Source: Diabrotica undecimpunctata (taxonomy: Eukaryota; Arthropoda; Insecta; Coleoptera; Chrysomelidae). From it: a DNA stretch of 64,000 bases. The stretch lies in assembly GCF_040954645.1 (NCBI RefSeq), contig NC_092811.1, positions 84,639,063-84,703,062 of the forward strand. Direction: 5' to 3'. A model generated the notes under the pieces. The model made no database searches. It was not told where the DNA came from and saw only the letters and a program-made list of their open reading frames with translations. Within the stretch, counting starts at the first letter, position 1. Each line of letters opens with the position of its first letter. A program made the position numbers and the translations under genes. Shown here one piece after another: positions 1-64,000 of the stretch.

Positions 1-430
1 ATAAATATATTTTAAAGTAACTCAATACTGACTGAGTCATCTATTTTATAATAGAAAAATAATTTAGATATATGCTTACATGTCTCTTTATACAAATATC
101 CGGTTTGCAAGGCTTGAAAAATTTTATGGATAAAATTTAACCGGCGCCCGTGTCCCAGACGAGCGCGTACAAAATTACCAGTAAGGCGCGCCCGTGTCTG
201 AGACGGGCACGTACGTTAAGGGGTTAAAGAAACAGGTATTGATAATGCATTATTTTGTATTCAACTATACATATCCTTTTATTAGTGAAATTAATTAACT
301 ACAAGTACACAGTGCTGAATACGGCTCTGATTAGAATGAATCATATATCGACAATCTAATAAACCGCATGCCTAAGAGTTTTGGCAACACTGATCACTGA
401 TCTCCATAAGCCTAATGTTATTTTCTTAAC
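1..430. other. AT-rich flank before the first transposase relic
   Basis: I see no gene here. The stretch is AT-rich except for one GC-rich block (137-227, listed separately). The DNA immediately before 431 should encode the N-terminal helix-turn-helix of the pogo-like transposase, but no matching open frame is visible, so the element is 5' truncated or decayed. Confidence 0.5.
137..227. repeat. TTAA-flanked GC-rich block with two near-identical halves
   Basis: The block begins and ends with TTAA (137-140 and 224-227). It contains two similar modules of about 30 bp, each with the words GCCCGTGTC, AGACG and CGTAC, and each partly palindromic. Read on the minus strand it starts TTAACCCCTTAACGTACG. 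TTAA flanks followed by C-rich ends are typical of piggyBac-type elements, so this may be a minimal end-to-end remnant. No transposase is present and the assignment is tentative. Confidence 0.3.
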
Positions 431-1335
431 GTGGAACGCTGTATAGATGAATCATCTCGTGAAAATCCTTTTGTAGACAACTACCCTGGAGCTGGTTGGT
501 ATAAAGCATTTATGCGAAGACATCCTGAAATATCTCTAAGAAAATCAGAAGCCGTAACAAATGCATCGTCTAAAGTCAGCGAAGCTGATATTAGGAACTG
601 GTTTAAACACATTTATTCATACTTACAAGAAAAGATGTACACAGACATTTTAAATGATCCGCAAAGAATATTTAATGGCGACGAGACTAATTTTCAACTT
701 TGCCCCCAAAACAAAAAGGTATTGGCACCCAGGGGTGCCAAAAACGTGTACGAGGTGGACTGTGGAAAATCTAAAACTAACCTTACGGTTCTATTTACAT
801 TTAATGCTTCTGGATTAACTACTCCACTGCTAGTCATATATCCGTACAAGCAACTCCCAAGTGAAATAGCAGAATTTATTCCAGAAGGATTTACTATTAC
901 TTTTTAGTAAGGATTTATTATTACTTATTAGCCAGTGATTCAGGCTGGATGAAGACTGAAATCTTTTTTGGATACCTAGCTAATTGTTTTTACCCTTTTG
1001 TCAAGAAACAAAATATAAAATTTCCAATTATTTTATACGTTGATGGGCATAAAACACATTTGGACAAAAATTTAAGCGATCTTTGTGCAAAACTTAAAAT
1101 AATTCTAATTGCACTTTATCCAAATGCTACTCGTGTTCTTCAACCAGCTGATGTGTCAACATTTAAGCCCCTAAAAGATGGTTGGAGAAAAGGAGTCATA
1201 GCCTGGCGTAGAACTCATCCCGACGCAGATCTAACCAAAAAGGAATTTGCGCCTTTGCTCAAGTGTGTTCTGGATAAAACAATAAAGCCTGAGATAATTG
1301 TTAATGGTTTCAGAGCTTGTGGACTTTACCCCTGA
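431..1335 (+). pseudogene. pogo/Tigger-like transposase, DDE domain, broken
   Basis: This is the core of a DDE_1 (pogo/Tigger/jerky-type) cut-and-paste transposase, in two open pieces (431-907 and 949-1335). The first has the second half of a CENP-B-type HTH (GAGWYKAFMRRHP) and the first catalytic Asp in NGDETNF. The second has the second Asp in YVDGHKTHL and the third in QPADVSTFKPLK. Between them a 24-bp tandem duplication (885-908 and 909-932) introduces in-frame stops just before the conserved SDSGWM segment at about 933-951. A TGA at 1333-1335 interrupts the domain's C-terminal GLYP segment. The N-terminal half of the DNA-binding region is missing. The family call is secure, and the copy is clearly dead. 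Confidence 0.85.
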
Positions 1336-1466
1336 GATCCTAATTTAATTGACTTTTCAAAGTGTTTAGGAAAAAATAAGGGTGTGGAAAATATCAACAG
1401 TAAAACTGATGAAAGTTTTGACAGGAAGAAGTTTGAACTTTTGACAGGAAGAAGTTTGAAGAAATA

Positions 1467-2147
1467 GTGGGCAAACAAATAATAGATTCATTTAAATTGG
1501 GACCTATTTTGGATCCGCATAGTGATCGTTTTATTATTTACAAACTGTGGAAGCAATTTAATTTAGAAGTTTCTCGGACACGTCCTCCTGAAAACAATGA
1601 CGATGTTTCATATGATGAGATGTGGAGTATACGGGATAATGCTGTGATTGTTAATAACAACAATCAACTTATGCCAAATTCCGACAAAATATTAATAGAA
1701 GTGATAGAGCAACAAGAAATTCCACAAGACGATAACATCATGGATATAATGAATATTCCTATTATATTTAAAAGTGATGAACTAGAAACCTCTAATACAG
1801 TACCTGAACCGGATGGTACAATTGCTAATTATTTACAATATTTTAATACACCAGAAAGGAAAGGTGTGAAACAGACCGATAGATCATCTTTTATACTTTC
1901 TTCAACGATGTGGAGAGAAACCCAGGACAACAAAGAAAAAGAAAAACAAAGAAAAATCGAGGAACAAAAAACAAAAGACGAGAAAGACAAAATAATAAAC
2001 AGAAGAGAGAAGCCGAAAAACAAGAAAACAAAAGTCGAGAAAGAGAAAATAAGAAAAAGAAGAGATAAGCTGAAAAACTTGATAAAGAAAATCAAAAGTT
2101 TAAAAAACAGAAACAAAACAAAATACAAAAAAATAAAAGAAAGATGA
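1467..2147 (+). pseudogene. pogo-like transposase, lysine-rich C-terminal tail
   Basis: This continues the pogo-like protein after a second lesion, a 23-bp tandem duplication (1416-1438 and 1439-1461) that shifts the frame. The piece contains DSFKLGPILDPHSDRF and ends in a very Lys/Glu/Arg-rich, probably helical tail (about residues 150-226). Comparable tails follow the DDE domain in the other pogo-like element of this window (59.4-60.6 kb), which supports one original gene. The long minus-strand frame over 1829-2128 only reflects this biased composition. Confidence 0.7.
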
Positions 2148-2548
2148 AAAATGATTTAAGTGAAAGCAGTAAAGTTCACATTTTATCAGATATTAAAATT
2201 AACAAAGATCTGTGCTCTGAACTAAGTAAAATTGAAAAAGTAAAAAGAAACTTGTCTTTTGATTCTGTGGAATCTAGCATATCCAAAATTGCGACTCCAA
2301 ATGTAAATTCATTATCTTATCAGTCTTTTGACAACGAGCCTTTAAATAGTGGTTTGTGTTTTTCATGTGTACTTAATATAAATTTGATATTACTTGGTAT
2401 CAAATGTAATTCTTGTACTAGGTCTTATCACCTTAAATGTATCGAGAAACATGCGTTGCACAAATCAAACGTTAATATTTTTACAGGCAAAACTTGTTTA
2501 AATAATGCTAAACATATAAAAAATTACCTTTTTAATTTAAGTCATTAA
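2144..2548 (+). pseudogene. pogo-like transposase C-terminus with PHD-like Cys/His cluster
   Basis: This frame overlaps the end of the Lys-rich tail by 4 nt and probably belonged to the same protein. Its second half has C-x2-C, then C-x2-C, then H-x2-C (LCFSCVLN, KCNSCTRSYHLKC), the spacing of a PHD-type zinc-binding domain, although the last Cys pair is not clear. PHD-like ends on pogo-type transposases are my inference from the arrangement. It could instead be a separate small ORF of the element. Confidence 0.5.
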
Positions 2549-3063
2549 AAGGATAAACTGAAACTTTAAGCTAACCGCACGTAGATAGGTAGGTGCCTAC
2601 TTCATCTTCGATTTAAAAAACTAGGGTTAAAAAAAAGAAAGTTAGGGTTTGGTTCATTTTAGTTAGGTGTGTAAAATTTTTTAAGAAATTCATTTGTTCT
2701 GTTTAGCTTTGGTATCGATAATATTATTAATAAAACTTCAATAATTAGACATTTTGTTTGTATTTTCTTCAACTTAACAATTATATCAATAGGGCCAATA
2801 ACTATATTTGGTAGCCAATATCTATATTTATGGGGCCAATAACTGTCAAACATGCATTACTTTATAAAAGATGTTTTTTTCTATTTTATAAATGAAAATC
2901 AAAAATAAGCGATATGAGATGTAGAAACTCTATAAACTTGTCTAGAGTTTGATCTAATATTTTTGTTGCTAAACAATAATATTATACTTTTTATAGCTTC
3001 TTTAAGAGAAAGAATGGCTTAAAAGGTCAATAACTATATCGCTTACCCTATCTTTGTTTTCAG
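2549..3063. other. non-coding stretch between two relic transposons
   Basis: AT-rich, with no convincing coding potential. An upstream exon encoding the start of the Myb/SANT-like domain that begins at 3064 would be expected here, but I could not identify it. The short minus-strand frame at 2659-2853 has no recognisable features. Confidence 0.45.
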
Positions 3064-4258
3064 ATACAAGCATATAATTGAAAATAAATGCACCAATGCT
3101 ATGTCCACCGCGCAAAAAAATGAAACCTTGGAAAAAATAGCGCTGGAATTTAATGTCAGCGCTGAATTTCCCAGAACCCCAAAGCAGTTGAACACTGCTT
3201 ATCTTAACCTAAAAAGGGTCACTCACCAAAAAGTAGCAGAGGAAAATGTAAGTGTATAAAACTTTCGGTTGATTTAGAGCTATATGGATTAATTACATTT
3301 TAGATTCAAAAATATAATGACCAGAAGGTTTTGGACCAGTTAAAGAGAGACCAAACTGCAGACAAAGTAGGTATACTTAAATTTAAAGCTCTTAACACCT
3401 GGTCAGTTGAATTACACTATGTCTGAGTTGGATATTTTTATAAAAATATAAGCCAATAAAACTAATTTCATGATGGGAACTAACCTAGTGTTGAGACAAT
3501 AGAAGTTTAGTATTTGAGGGTGTTAAAGCCAAAGAGGTGTAAGTCATATTTGTGAAATGATGGAAGTCTTGCTTTATAACTTTGATAAATAAACATCTTT
3601 TCATCAGGAAAAGTGGTGTAAGTATTTACAGTAAAAACTTACACCACTTTTTCTCTGAAGAGGTCTATGTATATATCAAGATTATAAAATAGGGCTTACA
3701 TTATACATTATACAATATTATTTATTTCTATGTTGATCAATAATAAATCTGATAACAAGGATGATAAGTGGTTACACATAGCCAGATCTTGTGTCTGTCT
3801 ATAGACATCATTAAACAAAAAAAGATCTTTTGATAAACAAAATTTAAGCAAACTCAAAATATGAGAATTAATATCTCTATAAATATAATTAGTATGAATT
3901 ACTTATTAAGTATAATTATTTATTCAAATTCAAAATTAAGATAGATTATTAACTTAGCTATTAAGATAGCTAAAGTAGATAAATAAAAGTAACTACCTAC
4001 CTAATTCGAAAAAGATTTTTTTATAAAGAAAAAACTATCTGGTATATCTAAAAAAATTGAAATTTTTTTATTTTTATAGTTGCACAAAATAGTCAAGTGG
4101 AAGTAGATTATCTACAATTGGAAGACACCGAGCAGACATCCAGTGTACCCTCTACTTCTGCTGTGCTGCTCAGTACACCCTCGACATCTGCTGTCCTTCC
4201 CAAGAAAACAGCTAAAAAAAAAATTGAGTCAGCAAAAATAGAAAAAAAAGTAAAATAG
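3064..4258 (+). CDS. Myb/SANT-like DNA-binding protein, three exons, 5' incomplete
   Basis: Three exons join in frame: 3064-3247 (preceded by TTTCAG, followed by GTAAGT), 3304-3370 (preceded by TTTTAG, donor GTATAC) and 4080-4258 (preceded by TTTATAG, ending in TAG). The first has the signature YKHIIENK...AQKNETLEKIALEFN...RTPKQLNTAYLNLKR, the C-terminal two thirds of an MSANTD-type Myb/SANT-like domain. The second adds a short helix, and the third a Ser/Thr-rich then Lys-rich tail with duplicated PSTSAVL words. Harbinger elements commonly encode such a Myb-like partner beside and convergent with the transposase, which matches the minus-strand gene at 4934-5995. The first exon was not found, so it may be a relic. 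Confidence 0.6.
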
Positions 4259-4933
4259 TATTTTTAAATAACAAGTACAGAAAAAAAGAAATTTTAAAAG
4301 TAGAGCTTCGAATAAAAAAATTTGAACTGAATAAATTGTTAGGTAATAGTGGTTAGGTAATAAAATAATTGTAAATAAAAATTGTAATTAAATTAATAAA
4401 AAATGTGTTTTCAAGGTTTATGTACCCACTTATTAGAATGAGTTATAACTAGCTTCATCCTCTGCTTCTTTGTCTTAATGCATTCCACAATTCTTCATTT
4501 GTTATGGTGTTGGGCCAATTTTTTTGCCTTTGGGCCTTTTTTTATTTAATTATTTAAGTAAAGGTAAGTAATTCTAAATTAAATATTTAAAATTAAAACA
4601 ATTGATATTTTTTTATTTTCACACTAACACAATATATTGAAGTAGAGCTAAACAAATCAATGCTCCCTTGTGCCACCATCTACATGTATGTGCAGCCCAA
4701 TATATATCCAACACGAAAAGAGGTTATCTAAAAAGAAAAATAAAACTTTTGGGAGTGAATCTTTGAAACTGATGTTTTATAAAAAAAATTGAGAAGTGCA
4801 ATAATAGAAAAATGGAGCAAATTAATTGATTATAGAAATGAACATATAGAATTAGAAATAAAAATAAAAACAATATGAAACTTTAAAATGTTAAGAATTT
4901 TGTTATTTAAATAAGTAATAAAAACATGTGATT
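4259..4933. other. spacer between convergent Harbinger-type genes
   Basis: AT-rich 3'-flanking DNA between the Myb-like exons and the transposase. It includes a duplicated piece of the transposase tail (listed separately). Next to that, on the minus strand, is a short frame containing TNEELWNALRQRSRG followed by a stop. I do not recognise this frame; it may be part of a lost exon. Confidence 0.45.
4411..4452 (-). pseudogene. second copy of the Harbinger transposase C-terminal tail
   Basis: On the minus strand this reads LVITHSNKWVHKP then stop. It is nearly the same as the last residues of the transposase ending at 4934 (LVTTHFNRWVHRP). The surrounding DNA is also similar (4412-4452 against 4935-4975). 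It could be a local duplication, an alternative terminal exon, or the end of a second, deleted Harbinger copy. Confidence 0.6.
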
Positions 4934-5995
4934 TCAAGGTCTATGTACCCACCTATTAAAATGTGTTGTTACTAGAGATGAACGGACAGTTGTATTCTCA
5001 TTATTTCTTCCAGCAATCTCATACATCTCCTCAGGAATAGCAGCTTCAACATCTACCATATCATCAATGTTGTCATTGTGATTGACAGCTATATTGTGCA
5101 ATACAGCACAGGCCACAACAATGTTCATAGCTGTATCTAATTTTACCCGTAGTCCCATAGATAGGCAGGGAAAACGTCTCTTTAATACCCCAAAACACCT
5201 CTCTATGGGATTTCTTGTGGCTACTTGTGCTCTATTGTAAGCTTCCTCACCATTTGTTCTAGGCTGCAAAAATGGAGTCAAAAGGTAACTTCTACAAGGG
5301 TATCCACTACCTCCCAAGAGAAAATCTTTCCCATATACACCACTCTCAAAATCGGCATGTATGTGGCTATTATTGAAAATAGTTGTGGCGTGCACAGAAC
5401 CAGGCCATCTACAAATGATATCTTGAATCCTCAGCTGTGAATCACATATAGCTTGAGTATTTAAAGAAAAGTATCCTTTTCTATTCCTGAACAGTTCTGC
5501 TTGTGGGCCTCCAACTGATTGAATTTTGACATGGGTACAATCAACAGCACCTATTACGTTTGGAAAGTTAGCCAACATATAAAATCCAGATTTAACACTC
5601 AGGCGCTCCTCTGCTGTTGCTGGCATCTTTATAAAAACTGGCCTTAACCTAGCTATAGCTAGAGATATTCTCTTGATGATTCGACATGCTGTTGATTTAT
5701 GCACTCTCACATTATCAGCCACAGTCACTTGGAACCCTCCAGTAGCATAAAAGCTGATTGTCAGTAAGATCTGCTCAATGGCACTAATAGATTTGTTTCG
5801 TTTAGTTGTTGGTTCGATACCATCTATTAGTCTCACTAATTCTGTTACAACTTCCTTGGATACTCTGTAGTGTTGTTTGAATTCACTATCACTGTAGTGT
5901 GTCATTGGATTCATCCTGGTTCTGTGATTAACACTGGGGACGTCATTTTCCTCCTCGCTTGACAATGAAAGGTCAGAAATATCAGAGATGTCCAT
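4934..5995 (-). CDS. HARBI1-like (PIF/Harbinger) transposase, catalytic Asp missing
   Basis: A full-length open frame of 353 residues, close to the normal size for HARBI1-type nucleases. The acidic N-terminus (1-30) is followed by an HTH region (about 66-112) and the DDE_4-type nuclease domain (about 146-305). The first catalytic residue is D152 in GAVDCTHV and the Glu is E265 in RNPIERCFGVLKRR. In the second motif, WPGSVH is followed by A203 where the family has Asp (HDS/HDA), and the codon is GCC. The protein is therefore predicted not to cleave DNA even though the frame is intact. The convergent Myb/SANT-like exons at 3064-4258 are the probable partner gene. I chose the start at 5995 as the first Met of an acidic leader. 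Confidence 0.85.
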   Translation of the reverse strand: MDISDISDLSLSSEEENDVPSVNHRTRMNPMTHYSDSEFKQHYRVSKEVVTELVRLIDGIEPTTKRNKSISAIEQILLTISFYATGGFQVTVADNVRVHKSTACRIIKRISLAIARLRPVFIKMPATAEERLSVKSGFYMLANFPNVIGAVDCTHVKIQSVGGPQAELFRNRKGYFSLNTQAICDSQLRIQDIICRWPGSVHATTIFNNSHIHADFESGVYGKDFLLGGSGYPCRSYLLTPFLQPRTNGEEAYNRAQVATRNPIERCFGVLKRRFPCLSMGLRVKLDTAMNIVVACAVLHNIAVNHNDNIDDMVDVEAAIPEEMYEIAGRNNENTTVRSSLVTTHFNRWVHRP

Positions 5996-7304
5996 GTTCT
6001 ACAAGTTAGATAAATATTTTATTAGATATTATATTTATAATTATTTCTTCCTGAAAAAGTCTTATTTCTATTGAATAATATAACTTACCTTATTTACAGA
6101 TGTATTTTGTAACAATTTATTCTGGGTATTTGTTAATTACACTATTTTACACTTTAATTTTAAAAATCTAAATTATAATTAAATAACTAATAATTATAAT
6201 TAAAAACTATAAAACTCTTTATTTAAGAACTATTTAACCTATATAATAACTTGAAAACTCTATTTAATAATGAAAAACTCTATTTAATAACTAAAAACAA
6301 CTCTTTATAAAAATTAACAGCCCTTTAATCACCCAATAACCTCAAATTAGGTGAGAGTCGTTTTTGACCGCCGTTTGACCACCGGTTGTTCGGTGGTTTG
6401 ACATGCGAAACTAGTTAATTGGCGTTTCAGAAACTCAAAATCGACTGTTAACTAACGATTAATCGCTTGTTAAATCAGGTGTCAGGTGATCGACCGTTGT
6501 TGAATGTGGTTTGATTCAAGGTTAGTAGATGTAGATATTTAAGTAGGTTGTCTCGTAACTATAGACCAATCAAATGCTCGCTTTTTAAAGGCGGGATACG
6601 TCACCCATACGACACTTTTAAAATTGCCATAAGCTTCAATGCTAATATAAGGTTCAAAAACTTAGGTTTTGCAATATATTTTGGGATTTTCTTGGGTATA
6701 GGGATGTTAAGTGGTTCTTATATTAGTAATTATATAAATTTTTTTTTCTAAAATCAATAGTCTGATGACAAAAAATAGAATTGATTATAGTGATAATATT
6801 GTGTGTTTTAAATGGAGATAACAGTTTATTTTGCACAAAAACCCAAAAAAACAGTAGAAAAAGTTCAAAAGCAAAAATACTAAATATGTAGGAACTTACT
6901 TATTGTGTTTTTTCCTGGAATTTGCAGCATTATTATCATATCTAGTGGTAGGCAAAAAAAAACATATAGGTAATATAAATAATTTATTATTAGATTAAAA
7001 TACAAAAAATGATTAGTCCTTCAAGCACAAATCTTCAAGCTATATATACTTATCTCATCTAAAAAATATATCATTATTATAAGGTACAAAACTACATATA
7101 ATTAACTTAACATCTACTAACCTTGGGTTTGATTGACGTTTCTGAAACTCAAAGTGCGTTCAATCAACGATTAACCATCGATTACATAATTTTTGAGATG
7201 ATCATCCTTTCGGAAACCGACCATTAGGCTTATTATCAAATAATCCTCTTCTTCTAAAATCCGTTGCAATATTGTCGAGGATCTTCATTACCTTAAAAAC
7301 CTAA
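5996..7304. other. AT-rich flank of the Harbinger relic with inverted terminal-like blocks
   Basis: No credible gene. Two blocks resemble transposon ends: 6418-6533 and 7111-7200. CAAGGTTAGTAGATGT at about 6517-6532 is matched in inverse orientation at about 7109-7124. Both blocks also contain GTTTC(A/T)GAAACTCAAA and ACGATTAA. The space between may be a small non-autonomous element (about 600-850 bp), possibly Harbinger-derived. Confidence 0.4.
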
Positions 7305-8333
7305 CTAATCTTTATTTTCTAAATTTGAAGAAAACATATTTACACGTCTATCATTGGAAACTTCTTCCGCCACTTCAGCGGTCGTCAACGGATTCTTTGG
7401 ATAGGTTGATCTTTTTAGGTGCAACAACGTATTATGATTTCTATTGCATTTGCGAGAGTCTTCACCCCTACAATCTTTGTTAGAATGACCTGCTCGCAAG
7501 CATTTTGTACAAAGTTTCAATTTTCTGATTTCCGTTATACGATTTTCAATAGTGAGCTTTAATAGATTCTGACAGTAATATCAAAGAATATAGACGCTTC
7601 TAGCGTCTATATTCTTTGGTAATATATTAAATGAGATCCCTTGCAAAAGTTACGTATTCTGTTGAGAAAAATGGGTATACGAACAATTTTTTGACTTCCT
7701 AACCTCTCGAAAGCTTTCGTTATGAGAATTGGATTTAAATTCTAACATGTCTAACGCCTGACAACGGGTACAAATAAACTTAATAAATTCGTCATAAGTA
7801 GGCAATGTGGTTATATCTAATACCTACTGACAATTCTCACTTCTTTCGTGTTTTATTGTCTAGCTGGGATAATACGAGGAAAATGATTATGGAATCCCAT
7901 TCATTAACAAACTGATCAAGATTTTCCAAGGCACGAATATTTTTTTGTAAGGTATCTAAGAGATTTCTTACGTCTTCTCTGGATTCTCTATTTAGAGTAG
8001 GAATTTCGAATAGAGCCTTTATGTGACTATTTATATATAAATGTATATTTAATGTATAATTAAACAAGAATTCTGATATCTCTGGCATATCAGGTTCCAT
8101 ACTACAGAGTAGTTTGCATCGCTGACTTGCAAGGATTTAATTGTTTGTAGTGATTCTCCCTTTAATGAACATGACAGGAAATAAAACTTTTGGATGGGAG
8201 TCAGATTTTTATTTGTGTGAATAATGTGAAACGAATCGTAAAACTGCAACCAATTTTCAAAGTTTACATTAAATTCAGGCAAACTAAGCGGCGGTAACTT
8301 AATATTTACGGTAGGATCATTTATCTGAGACAA
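7305..8333 (-). pseudogene. Bel/Pao-type Gag fragment (DUF1759 plus zinc knuckle)
   Basis: On the minus strand, from 8333 downward, the frames encode KLPPLSLPEFNVNFENWLQF...WNLICQRYQ, which matches the DUF1759 Gag region of Bel/Pao LTR retrotransposons. The frame shifts at about 8049-8100 and continues with INSHIKALFEIPTLNRESR. At 7305-7520 it ends in a zinc knuckle (LCTKCLRAGHSNKDC) with a second Cys group. Protease, reverse transcriptase and LTRs are absent. The relic is further interrupted by a small palindromic insertion at 7575-7625. Confidence 0.75.
7575..7625. mobile_element. 37-bp palindromic insertion with 7-bp target duplication
   Basis: CAAAGAATATAGACGC (7582-7597), five bases, then its exact reverse complement (7603-7618), flanked on both sides by GTAATAT (7575-7581 and 7619-7625). 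This looks like an element reduced to its two terminal inverted repeats, inserted in the Bel/Pao Gag relic. The same 16-mer ends two larger elements at 23430-23980 and 23988-25642. Confidence 0.7.
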
Positions 8334-9969
<1,636 letters not shown>

Positions 9970-10105
9970 TGTTTCTGATCAAATTTTTTTTTTTTTATTT
10001 ATTTATTTATTGCTAATTTACAATCTACTTCAATACAGTAATAAGTAAATATGATGTATGTTCTTGGCTTGTGGCAGGTGTCGTCCATTGACGACTCTCT
10101 GGAAT

Positions 10106-12778
10106 TTACCTAGCAGCTAGATCTTCTGGCCAAAGTCTTTTTAGACGTCTGTCAACCAGTGGGGGATTGAATAATTCGTCTATGAGATGGTTTGGATGGT
10201 CTGCGCTGCGATTCATGTATCTTCTGGAGTGGTCGGCAATCACATCATTGATGAAGGACCTGTTGAGGTCTGCATGAAGGGTTTGGTTTGACACATACCA
10301 TGGGGCTTTAGCTAACATACGAATAGTTTTTGACTGGAATGTCTGTAGTATCTTGGTGTTGGATGGTTTGCTACAGCCCCACAGCTCAATTCCGTATGTC
10401 CACACTGGTTTGAGTATTGTTTTATAGATGGTCAGTTTGTTTTCTAATGAAAGTTGCGATCTTGTGTTGATTAGCCAGTTCATATTTTTAACTTTTAGGT
10501 CGAGGTGTCGTCGTTTGGCTGCAATATGTGATTTCCAAGTAAGTTTTTCATCTAGATGAAGACCCAGGTACTTTACTTCTGTTTTTATAGGTATAGGTGA
10601 ATTATTTAGGTGTAGTTGTGGACATCTAATTCTTCGATTTGTGAAATTTACTTGACAAGACTTGTTTGTGTTGACATTTATTTTCCAGCATTTAAGCCAG
10701 TCTTCTAGTTCATTGAGATGATTTTGCAATTTGTTAAATGCTAATATTTCGTTGATGTCTGATGCTAGTATACCAGTGTCATCCGCAAATGTTGCCATTA
10801 GTGTATTTTCGCTAATAGGAATATCAGCAGTGAAGATTTGATAAAGGAATGGGCCAAGTACACTGCCTTGAGGTACTCCGGATTTTATTTGGTGGTAGTT
10901 GGATAGAGCACCTTCGAATTTAACTTGGAAGTATCTGTCGGACAAGTATGATTTAAGGAGGAGGTAGATTTGGTCAGTTAGCTGAGCTTTTATTTTAAAG
11001 AGAAGACCCTCATGCCACACTCTATCAAATGCTTGCTGTATATCGAGGAATGCTGATAGACAGATTTGTTTCCCTTCTAGGCTCTCTTTTATTTTGTTGA
11101 CTAATCTATGGCACTGTTGTATGGTTGAGTGATTTGACCGAAAACCAAACTGATGATCTGGGATAAGGTTTTCTATAGGTATTATTGTTTCTATTCTGTT
11201 AAGGATTAACCTTTCGAAGACTTTTGATAAAGTCGGAAGGAGACTTATTGGTCTGTACGAACTGGCTTCAGTTAGACGTTTACCAGGTTTAGGTATCATT
11301 ATAATTTGTGCATACTTCCATTGCACTGGAAAATAGCATAGTCTCAGGAGGCTATTAAAAATAATGGTTATTAAGACGACACCTTTTCTTGGGAGTTTTT
11401 TTAAGATTTCGCCAGTTATAAGGTCAAATCCTGGAGCTTTATGAGGGTTAAGCAGGTTGATTTCGTTACGGACTTCGTTTGGTGAGAAGTATTTTAGTGG
11501 TAATGATAGCTGACAGGGTGCATTAAGGAAGTCTCTAATTTTCCCGTCGTTAATATCGTTGGCCTGTGGGGTGGAGAAGACGGTTGATAGATGTTCTGCA
11601 AATCTGTTGGATTTTTCTATGTCTGATCGAGCCCAGGTTCCATCATTTTTCCGAATTGGTGATTTCATTACTACCGGCCTTTTGAATTTCTTTGTGGCTT
11701 TCCAAAGAGAGTTGTCGTCAAGAGAAAGGTTTATGACATATCTTTCAAAAGATTCGTTTTTGGCTGTTTGGATAGCGGAATGAAGTCTGTGTGTGAGCCT
11801 GTTTAGATTTGTTTTATCTATCGCGTTTCTTGTTCTTTGCCATTTGCGACGGGCTCTTCTTCTTTCTTCTACTAGTGTTCTAGTGTGGAGGGGTATACTA
11901 TACCTTTCATCAATGGTTTTTTCCTTTTCAGGAGTAGCTTTCCAAGCGGCTTGTTGTATTTGTTCCGTTAGATATTTTACAGCTTCTTCAATATCGTTTT
12001 TGTGTTTGAGTCGAATGTCAAGAGATATTTTTTCATTGATTTCTTCATTGAATTGAACCCAATTCGTGTTACTGGAACATAGCCTTGGTGCAAGAGTTTT
12101 CCAAATTATATTGGTACTTAAAGTTATCAAGATGGGACTGTGGTCCGAATGTAGATCAAAACTGGGGGTGATGTCGCTGTGTATTTCAGGTATTCCCTTA
12201 GTTATAGCAAAGTCTAGCAGATCAGGAATTTTGTTGTTATCAGTGGGCCAGTATGTGGGGGTACCAGTTGTTAGGTATTTCAGGTTATTATCTTGTATGA
12301 TCTTTAATAGATTTCTGCCTTTTGGAGATATCAGTCTTGCTCCCCAGGTTGTATGTTTTGCATTCCAGTCCCCTGCCACTAGGAAATGTGAACCAAGTTG
12401 TTCAAAAAACTCTCTGTATTCCTCCAGATTGATGGTATGGCGTGGTGGGCTGTAGATAGAAGCTATTGTTAATGGGAAGGTGAGCGCTTGTACTTTTATG
12501 ATACTACTCTGAATTTTGTTGGTGATATATGGAGCAAGTTCATAGTGCTTTATAGCTGTACGGATTATTACAATTGAACCAGCATGGGCTGTTCCATCTG
12601 GATGGTTTGCGTAATAGACAGAGTAGTGTGGAATTTTTATAAAAGACCTCTCAGTTGTGTGACTCTCAGATATAAGTAGGATGTCTATTTTGTTTAATTT
12701 TAGAAATAGTATAATTTCTTGCACATGGTTTGTTAGACCATTTGTGTTCCACTCTGCTATTCTAAGTGAGTTAGCCAT
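10106..12778 (-). CDS. Jockey-type ORF2: AP endonuclease and reverse transcriptase
   Basis: 890 residues with no interruption. The N-terminal apurinic-type endonuclease (about 1-215) shows EWNTNG (N11), E38 in SESH, D137/N139 in GDWNAKH, and D212/H213 in SDHSP. The reverse transcriptase (about 480-740) has fingers motif KPGKR...SYRPISLL, palm Asp D579 in FLDIQQAFDRVWH, SGVPQGSVLGP, and the catalytic pair D666/D667 in FADD (the usual YADD has Phe here). The C-terminal thumb region carries TYGIELWGCS. Together these nick the target and copy the RNA by target-primed reverse transcription. No RNase H domain is evident, as in most Jockey elements. Confidence 0.95.
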   Translation of the reverse strand: MANSLRIAEWNTNGLTNHVQEIILFLKLNKIDILLISESHTTERSFIKIPHYSVYYANHPDGTAHAGSIVIIRTAIKHYELAPYITNKIQSSIIKVQALTFPLTIASIYSPPRHTINLEEYREFFEQLGSHFLVAGDWNAKHTTWGARLISPKGRNLLKIIQDNNLKYLTTGTPTYWPTDNNKIPDLLDFAITKGIPEIHSDITPSFDLHSDHSPILITLSTNIIWKTLAPRLCSSNTNWVQFNEEINEKISLDIRLKHKNDIEEAVKYLTEQIQQAAWKATPEKEKTIDERYSIPLHTRTLVEERRRARRKWQRTRNAIDKTNLNRLTHRLHSAIQTAKNESFERYVINLSLDDNSLWKATKKFKRPVVMKSPIRKNDGTWARSDIEKSNRFAEHLSTVFSTPQANDINDGKIRDFLNAPCQLSLPLKYFSPNEVRNEINLLNPHKAPGFDLITGEILKKLPRKGVVLITIIFNSLLRLCYFPVQWKYAQIIMIPKPGKRLTEASSYRPISLLPTLSKVFERLILNRIETIIPIENLIPDHQFGFRSNHSTIQQCHRLVNKIKESLEGKQICLSAFLDIQQAFDRVWHEGLLFKIKAQLTDQIYLLLKSYLSDRYFQVKFEGALSNYHQIKSGVPQGSVLGPFLYQIFTADIPISENTLMATFADDTGILASDINEILAFNKLQNHLNELEDWLKCWKINVNTNKSCQVNFTNRRIRCPQLHLNNSPIPIKTEVKYLGLHLDEKLTWKSHIAAKRRHLDLKVKNMNWLINTRSQLSLENKLTIYKTILKPVWTYGIELWGCSKPSNTKILQTFQSKTIRMLAKAPWYVSNQTLHADLNRSFINDVIADHSRRYMNRSADHPNHLIDELFNPPLVDRRLKRLWPEDLAAR

Positions 12779-14328
12779 TACGACGTTCTATTTATCACAG
12801 TTGTAAGCATGCTTAGTATCATGCTGTTTTGGTTTATCAATTGTGCAAACATATTTTTAAATTCGTTGAGGAATTCTGTAAGTTTATTTGAAAGGTCTGA
12901 ATTATTGTTGTCTTGTGAAGAAGTATTAGTTGCTGCAACTTGAGCATATGTTACATGTGATTGGCGTATGTGGTGAGCATTAGTGTTATTATTATTTAGG
13001 CTTGCAACTCTAGGAATGCTGCTTGTTATATTTTTGTTTTTCGAATTTACTAGGTCTTTATATATAGCACATCCTTTATAGTTTGCTGGATGATTGCCAT
13101 TACATAAGGCACATGTTGCTGGTGTGTCGCGTGCTTTTTTGCAGGTTTTTGTATCATGTGATCCATCGCATTTAACACAGGCGAATGGCCTCAGACAGTA
13201 ACTTTTTGAGTGCCCGTATTTTTGACACCTTGTGCATTGTACTATTGTATTTTTTATTCTAGGTGGTTCTACTGTTATTATGCAGTTTCGTAGTACTTGC
13301 AGGTTAAATATGTTTTTGTTGTTTTCATTTGGCTCTATATCGACAAAGAATAAGGGCAATGGTTCTTTGGTAACTCTATGTCTAACATTAATTATGTTGC
13401 GAACTTTAAAACCCTTATTATCTAATTCATGCGAGATATCTCCTGTGGGTGTTGAATGATGTAATCCTCTTATGACAACTCTATAGGCCCTCTCTTGTTT
13501 CGGTTGGTAAGTGTGATGTACAATGTTTTCTTTTCTAAGGTGCTGTATGAGTCTCCTGTAGGTGTCTGAGTTTGTAGGGTTAATTTTTACTGTATTATTT
13601 GAAATGGTTTTGGTGTAATAGGTTTCGGCCACAGTTGCAGTTGAAAGGTTTGCTATCATAGCACTATAGTCAGTAACTCCATAAATATAGATTGGTGGCG
13701 GTGAGGGATCTTTTTTGGTTATATTTGTGTTTGGTGTATTTGATAAATTGTCTATTTGTTCATCTACATTTTCTTTTGAGAGGGAATCAAATCTGTTTTG
13801 TGTTTGGATTTGCTTGGGAATTTCTGAAGTTTTTTGTCTTTTCACCCTTTTTCTCTTATTGCCAACTTCTTGCCAAGGATGTTTATTTTCGTTTTCTGTT
13901 TCGTTAGGTTCTACGTCGCTATCGCTATCCGTGTAGTTATTGATGTTTTGTGATGATGAGAGTGAGCATTGAGGGTTTGTGGATACTGTTGTGTATTGGG
14001 ACTGAATAGGGTTTTGAGTGTTATGAATATTTTGTGCAGTTGATTGACTAGGAAATTGTACTTGGTTTGGTATAGCTATTTGGGTTGGAATAGGTATTTG
14101 GCTTAGGCATGACATTTGCTTTGTTGTCTGGTTAGCAGATGGTGTTTGATTAAAATACAAAAATGGTACTTGCGGTTTTACTGCTGTTTGGTTTGACTGG
14201 TTCTGGTTATTTATTGTTGGGACATCCTGTATAGTATTCATTTGTTGATAAATTGGTTGGCCATTATTATCAAATCCTAATAAGTTCCCCGAAGGGAACA
14301 TATTTCTTTTGGTTGTTTGACTAATCAC
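12778..14328 (-). CDS. Jockey-type ORF1: Gag-like RNA-binding protein
   Basis: 516 residues. The Gln/Asn-rich N-terminus (1-135) is probably disordered and leads to a basic patch (KRKRVKRQK at about 158-166). A PRE_C2HC-type domain (about 280-360, starting AYRVVIRGLH) precedes three zinc knuckles at C365-C378, C384-C396 and C406-C420. This is the standard ORF1 of Jockey-clade elements: it coats the element RNA and brings it to the target DNA. The C-terminal 90 residues are Asn/Ser-rich and end in a hydrophobic helix. The stop codon overlaps the ORF2 start as TAATG, suggesting ORF2 is made by termination-reinitiation. Confidence 0.9.
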   Translation of the reverse strand: MISQTTKRNMFPSGNLLGFDNNGQPIYQQMNTIQDVPTINNQNQSNQTAVKPQVPFLYFNQTPSANQTTKQMSCLSQIPIPTQIAIPNQVQFPSQSTAQNIHNTQNPIQSQYTTVSTNPQCSLSSSQNINNYTDSDSDVEPNETENENKHPWQEVGNKRKRVKRQKTSEIPKQIQTQNRFDSLSKENVDEQIDNLSNTPNTNITKKDPSPPPIYIYGVTDYSAMIANLSTATVAETYYTKTISNNTVKINPTNSDTYRRLIQHLRKENIVHHTYQPKQERAYRVVIRGLHHSTPTGDISHELDNKGFKVRNIINVRHRVTKEPLPLFFVDIEPNENNKNIFNLQVLRNCIITVEPPRIKNTIVQCTRCQKYGHSKSYCLRPFACVKCDGSHDTKTCKKARDTPATCALCNGNHPANYKGCAIYKDLVNSKNKNITSSIPRVASLNNNNTNAHHIRQSHVTYAQVAATNTSSQDNNNSDLSNKLTEFLNEFKNMFAQLINQNSMILSMLTTVINRTS

Positions 14329-14654
14329 TTAGTTTTTGTTACTTTTCACTTTAACAATTTTTTGATGCTGATAAGATAATTACTAGTTAATTAGGTAGAT
14401 TTACGATAAGGAAGTTCTCTAGCGCTTTGAATGACGGCACGTGTTCACGCTTCGAGAATCAGATTGCTACTGTTTCTGATCAAATAGTTTAATAAAATTT
14501 GATAATTAAAATTGATTCATAGAATCTTTATTAGTCTCACTTCCAAATGTTATGAACCTTGGACTGTTGGAAGTTGAATCAATCTTCACCTGTTGCTGGC
14601 TAACCAGCCACAACGTAGACTATTTTAATATATGATATTTTGGATTGACCTCAC

Positions 14655-15025
14655 TTGTTTGTGACCACCTTTTTTTTTTCATTTTTTGGTTTTTACTGAC
14701 AGGTATGTCACCCAAATTTATCATATTCTTTAAATTTACCGCTCTATTGCACTAGAGGTTGGTAATTCGCCTTGCTCTTCTGTCATATTTTGACCTCAAG
14801 GCCACTGTCTTTTCTCGTTGTTTGGCGTGGGTTCTACTTGTTGCTTCCATTTAACCGGCAGCAGCTAGCTAAGAGTGGTAACCTCATTATATTTTTTTAA
14901 ATATTACTATATTGCAGTCTTAATCAATTTAATAATGTTACCTAAAGTTAAAATTAAATTTAGCTAATAATATAATTGTTGGAAGTGTGATATGATCTTG
15001 TTAGTTCTCTGCATATTTTATATTT
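14655..15025 (+). repeat. dispersed repeat, copy 1 (inverse copy at 42366-42727)
   Basis: About 365 bp that match the reverse complement of 42366-42727 over nearly the whole length with scattered substitutions. Shared words include TTTGGTTTTTACTG, ACCTCAAGGCCACTGTC and TTGGAAGTGTGAT. It has no coding potential. It could be a solo LTR or a non-autonomous element; no terminal signal decides between them. Confidence 0.7.
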
Positions 15026-15205
15026 TAATGTTTTTTACTTAAGCTTTTTTACTGCCATACGGTTACCTTCTACATGGAGACCTCTCATAAACAAAATATC
15101 GCCCCCTTCATCCTCGAATCGAAATCCCACTGTCGAAAATGTTCGCGCCAACTCTCGCGCCAATCCCCACCCTAACCCCCACCTAGGCCACGTTACCATC
15201 GACGG

Positions 15206-15392
15206 TATAAATGAACCGTCCCCTGGTCCCAGTCGTAGTAGTGAACTAGTGAGTGAACTAGAAGTGACTAGTGAGTGTAGTAGTGTCTGGGGCCTCGGGA
15301 CACTGAGACCTCGGAACCCCTGAAGAAGACATCAGAGAGGATGTTGAAAGCTCGGCAAAATGGATATCGACGCGGTTCAACCCGGAAGACTG
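15206..15392 (+). promoter_or_regulatory. TATA/initiator leader with hairpin motif, short ORF and splice donor
   Basis: A GC-richer island contains TATAAAT (15206-15212). An initiator-like CCAGTC follows, its A at 15231, 25 bases from the TATA start. Tandem GTGAACTAGTGAGT words come next, then CTGAAGAAGACATCAGAG with a 6-bp hairpin closed by GATGTT and followed by GAAAGCTCGG (about 15319-15354). An ATG at 15360 opens 11 codons (MDIDAVQPGRL) ending exactly at a GTGAGT donor (15393). This has the layout of a retroelement or gene promoter with a first coding exon, but no downstream exon was found before the (TA)n array and the Copia insertion. Confidence 0.4.
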
Positions 15393-16139
<747 letters not shown>

Positions 16140-16339
16140 TAAGGTTCAGAAACATTTTTTATATTATAAGTAATATGTTGGATAGACTGTTTTAATTTTT
16201 AAGTTCATGCGCATTGTGTGCGAATGTTGTTTTTATTTTTTAAGCGCCATGTTGACATGTTGTATGTTTTTCATTAAACTCATTAATATAAATAAAAACG
16301 TTTGTGATTTTATTTATATATTAAATTTAAAATCCTAAT
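16140..16339 (+). repeat. Copia 5' LTR, shortened
   Basis: Matches 20097-20296 with few differences but lacks about the first 38 bp of the 3' LTR. The junction falls at an AAG shared by both sides, which suggests a deletion between short direct repeats. Confidence 0.75.
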
Positions 16340-16490
16340 AGGTTATGTGACCAGGACATTTTCACTGCGCTACAAAAGTTTTAAAGAATACAGAAATCGT
16401 TAAAAAACTTTTTCACGTGGCGCGTATGTTGTTTGGTGTCTAGGTTAGGCGTCTTTGCTTCTGTTCTATTGAATTATTTTACTCGACGAA

Positions 16491-16667
16491 ATGTCTGAAC
16501 AAGAAAAAGTTGAAACAAGAACCATTAATAATGGTTTAATAACAATGTTGGTGAAAACAACTTGCTTAGCTCATCTGAGAAAAGCAAGTACATCTAAAGA
16601 AGGTTGGGATAACCTAAAAAAGGCGTATCAAAGTGCCGGTACAACTAGACAAATGTTTCTAAAATGA
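16491..16667 (+). pseudogene. Copia Gag N-terminal remnant
   Basis: Starts MSEQEKVETRT and includes ASTSKEGWDNLKKAYQ, the characteristic Gag segment (UBN2 type) of Copia elements, then stops. A large part of Gag before and after is deleted. At about 16796-16845 another frame has the zinc knuckle CHVCGGKGHIRPKC, showing the original continuation. Confidence 0.65.
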
Positions 16668-16952
16668 AAGTTATATCGTGCAAAGTTAGAAGATTTTTCT
16701 TCCATATGGGAGACTGGTGAGGAAAAAGCTTTGTTTACAAAAAATAATTTTATCAAGAAGAAGCCTTTTTTTTAATCCACTACCGAATTCATCCCCACTT
16801 GTCACGTCTGCGGAGGTAAAGGCCATATCCGTCCTAAATGCCTCAAGAGGAATTCCAAAAATTGGAAGCCTAATTACAAACGACCAACTGGTAAGGACAA
16901 ATCTAAGGAGAATCAAGGTAAAACTAATAATCTTTTATTTACTGCTACCGCT

Positions 16953-17795
16953 ATGTTTGTAAGTTCTCCAAATTTTAAAGATTTGTATCTTGATAGTTGT
17001 GCTAGTAAACATGTATCTAATAATAGAGATTGGATGGTAGACTTTGATCCAGACAAAAATTCTAAATTTTGTACAGCTGATAAGGGTACCTTATTGGCCA
17101 CAGTAGTTGGAAATATTCCAATTGTTTATAGTACATCTAAAGAAACTGTTAATAATTGTGAGATAATTTAATGTCTGTTACTACTAAGAGTAATAATGTT
17201 TCTTTATGGCATAAACGCTTAGGGCACTTGTGCACAAAGAGTCTGAATTTGTTAACTAGTATGGCTAATGGTATTGATTACAAAAACACTGAAATGCTTC
17301 CCTGTACTACATATAGAAGCAAAGCAGACCAGAAAAAGTTTTCCGAAAGGTCAAGCTAGACGTGCTACCTCCAAGATAGAGTTAGTGCATGGAGACTTGG
17401 TAGGTCCCATGTCTGAAAAAAGCTGGGGAGGGGCAAGATTTGTTTTTATGTTAACTGATGGTTATACTCGTAAAACTTTTGGATATATGCTCATATCTAA
17501 GAATGAAACCATTTTGAAGTTTCAAGAATTTAAAAGACTTGTTGAAAATAAAACAGGGCTTAAAATAAAACGCTACAGGAGCGATAACGATTTAGAATTT
17601 TGTAATGCTCAATTTAGAGCTCTATTTAAGGATTCAGGAATAATACATGAAACTACAGTGCCATACACTCCTGAACAAAATGGTGTGCAGGAGCGTGCCA
17701 ATCGCACGGTTGTGGAAAAGCTAGGGCTTTGCTTACTGATTCTGGTTTGTCTAAAGCTTATTGGGCAGAAGCAGTGGCTACTACAATATATTTAA
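16953..17795 (+). pseudogene. Copia protease and integrase core, frameshifted
   Basis: Three overlapping frames. The first has the protease motif LYLDSCASKHVSN, where the usual DSGA is DSCA. The second has the GAG-pre-integrase zinc finger start SLWHKRLGHL. The third has the integrase core with Asp in HGDLVGPM, Asp in RSDNDLEF and Glu in PEQNGVQERANRT. Frame changes at about 17171, 17340 and 17740 make it non-functional. Confidence 0.8.
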
Positions 17796-17844
17796 AAAAT
17801 CGTAGCCCTACTACAGCTGTTAATGGGACTCTTCCTGAAGAATT

Positions 17845-18945
17845 ATGGACAGGTTCCAAGGTCGATTTGAGAGTCGCTTAAGAGTATTTGGATGTCTAGC
17901 TTATGTCCATATACCTAAGAATTTTAGAAGTAAATTTGATGTTAAATCTAAACCCATGATTATGGTAGGGTATTGTGAACATACTAAGGGTTATAGATTG
18001 GCTGATCCCAATTGTAGAGGAAAAATAGAAAAATGCAGAGATGTTGTATTTTTTGAACACACAATGTATGGAAAGAATTCAATTTCGACTCAACCTGAGG
18101 TTATAATAGAATCAACTCCTTTTATTGAGGAATTTAATGGAAATATTGGTGATGAGTCTATAAATGATGAATCATTTACCATCACTCATGATTATTCAAA
18201 TAGTTCTGAAAATCAAGAATCAATTGATGCATACGTTACACCTTTCTCTGATTCAGATGTAGATTATACTGATGAATTGGAGGATAGGGAAAGGCCACTC
18301 AGGGAGAGGCGTCCACCAGATTTTTTAACAGATTATGTTACCTATCAATTAGTTAGTTCTGATGAGGAACCTGTTACAGTAGAACAAGCTTTAAAGGGTA
18401 ATAATCGTGAACAATGGTTTCAAGCCATGCAGTCTGAATATAATTCACTTATAGATAATGAGGTTTGGACTTTAGTAGATAATCCAAGTAATACGAATTT
18501 TATTTCGTCTAAATGGGTTTTCAAGTTGAAAACAGATGCAGAAGGCAATACTCGATATAAGGCTAGATTAGTAGCTAGAGGTTTTTCTCAATCTTACGGA
18601 ATAGACTATTTTGACACATTTTCCCCTGTGGCTAGAACCTCAACCCTAAGATTATTATTTGCTTTATCAGCTCAGTTAAATCTGTTTGTTGAATATTTTG
18701 ATGTTGTAACTGCTTTTTTGAATGGGGAATTGAAAGAAGAGGTCTATATGATGCAACCTGAGGGTTTTATCAAACAGGGAGAGGAAGAAAAAGTTTGTTT
18801 CCTCAAACGATCAATCTATGGATTGAAACAGGCTTCTAGGGCCTGGAATGATAAGATTAATCAAGAACTATATAAGTCTGGTTTTCAAGGTCAAAAAATG
18901 AACCTTGTTTATTTTTTAAAATTGAAGGAAAGCATATTATTATAA
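17845..18945 (+). pseudogene. Copia integrase C-terminus and reverse transcriptase N-terminal half
   Basis: Contains RLRVFGCLAYVHIPK (integrase C-terminal part), an acidic linker, then the RVT_2 domain: EQWFQAMQSEYNSL, KWVFKLK, YKARLVARGFSQ and DVVTAFLNGELKEEVYM (first catalytic Asp). The frame fails just before the YVDD motif. Confidence 0.85.
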
Positions 18946-18950
18946 TAATT

Positions 18951-19874
18951 TTGTATGTTGATGATTTCTTTGTAATTCATAATATTGTATCTATGAAACA
19001 AGAATTGTTTAATGATCTGCAAAGCAAATTTAAAATAAAGGACTTAGGAGAAGCTAAACAGATTTTAGGCATTCAGATATCTAGATATAATGATACAATT
19101 TATCTAAGTCAAAGTAAGTACATTCACAATTTTTTAAAGAGATTTGGATTCTTAGATGTCAAAGGAGTACCCACTCCATTCGAACAAAATGTAAAATTAA
19201 GCAAATGTAAAGATACCAAATCTCATTTAAATAATGTTCCATATCAACGTATTATTGGTTGTCTTATGTATATGGCTGTGACCACAAGACCCGATATTTC
19301 TCATGCAGTCAGCATGTTGAGTCAATTTAATAATGGTCATACCATTGAACGTTGGCATCAATTAAAGCGATTAGTTCGTTATGTAAAAAATAGAGCGAAC
19401 TTGGGAGTTTATTTTACAAAAACTGATTATTTTAATCTTGAAGGTTTCTCTGATACTTCTTGGGGTGATGATCCTGAAGATAGAAAAACTTATACCGGTT
19501 TTGTGTTTAAATTAGCCTCAGGACCAATATCTTGGGAAAGTAGAAAGCAAAGAACTGTTGCTCTTTCATCTTCAGAAGCTGAGTATATCGCAGCATCAGG
19601 TGCTTGTAAGGAAGCTGTATATTTAAATCGCTTACTACATGAAATTTGTAAAGATTACAAAAATAATGTTACTTTGTTTGTTGACAATCAGAGTGCAATT
19701 AAAATTGCAGAGAATCCAATGTTCCATGGTCGGACCAAGCATATTTGTATCAGGTATCATTTCATTCGAGAGGTGGTAGCTGAAGGTACAGTTGAACTAT
19801 TGTATAAGCCAACTGATGAGATGGCTGCCGATGTATTAACCAAGGGTTTGTCTAGAGTTAAGCATGAAAAATGA
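18951..19874 (+). pseudogene. Copia reverse transcriptase C-terminal half and RNase H
   Basis: Opens with the catalytic YVDD motif (MYVDDFFV), continues with SKFKIKDLGEAKQILGIQ, and ends with the Copia RNase H: GFSDTSWGDD, ALSSSEAEYIA, VDNQSAIKIAENP. It is offset by one frame from the preceding piece, so the two halves are separated by an indel at about 18900-18945. Confidence 0.85.
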
Positions 19875-19909
19875 ATTTCTGACATTAGCATGCAGATAAT
19901 CAGAAACTA

Positions 19910-19912
<3 letters not shown>

Positions 19913-19976
<64 letters not shown>
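19913..19976. repeat. (TA)n microsatellite inside the Copia element
   Basis: 64 bp of pure TA between the RNase H stop and the polypurine tract. Confidence 0.95.
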
Positions 19977-19981
<5 letters not shown>

Positions 19982-20058
19982 ATATATAATATGCATCTGT
20001 GTATTTCAATTTTTTTGTTTATTTTCTTGATGTTCTAACTTTACAGTTTAAGGGAGAG

Positions 20059-20296
20059 TATTGGAATAAGTAAATTTACTATTAATATTTAAACAGTAAG
20101 GTTCAGAAACATTTTTTGTATTATAAGTAATATGTTGGATAGGCTGTTTTAATTTTTAAGTTCATGCGCACTGTGTGCGAATGTTGTTGTTGGATTTTAA
20201 GCGCCATGTTGACATGTTGTATGTTTTTCATTAAACTCATTAATATAAATAAAAACGTTTGTGATTTTATTTATATATTAAATTTAAAATCCTAAT
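20059..20296 (+). repeat. Copia 3' LTR
   Basis: Begins TATTGGAATAAG right after the polypurine tract and ends AAATCCTAAT(A). The ends are an imperfect inverted pair (TATTGG / CCTAATA) rather than the canonical TG...CA. Confidence 0.75.
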
Positions 20297-20301
20297 ACGA
20301 A

Positions 20302-20667
20302 ACGTGTAGAACTGCATACAGGAGAATGGTGGATATCCGCACTACATCCAGGTCCAATTCCCAGGACCGCAAGAAGTCCGCTGAGCCAGATATGGGCCAT
20401 TCCAGCCCTATCGACTCCTCTCGGCAACAAACACATCTCAATTCGATTGATTCTTCGAATGGGTATCTCATGAAAACAAGCAGTATTGATAACCCAGCGA
20501 CATCTGTACTTTCGTTAAGTTATAAAGCAAACATCTCACTGTATTTCAACCCACAGATTAATTCATCTTCAATGTGGTCTGAAATCTTATGAATTCGATC
20601 AGATATGATTATGATTATTGGAACACTGAACTGCTGCATCTTCTCCGAGTACGCAACTGACGATATA
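20302..20667. other. unassigned flank with a short open frame
   Basis: A somewhat GC-richer stretch. The 88-codon frame 20326-20592 is Ser/Asn-rich and shows no domain I recognise. It continues the sequence that was split by the Copia insertion. Confidence 0.4.
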
Positions 20668-21565
20668 CAGTTCATCCCAAACCCTTCTTTCAGTGCGTCA
20701 CAGTTTATCGAATTCTCTCTAACGCATTAAGCTAGAAGTGACAGAAAAAAACGTGAGTCTGTAATTATTATACATAGAACTTAGAAAATTATATTTCGTT
20801 CACGGGTATTTGCATATTAAAGCGAATTCTACTTACGGATATATAATTGGTTGGAGTTTAGAATACGCTAAATATATATCCAATCAATGATGCGCATAAA
20901 TATAATTTGACGCAGATGGTCTCGATAGTGACAGTGCTTTGACAATGTCAAACGATAAAATGATAATTGTCATTCCAGGATAGTATTTTCAGACATTTTA
21001 CAGTGAAAATTTAATTTTGTATTTATTGTCATAAAAATATTTTAAATATGCCGAGATATACCTAGAATGAACAAAGAGTAATATTAAAATTATTAAATTA
21101 TTTTCAATTAGAAAAAGAGGCTGGAACAACTTTATTACCAGTTCCTGCCGTTCGTGAAGTAAGTTTTAAATTATTCTAAAAAATATTCATATTAGTAGTT
21201 TAAATACTATACATTTTAGCCATGGTGTTTGTAATAAATAATAATAAATACATAAATAAATCTTAGCTAATTAAGCACTTTCCTTGGAATGTATAGAAAG
21301 GAATTATGACAAACTGCCGTTCCAATATAATGCACAAATAAATTTTTTTTACAGGACGAGACCTCTAATAGGCAAATTAAAAAAAATTTGAATTCTTAAA
21401 ATTTTTACTCTACATTTTCAAAAAATAACCTTTTCACATTTAGCCGATTACGATCCTTCAACTGTCAGATTTAACTAAAATGTCATGCAATAATTCTCGA
21501 CATTCTTAAAATCCTATATGACGTCAAAATTAGTGACGCACTGAAAGAAGGGTTTGGGACAGACT
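20668..21565. mobile_element. inverted-repeat-bounded fragment, about 0.9 kb
   Basis: About 32-40 bp at 20668-20700 are repeated in inverse orientation at 21530-21565 (shared core CCCTTCTTTCAGTGCGTCAC). The inside contains the relic exon at 21048-21158. The right arm is also the end of the hAT/ZBED-like frame, so one arm may have been captured rather than being an original terminus. Confidence 0.45.
21048..21158 (+). pseudogene. first-exon relic of an IS630-type transposase
   Basis: Reads MPRYT, a TAG stop, then NEQRVILKLLNYFQLEKEAG...VPAVRE followed at once by a GTAAGT donor. The pattern resembles the N-terminal lead-in to the HTH in the transposase at 27625-28992 (AKKVILNVVRYH...). The stop codon and missing downstream exon make it a relic. 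The family assignment is by similarity of pattern only. Confidence 0.4.
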
Positions 21566-21987
21566 GTATGCAAAACATGATTTGATTAAATTCTCTGCAA
21601 TCGTGTGTGGTTTACCAGCACGAGCAATTCTATAACTTAGCAGGAATGAAACTTGTGTTGCGTTTTCATTATCTTTTTTAACATATCTCTGTAAAGCAGT
21701 CATACCGGTTTTATGTACTTCTTTGTGTCTTTCAAAAAAGCTTACACTTTTATCTTTCAGTTGCGGATGGTTGGTGTCAAAATGCCGTATAAGTTTTGCA
21801 GGTACAAGAGAGCTGCACGTAATTTTACTGCAAATAACGCATTGTTCATCTGGATTCTTAGCAATTCCCACAGAAACAAATCCGAAGGACAAGTAGGATT
21901 CATCATATTTTCTCTTTTTTGAAATAGTTCTCTCCTTAGATTCAGCTTTTTTGTTGGTCGGTGTATTTTTTCGGTCTTGTCCAGCAC
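21530..21987 (-). pseudogene. ZBED/hAT-type transposase N-terminal fragment
   Basis: The minus-strand frame has QCVICSKITCSSLVPAKLIR followed by HFDTNHPQLKDKSVSFFERH, a BED-type zinc finger as in hAT (Charlie/ZBED5/FAM200-like) transposases. It then has the conserved ASYRIA-like segment (LSYRIARAGKPHTIAENLI). A frameshift at about 21870-21890 separates the upstream residues (21757-21987 in another frame). The catalytic region is missing because the frame runs into the inverted repeat near 21560. Confidence 0.7.
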
Positions 21988-22238
21988 CAGAGTCTTCCGT
22001 ATTTACTTCCTTACTCTGTAATAATTTGTTAATGATCAGCTAACGACATTGATAAATAACCAGAACAACAATAACTAAACTTTATAAATAATAAACAACA
22101 AAAATATTATTTTTAACACTTTATATTATTATTAACACTAATCCCAAATAGTAAACATCCTAACACACGCAACCACTGAATTTTTTATTGCTCATCAGAT
22201 AAAATTTCACTGAACAACACTGATTTCGTTTAAAACAT
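21988..22238. other. non-coding
   Basis: AT-rich; nothing recognised. Confidence 0.4.
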
Positions 22239-23185
22239 GTCCTGATTCTAATTAAGATTTCGACTCAAAACATGTCGTAATTAATATGGCGACGTCGAAA
22301 TGCGACTTTGCGAACCTTGTGGATTTCAGCTGAACTAACCAAACGACGTCACTAATTTTCGATTTATCGAAATTAATTTCAACTTCAAGAAAGTGGTTGA
22401 AATTTCGTTTTGAGTCGAAATTAATCTGACATGACTGACTAAACTGGGAGAAGTGAACTTAGGTTCAGTGTAGGTAGGAGGTGTTGTGTTTTGATCCTTG
22501 CAAGGAAAACTGAGGCAAAAAGTATTAATATGGCTGTGTTTTACGGACATTTGCTAGTTTTGGAGGAATTAGAGAGGATAGATATCCGACGCTCACAACG
22601 GAGGATAAGAAGAATGTTACAGGATACTCAAAATTCTTTTTCACTAAGTGATGCTCAATTTAGGCAGCAATTCCGGCTTGATAAACAAGCTGCAAATTAT
22701 TTAATAAGAGTATTAGAACCATATTTGGAAGAATGTCTTTATGCCTCTAGGATACCCAAAATGTTTAGGGTTAGTATTACTAAGCTGCAGTAAATTTAAA
22801 AATATATTAGAATATAACCACTAAGTCAAATCTTAGTGGTTATAACTTAAGGATCTCCCACATCGCCTTTTTTTTTCTTGCCATCCTTTCTCTCAATTCA
22901 AAATATAATTGAGAATGTCCATTATTTATGATTTAACAACTCAAACAAGAAAAAAAAGACGTTCACGTAACGTAAACAAAACAACCATTCAACAAGCGTA
23001 GTGCAGCGTGAAGCCAATAAACAACAGGGCCAACGGCCAACCCAAATTTTCAGCAGTGTCAAAATGATAAAGTAAATATCCCCAGTTTTAACTACAATCG
23101 AAATGAATGAGAATCGCTAGCGATTGCGACTGTCATGGCGTAGTCGCTTTTAAATTTCGACATCGAAATGAAATAGAATCAGGAC
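22239..23185. mobile_element. Harbinger-like element, internally deleted
   Basis: Terminal inverted repeats start GTCCTGATTCTA (22239-22250) and end TAGAATCAGGAC (23174-23185), with weaker similarity extending about 40 bp inward (TTTCGA words). It encloses the N-terminal Harbinger-type frame at 22491-22793 and a hairpin at 22814-22843 (12-bp arms ATAACCACTAAG). The nuclease domain is absent, so this is non-autonomous. Confidence 0.6.
22491..22793 (+). pseudogene. Harbinger transposase N-terminal region
   Basis: The likely start is the internal Met at 22530 (MAVFYGHLLVLEELERIDIR). The frame contains LSDAQFRQQFRLDKQAANYL and ends at a stop after about 88 residues. This is the N-terminal, pre-HTH part seen in insect HARBI1-like proteins (D-x-F...F-R-L-x-K). 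It may be a first exon whose partner exons were deleted. Confidence 0.6.
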
Positions 23186-23429
23186 CCTGGTATACGCGTA
23201 CTCATCTTGACCAGCAGAGTAGCTAGTGGGTTATTTTGTGGGTATTATGTGACAATATAATCAAAATGTAATTTTTAAAAGCTTTCTCTTTTTATATTTG
23301 AAGCATTCGACATATAATAAACATCCGAACACAGCCAAACCGAAAAATTTTGTTCCATGGTTGACATTTGAGGCTATGTTCAGTATTCAGCTTGAAGCCT
23401 TGAAGCGCCGAGTGCACCGAATACCGAAC
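23186..23429. other. repeat-derived DNA related to 25112-25200
   Basis: 23279-23360 resembles 25112-25200 in the same orientation (AAAGCTTTCTCT..., TTTGAAGC, ACATATA, ACACAG(C/T)CAAAC). No gene is present. Confidence 0.4.
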
Positions 23430-23980
23430 CAAAGAATATAGACGCACTATATTCTTTGCTTCTACCTTCCCCATCGAGCAAAAAGACAAAAGAGGGAATG
23501 TAAAGGTAGTGGGGGCAAAAATATTGTTAGACAGGAAGTGCTATCTTGAGAGGCCAAATTAAACAAGGAAAGAGAGTCTTTCCTTGTTTAAGAAATCAAA
23601 TTTAGTTGGGTTATGTTATTATTTGTCCCAACTGTCACATGAAATCTTATTTATATTGAAGTTTTTTAACAATTGTTTCACATTTTAGACTGTTATCGTT
23701 AATATTTAATTAAAATTTTCTCGTCTAAGACACATTCTGAAAACTATTTTATAGCTACTGTTAATAAGTGTCGGAAAATTTAAATTTGGCGCATTCGCAT
23801 TTCCGGATATGTCCGCCATCAGAGGCCACTTTTTTGGTCGCCTTTTCATAACGATTAGATTCCCTCTTTTGTCTTTTTTCTCGATGACCTTCCCTCAACT
23901 ATATTCTTCTAATTCTTATTCTTTGGTTCGGGCTTCGGGCACGTTGTTCGGTGGTTCGGTATAAGCGTCTATATTCTTTG
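23430..23980. mobile_element. 551-bp MITE with perfect 16-bp terminal inverted repeats
   Basis: CAAAGAATATAGACGC at 23430-23445 and its reverse complement at 23965-23980. An inner pair of related segments (about 23446-23500 against 23866-23938) extends the inverted similarity. A second hairpin with 14-bp arms lies inside (23559-23591, TTAAACAAGGAAAG). No coding potential. The termini are the same as those of the 37-bp palindrome at 7582-7618. Confidence 0.7.
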
Positions 23981-23987
23981 GTAGAAG

Positions 23988-25642
23988 CAAAGAATATAGA
24001 CGCTATTGGCGATGTCAAACGAAAGAGGCGGCACGGTGCGGTAAAAATTTGAACTAGTGCACGTAGGATAACAAAACATTTTGTATTTATTTATACACAC
24101 ATAACATAGTTATAAACATTTTAAATATTATTAAATAAAGCACAATAAGGTAACAAAATGTTAAAAAATAAATGTAAACAGTATTGTTCTGCACCGCAGT
24201 GCAGTAATTATCGATCGGAAGGAATAAGTATGCACTTTTTTCCTCGTGACAAAAATCTACAAGATCGTACATGACATTCCTTCGTTTTTTTTTTCATAAG
24301 TACATTCTTTTATTTTATATTGAAGTGTTACAATTTTAGTTTCTTAATTTGTTGTAATTAATGTAATTAGCCTTAAATGTATTAATATTTGTTTTACCAA
24401 TGTTCATATTAAAGTTAAGTTCTCCTATTGTACAGAAGTGATCAGTAGTAAAATGTAAATAAAATATTGTATAATTTAGTTACTATTAGGACATTTACAG
24501 TATGTAAATATATTAAATGTCATAATAGTAACTAAATACAAACTGCTAAGTAAGACTTTAGATTAGAAAAAGTTAGTTAGTTTAGGTTAGAAATAAATTA
24601 CTTATTATTCGATCAGTAAACAAATCGTAATATTGCTTGTTTTTTATGCTAATCAAACATAAAAAAAATTGGGACGATTTTCACATTTGGTCCCATTGAA
24701 GATAGCTATAATTGAGCTGTCAATCAAGTTCATAGAACGAAATGTTGGCGCTTGACTGTGTTGCCATGTTTTTTTAATAAATCGGGAAATAGCATGTGAT
24801 TTATAATTAATAAAAATCCAATAGAACGTTAACAAACCAGCAGTAAAAAAGAAATTCTTTCAAAGAATAATAAGAATATTATTCAGGTACTTTCCACAGA
24901 CATCTGGTGACCATCTGTAACAATCTGGCAACTGGTGGTTTGAGGATTGCCAAATCTATTAGCTTATTATCAAAGGCAAATGCCAAAAAAATGTTGTAAT
25001 AATTAACTGCAATTAATATGAGAAGAAACGAGTATTTATTCGTTCGTGTTGTATATAAAAAAATAAAAAATTGCATAATTCATATAATAATATAATAAAA
25101 ATGTATTTTTGAAAGCTTCTCTATTTGTAATTGAAGCCTACAACATATACATTATAAAGACATGACAACACAGTCAAACGTCAAAAATTTGTTTTGTGAA
25201 TTTAATTCACAGCTCCTTTGTAGCTATCTTCAATGGGACCAAATGTGAAAATCGTCCAAAAATTGTACCATTTTGGAATAATAATGATATAAAAACAACC
25301 AAGTGTTTTATTTATATGTATTTAGGAAATAATATATCATATTATATTTGCCACACAACAAAACGTGGCCCGCCTTTAACAAGGCCTCGCCTTCTTTTAA
25401 AGGTCTTTTTGTGTCTCCTATATATTTCAAAATATCGAGCAGACTAACTTCAATTTCTTTATTTGCCATTGCGGTAACAAAAAAAAATAAATGGAAAATA
25501 ATAAATGCGGATAATTTTGACACACAACAATGATTCACCTACAAAGATTATGGAAGCTCTGTTTTGTTTTCCTACGTGCGTGATCAGCTGATCATCTGTC
25601 AAAGCGCCCCCTATAGTTCGTTGACATCGCCAATATTCTTTG
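23988..25642. mobile_element. P-like element with THAP exon, non-autonomous
   Basis: Starts CAAAGAATATAGACGCTATT (23988) and ends with the inverse of CAAAGAATATTGGCGATG (25642). The right end lacks seven bases of the left, but TTGGCGATGTCAA is shared. Inside are a THAP exon (24158-24274) and an internal imperfect inverted repeat of about 100 bp (about 24668-24770 against 25160-25260, shared core CATTTGGTCCCATTGAAGATAG). THAP domains and CA-starting inverted repeats are features of the P superfamily; the assignment is inference. Confidence 0.5.
24158..24274 (+). pseudogene. THAP zinc-finger first half
   Basis: Thirty-eight codons: MLKNKCKQYCSAPQCSNY...GISMHFFPRD then a stop. It has the first Cys pair of a C2CH THAP domain (C10-x4-C15) and the downstream HxFPRD motif. 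The second Cys/His pair and the AVPTIF-type end are absent because of the stop, or because they lie in a lost exon. It probably comes from a P-element transposase or a THAP protein captured by the surrounding element. Confidence 0.6.
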
Positions 25643-25792
25643 CTTGAAGTTCTTGAAATTTCCATTTTCCATCTTATCTTAATTCCATAAAGCCTAAAGC
25701 CACAGCCCACACCATACTCTGCATAAAACTGCATTAAGGTTACTTAACCATTTTTATATGTTTCCAATATTTTTATTTAGTTTATTTTTTAG

Positions 25793-25918
25793 CTATGGAA
25801 TTTAAAGTTGAAGTTAAGGAAGGTTTTTTTGAATATAGTGAAAGATATTTAGGGAGTCAGTTACACAGATCAACAAATAATATTGAAACTTGTAAGGATA
25901 AACCAGATGACAAACCTG
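25793..25918 (+). CDS. C2H2 zinc-finger protein, first coding exon
   Basis: Preceded by TTTATTTTTTAG and followed by a GT donor (GTAAGA at 25919). The ATG at 25795 opens MEFKVEVKEGFFEYSERYLG... and the exon ends one base into a codon. Short acidic/Lys leaders with repeated VEVKE/IKAEIKKE words precede the fingers in many insect C2H2 transcription factors. The acceptor just upstream of the ATG implies a separate 5' UTR exon, which I could not locate. Its phase fits the next exon exactly. Confidence 0.65.
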
Positions 25919-25976
25919 GTAAGATAACTAATAAAACTTAGTAAGCAATTTGATTAATTTTTATTGTATTTATTAG

Positions 25977-26105
25977 AAATAGAGATAAAAGCTGAAATTA
26001 AGAAAGAACTTGCTCAAGATGAGCAAGGATATAATATAGAAAGTCAGCTAACTACATCCTTTGATCTTGGAGACTTGAAGAATGAACCAGATGAAGATAA
26101 CTCAG
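25977..26105 (+). CDS. C2H2 zinc-finger protein, second coding exon
   Basis: Lies between TTTATTAG and GTGAGT. With the one base carried over it reads EIEIKAEIKKELAQDEQGY..., continues to DLKNEPDEDNS, and again ends one base into a codon. The exon is 129 nt, a multiple of three, so it keeps phase. The carried-over G plus GT from the exon at 63866 gives Gly. Confidence 0.65.
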
Positions 26106-27624
26106 GTGAGTAAAGTAATAAAAAAATATGTAGAGAGATGGTAAATCTTTAATTTAATCTATCATTAATGCACAATTAATTGCAATAAATATTACATTTT
26201 ACATTTCTTCTTATAGTTTTTTATGTCCAATCTGATAGACAATTATTTTAACCTGTAGATGTTCATTAATTGGCACTTTGTAGCAACAAATTTTAAATTG
26301 GCTTTTAACTGATTTATATGGTTTGTGATGGGCTGATTCCAACTCATTTTGTCCTAGGATCTCACATTCCTTCACAAATTGGGTATCAATTTTTCTAAAT
26401 AGTTTTTTTTAGAAACTGTTTGTTATAAACTGGTTGCACTTCAGCCAACTAGCTCATTGTTCATGTTAATATTGATTCATTTATCATTTTGGCTGAAATT
26501 TTTTTCGGACTGCCCCATAGACATAGAAAAACAATGGAATTTGATGTAACCAGCTAGTTGCCTAATTGTTGCCTCCCTATTTAAGTTTTTGAAGAATCAT
26601 TGCCAAGTTTTCATAGATCTTTTTCAAGAACAGAATGTCCAACAAGAATAGAATCAGTAAAACCACCATTATGATGTATTAAGCTACTCTTTTTATTTAA
26701 TGAGTCAATAAAGACACCTTTGGGTGGATTTATATTATATTTTAAATTGAATAATAAAATTTTTAATGACACTACAATAAGCTAGACTTGCTTCTTGGGT
26801 AAAGTTAAGCACAAAGTTATTTTTACTATATGTGAATCTAAAGACTGTTTCAAGTTAAGAATTCACAACTGAACAGATAGGCCAGTGCATTTCTTACGGG
26901 CGTATGTTGCCAATAGTTCACGGGACTATGCAGGGCCGGCCGAAATAACCCATTCTTTATTTATATTCAAATTTTTATTTATATTTTCCAATGTTAATCA
27001 AATTTATTTTAAAAAGATAGGTACGTATCTATTTAATAAGCTTAACGACTACAATTACTTATAAATATGGTTACATTTTCAGGGAAGTGATTTTAAAGAT
27101 TATTAGAAAAATGTCTTTATTAGTGGTTAAAATATTAGGTTTTACGCAATTGGTTAATTATTATGGCACAGGTAATTCTGACAGCTTAGGTGTCAACTCT
27201 CAAAATTATTTATAAAATATTACTTTCACAATAGTTAATAAATAGAAAGCAATAATAATTAAGATATTGTGCTTAAACTTCCATTATCGGGCAAGCCGGG
27301 CTAACAGGCCCTAACAGTAAACAATATTGATTACTTTATAATTGACTATTAATAGTTTTCTAATTCTCTTTATGTACTTAGTCATTCCAAACAATAGTGT
27401 CATTTGGAAAGCACATTTGGAAAGCAGACAGATTTATGAGTTATAGATAAATGAGCGGTATGTTTTTCAAAATAGTGTAATTAGGTGAAGTGGAGATTAT
27501 ATGTTTGTCTGTATACATAAGCCCAAACTGCCCGATTACGTTTTTAAATTCTTCTGCCCGGACAAGGGTTAAGGCATAACCATCGCGCACTCAAATCTCA
27601 AGTGTAAAAAATTATATTGTTAAA
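26106..27624 (+). other. start of the proposed giant intron
   Basis: Non-coding. A possible inverted-repeat end, CAGGGCCGGCCGAA at 26931, is partly matched by TTCGGCCCTG at 29337-29346. These could be the termini of the element carrying the transposase at 27625, but only about 8 bp agree strictly. I see nothing else. Confidence 0.4.
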
Positions 27625-28992
27625 ATGGATCCAGTTTTGCCGTTTAAAAGTGGTCAAATTTTACATCTGAGTGCTAAAAAAGTGATCTTAAACGTAGTGA
27701 GATACCACATTAATTTGCTTCGAGATGAAAGTCAACGTATTGTATTCGACAAAGTATCCGCGATGACAGGAGTGTCAGTTCGTACGATTCAAAAAATCGT
27801 ACAGGAAGACAAAGAAGGTGAGCTTTCTGAGGTAAAAACAAACAGAAAAAGAACCCGTTGCCGAAACAACTCCAGAGACTATACTTACGATGAAGGTGTT
27901 CGTATCGGCGTTCGTCGAACAGTGCATAGTTTTTTTTTTGAAAACATTCCTCCTACTTTGAATCGTCTTCTGCCAAAAGTGAACCAAGACGAAAACTTGC
28001 CAAATTTTACCCGCAGTACAATGTACAGGTTGTTAAAAGACATGAACTTTGTTTATGCAAAACGTGATAAAAGTGCCGTGCTAATAGAACGTCCTGATAT
28101 AATTGCATGGAGGCATGGATATTTAAGGGCCATTAAACAATATCGGGCTGAGGGCTATGACATTGTGTATTTGGATGAGTCATGGGTCAATGTGGGGCAC
28201 TCGGTTTCCAGAGAATGGAAAGACAAAACCATCACCTCGGCAAGAGATGCGTTCATAAAAGGGCTAAGTACTGGACTAAAGCATCCCACTCAGCGTGGAC
28301 CACGTTTCATCCTTGTCCATGCCGGAAGTGAAAATGGTTTTGTAAACGGTGCTGAAATGTTTTTCCTTGCAAAAAAAAACAGCGCTGATTATCACGACGA
28401 AATGGACGGTCCGTGTTTTGAGAACTGGTTTGAAAACAAACTGTTGCCCAACTTAGTTCGAAAAACGGTTATTGTTATGGACAATGCTCCATATCATAGT
28501 GTAAAAACCGAGTTGTTGCCTAACCAATCGTGGAATAAGAATAACATTATGGACTGGTTAAGACAAAAAGACATATTTTTTGAAGAAAATTATCTGAAGT
28601 GCGAGCTTTTGGAGGTAGTCGCGCAATTTAAACAAAATTTTGATAATTACAAAATTGAAGAACTTTGTAAACAACAAAATAATGTCAAAGTGCTTCGTTT
28701 GCCTCCATACCATTGCGAATTAAATCCAATTGAAATGGTATGGAGCCAAGTAAAAAGGCATGTGGCCGTAAATAACAGCACCTTCAAAGCGAAGGATATG
28801 GAGGACCTCATAAAAAAAGCGTTTTCAAATGTTACGTCTGATAACTGGAAAAACTATATTCAACATGTAATGACTCTGGAGAAAAAATTTTGGGAAGTGG
28901 ACAGTCTAATGGAAGACGTAACTCCCATAGTTATAGATTTATATGATAGTAGTGACAATTCCGATTTGGATATGGACGAAGAATGTACATAG
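27625..28992 (+). CDS. IS630-Tc1-mariner superfamily transposase, intact, wide D-to-E spacing
   Basis: An uninterrupted 455-residue frame. It has an N-terminal HTH (about 40-62, MTGVSVRTIQKIVQE), a second DNA-binding segment, then a DDE_3-type catalytic domain. Its acidic residues are Asp in IVYLDESWVN, Asp in VIVMDNAPYH and Glu in ELNPIEMVWSQVK. There are 83 residues between the second Asp and the Glu, far more than the 34 of Tc1/mariner, which places it near the DDxE families with long insertions (such as the group described as DD82E). The C-terminus is acidic. It lies in the proposed host intron on the same strand. With no stops or shifts it may be recent or domesticated; the window does not settle which. 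Confidence 0.8.
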   Translation: MDPVLPFKSGQILHLSAKKVILNVVRYHINLLRDESQRIVFDKVSAMTGVSVRTIQKIVQEDKEGELSEVKTNRKRTRCRNNSRDYTYDEGVRIGVRRTVHSFFFENIPPTLNRLLPKVNQDENLPNFTRSTMYRLLKDMNFVYAKRDKSAVLIERPDIIAWRHGYLRAIKQYRAEGYDIVYLDESWVNVGHSVSREWKDKTITSARDAFIKGLSTGLKHPTQRGPRFILVHAGSENGFVNGAEMFFLAKKNSADYHDEMDGPCFENWFENKLLPNLVRKTVIVMDNAPYHSVKTELLPNQSWNKNNIMDWLRQKDIFFEENYLKCELLEVVAQFKQNFDNYKIEELCKQQNNVKVLRLPPYHCELNPIEMVWSQVKRHVAVNNSTFKAKDMEDLIKKAFSNVTSDNWKNYIQHVMTLEKKFWEVDSLMEDVTPIVIDLYDSSDNSDLDMDEECT

Positions 28993-29857
28993 TTTTTGAT
29001 AATTGTAATATTGTAAATATATAAATGTCAAACTAAAAAACCAAATAATTTGTTACATTTCTATGGTTCTGTTGTATTTTTTTTAAAATATACAGAAGTT
29101 TTTATTGTTTTTTTATGTTTTTTACTGACACTAATAATATCTACCACAATACTCACTCAATTTGTTCATTAAACAATTAAGAATATTTTTAAGAGTCTGA
29201 TGATGACCTAAGCCGAAATTTAATAAATAACTGTTGTGAGAAAAAGACATGTCTTTAATTTTTATTTTTCAAAAAAACAAAAAAAATTTAAAGTTACCTA
29301 AGTGAAAAAACGTCTAATGTGCAATATAACATGCAGTTCGGCCCTGCTTTTTCGCTGCAACTCCACTACTCTCGCCTATCTCAGTCTATCGGTAGTTCTG
29401 GCATCACCGCTTCCCATAAGGCTCCTTTATGAATTCTTAACTTGACACAGACAGTAGAATATGATAATTCAGGTAGTAATAAATTTTTATTCTTGAGCCA
29501 GAATTCATATAAATTAGCAGCATCTTTGGGAAAATCCAGATCTGATCAAATCTTTTAGCCCTTTCTGGAAGAACAATTTTGATAGAGTTTTATCTTTAAA
29601 GTCAGAGTTGATTGTCCTGCAGTTGCCTTCACCTTCAACTCAACATGGTATTTTTCCTGACCTTGGAACATGTGTTTATACCTCATGAGAAAGAGAATGA
29701 ATAGCTGAGATACTGAACAAGTATTTTTATCTTATGACATCCATTATTAGTAAATGTGGAGCTTTCAATAAATAGCTTACATTTTTTTTAATATAACTGT
29801 TGACAGTTTCCTTATTGAGAGAATTTGCAAGGGGGTTCCTAGAAATATGTGCCCCCG
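28993..29857. other. non-coding, with tail motif
   Basis: 3' flank of the transposase gene. CTGATGATGACCTAAGCC followed by GAAA and AATAAATA lies at about 29197-29230, another copy of the recurrent motif. Nothing else recognised. Confidence 0.4.
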
Positions 29858-31805
29858 TTCTTGTCCCCCGGCTGCCATCTAGGAAAAAGTAGAGCAAAGG
29901 GTTTTCGTGCTGTATCTCGTAAAGTAGCAATCCTAGAGAAAATTATGTAAAATATTATTTGTAGCGATTAAATTTTCTACACCTTTATTCCTATTACTTT
30001 TAAACGTAAAATGGAAAATAAAAAAGTTATAAACAAAAATAACTAAAAATTTTTGAACAAATTTTGAACAAAATAAATTAATATTATAGGGGGTTTTTCA
30101 AAGAATAATTTTCACTACAAATTTGTTCAATTTCATTAATTTCTTTGGATTTTACAGGACTCCCAAAGTTCTTGAATGCTCCTAAGAATACAATAAAAAC
30201 TATTAGGTTTAGTTTTCTATTATTTATTAATTTAGTTATATAATTTATTATTTTGTTAACATTGTTCTGTTATTATTAGTTTATTATCTACCCGACCATC
30301 TATGAGGTAAAGTTTAAAGGTGCATTTTTAAGTGGTATCCCCATTAGGCTTAATCCACAGACAATTTCTAAGCAAGATAATATTAAGCATAATTATATAT
30401 TTAAAAAGTTGTTTTACAGCTATTGTTTGTTTATTTTCTTTGATGGTCTAGGCTTCGTTTTTAATTCAGTATCGAAAAGAGATATTTGCAGAAGAACAGG
30501 AGTTAGAATTGGCGTAATTGTGGGTAATTCATCTTCGAACTCTTAGAAGCTTTTGATTAATTTTGATATTTCCATGATATTACTGCAGGTTCCACCACAA
30601 CAATTCAGGCACACTTCAGAGCATTTGAGGCCTGCTTTTTGGCAATCACACATACTACCACAGTTTGCATTGCATCTACAGAAAATTTATTTTAGTAGTT
30701 CGAGGGAGCTGGAGTTTTGAAATTTTTGATTGGTATTCAAATTTTTTCATGCTTTTTCCAGCCCTAAACTTCAGGATCGCAGTGTTTTCTGCTAATAAAC
30801 TCTAAGACTGTTGAAACGAGCTGTATCTTGTGTTGGTGGAAGCAATGATAAGTTAAATGAATTTTTGGTCACTGTCTTGGTAAATCGTTTGTATCTCATG
30901 CTGTCAGAGAATCATCTTTGTTTCCATCATATAAAGAGATGAAAAAATGTTCACCAACTACAGATAGCTCGGCCTTCTCACTGAGAAATAATGCTGTTCC
31001 GCTAGCTAACTCAGGATGTTTCTGTGAAATTTTAATAAATTTAAGTTATAAAAGCATGGGAAAACAGCAAAACTCTGCAATGACGTCGCCATACATAAAA
31101 CTTAAAGGACAGTATCTTTGATGCAACTTACACCCTTTTGAAGGTTTAAAAAAATTTGGACACACACCATTACACTGCTGAAAAGTTAATGCCGTGAGCA
31201 AGACAAGAATGTCAACAATGTCCTCTGCTATGATAGTCGTAGAATCATTATTGAAATGCAGCAAGCGCAGAACGGATGATCACTGTGTCTGCATCAGATT
31301 CTGCCTGGACGACACTAAAACCCACCTCTGATAGAGCAGTTTTGTGAAGGTCTATTAGGTTTGTTTGGTTCTCTGCATTACCAAGAAATTGATATTGGGA
31401 TAATGTTGGTACAGTACTCTTATTAAATGTTATCTCTATCGATTGGTGCTTTTTTGTGCGACGCAAGCGCACGAGGCGGAAAAAGTTTTTTGTTAGCAAA
31501 AAGGGTCGATAATCAATTAATAATAACGTAAAACTGTTTTAACAAAGCTACGCCTTAAAAACAATAAATTTCTAAAATTTATTGTATTTGTTTTAATTAT
31601 TGTTTTATTGTAAAATCACAAGAAAAAAGTTATATGGCCCAATAGAAAATTTCTTCAAAATTTTTTAGTTATTTTGGTTTATAACTTTTTCATTTTAATA
31701 AAAACAAATGATTTATAAAATTTTCTTTTGAGTTGCTAATTTACGAGATACAGAGTGAAAACCCTTTGTCCCTCTCTTTCCAAGATGGCGGTCGGTGACA
31801 AAGGT
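29858..31805 (-). mobile_element. inverted-repeat unit carrying a PIN-like nuclease pseudogene
   Basis: The left arm (29858-30064) and right arm (31640-31805) are imperfect inverted repeats of about 165-205 bp, sharing AAAGGGTTTTC, TGTATCTCGTAAA and AAAAAGTTATAAAC. The left arm has an extra segment of about 40 bp. Between them, on the minus strand, lies the decayed gene at 30520-31499. This is the layout of a DNA transposon with long terminal inverted repeats, but no known transposase domain is visible and target duplications were not found. Confidence 0.45.
30520..31499 (-). pseudogene. PIN/FEN-like nuclease protein with Cys-rich tail, decayed
   Basis: From 31499 downward the frames read TKKHQSIEITFNKSTVPTLS, then FSVVQAESDADTVIIRSALA, then (shifted frame) IIAEDIVDILVLLTALTF, then SKG...FMYGDVIA. 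The ESDADT and ED-x-VDILVLL pattern resembles the acidic active-site strands of PIN/FEN-like nucleases. Further down, in broken frames to about 30570, are ELASGTALFLSEKAE and a tail rich in Cys (MCDCQKAGLKCSEVCLNCCG). I recognise this as a recurrent, unnamed arthropod repeat-associated protein, with moderate certainty. Many stops make it a pseudogene. Confidence 0.5.
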
Positions 31806-32072
31806 TACGACTCCACAAACTTAACTTAAAGTTTATGCTGACCACCCCCACACATCAACCAAATTAAATTGCGTTCTTTCAATGTAATGTAAATAAAATG
31901 TAATCTCAATGTAACTTTTCAATTGAATAACAAATAAATAGCTTATTCTATACAAGTATATATAAATAGAAATACGTGTTGTTTTGTAAAAATTTCAGTG
32001 TGGAAGTAATTTCTGTGAAACAAAATATCCTTTTTTAACACTATTATATACAAACTGTATACCAATAGGTAT
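31806..32072. other. non-coding spacer
   Basis: No feature seen between the inverted-repeat unit and the truncated Gypsy copy. Confidence 0.4.
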
Positions 32073-34290
32073 ACACTTGCGTCTGTATCTAAGATAAACT
32101 CTCCTTCTGGCAGTGGATATCCTAAAATTGATGCTGTGATAAACGCTTTTTCAAGGTCTCAAAGGCATTTTGGCAGTCTGTATCCCAGCAGTAATCTCTT
32201 GCCTCCTCTGTAAGTCGCGTTAATGGCTTAGCGATATCTGCAAACTTCTTAATAAACCTCCGGTAGAAAGTACATAGTCCAAGAAAACTTCATACTTGAT
32301 GTTTGTCCGTTGGTTCTGGCCATTCCTTAATGGAATAGATTTTTCCCTTATCCACTGCCACTCCTTCTTTACTGACTATATGGCCCAGATAATTGACTTT
32401 ACCTTGAAATAGCTGGCACTTCTTGGTCAGCCAGTCTTAACATCAATTGGGCAGCTTTAAGTCGATTAAAAACGTTTTCTAAATTCTTCAGATGATCTTC
32501 AAATGTCTCCCACAAGACGATTATGTCATCTAGATAAACCAGGCATGTTTTCCAAGATAACCCTCTCAACACATTTTCCAGAAGCCTCTCAAATGTCGCA
32601 GGAGCATTACAGAGACCAAATGGCATAACCTTGAATTGCCACAATCCAGATCCTGTGGTGAAGGCTGTCTTCTCTTTATCTACTGGGTCCATTTCTACCT
32701 GCCAGTATCCAGACTTCAAATCCAAAGTAGAAAACAATTTACTTCCAGCCAATGTGTCCAATGTGTCGTCGATCCGAGGCAGAGAATAACTATCTTTCTT
32801 GGTAACGTTGTTTAGCAAACGGTAATCCACACAGAACCTCGTCGTTCCGTCTTTCTTTTTAACCAGGACCACCGCAGAGACCCATGGGCTCGTAGAAGGT
32901 TCTATCACCCCGTCTTTCTTCATTTCCTGAACAATCGTTTCAGCTTCCTCTCTTTTCGCCTGTGGTAATCGTCGAGCTGTTTGACGAATTGGCTTAGCAT
33001 TACCAGTATCAATTTTATGCTTAACAACGGTAGTTCTTCCCGTCTTTCCTCCTTTCAGTGGGAAAGTATCACGATACTGCCGAAGAAATTCCCTTAATTT
33101 CCTTTTCTCCATCTGATTTAGAGACTGTCCCACAACTGCAACCATTTGGTCGAATTTAACGTTGGAATTATCAGATGTTGTCGCCTGACGGATTATGAAT
33201 GTCACAGATATACAAGTTCCTGCTTTTGTCTTTTTCTCGATGATCACTGGGTAGTCATTGACATTGATAAGTCTCACAGGAATTTCTTTAGCCGAAGTCA
33301 CCAATTCTTTTCCAATTATGATTCCACAGCCAACCTCGTCGTCATGGTTCCAAGGCTCCATCATAACAGGTGTCCCTTCGTCCACCATTCCCTGTAGCCG
33401 CGCTACTATGATCTTTTCACTTCTCGCAGGCACGACTGTATCTTCTTTAATTGCTGCTTGCACAGTGTTGCCATCATGTGGATGAAGAAATACCTCCTTG
33501 TTGCCAACTTTGATTACCTTACTTCTTAAAATCCAATTGGAATCCATGCATATTCATTATGTCCATTCCTAATATAACATTCTCTTCGATGTCAGCAACT
33601 ATAACAGTATGCACGAACTTTTCTGCTCCAATTACTAATTGTACCTGGATTTCTCCATAAATGTTGGCATTTTCACCTGTAGCGGTCCGAAGTCGCAACC
33701 TCGTTGGTAACAGTCTGCAACGTCCAACAACGTATGCCTTTTACCATTTATTTCTCCATCTACATATATACTATCTTCACGACATTTCAAAGAAGCTAAT
33801 AGTATGAGAGGGTCTTTGGAAAAGTTCCTGGTCGAAGCTGCCCCCCTAAGGCCGACTCGTTCTAGTTTTCCTGATGGTGAGTTTCTTGACCAGCATCATC
33901 AACCAGTATCTTGTGACAAGCTAATCGCAGTGTTCTCTGCATTTCATGATCACGAAGACCATCAATAAACGTTTGAACGGCCAATTTTTCCATCATGTCT
34001 TCGGGAGGTGTTGGATAAGCATATCGTACTAATCTGGCAATATCTACCTCATATTCTTGAAGAGCCTCATCTTTCTTCTGTCTTTGATTTTTAAGCTGCG
34101 ACTGATATACATGCTCCAAATATTCGTGGCCATATCGCTTATTTAACCTCTTCTTCAGTTGTTCGAAATCATCCGTCTTCTTTACGGCTATGGTCTGAAG
34201 CACATCTAAGACATCTCGAAGAGCGATAGTCAGGTTTACAGCATTTTCTTTTTCAGACCATCATGTAGCTCTTATTAACCTTCAAAATAT

Positions 34291-34294
<4 letters not shown>
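32073..34294 (-). pseudogene. Gypsy gag-pol fragment, copy A
   Basis: Minus strand. 33862-34203 is the capsid-type Gag (FEQLKKRLNKRYG, LQEYEVDIARLVRYAYP). A deletion relative to copy B (the equivalent of about 43228-43390) removes the rest of Gag. 32399-33547 covers the post-protease linker and most of the RT (LVKKKDGTTRFCVDYR, YLDDIIV). The RNase H start reaches DTDAS, where the copy stops abruptly at 32073. It shares with copy B a frameshift after YLDD, a TGA in the connection region and the same 5' boundary, so both descend from one defective source. There are no LTRs. Confidence 0.85.

Positions 34295-34365
<71 letters not shown>
34293..34365. repeat. (TA)n microsatellite
   Basis: Pure TA, directly abutting the 5' end of Gypsy copy A on one side and the tail of a SINE on the other. 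Confidence 0.95.
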
Positions 34366-34368
<3 letters not shown>

Positions 34369-34658
34369 ATAATAGTCTCCCGTTTTATACCGCTCGCGGC
34401 TTTGGGAGAGTATAGCAGGGTAGTCTGCTATATCTAGGGCCTACGGTATACAAGGAAGGTAACATGGCCAGTGCTACGCTTCAACCGCCTATTATTACCC
34501 CTGGTTTTACCCAAGGTACTCATTTTAGTCAGGCTGAGTCGACCTGGGGCCTATAGACATTTTTAAAAATGGCTAGTTGTTCTTGCCGGCGGCGGGATTC
34601 GAACTCCGGACCACCGGCATGCGAGGCAAGCATCCTACCGCTTGCGGTACGCAGGCTC
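34363..34658 (-). mobile_element. tRNA-derived SINE
   Basis: On the minus strand the first 75 bases (34658 to 34584) form a tRNA-like head. It has an A-box-like region around TACCGCAAGCGG and a near-perfect B box GAGTTCGAATCCC. The acceptor-like ends pair at six of seven positions. A tRNA-unrelated body of about 220 bp follows and ends in AT-rich repeats. RNA polymerase III would use the internal boxes. It encodes no protein and depends on a LINE for mobility. Confidence 0.8.
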
Positions 34659-34734
34659 TTGTCTAATGTTTTCTATCCAAAGTATTTTAATTGTTGAAGA
34701 CGAACTTCAACAATTTCGAACAGCAAAGTTCGTC

Positions 34735-34880
34735 TCAAACAATTCAAATACTTTGGATATGTTATGAGAGCAGACACAGAAAACATCGAAAGACTTATTA
34801 TCCAAGGAAAGGTAGAAGGCCGAAGATCACGAGGAACATCTCCAACAAGATGAATCGATCAAATTATAGGCATCCAATAC
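34735..34880 (+). pseudogene. non-LTR reverse transcriptase C-terminal fragment
   Basis: The frame beginning AAATACTTTGG reads KYFGYVMRADTENIERLIIQ, then GKVEGRRSRGTSPTR, a TGA (where this motif normally has Trp), then IDQI. This F-G-H/Y-V-M-R...EGKxEGxRSxGR...W motif is the C-terminal end of insect RTE/craft-type ORF2 proteins. Only the tail survives. Confidence 0.65.
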
Positions 34881-36095
34881 ATAATCATATCAAAAGGGTC
34901 TTATTTACCTATCTTTGCTCCTATTGGTCCAACCGTACCGTACGGGGCCTAAAATGATAATATTTAACGGACAGAATACGATGATGGAGACAAATCAAGT
35001 ATGGCGACATGTAATAATACCGTAAACTGGTAGCGATAAAACTGAGTAACGCACAGAGGTGTGTGGCATAATACGTAACAGGATTTAACGAATAGGATAC
35101 GATTACATACATCTGTATACATACGTTCACTTTTAGACAGTCAACTTCTCTACTTTTGATAAACGCAAAGAAGCCCCAACGTTCACTGTTAGACGTTCAC
35201 TGCATACATCCCCACTGTGAAAACTAAACAAGCCAGCGTCTCAAACGTGGAATGAGCCGTAGAACGTGATATATTGCCGTAAAAATATATGATGGCCATA
35301 GACGGTTCTATAATATCCAGAAAATTTTTTCCCTGATCATATTTAAAAAACATACGCTGTATATACTAACCCATGCTTTGCAAATATGGATTACGATCAA
35401 GTTATGTACAACTTCCTTTGTAAAGGTATAATTAATTAGTATAAATAAGTTAAAAGGTATAATAATAATTAATTAATAAAGTATAATCAATCAAATAATC
35501 CAGGTTGTTTCAATTTTATACTTTTTTATTGAATAGTGAAGATATACATAAGTACTTATCATTCTTAATTCAATACAAAAATACAGAATGTTTATTCTTT
35601 TGCTATATAATCTACTTTTCCTAAAAATTTTTAGTAACTTTTTGTTCTTTACAAAGTAATAAAAGTTAGAATAGCTTTGTTTTAAAATTTTCAGTTTATT
35701 TTTCTGTCTGAGCTCGTTCCCTTACGAGGGTAAATAAATGGATGGCGCCCATTACTTTATTTTTATTTTAAAGATAATATATTGAAACCTATTGCATATA
35801 AAGTTTGAAAGAACCACACCCAAATCTTTTCCGACACGAGCGATGGGCCTAGAATAATTATGTAGGTAATGCTATACAGGGTGCACTTAGAAAGCTGTAC
35901 CAATTGAATTTTTTTGATAAATCAATACATTCTCATGTTGGTGAATAGTGTGCCTACAAATATGTAAAGAAGCTTATGATATTGGGCATTAAATTATTAT
36001 GTTGTATAAACAATTAATTGAAACTGAATACAGTATACAAATTAACTTAAACTTAGCACAGCAAAAGACCATGTGTACATGTATATAAAAAGTAT
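34881..36095. other. AT-rich DNA, no gene
   Basis: Nothing recognisable apart from short open frames without domains. The last bases, GTAT at 36092-36095, are the target duplication of the Gypsy element. Confidence 0.4.
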
Positions 36096-36366
36096 TGTAA
36101 CGAAATAGCCCATCTCCGATACGTCATAATTCTTAGAAGGACGAATCTAGAAAACGTAAGAATCGGCATGTCAATAGCGCCCGTCCTTCTGACGGGAGAC
36201 AATTAGAGGTGGGACAACGCCAGAATGTTCTCGAAAAGTAACTTTATTATATATATGTAACGTTGTTAGGAGTGAGTTTAGTCGTTAAGATACTACCGAA
36301 CTGTAAAGTTATAAATAAATATATGTATATAAATTCGAACCGCTCGTTTTATTTAATCGCGCTACA
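36096..36366 (+). repeat. Gypsy 5' LTR (271 bp)
   Basis: TGTAACG...GCTACA. It contains a TATATATATG region and AATAAATATATG near the 3' end, as expected for promoter and polyadenylation signals. It carries a small inverted pair CCGTCCTTCTGACGGG. Confidence 0.92.
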
Positions 36367-36525
36367 GTGGTGTTACGGTGTGAGTAAAGAAAATATAAAT
36401 TCAACAGTTGTTGAAAAAGACTTTTGGACTTTTGAAAAATATTGTTCGTCGGGAACATCCGCGTAGTTTGGCAGTGATCTTTGTACGAAAGAACATTTAA
36501 AAAGTACGTGTGTGCCTGACCAAAA

Positions 36526-37854
36526 ATGCTGCTAGTACAACTTTCAGTAAAACAGTTGCGTGAGCAACTGGAAGAACGCGATGAAGACTGCAGCGGGTCC
36601 AAGAAGATACTCCAAGAACGACTAAAGACTGTTCTTAACAAGAATGGAGATGATCCAGAGACATTCCATTTTCAGTCAGCAGAAGAAGCAGTTTTAATGA
36701 AGATAGAAGAAACTTCTAAAAAAACTGATGATCAATTCGAGACTGTTTCCAAAAGATTCGATGAAACGTCTCAAATGATAGAAGAATCTTCTAAAAAAAA
36801 TGATGATACATTCGAGACTGTTTCCAAAAGATTCGATGAAACGTCTCAAATGATTGAAGAATCTTCTCGAAAGAATGATGAAAGATTTAATGAAACGTCT
36901 CAAACTATTAAAGAAATAGCTAGACAAAACGACGAGAAATTCGAAAATATGTCTAGAAGATTCGACGAAGTATGTAATCAAAACAATGACAAATTTGAAG
37001 AAGTCACAAGAACATTCGATAACATACAGAAAAATGTAAACAACGTAGAAGAGAAGATCAAACAATTAGAGAGCATGATAACTAATACAAAAGTGCTACC
37101 ACCAGTTAATACAATAGCCTTAGATCCGGTAGTGAAAGAAGAATCACCTAGAGACGAAACAACACATAATATGAGATTCAAATTGCCACCATTTGATGGA
37201 AAGTCTTCTTGGTCCATATACCTTAGACAATTTGAAGCTATTGCGACAGCCAATCATTGGACAGAACAAGAAAATGCTGTTTCCTTGACTGCTGCTTTAC
37301 GAGGTGATGCTGCAGATATCCTAAGATCGATTCCTAAGGGTCAAGAAAAATGTTACCAGACCTTGTTCACTCGACTAGACAAACGTTACGGAGATGCCCA
37401 TCTACAACAAGTCTACAAGGCGCAACTAAGAAGTAGAATTCAACGAGCAAGTGAAAATTTACAAGAGTTTGAAGCAGATGTTGCTCGTATAGTGCGGTTG
37501 GCTTATCCGGAAGTACCAGACAACATTTTGGAAGAAATTGCTGTAGATACCTTCGTCAATGGGTTAAAAGAAAGTGAATTACAGAAAGCTTTACGACTAG
37601 CAAGACCAAAAGTTCTGGATGAAGCGCTCGCTATTGCCTTGGAACATGAAACAGCTAGTCAAACTTCACGGAGCCATCGAGTAAGAACCATCGAAGAAGG
37701 CGACGAACCAAACGATGAACGTCTGGAAGAAATGGTACGAAAAGTAGTTCGTAACACGATGCCGAAGAGACGCGAGCCCAGATGTTGGAATTGCGGTGAC
37801 GTAGGTCATATTCGCCGTAATTGCAAGAAAATGATACAACAGTCGGAAAACTAG
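36526..37854 (+). CDS. Gypsy Gag with SAP-like N-terminus, coiled coil and zinc knuckle
   Basis: 442 residues from a real ATG. Residues about 4-36 (QLSVKQLREQLEERDEDCSG...LQERL) fit a SAP-type DNA-binding motif. Residues about 65-190 are a heptad-rich coiled coil made of 25-residue repeats (75 bp at DNA level, ETVSKRFDETSQMIEESS), then decaying versions. The capsid-type Gag domain follows (about 220-370, MRFKLPPFDGKSSWSIYLRQ). A single CCHC knuckle CWNCGDVGHIRRNC lies near the C-terminus (37783-37824). The frame is open to TAG at 37852. Pol lies in a different frame. Confidence 0.88.
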   Translation: MLLVQLSVKQLREQLEERDEDCSGSKKILQERLKTVLNKNGDDPETFHFQSAEEAVLMKIEETSKKTDDQFETVSKRFDETSQMIEESSKKNDDTFETVSKRFDETSQMIEESSRKNDERFNETSQTIKEIARQNDEKFENMSRRFDEVCNQNNDKFEEVTRTFDNIQKNVNNVEEKIKQLESMITNTKVLPPVNTIALDPVVKEESPRDETTHNMRFKLPPFDGKSSWSIYLRQFEAIATANHWTEQENAVSLTAALRGDAADILRSIPKGQEKCYQTLFTRLDKRYGDAHLQQVYKAQLRSRIQRASENLQEFEADVARIVRLAYPEVPDNILEEIAVDTFVNGLKESELQKALRLARPKVLDEALAIALEHETASQTSRSHRVRTIEEGDEPNDERLEEMVRKVVRNTMPKRREPRCWNCGDVGHIRRNCKKMIQQSEN

Positions 37855-37945
37855 AACGGGTCGACAACAAGGGGCAACTGCCGACCTCGAGAAACACAGC
37901 CCCCATAGTAACTGTGAACAGTACGTCCTCAGGTGGAAATCATAG

Positions 37946-40900
37946 CTGTACATAGAGGGTCGTATCAATAATAAATGTAGATCGTTTTTGGTAGATACAG
38001 GTGCAACGAGAACTATTGCACGGCCAGAAGTAGTACGAGGCCATCTTAAATTATCGCCTGCAACAGTAAAGCTTAGAACAGCAACTGGTGAGATAATTAA
38101 TACATATGGCGAGGCTAATATGTCAGTATCCATTGGCCAGACCACAGTGAAACATACAGTATTAATTGCAGAGATCTCCGATGAGTTCATATTGGGGATG
38201 GATTTACTAAGGAAAGTTGGGGCTGTATTGAATGTCAAAGATGGAGTTCTCGAGATCAGTGGTGAAGAGTTGCCGTTTCATGAAGACAAAGAAGATGTTA
38301 TCAGCTTAATAACTACTTGTGACGTAACAATACCCGGTAATAGTGAGAAAATTTTGATGACCAGACCTGATGGTTACTGCCGAGAGGGAAGTTTAAGGAT
38401 GGTCGAAGATGTGAATAATGCCGAGTTCCTAACGGCAAAAGCTTTGGTGAGAATTCGAGATGTCGTTCCTGTAAGAGTTATTAATTTAAAGGGAACTGCT
38501 ATTAAGTTAAGTAAAAGAACTTTGATCGGACAGTGTGTTCCCGTGGCTTCGATTTGTTCCATGAATACTAATGAGAAACCGTCGAAATCTAAGTATCCAA
38601 AGGAGCTTGTTGAGACGATGATTAAAACGTGCCAAGATCTTGATGATGAACGAACTAAAAAAGTGAAGTCTATGCTGATAGAATTTCAAGATGTTTTTGC
38701 CATGGATAAGAAGGATAATGGCAAAACAAGCATAGTAAAGCATAAAATTAATACCGGAGACGCTCAGCCAATCAGACAACAACCTAGACGACTTCCATTT
38801 TCGAAAAGAGATGAAGCCGAAGACATCATCAAAGATATGAACAAACAAGGGGTAATTGAACCATCAAACAGTCCATGGACATCACCAGTAGTCCTAGTAA
38901 AGAAGAAAGATGGTTCAACACGTTTTTGTATTGACTACCGACAGCTCAATGCAGTAACTAAAAAAGATAGTTATCCTTTGCCCAGAATAGACGATACCTT
39001 GGATACACTTTCTGGTTCTCGTTGGTTCTCCACACTCGATCTGAAAAGTGGATATTGGCAAGTAGACATGGAGCCAGCTGATCGTGAAAAAACCGCATTC
39101 TCGATAGGATCAGGGCTTTGGCAGTTCACAGTTATGCCCTTTGGTTTATGTAATGCCCCGGCCACATTTGAAAGATTAATGGATGCAGTTTTAAGAGGTC
39201 TAACATGGAAAACATGCCTGGTTTATTTGGATGATGTAATTGTAGTTGGAAGATCCTTCGATGAACATGCCAATAATCTAACAGAAGTCTTTCAACGATT
39301 GCGGGCAGCGAATCTGAAGTTGAGTCCGAAGAAATGTCACTTGTTTCGACGAGAAGTGAAGTACTTGGGACATATTGTAGCAAGTAATGGTGTAACAGCT
39401 GATCCTGAAAAACTTGCAGCAATTAAGGATTGGCCAGTACCAAGAGATAAACACGAAATTAGAAGTTTTCTTGGCCTATGTACATATTACCGCCGTTTTG
39501 TCAAAGGATTTGCCAATATCTCCAAGCCATTAACAAAGTTGACAGAAGAAGGCAAAGAATATACATGGAGCGAAGAGTGTCAAAGAGCTTTTGAACACTT
39601 ACAAATGGCTCTGATCAGCGCACCGATTTTAAGCTACCCTAGACAGGCAGGAAAATTTGTGTTGGACACCGATGCAAGCAACAGTGCAATAGGAGCTGTT
39701 CTTTCCCAAATCCAAGATGGGCAGGAGAAAGTCATCGCTTACTTTAGCAAAGTCTTGTCAAAACCAGAAAGAAACTATTGCGTTACCAGAAGAGAATTGC
39801 TAGGCGTAGTGAAGGCTTGTGAGCATTTCCATAAATACTTGTATGGCAGAAAGTTTCTTCTTCGCACGGATCACGCTGCTCTAAAATGGCTCCTACAATT
39901 TCGTAATCCAGAGGGTCAGATGGCCAGATGGTTAGAACGATTACAAGAATATGATTACGAGATCGAACACAGGGCTGGCAGAGTTCATTCAAATGCTGAT
40001 GCCCTTTCGAGACGGCCGTGCAGTGCAAATTGTAATCACTGTCTTAAATTAGAAGAACGACTTTGCCCCGTGAGACGAACCACCGTCATTAATGAGCAAT
40101 GGCAGCCTCAACAGCTACAAGACGCTCAAGCAGATGATCCATGTATAAAAAGAGTATTGGATTGGATGCGTCGAAGTGAGAGACCTTCTTGGCAAGACAT
40201 TAGTGCATGTAGTCCAGAAGTCAAGTGTTACTGGAGCCAATGGAATTGCCTAGTGCTGAAAGATGATCTTCTGTATAGAACCTTTGAGAACGATGATGGT
40301 ACAGAAACTAAGCTTCAGTTAATTGTACCTAAAAGTAAAGTGTCAGAAGCATTGCGTCAGTTGCATGACGGTGCATCAGGTGGACACTTTGGTATCACGA
40401 AGACTCTGCAAAAGGTTCGAGAACGGTTCTATTGGGTGAACTGTAAAGATGATGTAAGAAGATGGTGCCGGAAATGTGAACTGTGTGCAACCAGTAATGG
40501 TCCAGCTGGTAAAAAGAGGGCACCCATGAGACAGTACAATGTTGGTAGTCCTATGGAAAGAGTAGCAATCGACATTGCAGGTCCACTTCCAGAGACAAAT
40601 GATGGGAATAAATATATCCTGGTAGCCATGGATTATTTTACGAAATGGACTGAGGCTTATGCGATACCAAATCAAGAAGCTGCTACCGTTGCAGAGGTAC
40701 TTGTTAAAGAATTCTTTAGCCGATTTGGTGTTCCCTTGGAGATCCACTCCGACCAAGGGCGAAACTTCGAGTCAACCCTTTTCCAAAACGTTTGTAAATT
40801 GATTGGTGTCAATAAGACCAGAACGACACCCCTGCATCCTCAATCAGACGGAATGGTCGAGAGAATGAACCGAACAATGGGTAAACACCTATCCAAGGTT

Positions 40901-41224
40901 GTATCAGAACATCAAAGAGATTGGGACCAGCATATTCATTTATTCCTAATGGCCTACCGCTCGGCCGTGAATGAAACTACAGGCCAGACTCCAACCTGCC
41001 TGATGTTAGGTCGTGAAGTTCGTTTGCCCTGCGACCTAGAGTTTGGCTGCAGACCTTCCGAAGAACATGTTGCAAGCGAAGATTATGTCGACCGCCTGAA
41101 GTTAAGAATGAACAACATTCATGAACTTGCCCGACAACACATCCAGATAGCCAGTGACAGAATGAAAGATCAATATGATTCTCGATGTAAGAGTGAACGC
41201 TATGAAGTAGGTGATCTTGTTTAG
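37946..41224 (+). CDS. Gypsy Pol: protease, reverse transcriptase, RNase H, integrase
   Basis: The open frame from 37946 has no Met and must be entered by frameshifting or was cut by an indel. The protease core is FLVDTGATRT (37985). The RT has VVLVKKKDGSTRFCIDYR and YLDD at 39223-39234. RNase H starts VLDTDASNSAIGAVL. The integrase has an HHCC finger (LHDGASGGHFG...CRKCELC) and the catalytic core: Asp in VAIDIAGPLPE, Asp in HSDQGRNFE, Glu in DGMVERMNRT. It stops at TAG (41222-41224), inside the conserved stretch before GPY/F where relatives have Trp. The reading frame continues beyond it (next entry). Confidence 0.9.
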   Translation: MYIEGRINNKCRSFLVDTGATRTIARPEVVRGHLKLSPATVKLRTATGEIINTYGEANMSVSIGQTTVKHTVLIAEISDEFILGMDLLRKVGAVLNVKDGVLEISGEELPFHEDKEDVISLITTCDVTIPGNSEKILMTRPDGYCREGSLRMVEDVNNAEFLTAKALVRIRDVVPVRVINLKGTAIKLSKRTLIGQCVPVASICSMNTNEKPSKSKYPKELVETMIKTCQDLDDERTKKVKSMLIEFQDVFAMDKKDNGKTSIVKHKINTGDAQPIRQQPRRLPFSKRDEAEDIIKDMNKQGVIEPSNSPWTSPVVLVKKKDGSTRFCIDYRQLNAVTKKDSYPLPRIDDTLDTLSGSRWFSTLDLKSGYWQVDMEPADREKTAFSIGSGLWQFTVMPFGLCNAPATFERLMDAVLRGLTWKTCLVYLDDVIVVGRSFDEHANNLTEVFQRLRAANLKLSPKKCHLFRREVKYLGHIVASNGVTADPEKLAAIKDWPVPRDKHEIRSFLGLCTYYRRFVKGFANISKPLTKLTEEGKEYTWSEECQRAFEHLQMALISAPILSYPRQAGKFVLDTDASNSAIGAVLSQIQDGQEKVIAYFSKVLSKPERNYCVTRRELLGVVKACEHFHKYLYGRKFLLRTDHAALKWLLQFRNPEGQMARWLERLQEYDYEIEHRAGRVHSNADALSRRPCSANCNHCLKLEERLCPVRRTTVINEQWQPQQLQDAQADDPCIKRVLDWMRRSERPSWQDISACSPEVKCYWSQWNCLVLKDDLLYRTFENDDGTETKLQLIVPKSKVSEALRQLHDGASGGHFGITKTLQKVRERFYWVNCKDDVRRWCRKCELCATSNGPAGKKRAPMRQYNVGSPMERVAIDIAGPLPETNDGNKYILVAMDYFTKWTEAYAIPNQEAATVAEVLVKEFFSRFGVPLEIHSDQGRNFESTLFQNVCKLIGVNKTRTTPLHPQSDGMVERMNRTMGKHLSKVVSEHQRDWDQHIHLFLMAYRSAVNETTGQTPTCLMLGREVRLPCDLEFGCRPSEEHVASEDYVDRLKLRMNNIHELARQHIQIASDRMKDQYDSRCKSERYEVGDLV

Positions 41225-42064
41225 CTTTATAATCCACAACATCGTCGAGGCTTGTCTTCCAAACTGCAAAGACAATGGGAAGGTCCATATGAAATTAAAA
41301 AGAAAATAAATGACGTAATATTCCGAATTAAGAAGTTGCCGAAAGGTAAACCAAAAGTAGTTCACATAAATCGTCTTGCACCATATGCTGGCTCAAATGA
41401 AACAGAAGAAGCACGAACCCTTCAACATGAGATCAAAGATGACCGGCGACCAAGCTTTAATGAATTTATGTCAAATTACGCAGAGAGAAAGAGAGCTAGA
41501 TTCGGCGTGACCACAGAAGTTCAGCAGGATCTTTTTAGTGTTCCGCATAACGTCTCTCTAGCCCGCTGTGTTGCCCAAGATCTTGAGATGACTAACGGAA
41601 TCTCATCCGTATTTTATAAGAAATTCGGTCGTTTGGACGAGTTAAAAAACCAGCAACCTAAAGTTGGAAGAGTACTGAGATTAGAAGATGGTTCTCGATC
41701 TTTGCTGTATATGGTGACCAGGAAGTCGTATAAAGACAGGGCAAGCTACGAGGATATATGGCGTGCTCTAACTAATTTGAAGAGAATTGTGTGCAATTAC
41801 GACATCAAGAATTTGGCCTTACCCAAGATAGGCCATGCACTAGATAATCTGGACTGGAAGATTGTCAGAAGCATGCTTGAAGTGATCTTCCGAGAAACCG
41901 GCGTACGAATTACTGTGTGTTGCATTAACCCGATGAGATCGTATCCTTCAAAGTCAGTAGACTGTTATTTCTTTCTAAAGGGTTCATGCAGAGCTGGAGA
42001 GTCCTGTAGATTCCGCCATCCTGTGCCTACATATAGAGTTGCTGATCGGGACGATCAGATTTAA
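41225..42064 (+). CDS. Pol C-terminus: GPY/F module, TARG1-like macrodomain, CCCH zinc finger
   Basis: In frame with Pol after the TAG. First comes the GPY/F module (QRQWEGPYEIKKK, PKVVHINRLAPY). Then, at about 41510-41920, comes a domain that aligns along its length with the macrodomain of TARG1/OARD1. It has QDLFSVP (Asp at 41528-41530, matching the adenine-contacting Asp), SLARCVAQDLEMTNGIS (substrate loop), VFYKKFG, TRKSYKDRASYED, and LPKIGHALDNLDW with the catalytic-type Asp at 41843-41845. The TARG1 catalytic Lys position aligns to Arg (41720-41722) with Lys next to it. A CCCH finger (C-x7-C-x5-C-x3-H, 41963-42019) ends the protein. Macrodomains bind or remove ADP-ribose; a role in countering host ADP-ribosylation is inference. 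Confidence 0.85.
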   Translation, partial: LYNPQHRRGLSSKLQRQWEGPYEIKKKINDVIFRIKKLPKGKPKVVHINRLAPYAGSNETEEARTLQHEIKDDRRPSFNEFMSNYAERKRARFGVTTEVQQDLFSVPHNVSLARCVAQDLEMTNGISSVFYKKFGRLDELKNQQPKVGRVLRLEDGSRSLLYMVTRKSYKDRASYEDIWRALTNLKRIVCNYDIKNLALPKIGHALDNLDWKIVRSMLEVIFRETGVRITVCCINPMRSYPSKSVDCYFFLKGSCRAGESCRFRHPVPTYRVADRDDQI

Positions 42065-42075
42065 GAGGGGAGCAG

Positions 42076-42343
42076 TGTAACGAAATAGCCCATCTCCGAT
42101 ACGTCATAATTCTTAGGACGAATCTAGAAAACGTAAGAATCAGCATGTCAATAGCGCCCGTCCTTCGGACGGGAGACAATTAGAGGTGGGACAACGCCAG
42201 AATGTTCTCGAAAAGTAACTTTATTATATATATGTAACGTTGTTAGGAGTGAGTTTAGTCGTTAAGATACTACCGAACTGTAAAGTTATAAATAAATATA
42301 TGTATATAAATTCGAACCGCTCGTTTTATTTAATCGCGCTACA
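42076..42343 (+). repeat. Gypsy 3' LTR (268 bp)
   Basis: Almost identical to 36096-36366, with a 3-bp deletion at CTTAGGACG. Followed by the GTAT duplication. Confidence 0.92.
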
Positions 42344-42365
42344 GTATGTAAAAAAGTTTATGTAT

Positions 42366-42727
42366 AAAACAATAATTTGCAGAGAACTAACAAGATCACA
42401 CTTCCAATAGTATATTATTAGTGAAATTTAATTTTAACTTTAGGTAACATAATTAAAATGATTGATTGAAATATAGTAATATTAAAAAGTATTATAAGGT
42501 TACCACTTTTGGCTTTCTCAGCTGCAGCTGCCGGCAAAGTGGAAGCAAGAAGTTAGAACCCAAGCCATCACGTGAAAAAGACAGTGGCCTTGAGGTCAAA
42601 AATGACAGAACAGCAAGGCGAGTTGCCAACCGCTAATGCAATAGAGCGGTAAATTTAAAGAATATGATAAATTGGGTGACAACCCTGCCAGTAAAAACCA
42701 AAAAATGAAAGAAAAAGGTGCTTAAGA
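42366..42727 (-). repeat. dispersed repeat, copy 2 (inverse of 14655-15025)
   Basis: Non-coding and inverse to 14655-15025. It lies directly before the (TA)n array that precedes Gypsy copy B. Confidence 0.7.
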
Positions 42728-42748
42728 TCACCACTTTCCCCTCAGTGA

Positions 42749-42749
<1 letters not shown>

Positions 42750-42830
<81 letters not shown>
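42750..42830. repeat. (TA)n microsatellite
   Basis: Pure TA, abutting the 5' boundary of Gypsy copy B. Confidence 0.95.
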
Positions 42831-42832
<2 letters not shown>

Positions 42833-45800
42833 TTATATTTTGAAGGTTAATAAGAGCTACATGATGGTCTGAAAAAGAAAATGCTGTAAACCTGACTATC
42901 GCTCTTCGAGGAGATGTCTTAGATGTGCTTCAGACCATAGCCGTAAAGAAGACGGATGATTTCGAACAACTGAAGAAGAGGTTAAATAAGCGATATGGCC
43001 ACGAATATTTGGAGCATGTATATCAGTCGCAGCTTAAAAATCAAAGACAGAAGAAAGATGAATCTCTTCAAGAATATGAGGTAGATATTGCCAGATTAGT
43101 ACGATATGCTTATCCAACAGCTCCCGAAGACATGATGGAAAAATTGGCCGTTCAAACGTTTATTGATGGTCTTCGTGATCATGAAATGCAGAGAACACTA
43201 CGATTAGCTCGTCACAAGACGCTGGTTGATGTCTTATCCGCCGCCCTCGAATACGAGTCAGCTACGCAGGCCTCTGGCGGGTACAGTAAAGTTAGGACTG
43301 TAAAAGACAAAGGAGATGAAGATAAACTTAAGCAGCTCGTTAATATGATGAAAAGTATGACATACAAGAAAACTAAGACCATACAATCAAGAAACTCACC
43401 ATCAGGAAAACTAGAACGAGTCGGCCTTAGGGGGGCAGCTTCGACCAGGAACTTTTCCAAAGACCCTCTCATACTAATAGCTTCTTTGAAATGTCGTGAA
43501 AATAGTGTATATGTAGATGGAGAAATAAATGGTAAAAGGCATACGTTGTTGGTGGATACCGGAGCGACCAGAATCATTATACGTCTGACAGTTATAAACA
43601 GCCGTAAGAAACTTACCAACGAGGTTGCGACTTCGGACCGCTACAGGTGAAAATGCCAACATTTATGGAGAAATCCAGGTACAATTAGTAATTGGAGCAG
43701 AAAAGTTCGTGCATACTGTTATAGTTGCTGACATCGAAGAGAATGTTATATTAGGAATGGACATAATGAATATGCATGGATTCCAATTGGATTTTAAGAA
43801 GTAAGGTAATCAAAGTTGGCAACAAGGAGGTATTTCTTCATCCACATGATGGCAACACTGTGCAAGCAGCAATTAAAGAAGATACAGTCGTGCCTGCGAG
43901 AAGTGAAAAGATCATAGTAGCGCGGCTACAGGGAATGGTGGACGAAGGGACACCTGTTATGATGGAGCCTTGGAACCATGACGACGAGGTTGGCTGTGGA
44001 ATCATAATTGGAAAAGAATTGGTGACTTCGGCTAAAGAAATTCCTGTGAGACTTATCAATGTCAATGACTACCCAGTGATAGTCGAGAAAAAGACAAAAG
44101 CAGGAACTTGTATATCTGTGACATTCATAATCCGTCAGGCGACAACATCTGATAATTCCAACGTTAAATTCGACCAAATGGTTGCAGTTGCGGGACAGTC
44201 TCTAAATCAGATGGAGAAAAGGAAATTAAGGGAATTTCTTCATCAGTATCGTGATATTCTCCTACCGAAAGGAGGAAAGACGGGAAGAACTACCGTTGTT
44301 AAGCATAAAATTGATACTGGTAATGCTAAGCCAATTCGTCAAACAGCTCGACGATTACCACAGGCGAAAAGAGAGGAAACTGAAACGATTGTTCAGGAAA
44401 TGAAGAAAGACGGGGTGATAGAACCTTATACGAGCCCATGGGGCCTCTCCGGTAGTCCTGGTTAAAAAGAAAGACGGAACGACGAGGTTCTGTGTGGATT
44501 ACCGTTTGCTAAACAACGTTACCAAGAAAGATAGTTATTCTCTGCCTTGGATCGACGACACATTGGACACATTGGCTGGAAGTAAATTGTTTTCTACTTT
44601 GGATTTGAAGTCTGGATACTGGCAGGTAGAAATGGACCCAGTAGATAAAGAGAAGACAGCCTTCACCACAGGATCTGGATTGTGGCAATTCAAGGTTACG
44701 CCATTTGGTCTCTGTAATGCTCCTGCGACATTTGAGAGGCTTCTGGAAAATGTGTTGAGAGGGTTATCTTGGAAAACATGCCTGGTTTATCTAGATGACA
44801 TAATCGTCTTGTGGGAGATATTTGAAGATCATCTGAAGAATTTAGAAAACGTTTTTAATCGACTTAAAGCTGCCCAATTGTTGTTAAGACTGGCTGACCA
44901 AGAATTGCCAGCTATTTCAAGGTAAAGTCAATTATCTGGGTCATATAGTCAGCAAAGAAGGAGTGGCCGTGGATAAGGGAAAAATCTATTCCATTAAGGA
45001 ATGGCCAGAACCAACGGACAAACATCAAGTATGAAGTTTTCTTGGAGTATGTACTTACTACCGGAGGTTTATTAAGAAGTTTGCAGATATCGCTAAGCCA
45101 TTAACGCGACTTACAGAGGAGGCAAGAGATTACCGCTGGGATACAGACTGCCAAAATGCCTTTGAGACCTTGAAAAAGCATTTATCACAGCATCAATTTT
45201 AGGATATCCACTGCCAGAACGAGAGTTTATCATAGATACAGACGCAAGTAATGTGGGAATCGGAGGAGTGCTATCTCAGATACAAGGAGGACAGGAACGA
45301 GTCCTTGGATATTTTAGTAAAGTTCTTTCAAAACCTGAGCGGAATTATTGCGTCACGAGAAGAGAACTTCTAGCAGTAGTGAAATCAGTAGAGCACTTTT
45401 ACCAATACCTCTACGGAAGGAAGTTTTTAATCCGAACCGACCATGCCGGCCTTAAGTGGTTGTTGCAGTTTAAGAATCCAGAGGGTCAGATAGCCAGATG
45501 GATCGAACGACTTCAAGAATACGATTTCAAGATTGAGCACCGGGCCGGAGTTAGCCACAGAAACGCTGATTCTCTTTCCAGAAGGCCATGCCCAGCAGAG
45601 TGTTCCTACTGCAACAAAACGGAATCCAAGGAAGCAGCAGTGCTAAGAACAATGATGGTCAACGACGATTGGACACCTACCAAGAGAGGGATCCAGTTGT
45701 ACAGAAAATTCGAAAATGGAAAGAGGAAAACCGTCGACCACCTTGGCAAGAAATATCAAACCTGTGCTCAGTAGTTACGACGTATTGGACCCAGTGGGAC

Positions 45801-46705
45801 TCATTTATCATGGAAGATAGCTTGCTCAAACGAGTCCTGGCAAATGATGACGGTTCAGAGAAGAGAAGACAGTTGGTGATCCCAAAGAGCAGAATAGCCA
45901 TAGTACTTCGTCAGTTACACGACAGTCCATCAGGAGGGCATTTTGGTGTAAAGAAGACCCTTCTGCGAATTCGGGAACGGTTTTATTGGATGAACAGTTC
46001 CGACGACGTAAAACACTGGTATAAGAAATGTACTATTTGTGCTACGAGTAACGGGCCTTACCGAAAAAGGAGAGCTCCTATGAGACAATATAATGTTGGA
46101 AGCCCGTTTTAAAGAATAGCTTTGGACATTGCTGGGCCATTTCCAGAAAGTGAAAATGGAGGCAAGTACATGTTGGTAGTAATGGATTACTTTACTAAGT
46201 GGGTCGAGATTTACGTACTTCCAGACCAGAAGGCCGCCACCATTGCAGATAAGTTGATCCAAGAATATATTAGCCGATTTGGAGTGCCTTTGGAGATCCA
46301 TAGTGACCAAGGCAGGAAATTCGAAAGCGATCTATTTCAAGGAATATGTGATAGACTAGGCATGAAGAAAACAAGAACTACAGCATATCATCCGCAATCG
46401 GATGGTATGGTAGAACGGATGAATAGGACAGTTGGCAAGTATTTGACAAAGGTGGTGTCCGATCATCAGCGAGACTGGGACCAATATCTTCCGTTACCAA
46501 GAAACGGTACAATACACAAGCCGAAAAGGGTTGCTTTAAGAAGAACGACCAAGTCTGGCTCTATAATCCCAAAAAGCGAAAAGGTTGTTCTCCCAAGTTG
46601 CAGCAGTTTTGGGAAGTCCATACCTCATTATGGAGAAGATCAACGATATCATCTACCGAATAAGCAAGATTTCGAGGGAAAAGCCGATGATAGTACACCA
46701 TAACC
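42831..46705 (+). pseudogene. Gypsy gag-pol fragment, copy B
   Basis: A longer relative of copy A, in broken frames. Gag is at 42925-43650 (same domain, continuing into the protease VDTGATR). The linker and RT start lie at 43776-44465, the RT with YLDD at 44494-44925, RNase H at 45253-45774 (the DTDAS motif lies just upstream at about 45237), the integrase finger at 45588-46112, and the integrase core at 46122-46703 (DIAGPFPE, HSDQGRKFE, DGMVERMNRT). A TAA at 46110 interrupts the integrase. The C-terminal part is deleted, and no macrodomain or LTR is present. Its 5' end and several lesions are identical to those of copy A. Confidence 0.85.
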
Positions 46706-46769
46706 AATAATTGTTTTATTAAAATTCTTTCTGATTCGTTGTGTATCAGCAAGTAAAAATATAAAGTAT

Positions 46770-47787
46770 ACACATTTGTTTAAAACTACATTGGTTTCAT
46801 TTATAACAAATATGTGAAAATAATGGGTTAAAAAATCGAGAGTTACAACTATAAATATTTATCGAAATCGAAATGAAAATTTTAAATTACGCAAAATCTA
46901 TCACTCCTAGTTGTAAAACATCCATGGACCATTCGAAAGTGGAAAATTTTTTTAATATAATAATTCATTAATATACAGGGTGTTCCATTTAAAATATATT
47001 ACACATTGAGTAATCCAATAATAAAACTGCAAATTGTGAACACCCTGTAAATAAATGTTTAATAATTAATCATGAAATACATTCAACCAATATCCAACTA
47101 TTTAGAGGTATAACAAAGTTTATTAGAATTTCTTAATTAAGTTAGGAATGAGTAAAAAAAAAATTTAAGTAAAAATCCTTTATAAAAGGTATATAAATTT
47201 AAAACCCAAACGGGCTATGTCATGAATACAAAACGTTTTTGGAAACCATGTTCCATCATCAGTGTCTAGGTGTACATGTTTTGAGCCACTAAATATCAGG
47301 GTAAAAACCCGTTAAAATTTATCTGTTACAATTTAGTTTACATTATTTGGTATTATATTTTAAGATGTTAGAGTTACCAGTGGATATGATAACATGGCGA
47401 CGTATGACTCCATATGAAGTTGTTGGTCCTGAGACGAAGTGTCTACGAGGACTTGATGATAGCAACATTTTAGGAATGAGTCTTCGTTTAAAGCTTTACG
47501 TTTTAAGAATATTCCACATAACTCAGAACACTCTGTACATAAATATAGGAAAGTCTTATGAAACTATACCTTAATTTTTGCTGACAATTAAAAAATGCAA
47601 TAAAATATAGGGCGTCCCATAAGAAAAAATATAACTTTGATACGCCGCACTTTGGGACGCCCTTTATATTTCAAAATAATTTTAAAATGTAGTCCTTATC
47701 AACCTTCAAAATATAAATTTAATTTTTTTTTTAAATCTTTTACCGTTTCGCTGTAATCTTCCGTCTCGTTAGTGGTGACTCACCCTG

Positions 47788-47790
<3 letters not shown>
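46770..47790. repeat. CACCCTGTA-type dispersed repeat, copy 1
   Basis: Similar in the same orientation to 56450-57145 (shared TATACAGGGTGTTCCATTTA-like word, AACAC(C)TTG/CCTG, CGTCTCGTTAGTGGTGACTC). Copy 1 has an extra segment of about 250 bp near 47120-47370 holding a minus-strand tail motif (about 47225-47265). Recurrent ACAGGGTG/CACCCTGT words are typical of mariner-derived MITEs in insects. The 75-codon frame 47347-47574 has no recognisable domain. Confidence 0.55.

Positions 47791-47878
<88 letters not shown>
47788..47878. repeat. (TA)n microsatellite
   Basis: Follows CACCCTG directly, so it may have grown from a TA target site. Confidence 0.93.
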
Positions 47879-47882
<4 letters not shown>

Positions 47883-47923
47883 ATGATGTATTATTTGTGA
47901 ATGATGAGCAATGAGTGTTTTTT

Positions 47924-47928
<5 letters not shown>

Positions 47929-47976
<48 letters not shown>
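47929..47976. repeat. (TA)n microsatellite
   Basis: Pure TA, ending at the left terminus of the MITE at 47975. Confidence 0.93.
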
Positions 47977-47979
<3 letters not shown>

Positions 47980-48619
47980 TTCATCTAATTTAGTTAACGA
48001 TGTACGTCATCGGCGTCATAGCGTGTGACGTCACATGATACCAACACGAAATATTTAGGGTGTAGGTGTGTTCTTTTTTAGAATCACTTTACCGAGTACA
48101 CTGGCATTACAGCCACTAGACATATTTTATTATATACGCGTAGAACTAATATTTAAAAGTTTCTATTAATGTTAACTTAAAGAAATACACAATAATATGT
48201 TTCATTTAATTTGTATAAATGCATTATAAAGTGTTTTTATCAAGAACATTTGTTCGGAACACACTGTAACTGTAATTGAACGAAGGTAAAATTTTGACAT
48301 AAATTGGTAACACCTATTTGACAGTTGCGGTGTTGACACTTTTTGTACTTTATTATTTTAAATCTTAAAGTGAATACCTCTTGTTTTATATTTTTAACTA
48401 TTTAATAAAATCTGTTCTTTTTAGAACAAAATTAGTGTGTTTTATTTCAAAAATGTCATGTAAGAATTTAAATAGTCGTTGTAAAGAGTATATTAATAAT
48501 TATGTGACCTATTTGATTTAAAATGGATTCAGGATTTTTTTATACTTTGGCAACTATGTCAACTTCAATCTCTGACGTATATAATGACGTAAATCGTTAT
48601 CTAAATTAGATGGACTGTA
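47975..48619. mobile_element. 645-bp MITE with inverted repeats of about 35 bp
   Basis: The left end TACACTTCATCTAATTTAG continues GTTAACGATGTACGTCAT. The inverse of the right end reads TACAGTCCATCTAATTTAGA then TAACGATTTACGTCAT. TA dinucleotides flank both sides. No coding potential. It may be a deletion derivative of a Tc1/mariner-type element. Confidence 0.7.
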
Positions 48620-50037
48620 TATATATATATAGGGTTTTTATCGCGGTTCTCAAAGAATTAGTTTGTAAGTACTTTTTTAAATTATCTTTATTATATCTAT
48701 TATGAAACACACATATATATCTAACATAACCAATGTAAAATTTAAAATAAACTATCTTTAAATTAAAATTCTTATTAAACTAATTAAATTCTATAGACAA
48801 TGTAAAATTTAAACAAACTATCTTCAAAATTGAAATTGTTACGACACTAACTAAATTATATTAACAAAATTTTGTACCTTTCTTTCACTGAATGCCTAAA
48901 TGAACTGTTTTCCACTATATAGATTTTAATCACCACTCAATATCTTCGTTCTCAGCTTCGGTTATCCTTGTTTTTGTGAAATTACCTTTTCCAATTATCA
49001 GCTTCCACCAATTTAAAATATTTTTCTTCACCAACATTTATAAACCACCAAGCAAACCAGCAAACAGGATTTATATTTATTCTTCTTTTCAATATACCAA
49101 TATCCAATCACCAAATATATTATATATTTATATTTATTCTTCTTTTCAATATACCAATATCCAATCACCATATAATTATCATAAGTTGATTTATACTAAT
49201 CTCCAATCATAATATAATTTTTAATTTCTTCCAATATCTAACCAATATTCTTCTAATATACTTTCCAATATTATCAAATTTTAATACTAAATCACCGATT
49301 ATTACATACTTTATACTTTCTTCCTAATTCTGACTAAACTGTAACTGATCTGACTTCTTCTTTCTAACTGAATGGCTTATTTCATGCTAACTCTAACTAA
49401 CTTTCATACTAAACTGGCCATTTTGAATCCAAATCACCGAGTATTTATACCTTTTCAATCTTCCAGAACCATCTGGCAATAAATCCTGTTCGATTTGTTC
49501 TATTCCCTACCTATATGAATGTTCTGGAAAAAGTATATCTTGGATCCATAGACATAATCATATTCGAGAACGTTCTACCGTAAACAAAGGTCAAATTCTG
49601 TATTCTGGAGAATTCTTTAATTTTCTATTGATAATTTTGTTGACATTTAGGCTTTTCAGATCAGAATATACACTTAAATCAGTAACTAACACTCTAATTT
49701 AATAAACTACACATTTTAAACAACATATTATAACCCCACTTTATATTCGTAATCAGTACTTAAACGTCACTTTCAGAGTATGTATATCTGGTTGCCTACG
49801 CACATGGCTCACTTAAATATATTTACAATATTATAATTATATAAAAAAAAACTTCCCACACCTATTACATGCTAATTTCTTAAAAATGCCCTCACATAAA
49901 TAATTTTTAATAAATTCTCTAGTATATAACTTCTTAAAATAACCAAATACTTTTAATATCTAATATTATCTAGTATATAACATATAAATTAATTTTTTAA
50001 ACACTATTTTTCCTCCTACTACGTCCAATATCATTTC
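48620..50037. other. AT-rich, CT-biased non-coding stretch
   Basis: No gene. The strand is rich in C/T words (CTAACT, CCAATATC). A tandem duplication lies at 49071-49170. The 78-codon frame 48976-49212 only reflects this composition. Confidence 0.45.
49071..49170. repeat. 57-bp tandem repeat, about 1.75 copies
   Basis: TTATATTTATTCTTCTTTTC plus the next 25 bases recurs exactly 57 bp later (49071 and 49128). Confidence 0.85.
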
Positions 50038-50166
<129 letters not shown>

Positions 50167-50293
50167 GCAACGTTAATATCTACGTCGTTGTTTTTGAAAA
50201 CTGTAACCTCTGCGCAGTTGCCTTTCACTTAATGAATCGTAGAATATCTAAAAAACATCAGATTTTCAACATTTTTTTTATATTTATATATAT

Positions 50294-50298
<5 letters not shown>

Positions 50299-50358
<60 letters not shown>
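50299..50358. repeat. (TA)n microsatellite flanking the LTR element
   Basis: Ends a few bases before the 5' LTR at 50361. A longer TA array follows the 3' LTR, so the element appears to have inserted into a TA tract. Confidence 0.93.
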
Positions 50359-50360
<2 letters not shown>

Positions 50361-51772
50361 TGTTATGATATGTAAAATCGAGAAAAATATTGGGTTGATT
50401 AAAATATTTCAAAGTTCAAAAACATTAAAATAATTCAGATAAGTAGGATAATAACCAACAAACATTTCGAAGAAGGAAAGTTATTAAATTCTTGGATTAC
50501 CTGTACTAAACAAAATGTAAGCTATACATAAATTATTTCTTTGTTATACTTGAGTGACCCGCATAATTTTAAGTGAAATCCAAAGACAATTGAACCGGGT
50601 TTTCCAAATACATTAATGCAGTGATTAAAGACAATAGAAGAGATTTTAGAAAGAGGTTTTTGTTAGTTTTTAAGAATTATAGAAAAATATTATTTGTAAA
50701 TAAGTTTTAGGAAATTTTATAATTATAGGTAAAAATTTGTTTGTTATCGAAATGAAAAAATGGGGGAATTGTGACGAGTTTTGATTGGCGGAGATTGAAA
50801 AAGGTGGGATAGGTATGTAGGAATGAAAGTTTAGCTAGATTTAGGAGAGAGAAAAGATAATCAGTTGGTTTTCCAAGTCTGTAAGACGAACAGTGATTGT
50901 TCTCTGGCGGTTCCCGAAATGTAGCAAGCAGTAGTGTTGAATGTTAGTGAGTTTTTGTGGAGTTAGTGTATCTGACAGAATATGAAGCAGCAAAATATTG
51001 TAAGTCATATTTCTCTACTTATATTCCAAGAGTCACTGTTCAGGCCAACGAGAGATTCAGTTTATCGTAAAGAGAAGATATTCCAAGAGTCATTTTTCAC
51101 TCGGGCCAACGAGAGATTCAGTTTATCGAGAGGAGAAAGGCTATCATAATTTGAATGATTTGTGCTTTTGAAGAAGATCATTAAGGACGATATACTTGCA
51201 ACAATCTGTTGTAAGATTGCTGATTACATAGGGAGCGGTTGAGAGGAGATAATATAGTCTACAAGGAACAAGGATTTGGAGCACTCATCATCACAGAGAG
51301 ATATTTTTGTTTTCTGCAGTTTTTTCTTTTATTGATAACACAATTTTTACACTTAATTTAGAAAGGATATAGATATTTTGATTAGGCGAGTTAAAATAGT
51401 TTGGGATTTTGAGATTTCAATTAATATTGTTTGTACCATTAACTTTGATTGTTCACGTACGTAGAACAAAATTTTGAGAATCATTATATGAGATTTGTTT
51501 ATTGAAAACTTTTGAGTGTGAATTATTTCATTATTTTTATTTCAATATATGGTGTTAGATCATATGTGTTTTTTATTATTCCGGCATTCTTTGGACCTTA
51601 CCTTTCACATGTAATAGCATAGATATTGAAGCACGAATTTAACCCTGAGATAAAAGAATTAAAAATTGTGATAGAGTCATAATCATATCATTTAAATAAT
51701 TTTAATTAATTAATCAAAAAATTAATTAGCTAATTATTGCCTGGCGCACCAAGACTTTAAATATCACAATAA
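50361..51772 (+). repeat. 5' LTR (1412 bp)
   Basis: Starts TGTTATGATATG and ends near ATCACAATAA (exact end uncertain by up to 4 bp). It contains an internal duplication of about 60 bp (about 51024-51130, TTCCAAGAGTCA...GAGATTCAGTTTATCG). It is followed by ACTGGCTTCCAAAACGTGG, a likely primer-binding region. Confidence 0.9.
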
Positions 51773-52177
51773 CTGGCTTCCAAAACGTGGGGCTTGAAAA
51801 TATCGCAGCTTTACATTTGAAGGAAGGGAAAGAGATCTGGAATAAGTACAGGTGATCCAGAGATAAAAACATATAACATTGAGGGAATTTGAATTTGAAA
51901 GTATTTTGACAATTTTTCCAGGGAATATAAATTTGATTTATTGATTGATCGTAGTTAGTGGATATTTACTGCTATTGAATTATTTGATTTTATTTTCTTT
52001 ACCAATCGTACATTTGATATTTATTTTGAATTATTTGAATTTTACTGATTGCATATTTGATATTTGTCGTGAAAATTTAATACATGTGGGGAGAAATATT
52101 GTCGTGTTCTGAAACATATAGAGTGTTGTAAAATTTCACATTTGGCGGGGACAAAAACAGTAACGAAAAGAAACAAC

Positions 52178-53114
52178 ATGTCGACCACAAGGAGTCAAAG
52201 CAAAATGCAAGAAAGGAAGGAGGATAACAGAGAAGAGGAAACAATTAGTGATGAAGGATCGGATAATGAAGGAAATGCTACAATAATGGAGGAAAGAAAA
52301 GAAACAGGGATGCTGGAAAAATTATTAGCAATGATGCAAATACAGACACAAACAATAGAGAAAAACCAAATTGAAACATCAAAAAAAAATTGATAGAAAT
52401 CAACAAGAAACAAAACAAACAATGGAAGAAAACCAACGGGAAACAAGACAAGCAATAGAACTAAATAACAGGAGTATAGAGCAGCGTTTGGAAAACTATG
52501 AACAAGAAATTAAAGGATGTGTTGAGGGGATAAAGAAAGAACTGATACAACAGATAGAAGAAATAACCATAAAGAATGCAAAACAAGAGACAAAAATAAA
52601 AGATATCCAAAATACGATGAAGGAAATAAAGATTGTCCAGAAAAAGGAATTAGAACAGTTGGAAGAAAAATTTGAAATGGCGCTACAAGAAGACAGGAAG
52701 GAAGTAGAAAGAAGATTAAAGCAAATTGAAAAACAAATGGCAGAAATTGAACTAAGAGGGGTAGAGAGAAAAGAAGTTATCATCCATGGAACAAGCGAGG
52801 CGAAAATACAATTTGGCGGGGATATTCGGAAAACACACCCAGTACCGTTTATCAAAAATTTGAAAACCAAATTACAACATATTAGATATTTTGACGATTG
52901 CAAAGAAACAATTAGAAACCATTTGAAAGAAGGAGCAGCGTTATGGTATGAAAGCAAGGAAGATGAGTTTGAAAATTGGACAGATTTTGAAAATAAATTT
53001 CTCAACTATTTCTGGGGGAAAAATAAACAGAGAGAAATCAACCAAGAGCTACAGAATGGAAAATATCACGAAAAAATGGGAATATCTGAAGAAAGATGCT
53101 TTGCAGATATATAA
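52178..53114 (+). pseudogene. Gag-like coiled-coil protein, frameshifted
   Basis: The first true ATG is at 52178 (MSTTRSQSKMQERKED). The acidic start leads into a Gln/Glu/Lys-rich coiled coil. The frame changes in a run of nine A at about 52380-52389, then continues as 52371-53114. This contains the Gag core FGGDIRKTHPVPFIKNLKTK, ALWYESKEDEFENWTDFENK and FLNYFW. It ends at 53112-53114, where a one-base change within GATATATAAC moves the Gag sequence into the next frame (DALQIYNNSKYLEY). The A run could be a programmed slip site, but the second shift looks like decay. Confidence 0.7.
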
Positions 53115-54627
53115 CAATTCAAAATATCTAGAATACAAATATTCTACCGAACAGCTGGTAGAAATGATCAGCAGACATTTTGAGGAGACGTTGGAAGATC
53201 ACGTGATTTTGAGAAACTATCAAGATATTGATAGTTTGTGCCAATTCCTTCAATTAAAAGAAGCGAAAAGAAAAGAAATGAGAAATAGAAGACAACATGA
53301 CCAATATAATGGACCGGAAAGAAGGTATTCATCAAATTATGACCAGAGAAACCGACATCCCAGATCAACAAACGAATATAGGCCGAGAAATTACAATAAT
53401 TACAATAGACAACAAAATTACGATAACCGGAATGATACACAAAATAGAACAAATGAAAATCACAACAGGAATAGAGATGCACAAAATCCTCCGAATAGGA
53501 ATACTAACGAACAAAGGGACGATAGAAATAACCAGAGCTTACAACAACAAAATAGAAGGGAGATGAATCATGTAGCAATAGGAAACGAAAGACAAATTTC
53601 TAATTCTAATCTAATATTTTTAGATGCATTTATAAAACATAAAGCGATTAAAATTGTGATTGATTCTGGCTCGGAGATATCGCTAATCAATAAAAAACTA
53701 GTAAAAGAATTAAATTTGGACAGATTTGTGTATAAGATTCCTAGGGTTGATTTAGTGGGTGCAAACAATAAAAAATTGACGACAGTAAACGAAGGTTTGG
53801 GAGTACAGATAAGAGTGGGAAACAAATTCCATATTATGAAATGTGTGGTGATTGAAGATTTAAATCATGATATGATAGCGGGAATTGATGAATTGAGGAA
53901 AAAAGATATCACCATAAATTTTTCGGAAAATAAACTGGAAATCAGAGCAGAACCAGACAACACAGGAGAAGAAAAGCAAACAGATCGGAAAACAAATTCT
54001 GGAAGGATCAATGCACAGGAAAAACGCAAAGAAATCGATATGACTGTAGAGGATAAACCGAAAGTACAAGAACAAGATCTAACAGAAGAGAAAAAGAGAA
54101 GGAAGAAAAAGAAGAAGAGTTCGAAAAGAAAGCAGGAAAATAAGATGGAGACCAGAGAAAAACAGGAAATAGAAGGTACAGAAGAATTGTTGGCAACCGA
54201 CGATAAAACAGAATGGAAGCAGGAAGAAAAAGAAGGTATCATCAGAGAAATGAAAGGAATAGAAACATGGTGCTCGGAATACCAAAGGGAATTAGAGGAT
54301 AAAAAGAAAACAGAAGAAAAAATGGCACTGATGGACGAGAATCCAGAATTTTGTGAAGAAGTATTATGGACAGTGAACACATGTGAACAAAAGGAGGATG
54401 AAAGAAAAATAAATTGTGGAGAAAACATGGGAAAGAAAATAGAGAAGATTTTAGGAAACCATGGAGATCTTGTTAATGAAGTAAACCGAGTGGCTAAAAA
54501 TTATGAACTTTCTTTTAAGGGAAAATACTTGGAAAAATTTAAAACGAAAATATATCCAATCCCGTATAAAGACAGGCAATATACGGGGTATTTTAACATT
54601 CACGACATCTATCAATATCATGAATAG
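52948..54627 (+). CDS. Gag C-terminus and retroviral-type aspartic protease
   Basis: Meaningful from about 53097. The Gag end (ISRHFEETLEDHVILRNYQD) is followed by an Arg/Asn/Gln-rich basic stretch in place of zinc knuckles. The protease core is IKIVIDSGSEISLINKKL with LVGANNKK, and HDMIAGIDELR ends the fold. A Lys/Glu-rich linker of about 200 residues follows, then YPIPYKDRQ, the lead-in to RT, and an abrupt stop. There is no RT, RNase H or integrase. The start at 52948 is not a real initiation site. Confidence 0.75.
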   Translation: MKARKMSLKIGQILKINFSTISGGKINREKSTKSYRMENITKKWEYLKKDALQIYNNSKYLEYKYSTEQLVEMISRHFEETLEDHVILRNYQDIDSLCQFLQLKEAKRKEMRNRRQHDQYNGPERRYSSNYDQRNRHPRSTNEYRPRNYNNYNRQQNYDNRNDTQNRTNENHNRNRDAQNPPNRNTNEQRDDRNNQSLQQQNRREMNHVAIGNERQISNSNLIFLDAFIKHKAIKIVIDSGSEISLINKKLVKELNLDRFVYKIPRVDLVGANNKKLTTVNEGLGVQIRVGNKFHIMKCVVIEDLNHDMIAGIDELRKKDITINFSENKLEIRAEPDNTGEEKQTDRKTNSGRINAQEKRKEIDMTVEDKPKVQEQDLTEEKKRRKKKKKSSKRKQENKMETREKQEIEGTEELLATDDKTEWKQEEKEGIIREMKGIETWCSEYQRELEDKKKTEEKMALMDENPEFCEEVLWTVNTCEQKEDERKINCGENMGKKIEKILGNHGDLVNEVNRVAKNYELSFKGKYLEKFKTKIYPIPYKDRQYTGYFNIHDIYQYHE

Positions 54628-54722
54628 ATTTTAATAACATAGTGAAATAATTTGATCCTGGAAAACTTTTGTCATTTTTAAAATTTAACAAAGAGTTTTC
54701 GGCAGATCAAATGGCGGGGATT

Positions 54723-56241
<1,519 letters not shown>

Positions 56242-56449
56242 TATATTTATTATATTTTAATACTATTGTTCTGAAGTTATTTTTTTTTGAAAAACGATTT
56301 CCGAAGTGGAAACTGAAACTTCAATAAACGTACGTACTTTAACCTTTAATTGTGTCTTATTCCCATTTAAATAGTAATTATTTTAATACTAATTATCCTA
56401 TTCCCAACGAATACAAATCCAAAGACATAAACATTTTTATTTATTTACA

Positions 56450-57132
56450 AAAAATATATTTACAACTACACTGGTTTCGTTTATAACAATACGTCAATAT
56501 GATGGGTTTAAAAATCGAAAGTAACAATTATATTTGAAATCGATTTTCGTTTAACAAAATTTTAAATTACGGCAAAACTATCAGTCCTAGTTATAGGCCA
56601 TCCGTATATCATTTGAAAGAGAAAATTTTTTTTATTTAATAATTCAATAATATACAGGGTATTCCATTTAAAATAGGCCTTATATTACACATTGAATAAT
56701 CCAATAATGAAACTAAAAATTTTTGAACACCTTGAAAATAAATGTTAATATCCAGCTATTTAGATGTATGAGTAATTTTATTAGAATTGCATAAATAAAT
56801 TAAGAATGAGTAACATCCTCGTTTAAAGTTTTACATTTTAAGAAAATTCGACATAACTCAGAACACTCTGTACATAGGTATAGGGAAGTCTTATCAAATT
56901 ATAACTTATTTTTTGCAGACAATTAGAAAATCCAATAAAATACAGGGTGTTCCATAAGAAAAAATATAACTTTTGAAATGCCGCGCTTTATTGTGACACC
57001 CTGTATATTTCAGAATAATTTTAAAATGTAGCCTTTATCAACCTACATACTATACATTTCAAATTTTTTCAAAATCTTTTACCATTTCGCTGTAATCTTT
57101 CGTCTCGTTAGTGGTGACTCACCTGGTGTATA
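56450..57132. repeat. CACCCTGTA-type dispersed repeat, copy 2
   Basis: Direct copy of the 46770-47790 repeat without its middle insertion. It runs up to the left terminus of the mariner-like element. Confidence 0.55.
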
Positions 57133-58558
57133 TACAGGGTGTCCCAGACTAATTTACCCACGCTATATCTCTTGAACGAATAGAGATTTTCGAATGAGAC
57201 AAAAAGTGGTCCATTTTACTTGTAATACACTTTAATAAAGCGAAGAAAAAATCATCCCCTAAATATTCATCCCTTAGTTACAACCCCTAACTTAAATTTT
57301 TTAATAGCACCCTGTACATTTTTTATAGTTTTGGATGTGTTCTTCTATCGTCTATTTAACCGATTTTTTTTTTAAATAAAATGGGTTTGTAAGGTATCAA
57401 GAAAATATCAGTTTATTTTTTATTTTTGTTAAATTAATCAAGATAGCCTTAAAAAATAGAATAGAAAAGAAATATGCTTTATTGTCACTAAAATTAGATA
57501 AATCGTCAATATTACAAAATAAAAGAATGAAAGTAAAACAAACAAAAATTATTGCAAAACTTTAAATAAATTGCAAATTGAACATACTACTCGTACAAAT
57601 AAAATACAACCTTAGAAACAATAAAACTTAAAGGAACAATAAAAATAAATGCAATAAAAATTTAAATGAAAACATAAATCAAAATACCAACTAACTAACT
57701 AATATTAGGGTAGCAGCACCATTTTTGGCCACTTCAACGTTAGTGGCCACCTAAACCAATAATCTAATATAATCTAATAATAAGGTCCGAGTTTACCGCC
57801 TTTACGGAAATCGGAAGAATTTCGACTATATTCGTTCTAACACGATGGCTCTACAATTTGCGACTTATTCTGATTTACAGGTTAGTTTCTACTTATTCTT
57901 GAAGTAGGTGACACTGTGTATTAGACCTTCTGTTAACGATATACGTAAGAAAACAGGTAAGTTTATTTAAGCTATATTTAAGCCAAATATTAAAATTTTG
58001 TGATCAACGTATGGTTTTAAGTTTTGGGTATGATTTCTTTACGATTTCATCTGTTTTTGAACTCCTTATTTTATCTCGATACATTATTAAATTGGGTGGC
58101 CACAAATGGAACACTTATTTTTGTATTCACACCATTAATGGCCATTTGCTGGCTACTATTAGAACACTTCTGACCTATTTGTGGCCACAGCAACTGTTTA
58201 ATAGTGGCTACTAATGGAACAGTTAAATCCAATTTTGGTCATATGACATAATTTACTGACTACTTTAAAAACACGCGTGTTCCCATAGTAGCCAGTTATA
58301 CTCTACAGGGTGTTTTACTCGCAACGGACCGTTCGTTAACAAAATGATTTAAGAATATTTTGTAATAATCAAGGTATCCCAAAATGGGGTTGTAAAACAA
58401 AAATATAATTTTTTTATGGAGAACCCTGGAGTATGCATTTACTATACATTGATATTTATTTAAAACAAATAAGAAACCATACCGTTACCGGTAAAACATC
58501 ATGTACATAAAAATATAACTAATAATTTATTTATAAATGTTTGTTATTATTACAGATA

Positions 58559-59455
58559 ATGGCACGGAGTAAAAAGAAAATTGAAATCAAGAAAAAAAAT
58601 AATAATGTACGACAACGACCAAAACGAACATTTTTTCAATACGAACCTCAGCAAGTAAAGAATGCATTGGAAGCTATTCGAGGTGGAATGAAAGTAAGTA
58701 CAGCATGTAATTTGTATGAAGTACCCCGTTCCACAATACGCAATAAGTTAAGTGGAAGAGCTCCAGAAACATCAGGCAAAGTCGGAAGAAGTCCAGCTTT
58801 AGGGAAGATCATAAAAGATCGGCTGGTACACTGGATCAAAACTACAGCTAAAATGGGTTTTCCTATTTGTCGAGAAGGCCTTTATTTTTCGATAAAAAAA
58901 TTGGTAGAAGACAGTCAACTAAAAACCCCTTTTAAAGCAAATACTCCTGGGAGGAAGTGGTTTCATCTATTTATGCGTAGATTTCCAGAACTCTCATTAA
59001 AGCAGTCTGAATACATAAATAGAGCCAGATCATTAATTACTGAAGAAAAAATCCGAAACTGGTTCAAAGAAACTTTGGATTTACTTGGAGATGATAAGCA
59101 TGTTTTGGATGATCCGGCAAGAATCTGGAATATGGATGAGACGTCTTTCTATTTATGTCCAAAAGGCGGTTTAATTTTAGCGGAGAAAGGTCTTCCAGTT
59201 TACAATACTTCATCCTCCTCGGACAAAGAAAATATAACCACTTTAATAACAGCAAATGCTTTAGGGAAAATGGCACCACCCCTTACACTTTTTAAATATG
59301 ATCGGCTTCCTGAGAAGATCTGCAAAAATATTCCAAGAGACTGGGGAGTTGAAAAATCACCCAAAGGATGGATGACATCAAAGTGTTTTTACGAATACTT
59401 TTCAAATGTGTTTATTCCTTTTATTCACGAAAGTAATATTGCGTTGCGATTATAG
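58559..59455 (+). pseudogene. pogo-like transposase, HTH and first part of DDE domain
   Basis: The ATG at 58559 follows a TTATTACAG acceptor, so a 5' UTR intron is likely. MARSKKK leads a basic patch, then a psq-type HTH (about 25-75, VKNALEAIRGGMKVSTACNL, VPRSTIRNKL), a CENP-B-type HTH (about 85-150, PGRKWFHLFMRRFPELS) and the DDE start with the first Asp in WNMDETSFYLC. After SKCFYEYFSN a one-base shift near 59450 ends the frame, just before the second catalytic motif. Confidence 0.85.
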
Positions 59456-59460
59456 TTTTT

Positions 59461-59976
59461 TTGGACGGACATTCCTCGCATTTAAGTTTGCCTTTAAGTC
59501 GATTGTGCATTGAGAATAAAATTATAGTTGTGTGTTTACATCCAAATACGACACACATCCTTCAGCCGTTGGATGTCAGTTTCTTTTTTCCGTTAAAAAG
59601 TAAGTGGAAAACTGAAGTAAAAATGTACAGATTTCACAACTGCAGAGATGTCAAAAAACATGATATTCCACAACTCCTTCAAAAAATTATGGATGAAACT
59701 CATTTTACTAAATCTCTACAAAATGGGTTTAAAACATGTGGACTTTTTCCGTTTTCTGCTAATAACGTAGATTATTCTAAAATCACATTAAAGAAAGAAC
59801 CCATAGTAGTCTCTAGCAAAACGAAAACTTGTCTGACACATTTAAAATATTTGGAGTCTAAAATTCATCCCGACGTTTTAAAACAATTCAAACAGTCCAA
59901 ATACGATGCTTTTGATGAATCATTGTACAATATATGGGTACAGTTTAAAAACGAAGAAGATTTATTAGTCGGCTGA
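59461..59976 (+). pseudogene. pogo-like transposase, second part of DDE domain
   Basis: Contains the second Asp in MDGHSSHLS and the third in LQPLDVSFFFPLKSKW, then NGFKTCGLFPFSANNVDYSK. It ends in a stop at 59974-59976. It is homologous to the relic at 949-1335 but clearly a different element (QPLD against QPAD, different tail). Confidence 0.85.
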
Positions 59977-59995
59977 GGAAATTCCTAACCATTAT

Positions 59996-60523
59996 ATGGT
60001 AGACAATTCCATTGTAATTGAAGTGGAAGATAATAATGTACTAACATCAACTCCAACAGTCTCTAATATTGTAGAATTTGACTTTCCAGAGTATAATAAT
60101 CCTTCCTTTAAAGAAAGCAGTTTCATAGACAATGCTACAGAAATGTTAATAGATAAAGAGTTAGCAAAAAATTCTGATGTGGTTATGGACAATGAATCGA
60201 TAGATCTATTGGAAAATAGCAGTGTTATTAATAAATTGACGGACTCGCCTATACCTTCAAATGTTGACTTAATGACTTCATCTGTTGGTACTACCATTGT
60301 CTATACTCCGAAAAGAAGGCCTGTAGACCTATTAAGTAACATTCTAATTTATCCCAGTGACGAAAACATTTCCAAGAAAACCAGAAAGCGTGAAATCTTA
60401 CCTTCTGTGCTAACATGTAATACATGGTTGGAACTTGCGGTGGCTAAAGAAAAAGAAAAAGAACTTGAAATGGAAAAAAAAAGAAAAAAAGAAGCAAGAC
60501 AAAGAGGCGAAAAGAGCCTGTAA
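59996..60523 (+). pseudogene. pogo-like transposase, acidic then Lys-rich tail
   Basis: An acidic low-complexity region (EVEDNNV, DFPEYNNPS) leads to VYTPKRRPVDLLSN and a Lys/Glu-rich helix. The counterpart in the first pogo relic is 1467-2147. The next frame (60435-60626) continues the Lys-rich helix after an indel. Confidence 0.65.
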
Positions 60524-60618
60524 AGAAGATAATCTAAAAAAAACTTCTAGGAAAAATGGAATTAAGATAAAATCTAAAGAGACTAAAAAAAACCGAACTA
60601 ATAAACAAAACAGTTTCC

Positions 60619-61041
60619 GTGAGTAATGTAAAGGCCCCTGAAGATGTAAAACAAGTAATTGGAAACGGGTTAGAAAAGACCAATCTCACACAAGAATCAG
60701 GGGAGGAACCTGTCTGTGAGGAGGCCAAAAATATACAGAATGTAGTTGAAGAGAACCCTCTTGACATATGTACTGCGGACAAAGTATCTACATACGTAAT
60801 TATACAGTACGAAAGTAAGTTTTTCCCAGGAATAATTACTGACGAAAAAAATGGCAAGGATTTAATCAGCACAATGGAAAACTATGGGAATGATTGGAAG
60901 TGGCCACAAAAAAAGGATGAAATTTGGTATGAAAAGGATGAGGTAATGGAAGAAATTCAACCACCTTTAAAAAAAATTCAAGGGGTTACTTTTTTGTTGA
61001 AGAGATCAATAAATATTATAAATTTTAGTAATTCGTGTTGA
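60619..61041 (+). pseudogene. pogo-like transposase C-terminal WKWP domain
   Basis: After an acidic lead, STYVIIQYESKFFPGIIT, then NDWKWPQKKDEIWYEKDEV and IQPPLKK form a compact beta-rich domain pattern. I have seen similar WKWP...WY ends on insect transposase-like proteins but cannot name the family; a Tudor/SH3-like fold is possible. The frame terminates naturally 11 residues after VTFLLKRS. Confidence 0.5.
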
Positions 61042-61476
61042 TTAAAACTGTTGTAATAACAATTTTTTTTATTAAAACTACTATCCTTTTCATGTAATTT
61101 TATTAACATTTCTAGTAATTAAATATAATTTTTCTACCTTTAGTAAAAAAATGTGTTAGGTAACTAAAAATACTATAAACTATCATCCTTATCTATGTAG
61201 AATTAAACAAATGGCCACAAATGGTTTCTGAATAAACCACATTAGGAGCAAAGTGGTCACAAATGGTACAAAGTTAGTTTTTATATGCCTTCTGAATTAA
61301 AAATACCTAACAAAATGTCCTTATAATTTAACTTCAAACGTAAGTGGCTATTAAATCAAACAAAGTTAACGTCATACGTTTGCTCAATTACAAGTCCGCA
61401 GCTCCAATTTTTGATTTTTAATGATTTATTAAGGCCAAGAAATTCCTTAAGATGGCCAAAAATGGTGCTGCTACCC
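61042..61476. other. 3' end of the pogo element
   Basis: Non-coding. Contains subterminal words (GGCCACAAATGG at about 61212, GTGGTCACAAATGG at about 61253) and the right terminal inverted repeat. Confidence 0.6.
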
Positions 61477-61479
61477 TAT

Positions 61480-62491
61480 TTACATTAAATGTTCGAATTG
61501 TAACCCACCTGCTGCAACACACATTTCGAATCGTTCCAGAAGATTTCTGGTACATGTGACTCGAATCATTTCGGGAGTAATTTGGCGACATGCTTGTCTT
61601 ATTTTTTCTTTTAATTCCTTTAAATTTTGCGGTTTTGATTGACAAACAATATCTTTTATCGCTCCCCAAAAGAAAGAGTCAAGAGGTGACAAATCACATG
61701 AACGTGCGGCCCACATAATTTCTGGAGAGTTGTTTGCTATCCAGTGGTTATCAAAACGGTTTTATAGGTGGTCGCTAACAATTCTCGCATTATGTGGAAG
61801 AGCTCCGTCTTGTTGCCACCACATTTCTTGACGCTCATGAAGAGGAATATCGTCTAGCAAATCGGGTAGAATGTTTTCTAAAAAGTCTAAATATCAAACA
61901 CCTGTTAGAGTGCCGTTAAAAAAGAAAGGACCTATAACACAGCCATTAAATAAACCGCACCACATATTTATACCCCAAATATTCTGAAATCTTGTTTCCA
62001 TCATCCAATGTGGGTTCACAGGAGACCAATAATTGGAATTGTGACGGTTGACAACACCATTATTGTGAAATCTAGCCTCATCACTCCACAATGTTTTTGA
62101 TAAAAAAAGTGGATCATCACTGATTTTTAACATCATTTTTGCAATAAACTCAGGACGTCTTTGGTCATCACCAGGCTGTAATCCTTGAACTAGGTGCACT
62201 TTAAAAGGATGGTACTTAAAATATTTGACAATTCTATGCACAGAACTTTTTGGAATGCCACATTTACTGGCGAGGGTTCTAACAGACACCTTGGGATTAC
62301 AATTAACATATGCTAGTATATTAATAAGGTTTTGGTTACATTTTACTGTTCTTGAAGGTTTTTTCGCTTGGAATGTTTCGATTTGGAAACCTTTCTTGAT
62401 ATAATTGTCGGGAAATTCTCCTATTTTTTAGGCATTCTCCATAAATCAAAATGATATCAACGTACTCGTCAGGCGAAAATAAATAAGGCAT
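61480..62491 (-). pseudogene. mariner-like transposase, broken
   Basis: Starts at the ATG 62491 (MPYLFSPDEYVDIILIYGE) with the N-terminal HTH, then VSVRTLASKCGIPKSSVHRI (second HTH). The catalytic domain has Asp in LWSDEARF, Asp in WWQQDGALPHNA and Asp in LSPLDSFFWG. About 42 residues separate the second and third, in the range of DD41D-type (rosa/VISITOR-like) families. Breaks occur near 62340, 61895 and 61760 (a TAG in the QDGALPH...NRFDNHW segment). The last codons AAGGLQFEHLM and the stop at 61480-61482 are the natural end, and the pogo insertion begins 3 bp beyond. Confidence 0.75.
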
Positions 62492-62869
62492 ATTGAAATG
62501 TTATAGATACACAATTACAACAAATATAATTATTACTGGTCTAATACCAAACGTCAAAAATAATAATTGTTGATTTGACAGATCAAATCATGGCAACCTG
62601 AATTAAGGGTAATATCCAAGACGTAAAATAACCGCAAAAGTTTTTCAAATAGTGTATTTTGTTAATTTTTGCACACTTAATTTTGCACACTGGAAGATAA
62701 CGTATGCTCCTACAAAGACCAAATTTAAAAAAATTAAAAATAATGTTTAAATAAAAAGAGTGTGTACTTCGTACGCACGTAAGAAGTTATACTACGTAGT
62801 TAAAATAGTAAAATTTTCAATGATAATAAAGCATAATATTTCTTTTCTATTCTATTTTTTAAGGCTATC

Positions 62870-63447
62870 TTGATTAATTTAACAAAAATAAAGAATAAAC
62901 TGATATTTTCTTGATACATTACAAACCCATTTTATTTTTAAGAAATCAATTGAATAGACGATAGAAGACCACATCCAAAACTATAAAGAATGTACAGGGT
63001 GCCATTAAAAAATTTAAGTTAGGGGTTGTAACTAAGAGATGAATATCTAAGGGATGATGTTTTCTTCGCCATATTAAAGTGGAATAGACCAGTTTTTGTC
63101 CCTTTAAAACATCTCTATTTTGTTAATAAATATAGCCTGGATAAATTAGTCTGGGACACTTAATTAACAAAAATAAATTGATTTCTTGATTATTTACAAA
63201 CCGATTTTATTTTTAATAAATCTGTTGAATAGACGATAGAACACCACATCCAAAACTATAAAAAATATACAGGGTGCTATTAAAAAAATTAACGTTAGGG
63301 GTTCTAACTAAGGGATGAATATTTAGGGGATGATTTTTTCTACGCCATATTAAAGTGTATTACAAGTAGAATAGATCACTTTTTGTCCCATTCGAAAATC
63401 TCTATTCGTTTAAGAGATATAGCGTGGGTAATTTAGTCTGCGACACC

Positions 63448-63453
<6 letters not shown>
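62870..63453. repeat. tandemly duplicated terminal region of the mariner-like element
   Basis: Two adjacent copies of about 290 bp, both containing TTGAATAGACGATAGAA, ACCACATCCAAAACTATAAA and ACAGGGTGC(C/T)ATTA, and both ending near GTCTG(G/C)GACAC. The right copy is closer to the left terminus at 57133 than the inner copy is. Confidence 0.75.

Positions 63454-63506
<53 letters not shown>
63451..63506. repeat. (TA)n microsatellite
   Basis: Pure TA, following the right terminus of the mariner-like element. Confidence 0.95.
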
Positions 63507-63507
<1 letters not shown>

Positions 63508-63865
63508 CTTAACACATTGCTAAATAAAATTTCGTATCAGAGAAATAATTAAAAACAGTAATCATCACAAGCAACTGTGCTGTAGAGACTTACGCAAACC
63601 GTAAGCAAGAAGGAAACTTCGGACTCACTTGCGCTGTAGCACATAGATGAAATCTAGTCAAATGAATACCGCAATAATACGAGCAAATTCATGAATAGTA
63701 AATAATTTTCATTGTCAAAATTAAAATAATTTTATTTATTCATTTATGTTAATACTCAATAAATGCCAGGTGATGTAATGAATTCTAACGTGAACTCCCA
63801 TTCACATTTGTTTTGTCCTATAGTTTCCACATAAACAAATTTTTAAAGTTTGGTTTTTATTTTAG
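63507..63865 (+). other. end of the proposed giant intron
   Basis: Non-coding, ending in the acceptor TTTTTATTTTAG at 63854-63865. Confidence 0.5.
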
Positions 63866-64000
63866 GTTTTTACCAGCACAGAATGGAACATGTGAAGAAA
63901 CAGACTGGAAAAGAGCCTTATAAATGTGAAATTTGTTTTAAAAAGTTTACTAGAAAAGATCATTTAAATCGACATGTAAGAACGCATACTGAAGAAAAAT
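63866..64000 (+). CDS. C2H2 zinc-finger exon, continues beyond the window
   Basis: The frame set by the upstream exons reads [20 protein letters not shown] and then one complete C2H2 finger: [21 protein letters not shown] (C-x2-C-x12-H-x3-H) with the linker T-G-K-E-P-Y before it. The next linker TEEK ends the window, so further fingers are expected. It probably encodes a DNA-binding transcription factor. The exon starts exactly after an AG acceptor and needs one carried-over base, as the exon ending at 26105 supplies. Confidence 0.8.

Follow-up and report, generated by a model that had tools for sequence, protein, structure and literature searches.

A TARG1/OARD1-type macrodomain fused behind the integrase in a clade of insect Ty3/Gypsy retrotransposons

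Chromoviruses are Gypsy retrotransposons with a chromodomain at the C-terminus of the integrase. ADP-ribosylation is suspected of restraining retroelements, through PARP-1 in flies and SIRT6/KAP1 in mammals, and we know of few counter-measures on the retrotransposon side. Excerpts of published papers state that (i) Lys84 and residue 125 of human TARG1 form a dyad, and the K84A mutant fails to rescue from DNA ADP-ribosylation (PMC7050489, PMC8501950); (ii) 8 mobile elements changed significantly in Drosophila parp-1 mutants (5 up and 3 down; 3 of the 8 from the gypsy superfamily), and ten more, nine of them gypsy, rose below the authors' significance cuts, a rise that may be indirect according to the authors (PMC7712786); (iii) KAP1 is mono-ADP-ribosylated by SIRT6 in L1 silencing (PMC4695847); and (iv) fish retroviral sequences occasionally have macro-domain reading frames (PMC4977317, citing Basta et al. 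2009). A search of open-licence papers turned up no account of a macrodomain or OARD1 within Gypsy Pol. Capture of a macrodomain by retroelements is known, and this literature seems to contain no report of an insect Gypsy clade with a TARG1-type domain behind the integrase.

The window, a 64,000-nt stretch of a chromosome-size contig from the 1.74-Gb genome of the beetle Diabrotica undecimpunctata, contains an LTR retrotransposon of 6,248 bp (36096–42343; Table 1). The paired LTRs begin with TG and end with CA, the element is flanked by GTAT on both sides, and Pfam places the integrase last in a Pol of the order PR-RT-RNaseH-IN, as in Ty3/Gypsy elements, with the frame of the window copy broken by a stop codon. 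Downstream of this in-frame TAG, which cuts off the integrase core, the frame stays open for another 279 codons (41225–42061), comprising the GPY/F module, the macrodomain and the CCCH finger. The Gag SAP domain scores 24.9 bits against a cut-off of 23.9 (Pfam), and Gag also contains 75-bp repeats at 36702–36851, which are 95% alike. A second, decayed Gypsy element lies at 42865 to about 46800, with an RT approximately 70% similar at the DNA level; a tblastn search with four macrodomain queries detected no macrodomain in it beyond chance-level pieces. The region 42762–43128, the gag start of this second element, recurs inverted at 34000–34363 (99%).

Table 1. Positions in the window of the parts of the macrodomain-bearing Ty3/Gypsy element.
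Feature	Position	Strand	Basis
Target-site duplication GTAT, left	36092–36095	.	
5' LTR, 271 bp, TGTAAC...GCTACA	36096–36366	+	
Gag open frame, stop to stop: SAP (N-terminal), internal repeats, Retrotrans_gag, CCHC knuckle	36520–37854	+	Pfam
Pol frame: protease, RT, RNase H, H2C2, integrase core	37946–41221	+	Pfam
In-frame TAG interrupting Pol of the window copy	41222–41224	+	1/30 copies examined
GPY/F (Integrase_p58_C) module, end approximate	41225–41400	+	Pfam, 45.5 bits, residues 20–53
TARG1/OARD1-type macrodomain	41513–41920	+	Sequence and fold comparison
Asp20 equivalent, macrodomain	41528	+	
Arg at the Lys84 position, macrodomain	41720–41722	+	
Asp125 equivalent, macrodomain	41843–41845	+	
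CCCH zinc finger, C-x7-C-x5-C-x3-H	41963–42019	+	Pfam
Stop codon, macrodomain–CCCH frame	42062–42064	+	
Purine-rich tract directly 5' of the 3' LTR, probable polypurine tract	42063–42075	+	Sequence
3' LTR, 268 bp, 98.2% identical to the 5' LTR	42076–42343	+	
Target-site duplication GTAT, right	42344–42347	.	

An earlier note on this DNA had read a TARG1/OARD1-like macrodomain followed by a C-x7-C-x5-C-x3-H finger behind the GPY/F module, and both domains were recovered here. Among solved structures, TARG1 is nearest to the window macrodomain by sequence and by fold. The Pfam search proposed in the note gave a divided result: the finger exceeds the gathering score of PF00642 (25.5 versus 20.5 bits), and the macrodomain stays below that of Pfam Macro, PF01661 (15.9 versus 22 bits). 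Relatives in other records also fall below 22 bits (P0030, 20.7; P0195, 21.0; P0193, 18.7), and the P0007 macrodomain has no PF01661 match at E 0.01. The CCCH motif (C-x7/8-C-x5-C-x3-H), a type that often binds RNA, occurs in 18 of the 31 element rows, some of which are incomplete; it is absent from P0016 and from an integrase subclade (support 100/83) that consists of P0018, P0022, P0027, P0029 and P0030.

The macrodomain is a family-wide part of the element. A DNA search with the segment scored at least 40 places, window included, at 99–100% identity. A protein search with human OARD1 scored at least 150 rows; the matches listed comprise 1 host gene and 149 element rows, which reach at most 108.3 bits and of which 41 sit in open frames of at least 1,400 residues. 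To keep the domain itself out of the selection, we ranked 40 copies by their integrase DNA score and kept the top 30, window included, a choice that leans to close, young copies. The whole segment is present in all 30, with a gap-free open frame in 25, and the stop at 41222 is confined to the window copy. Sibling copies lacking the segment, which the note had named as grounds for discarding its reading, were not found among the 29 siblings examined. Because 8 of the 30 copies match the 3' LTR only partly, at 85–91% (L070, L080–L084, L087 and L097), the macrodomain spans LTR subfamilies; these eight keep the same macrodomain, so that subfamilies of LTRs are joined to one common coding region. 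In one further copy (L098), a 3' LTR of the window type does not adjoin.

Paired LTRs, which the note had suggested looking for around such gag-pol-macro elements, were present in full where expected in 13 of 20 further copies from the segment DNA search, the other 7 showing no complete 5' LTR in that position. All 13 are bounded by a 4-bp target-site duplication, and in 7 of the 13 the two LTRs align without mismatch over 261–271 bases; the family has therefore moved recently. The centre of the duplication is TA in 14 of 14 cases including the window (GTAT, ATAT, ATAC, GTAC, CTAG), a palindromic, RTAY-like target preference, and several sites lie in TA-rich sequence. That the segment is an assembly artefact or a one-off insertion beside a dead element, as the stop between the integrase core and GPY/F of the window copy might suggest, has a negligible probability: the dozens to more than 100 copies on many contigs, together with relatives in other species and data sources, rule out both, and chance read-through with them.

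Across protein records, the macrodomain occurs in 30 of 124 listed proteins, which include the best 120 of 1,208. A maximum-likelihood integrase tree was built from 119 of these matches and the window, one of the 120 being left out for its short integrase span. In this tree, 27 macrodomain rows fall into one clade of 31 rows (support 100/100), and the nearest outgroup row, P0034 from a stick insect, has no macrodomain. The 4 clade rows without the domain are P0009 and P0020, which end after a short tail, P0021, which has an apparent internal deletion, and P0043, a cut protein. The named hosts of macrodomain rows are Diabrotica, Exocentrus, Molorchus, Callosobruchus, Brassicogethes and the leafhopper Macrosteles; records under powdery mildew and Klebsiella names are probably insect contamination. 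Integrase and macrodomain distances correlate (Mantel r 0.63; 0 of 5,000 permutations; 25 rows), and thus the two travel together.

For the origin of the domain, two macrodomain trees were compared. Nine of 46 loci from a genome-contig search, labelled bacterial, served as an outgroup, and a viral-contig search gave 8 matches at 27–41% identity. In the tree with the nine bacterial relatives, from which eight rows were left out (two Diabrotica fragments, two partial or repeated animal rows, and four divergent or damaged element rows), the element macrodomains group with a beetle OARD1-like gene (98/96) and stand separate from the OARD1 of vertebrates and lancelet, with a bootstrap that had not settled. 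Without bacteria, and without three incomplete rows, the elements form one group in 62% of the bootstrap trees, again from a bootstrap that had not settled. A placement of the window beside P0025, seen in the thinner tree with bacteria, was dropped, since it conflicts with the integrase tree and with the tree without bacteria. The beetle gene, L049 (G000:C3:100934209–100934598, minus strand), is a single 760-codon open frame in which a long, charged N-terminal part precedes a macrodomain with Lys84 and Asp125; it has no Pfam domain at E 0.01. Because this long frame stands by itself and contains no element domains, we take L049 to be a cellular gene. The comparison with insect OARD1 that the note had proposed thus places the elements beside an insect gene and fits one capture from such a gene, a claim limited by the single, long-branched insect host gene on that side of the tree. 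Three gene models named "ADP-ribose glycohydrolase OARD1-like" (P0001, P0163 and P0195; Diabrotica and Macrosteles) fall among the element macrodomains in the tree without bacteria and look like pieces of retrotransposon to which host-gene names were given. The domain is therefore an annotation trap, being below the Pfam Macro cut-off while element fragments apparently bear the name of host OARD1-like genes.

Catalytic residues were counted in 35 element rows, four of which (P0163, P0193, P0195 and P0197) were classed as elements by tree place and sequence only. Lys84 is kept in 29 of the 34 rows with that column, Asp125 in 29 of 33, and Asp20 in 34 of 34. Both Lys84 and Asp125 are kept in 27 of the 33 macrodomains with both columns; the exceptions are three Diabrotica rows (window, P0001 and P0163), P0017, P0028 and P0033, so catalysis is not universally needed. 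In the window copy, Asp125 is kept, as the note had observed, and its reading of Arg at the lysine position extends to all 25 readable family copies, window included. Since every readable copy has Arg84, where the TARG1 class has the catalytic lysine, classic TARG1 catalysis is unlikely in this Diabrotica family.

These residues bear on the view that the domain is purely a targeting reader, which would steer the integrase to ADP-ribosylated chromatin as a chromodomain steers it to its own marks, any hydrolysis being incidental. Its position directly behind GPY/F is that of the chromodomain in chromoviruses, the domain stays in the five rows in which Lys84 is replaced, and the Diabrotica domain is conserved with Arg84. 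A pure reader would nevertheless have no need of the two catalytic residues that most rows keep, and the short RTAY-like target common to the insertion sites is silent on chromatin preference; we regard this view as unlikely.

The macrodomain is under purifying selection. Its pN/pS among the 30 integrase-selected copies is 0.30 (95% interval 0.13–0.64), and it is therefore constrained despite the lost classic nucleophile. The integrase piece, which was also used to choose the 30 copies, has a pN/pS of 0.09 (0.04–0.21); GPY/F with the linker gives no clear signal (0.42; 0.16–1.44), and constraint on the CCCH tail is not clear in the window family (0.70; 0.24–1.66). Macrodomain constraint is moderate, because substitutions common to at least 3 copies comprise 6 non-synonymous and 7 synonymous changes. 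An earlier estimate from 26 copies was 0.33 (0.19–0.59); 18 of those copies had been drawn by OARD1 likeness (L066 was left out as a duplicate of L007), and the integrase-selected set is preferred for that reason. A harmless passenger, captured by chance and slowly decaying, would accord with Arg84, with the 4 clade rows without the domain, and with a macrodomain that evolves approximately twice as fast as the integrase (mean distance 0.50 versus 0.25). The upper bound of 0.64, the invariant Asp20 at that distance and the presence of the domain in every copy of the set argue against it and make it improbable.

We consider the following account the probable one: an insect Ty3/Gypsy clade captured a host TARG1/OARD1-type macrodomain behind GPY/F and inherited it with Pol, to counter or exploit host ADP-ribosylation, and the Diabrotica version binds without classic hydrolysis. 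The capture would have been a single event, from a host insect gene, that put the domain at the C-terminal end of Pol immediately after GPY/F; the domain would then have passed down with Pol, in many members together with the CCCH finger. Most of the members examined have intact Lys84 and Asp125 and are therefore expected to take ADP-ribose off Glu/Asp side chains or nucleic-acid ends. The Diabrotica module, whose fold, pocket residues Asp20 and Asp125, and open frame are maintained under purifying selection, is most likely a binder of ADP-ribose that lacks classic hydrolysis. Riding on Pol, the domain would enter the virus-like particle and the integration complex, where it may erase or mask PARP marks on the integrase, the target chromatin or cDNA/RNA ends, or dock on such marks. 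Candidate marks are PARP modification of the integrase or of cut-site chromatin, silencing marks, and ADP-ribose at cDNA/RNA ends. Serine-linked ADP-ribose is the main damage-induced form and, to our knowledge, TARG1 is inactive on it, which counts against this account, as do the three elements that fell in the parp-1 mutants and the possibly indirect nature of the rise there.

A narrower version of the capture account is put forward tentatively: the integrase would carry along a hydrolase of the TARG1 type, which would cancel silencing or blocking PARP-type marks at the insertion complex, and repeated loss of the lysine with the fold kept would represent a shift from eraser to reader in an ADP-ribose arms race between host and retrotransposon. 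Alternatively, the domain could protect replication intermediates by stripping host-made ADP-ribose caps from cDNA/RNA ends for reverse transcription and integration. The adjoining CCCH finger, of a type that is often RNA-binding, favours such a role, and, in excerpts of two papers, TARG1 undoes thymidine-linked ADP-ribosylation of DNA and also processes ADP-ribose phosphoesters on nucleic-acid termini (PMC8501950, PMC7050489). With the lysine lost in the Diabrotica family, end protection is a possibility to which we give limited weight. Returning to the capture account, the note's overall reading, that a Gypsy element took up a host-type gene for ADP-ribose processing, is borne out by sequence, fold, copy number, clade-wide distribution and purifying selection, with the proviso that Arg84 makes classic TARG1 catalysis unlikely in the window family; the note's further suggestions (countering PARP-mediated silencing, action at DNA breaks, tethering, and a finger that binds RNA or ADP-ribose) are candidate roles. 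The question of retroelement restraint by ADP-ribosylation becomes testable with a family that is abundant, was recently active and bears a conserved TARG1-type domain on its integrase machinery.

Compared with known systems, the closest relative is TARG1/OARD1 (C6orf130; ALC1-like macrodomain hydrolases), a cellular enzyme that in animals frees proteins and nucleic acids of ADP-ribose, whereas the beetle version is fused to retrotransposon Pol. The two differ in that (i) TARG1 has Lys84 and the window family has Arg84; and (ii) the human MGAG loop is S-R-G-like in most element rows, with Ser/Thr at loop position 41 in 30 of 35 element rows versus Gly in all 20 cellular rows, and Arg/Lys at position 42 in 29 of 35 element rows. 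Chromoviruses likewise place a host-type reader domain behind GPY/F, but theirs is a histone-methyl reader, whereas the insect elements have a macrodomain of an ADP-ribose enzyme class. The macrodomains of alphavirus nsP3 and coronavirus Mac1, which belong to another macrodomain class, are far less similar (12% identity in the match), and their hosts are positive-strand RNA viruses. The best viral structural match (Foldseek BFVD) is A0A8E0KJF2, VP8 of Kadipiro virus (28% identity), a hint that this virus, presumably an insect-borne reovirus, has a TARG1-like macrodomain. Fish ERVs with macro-domain genes, known here by their description in an excerpt of PMC4977317, are likewise retroelements with a captured macro-domain; in these vertebrate ERVs the macro-domains form additional open reading frames, whereas in the insect Gypsy elements the macrodomain is a C-terminal extension of Pol.
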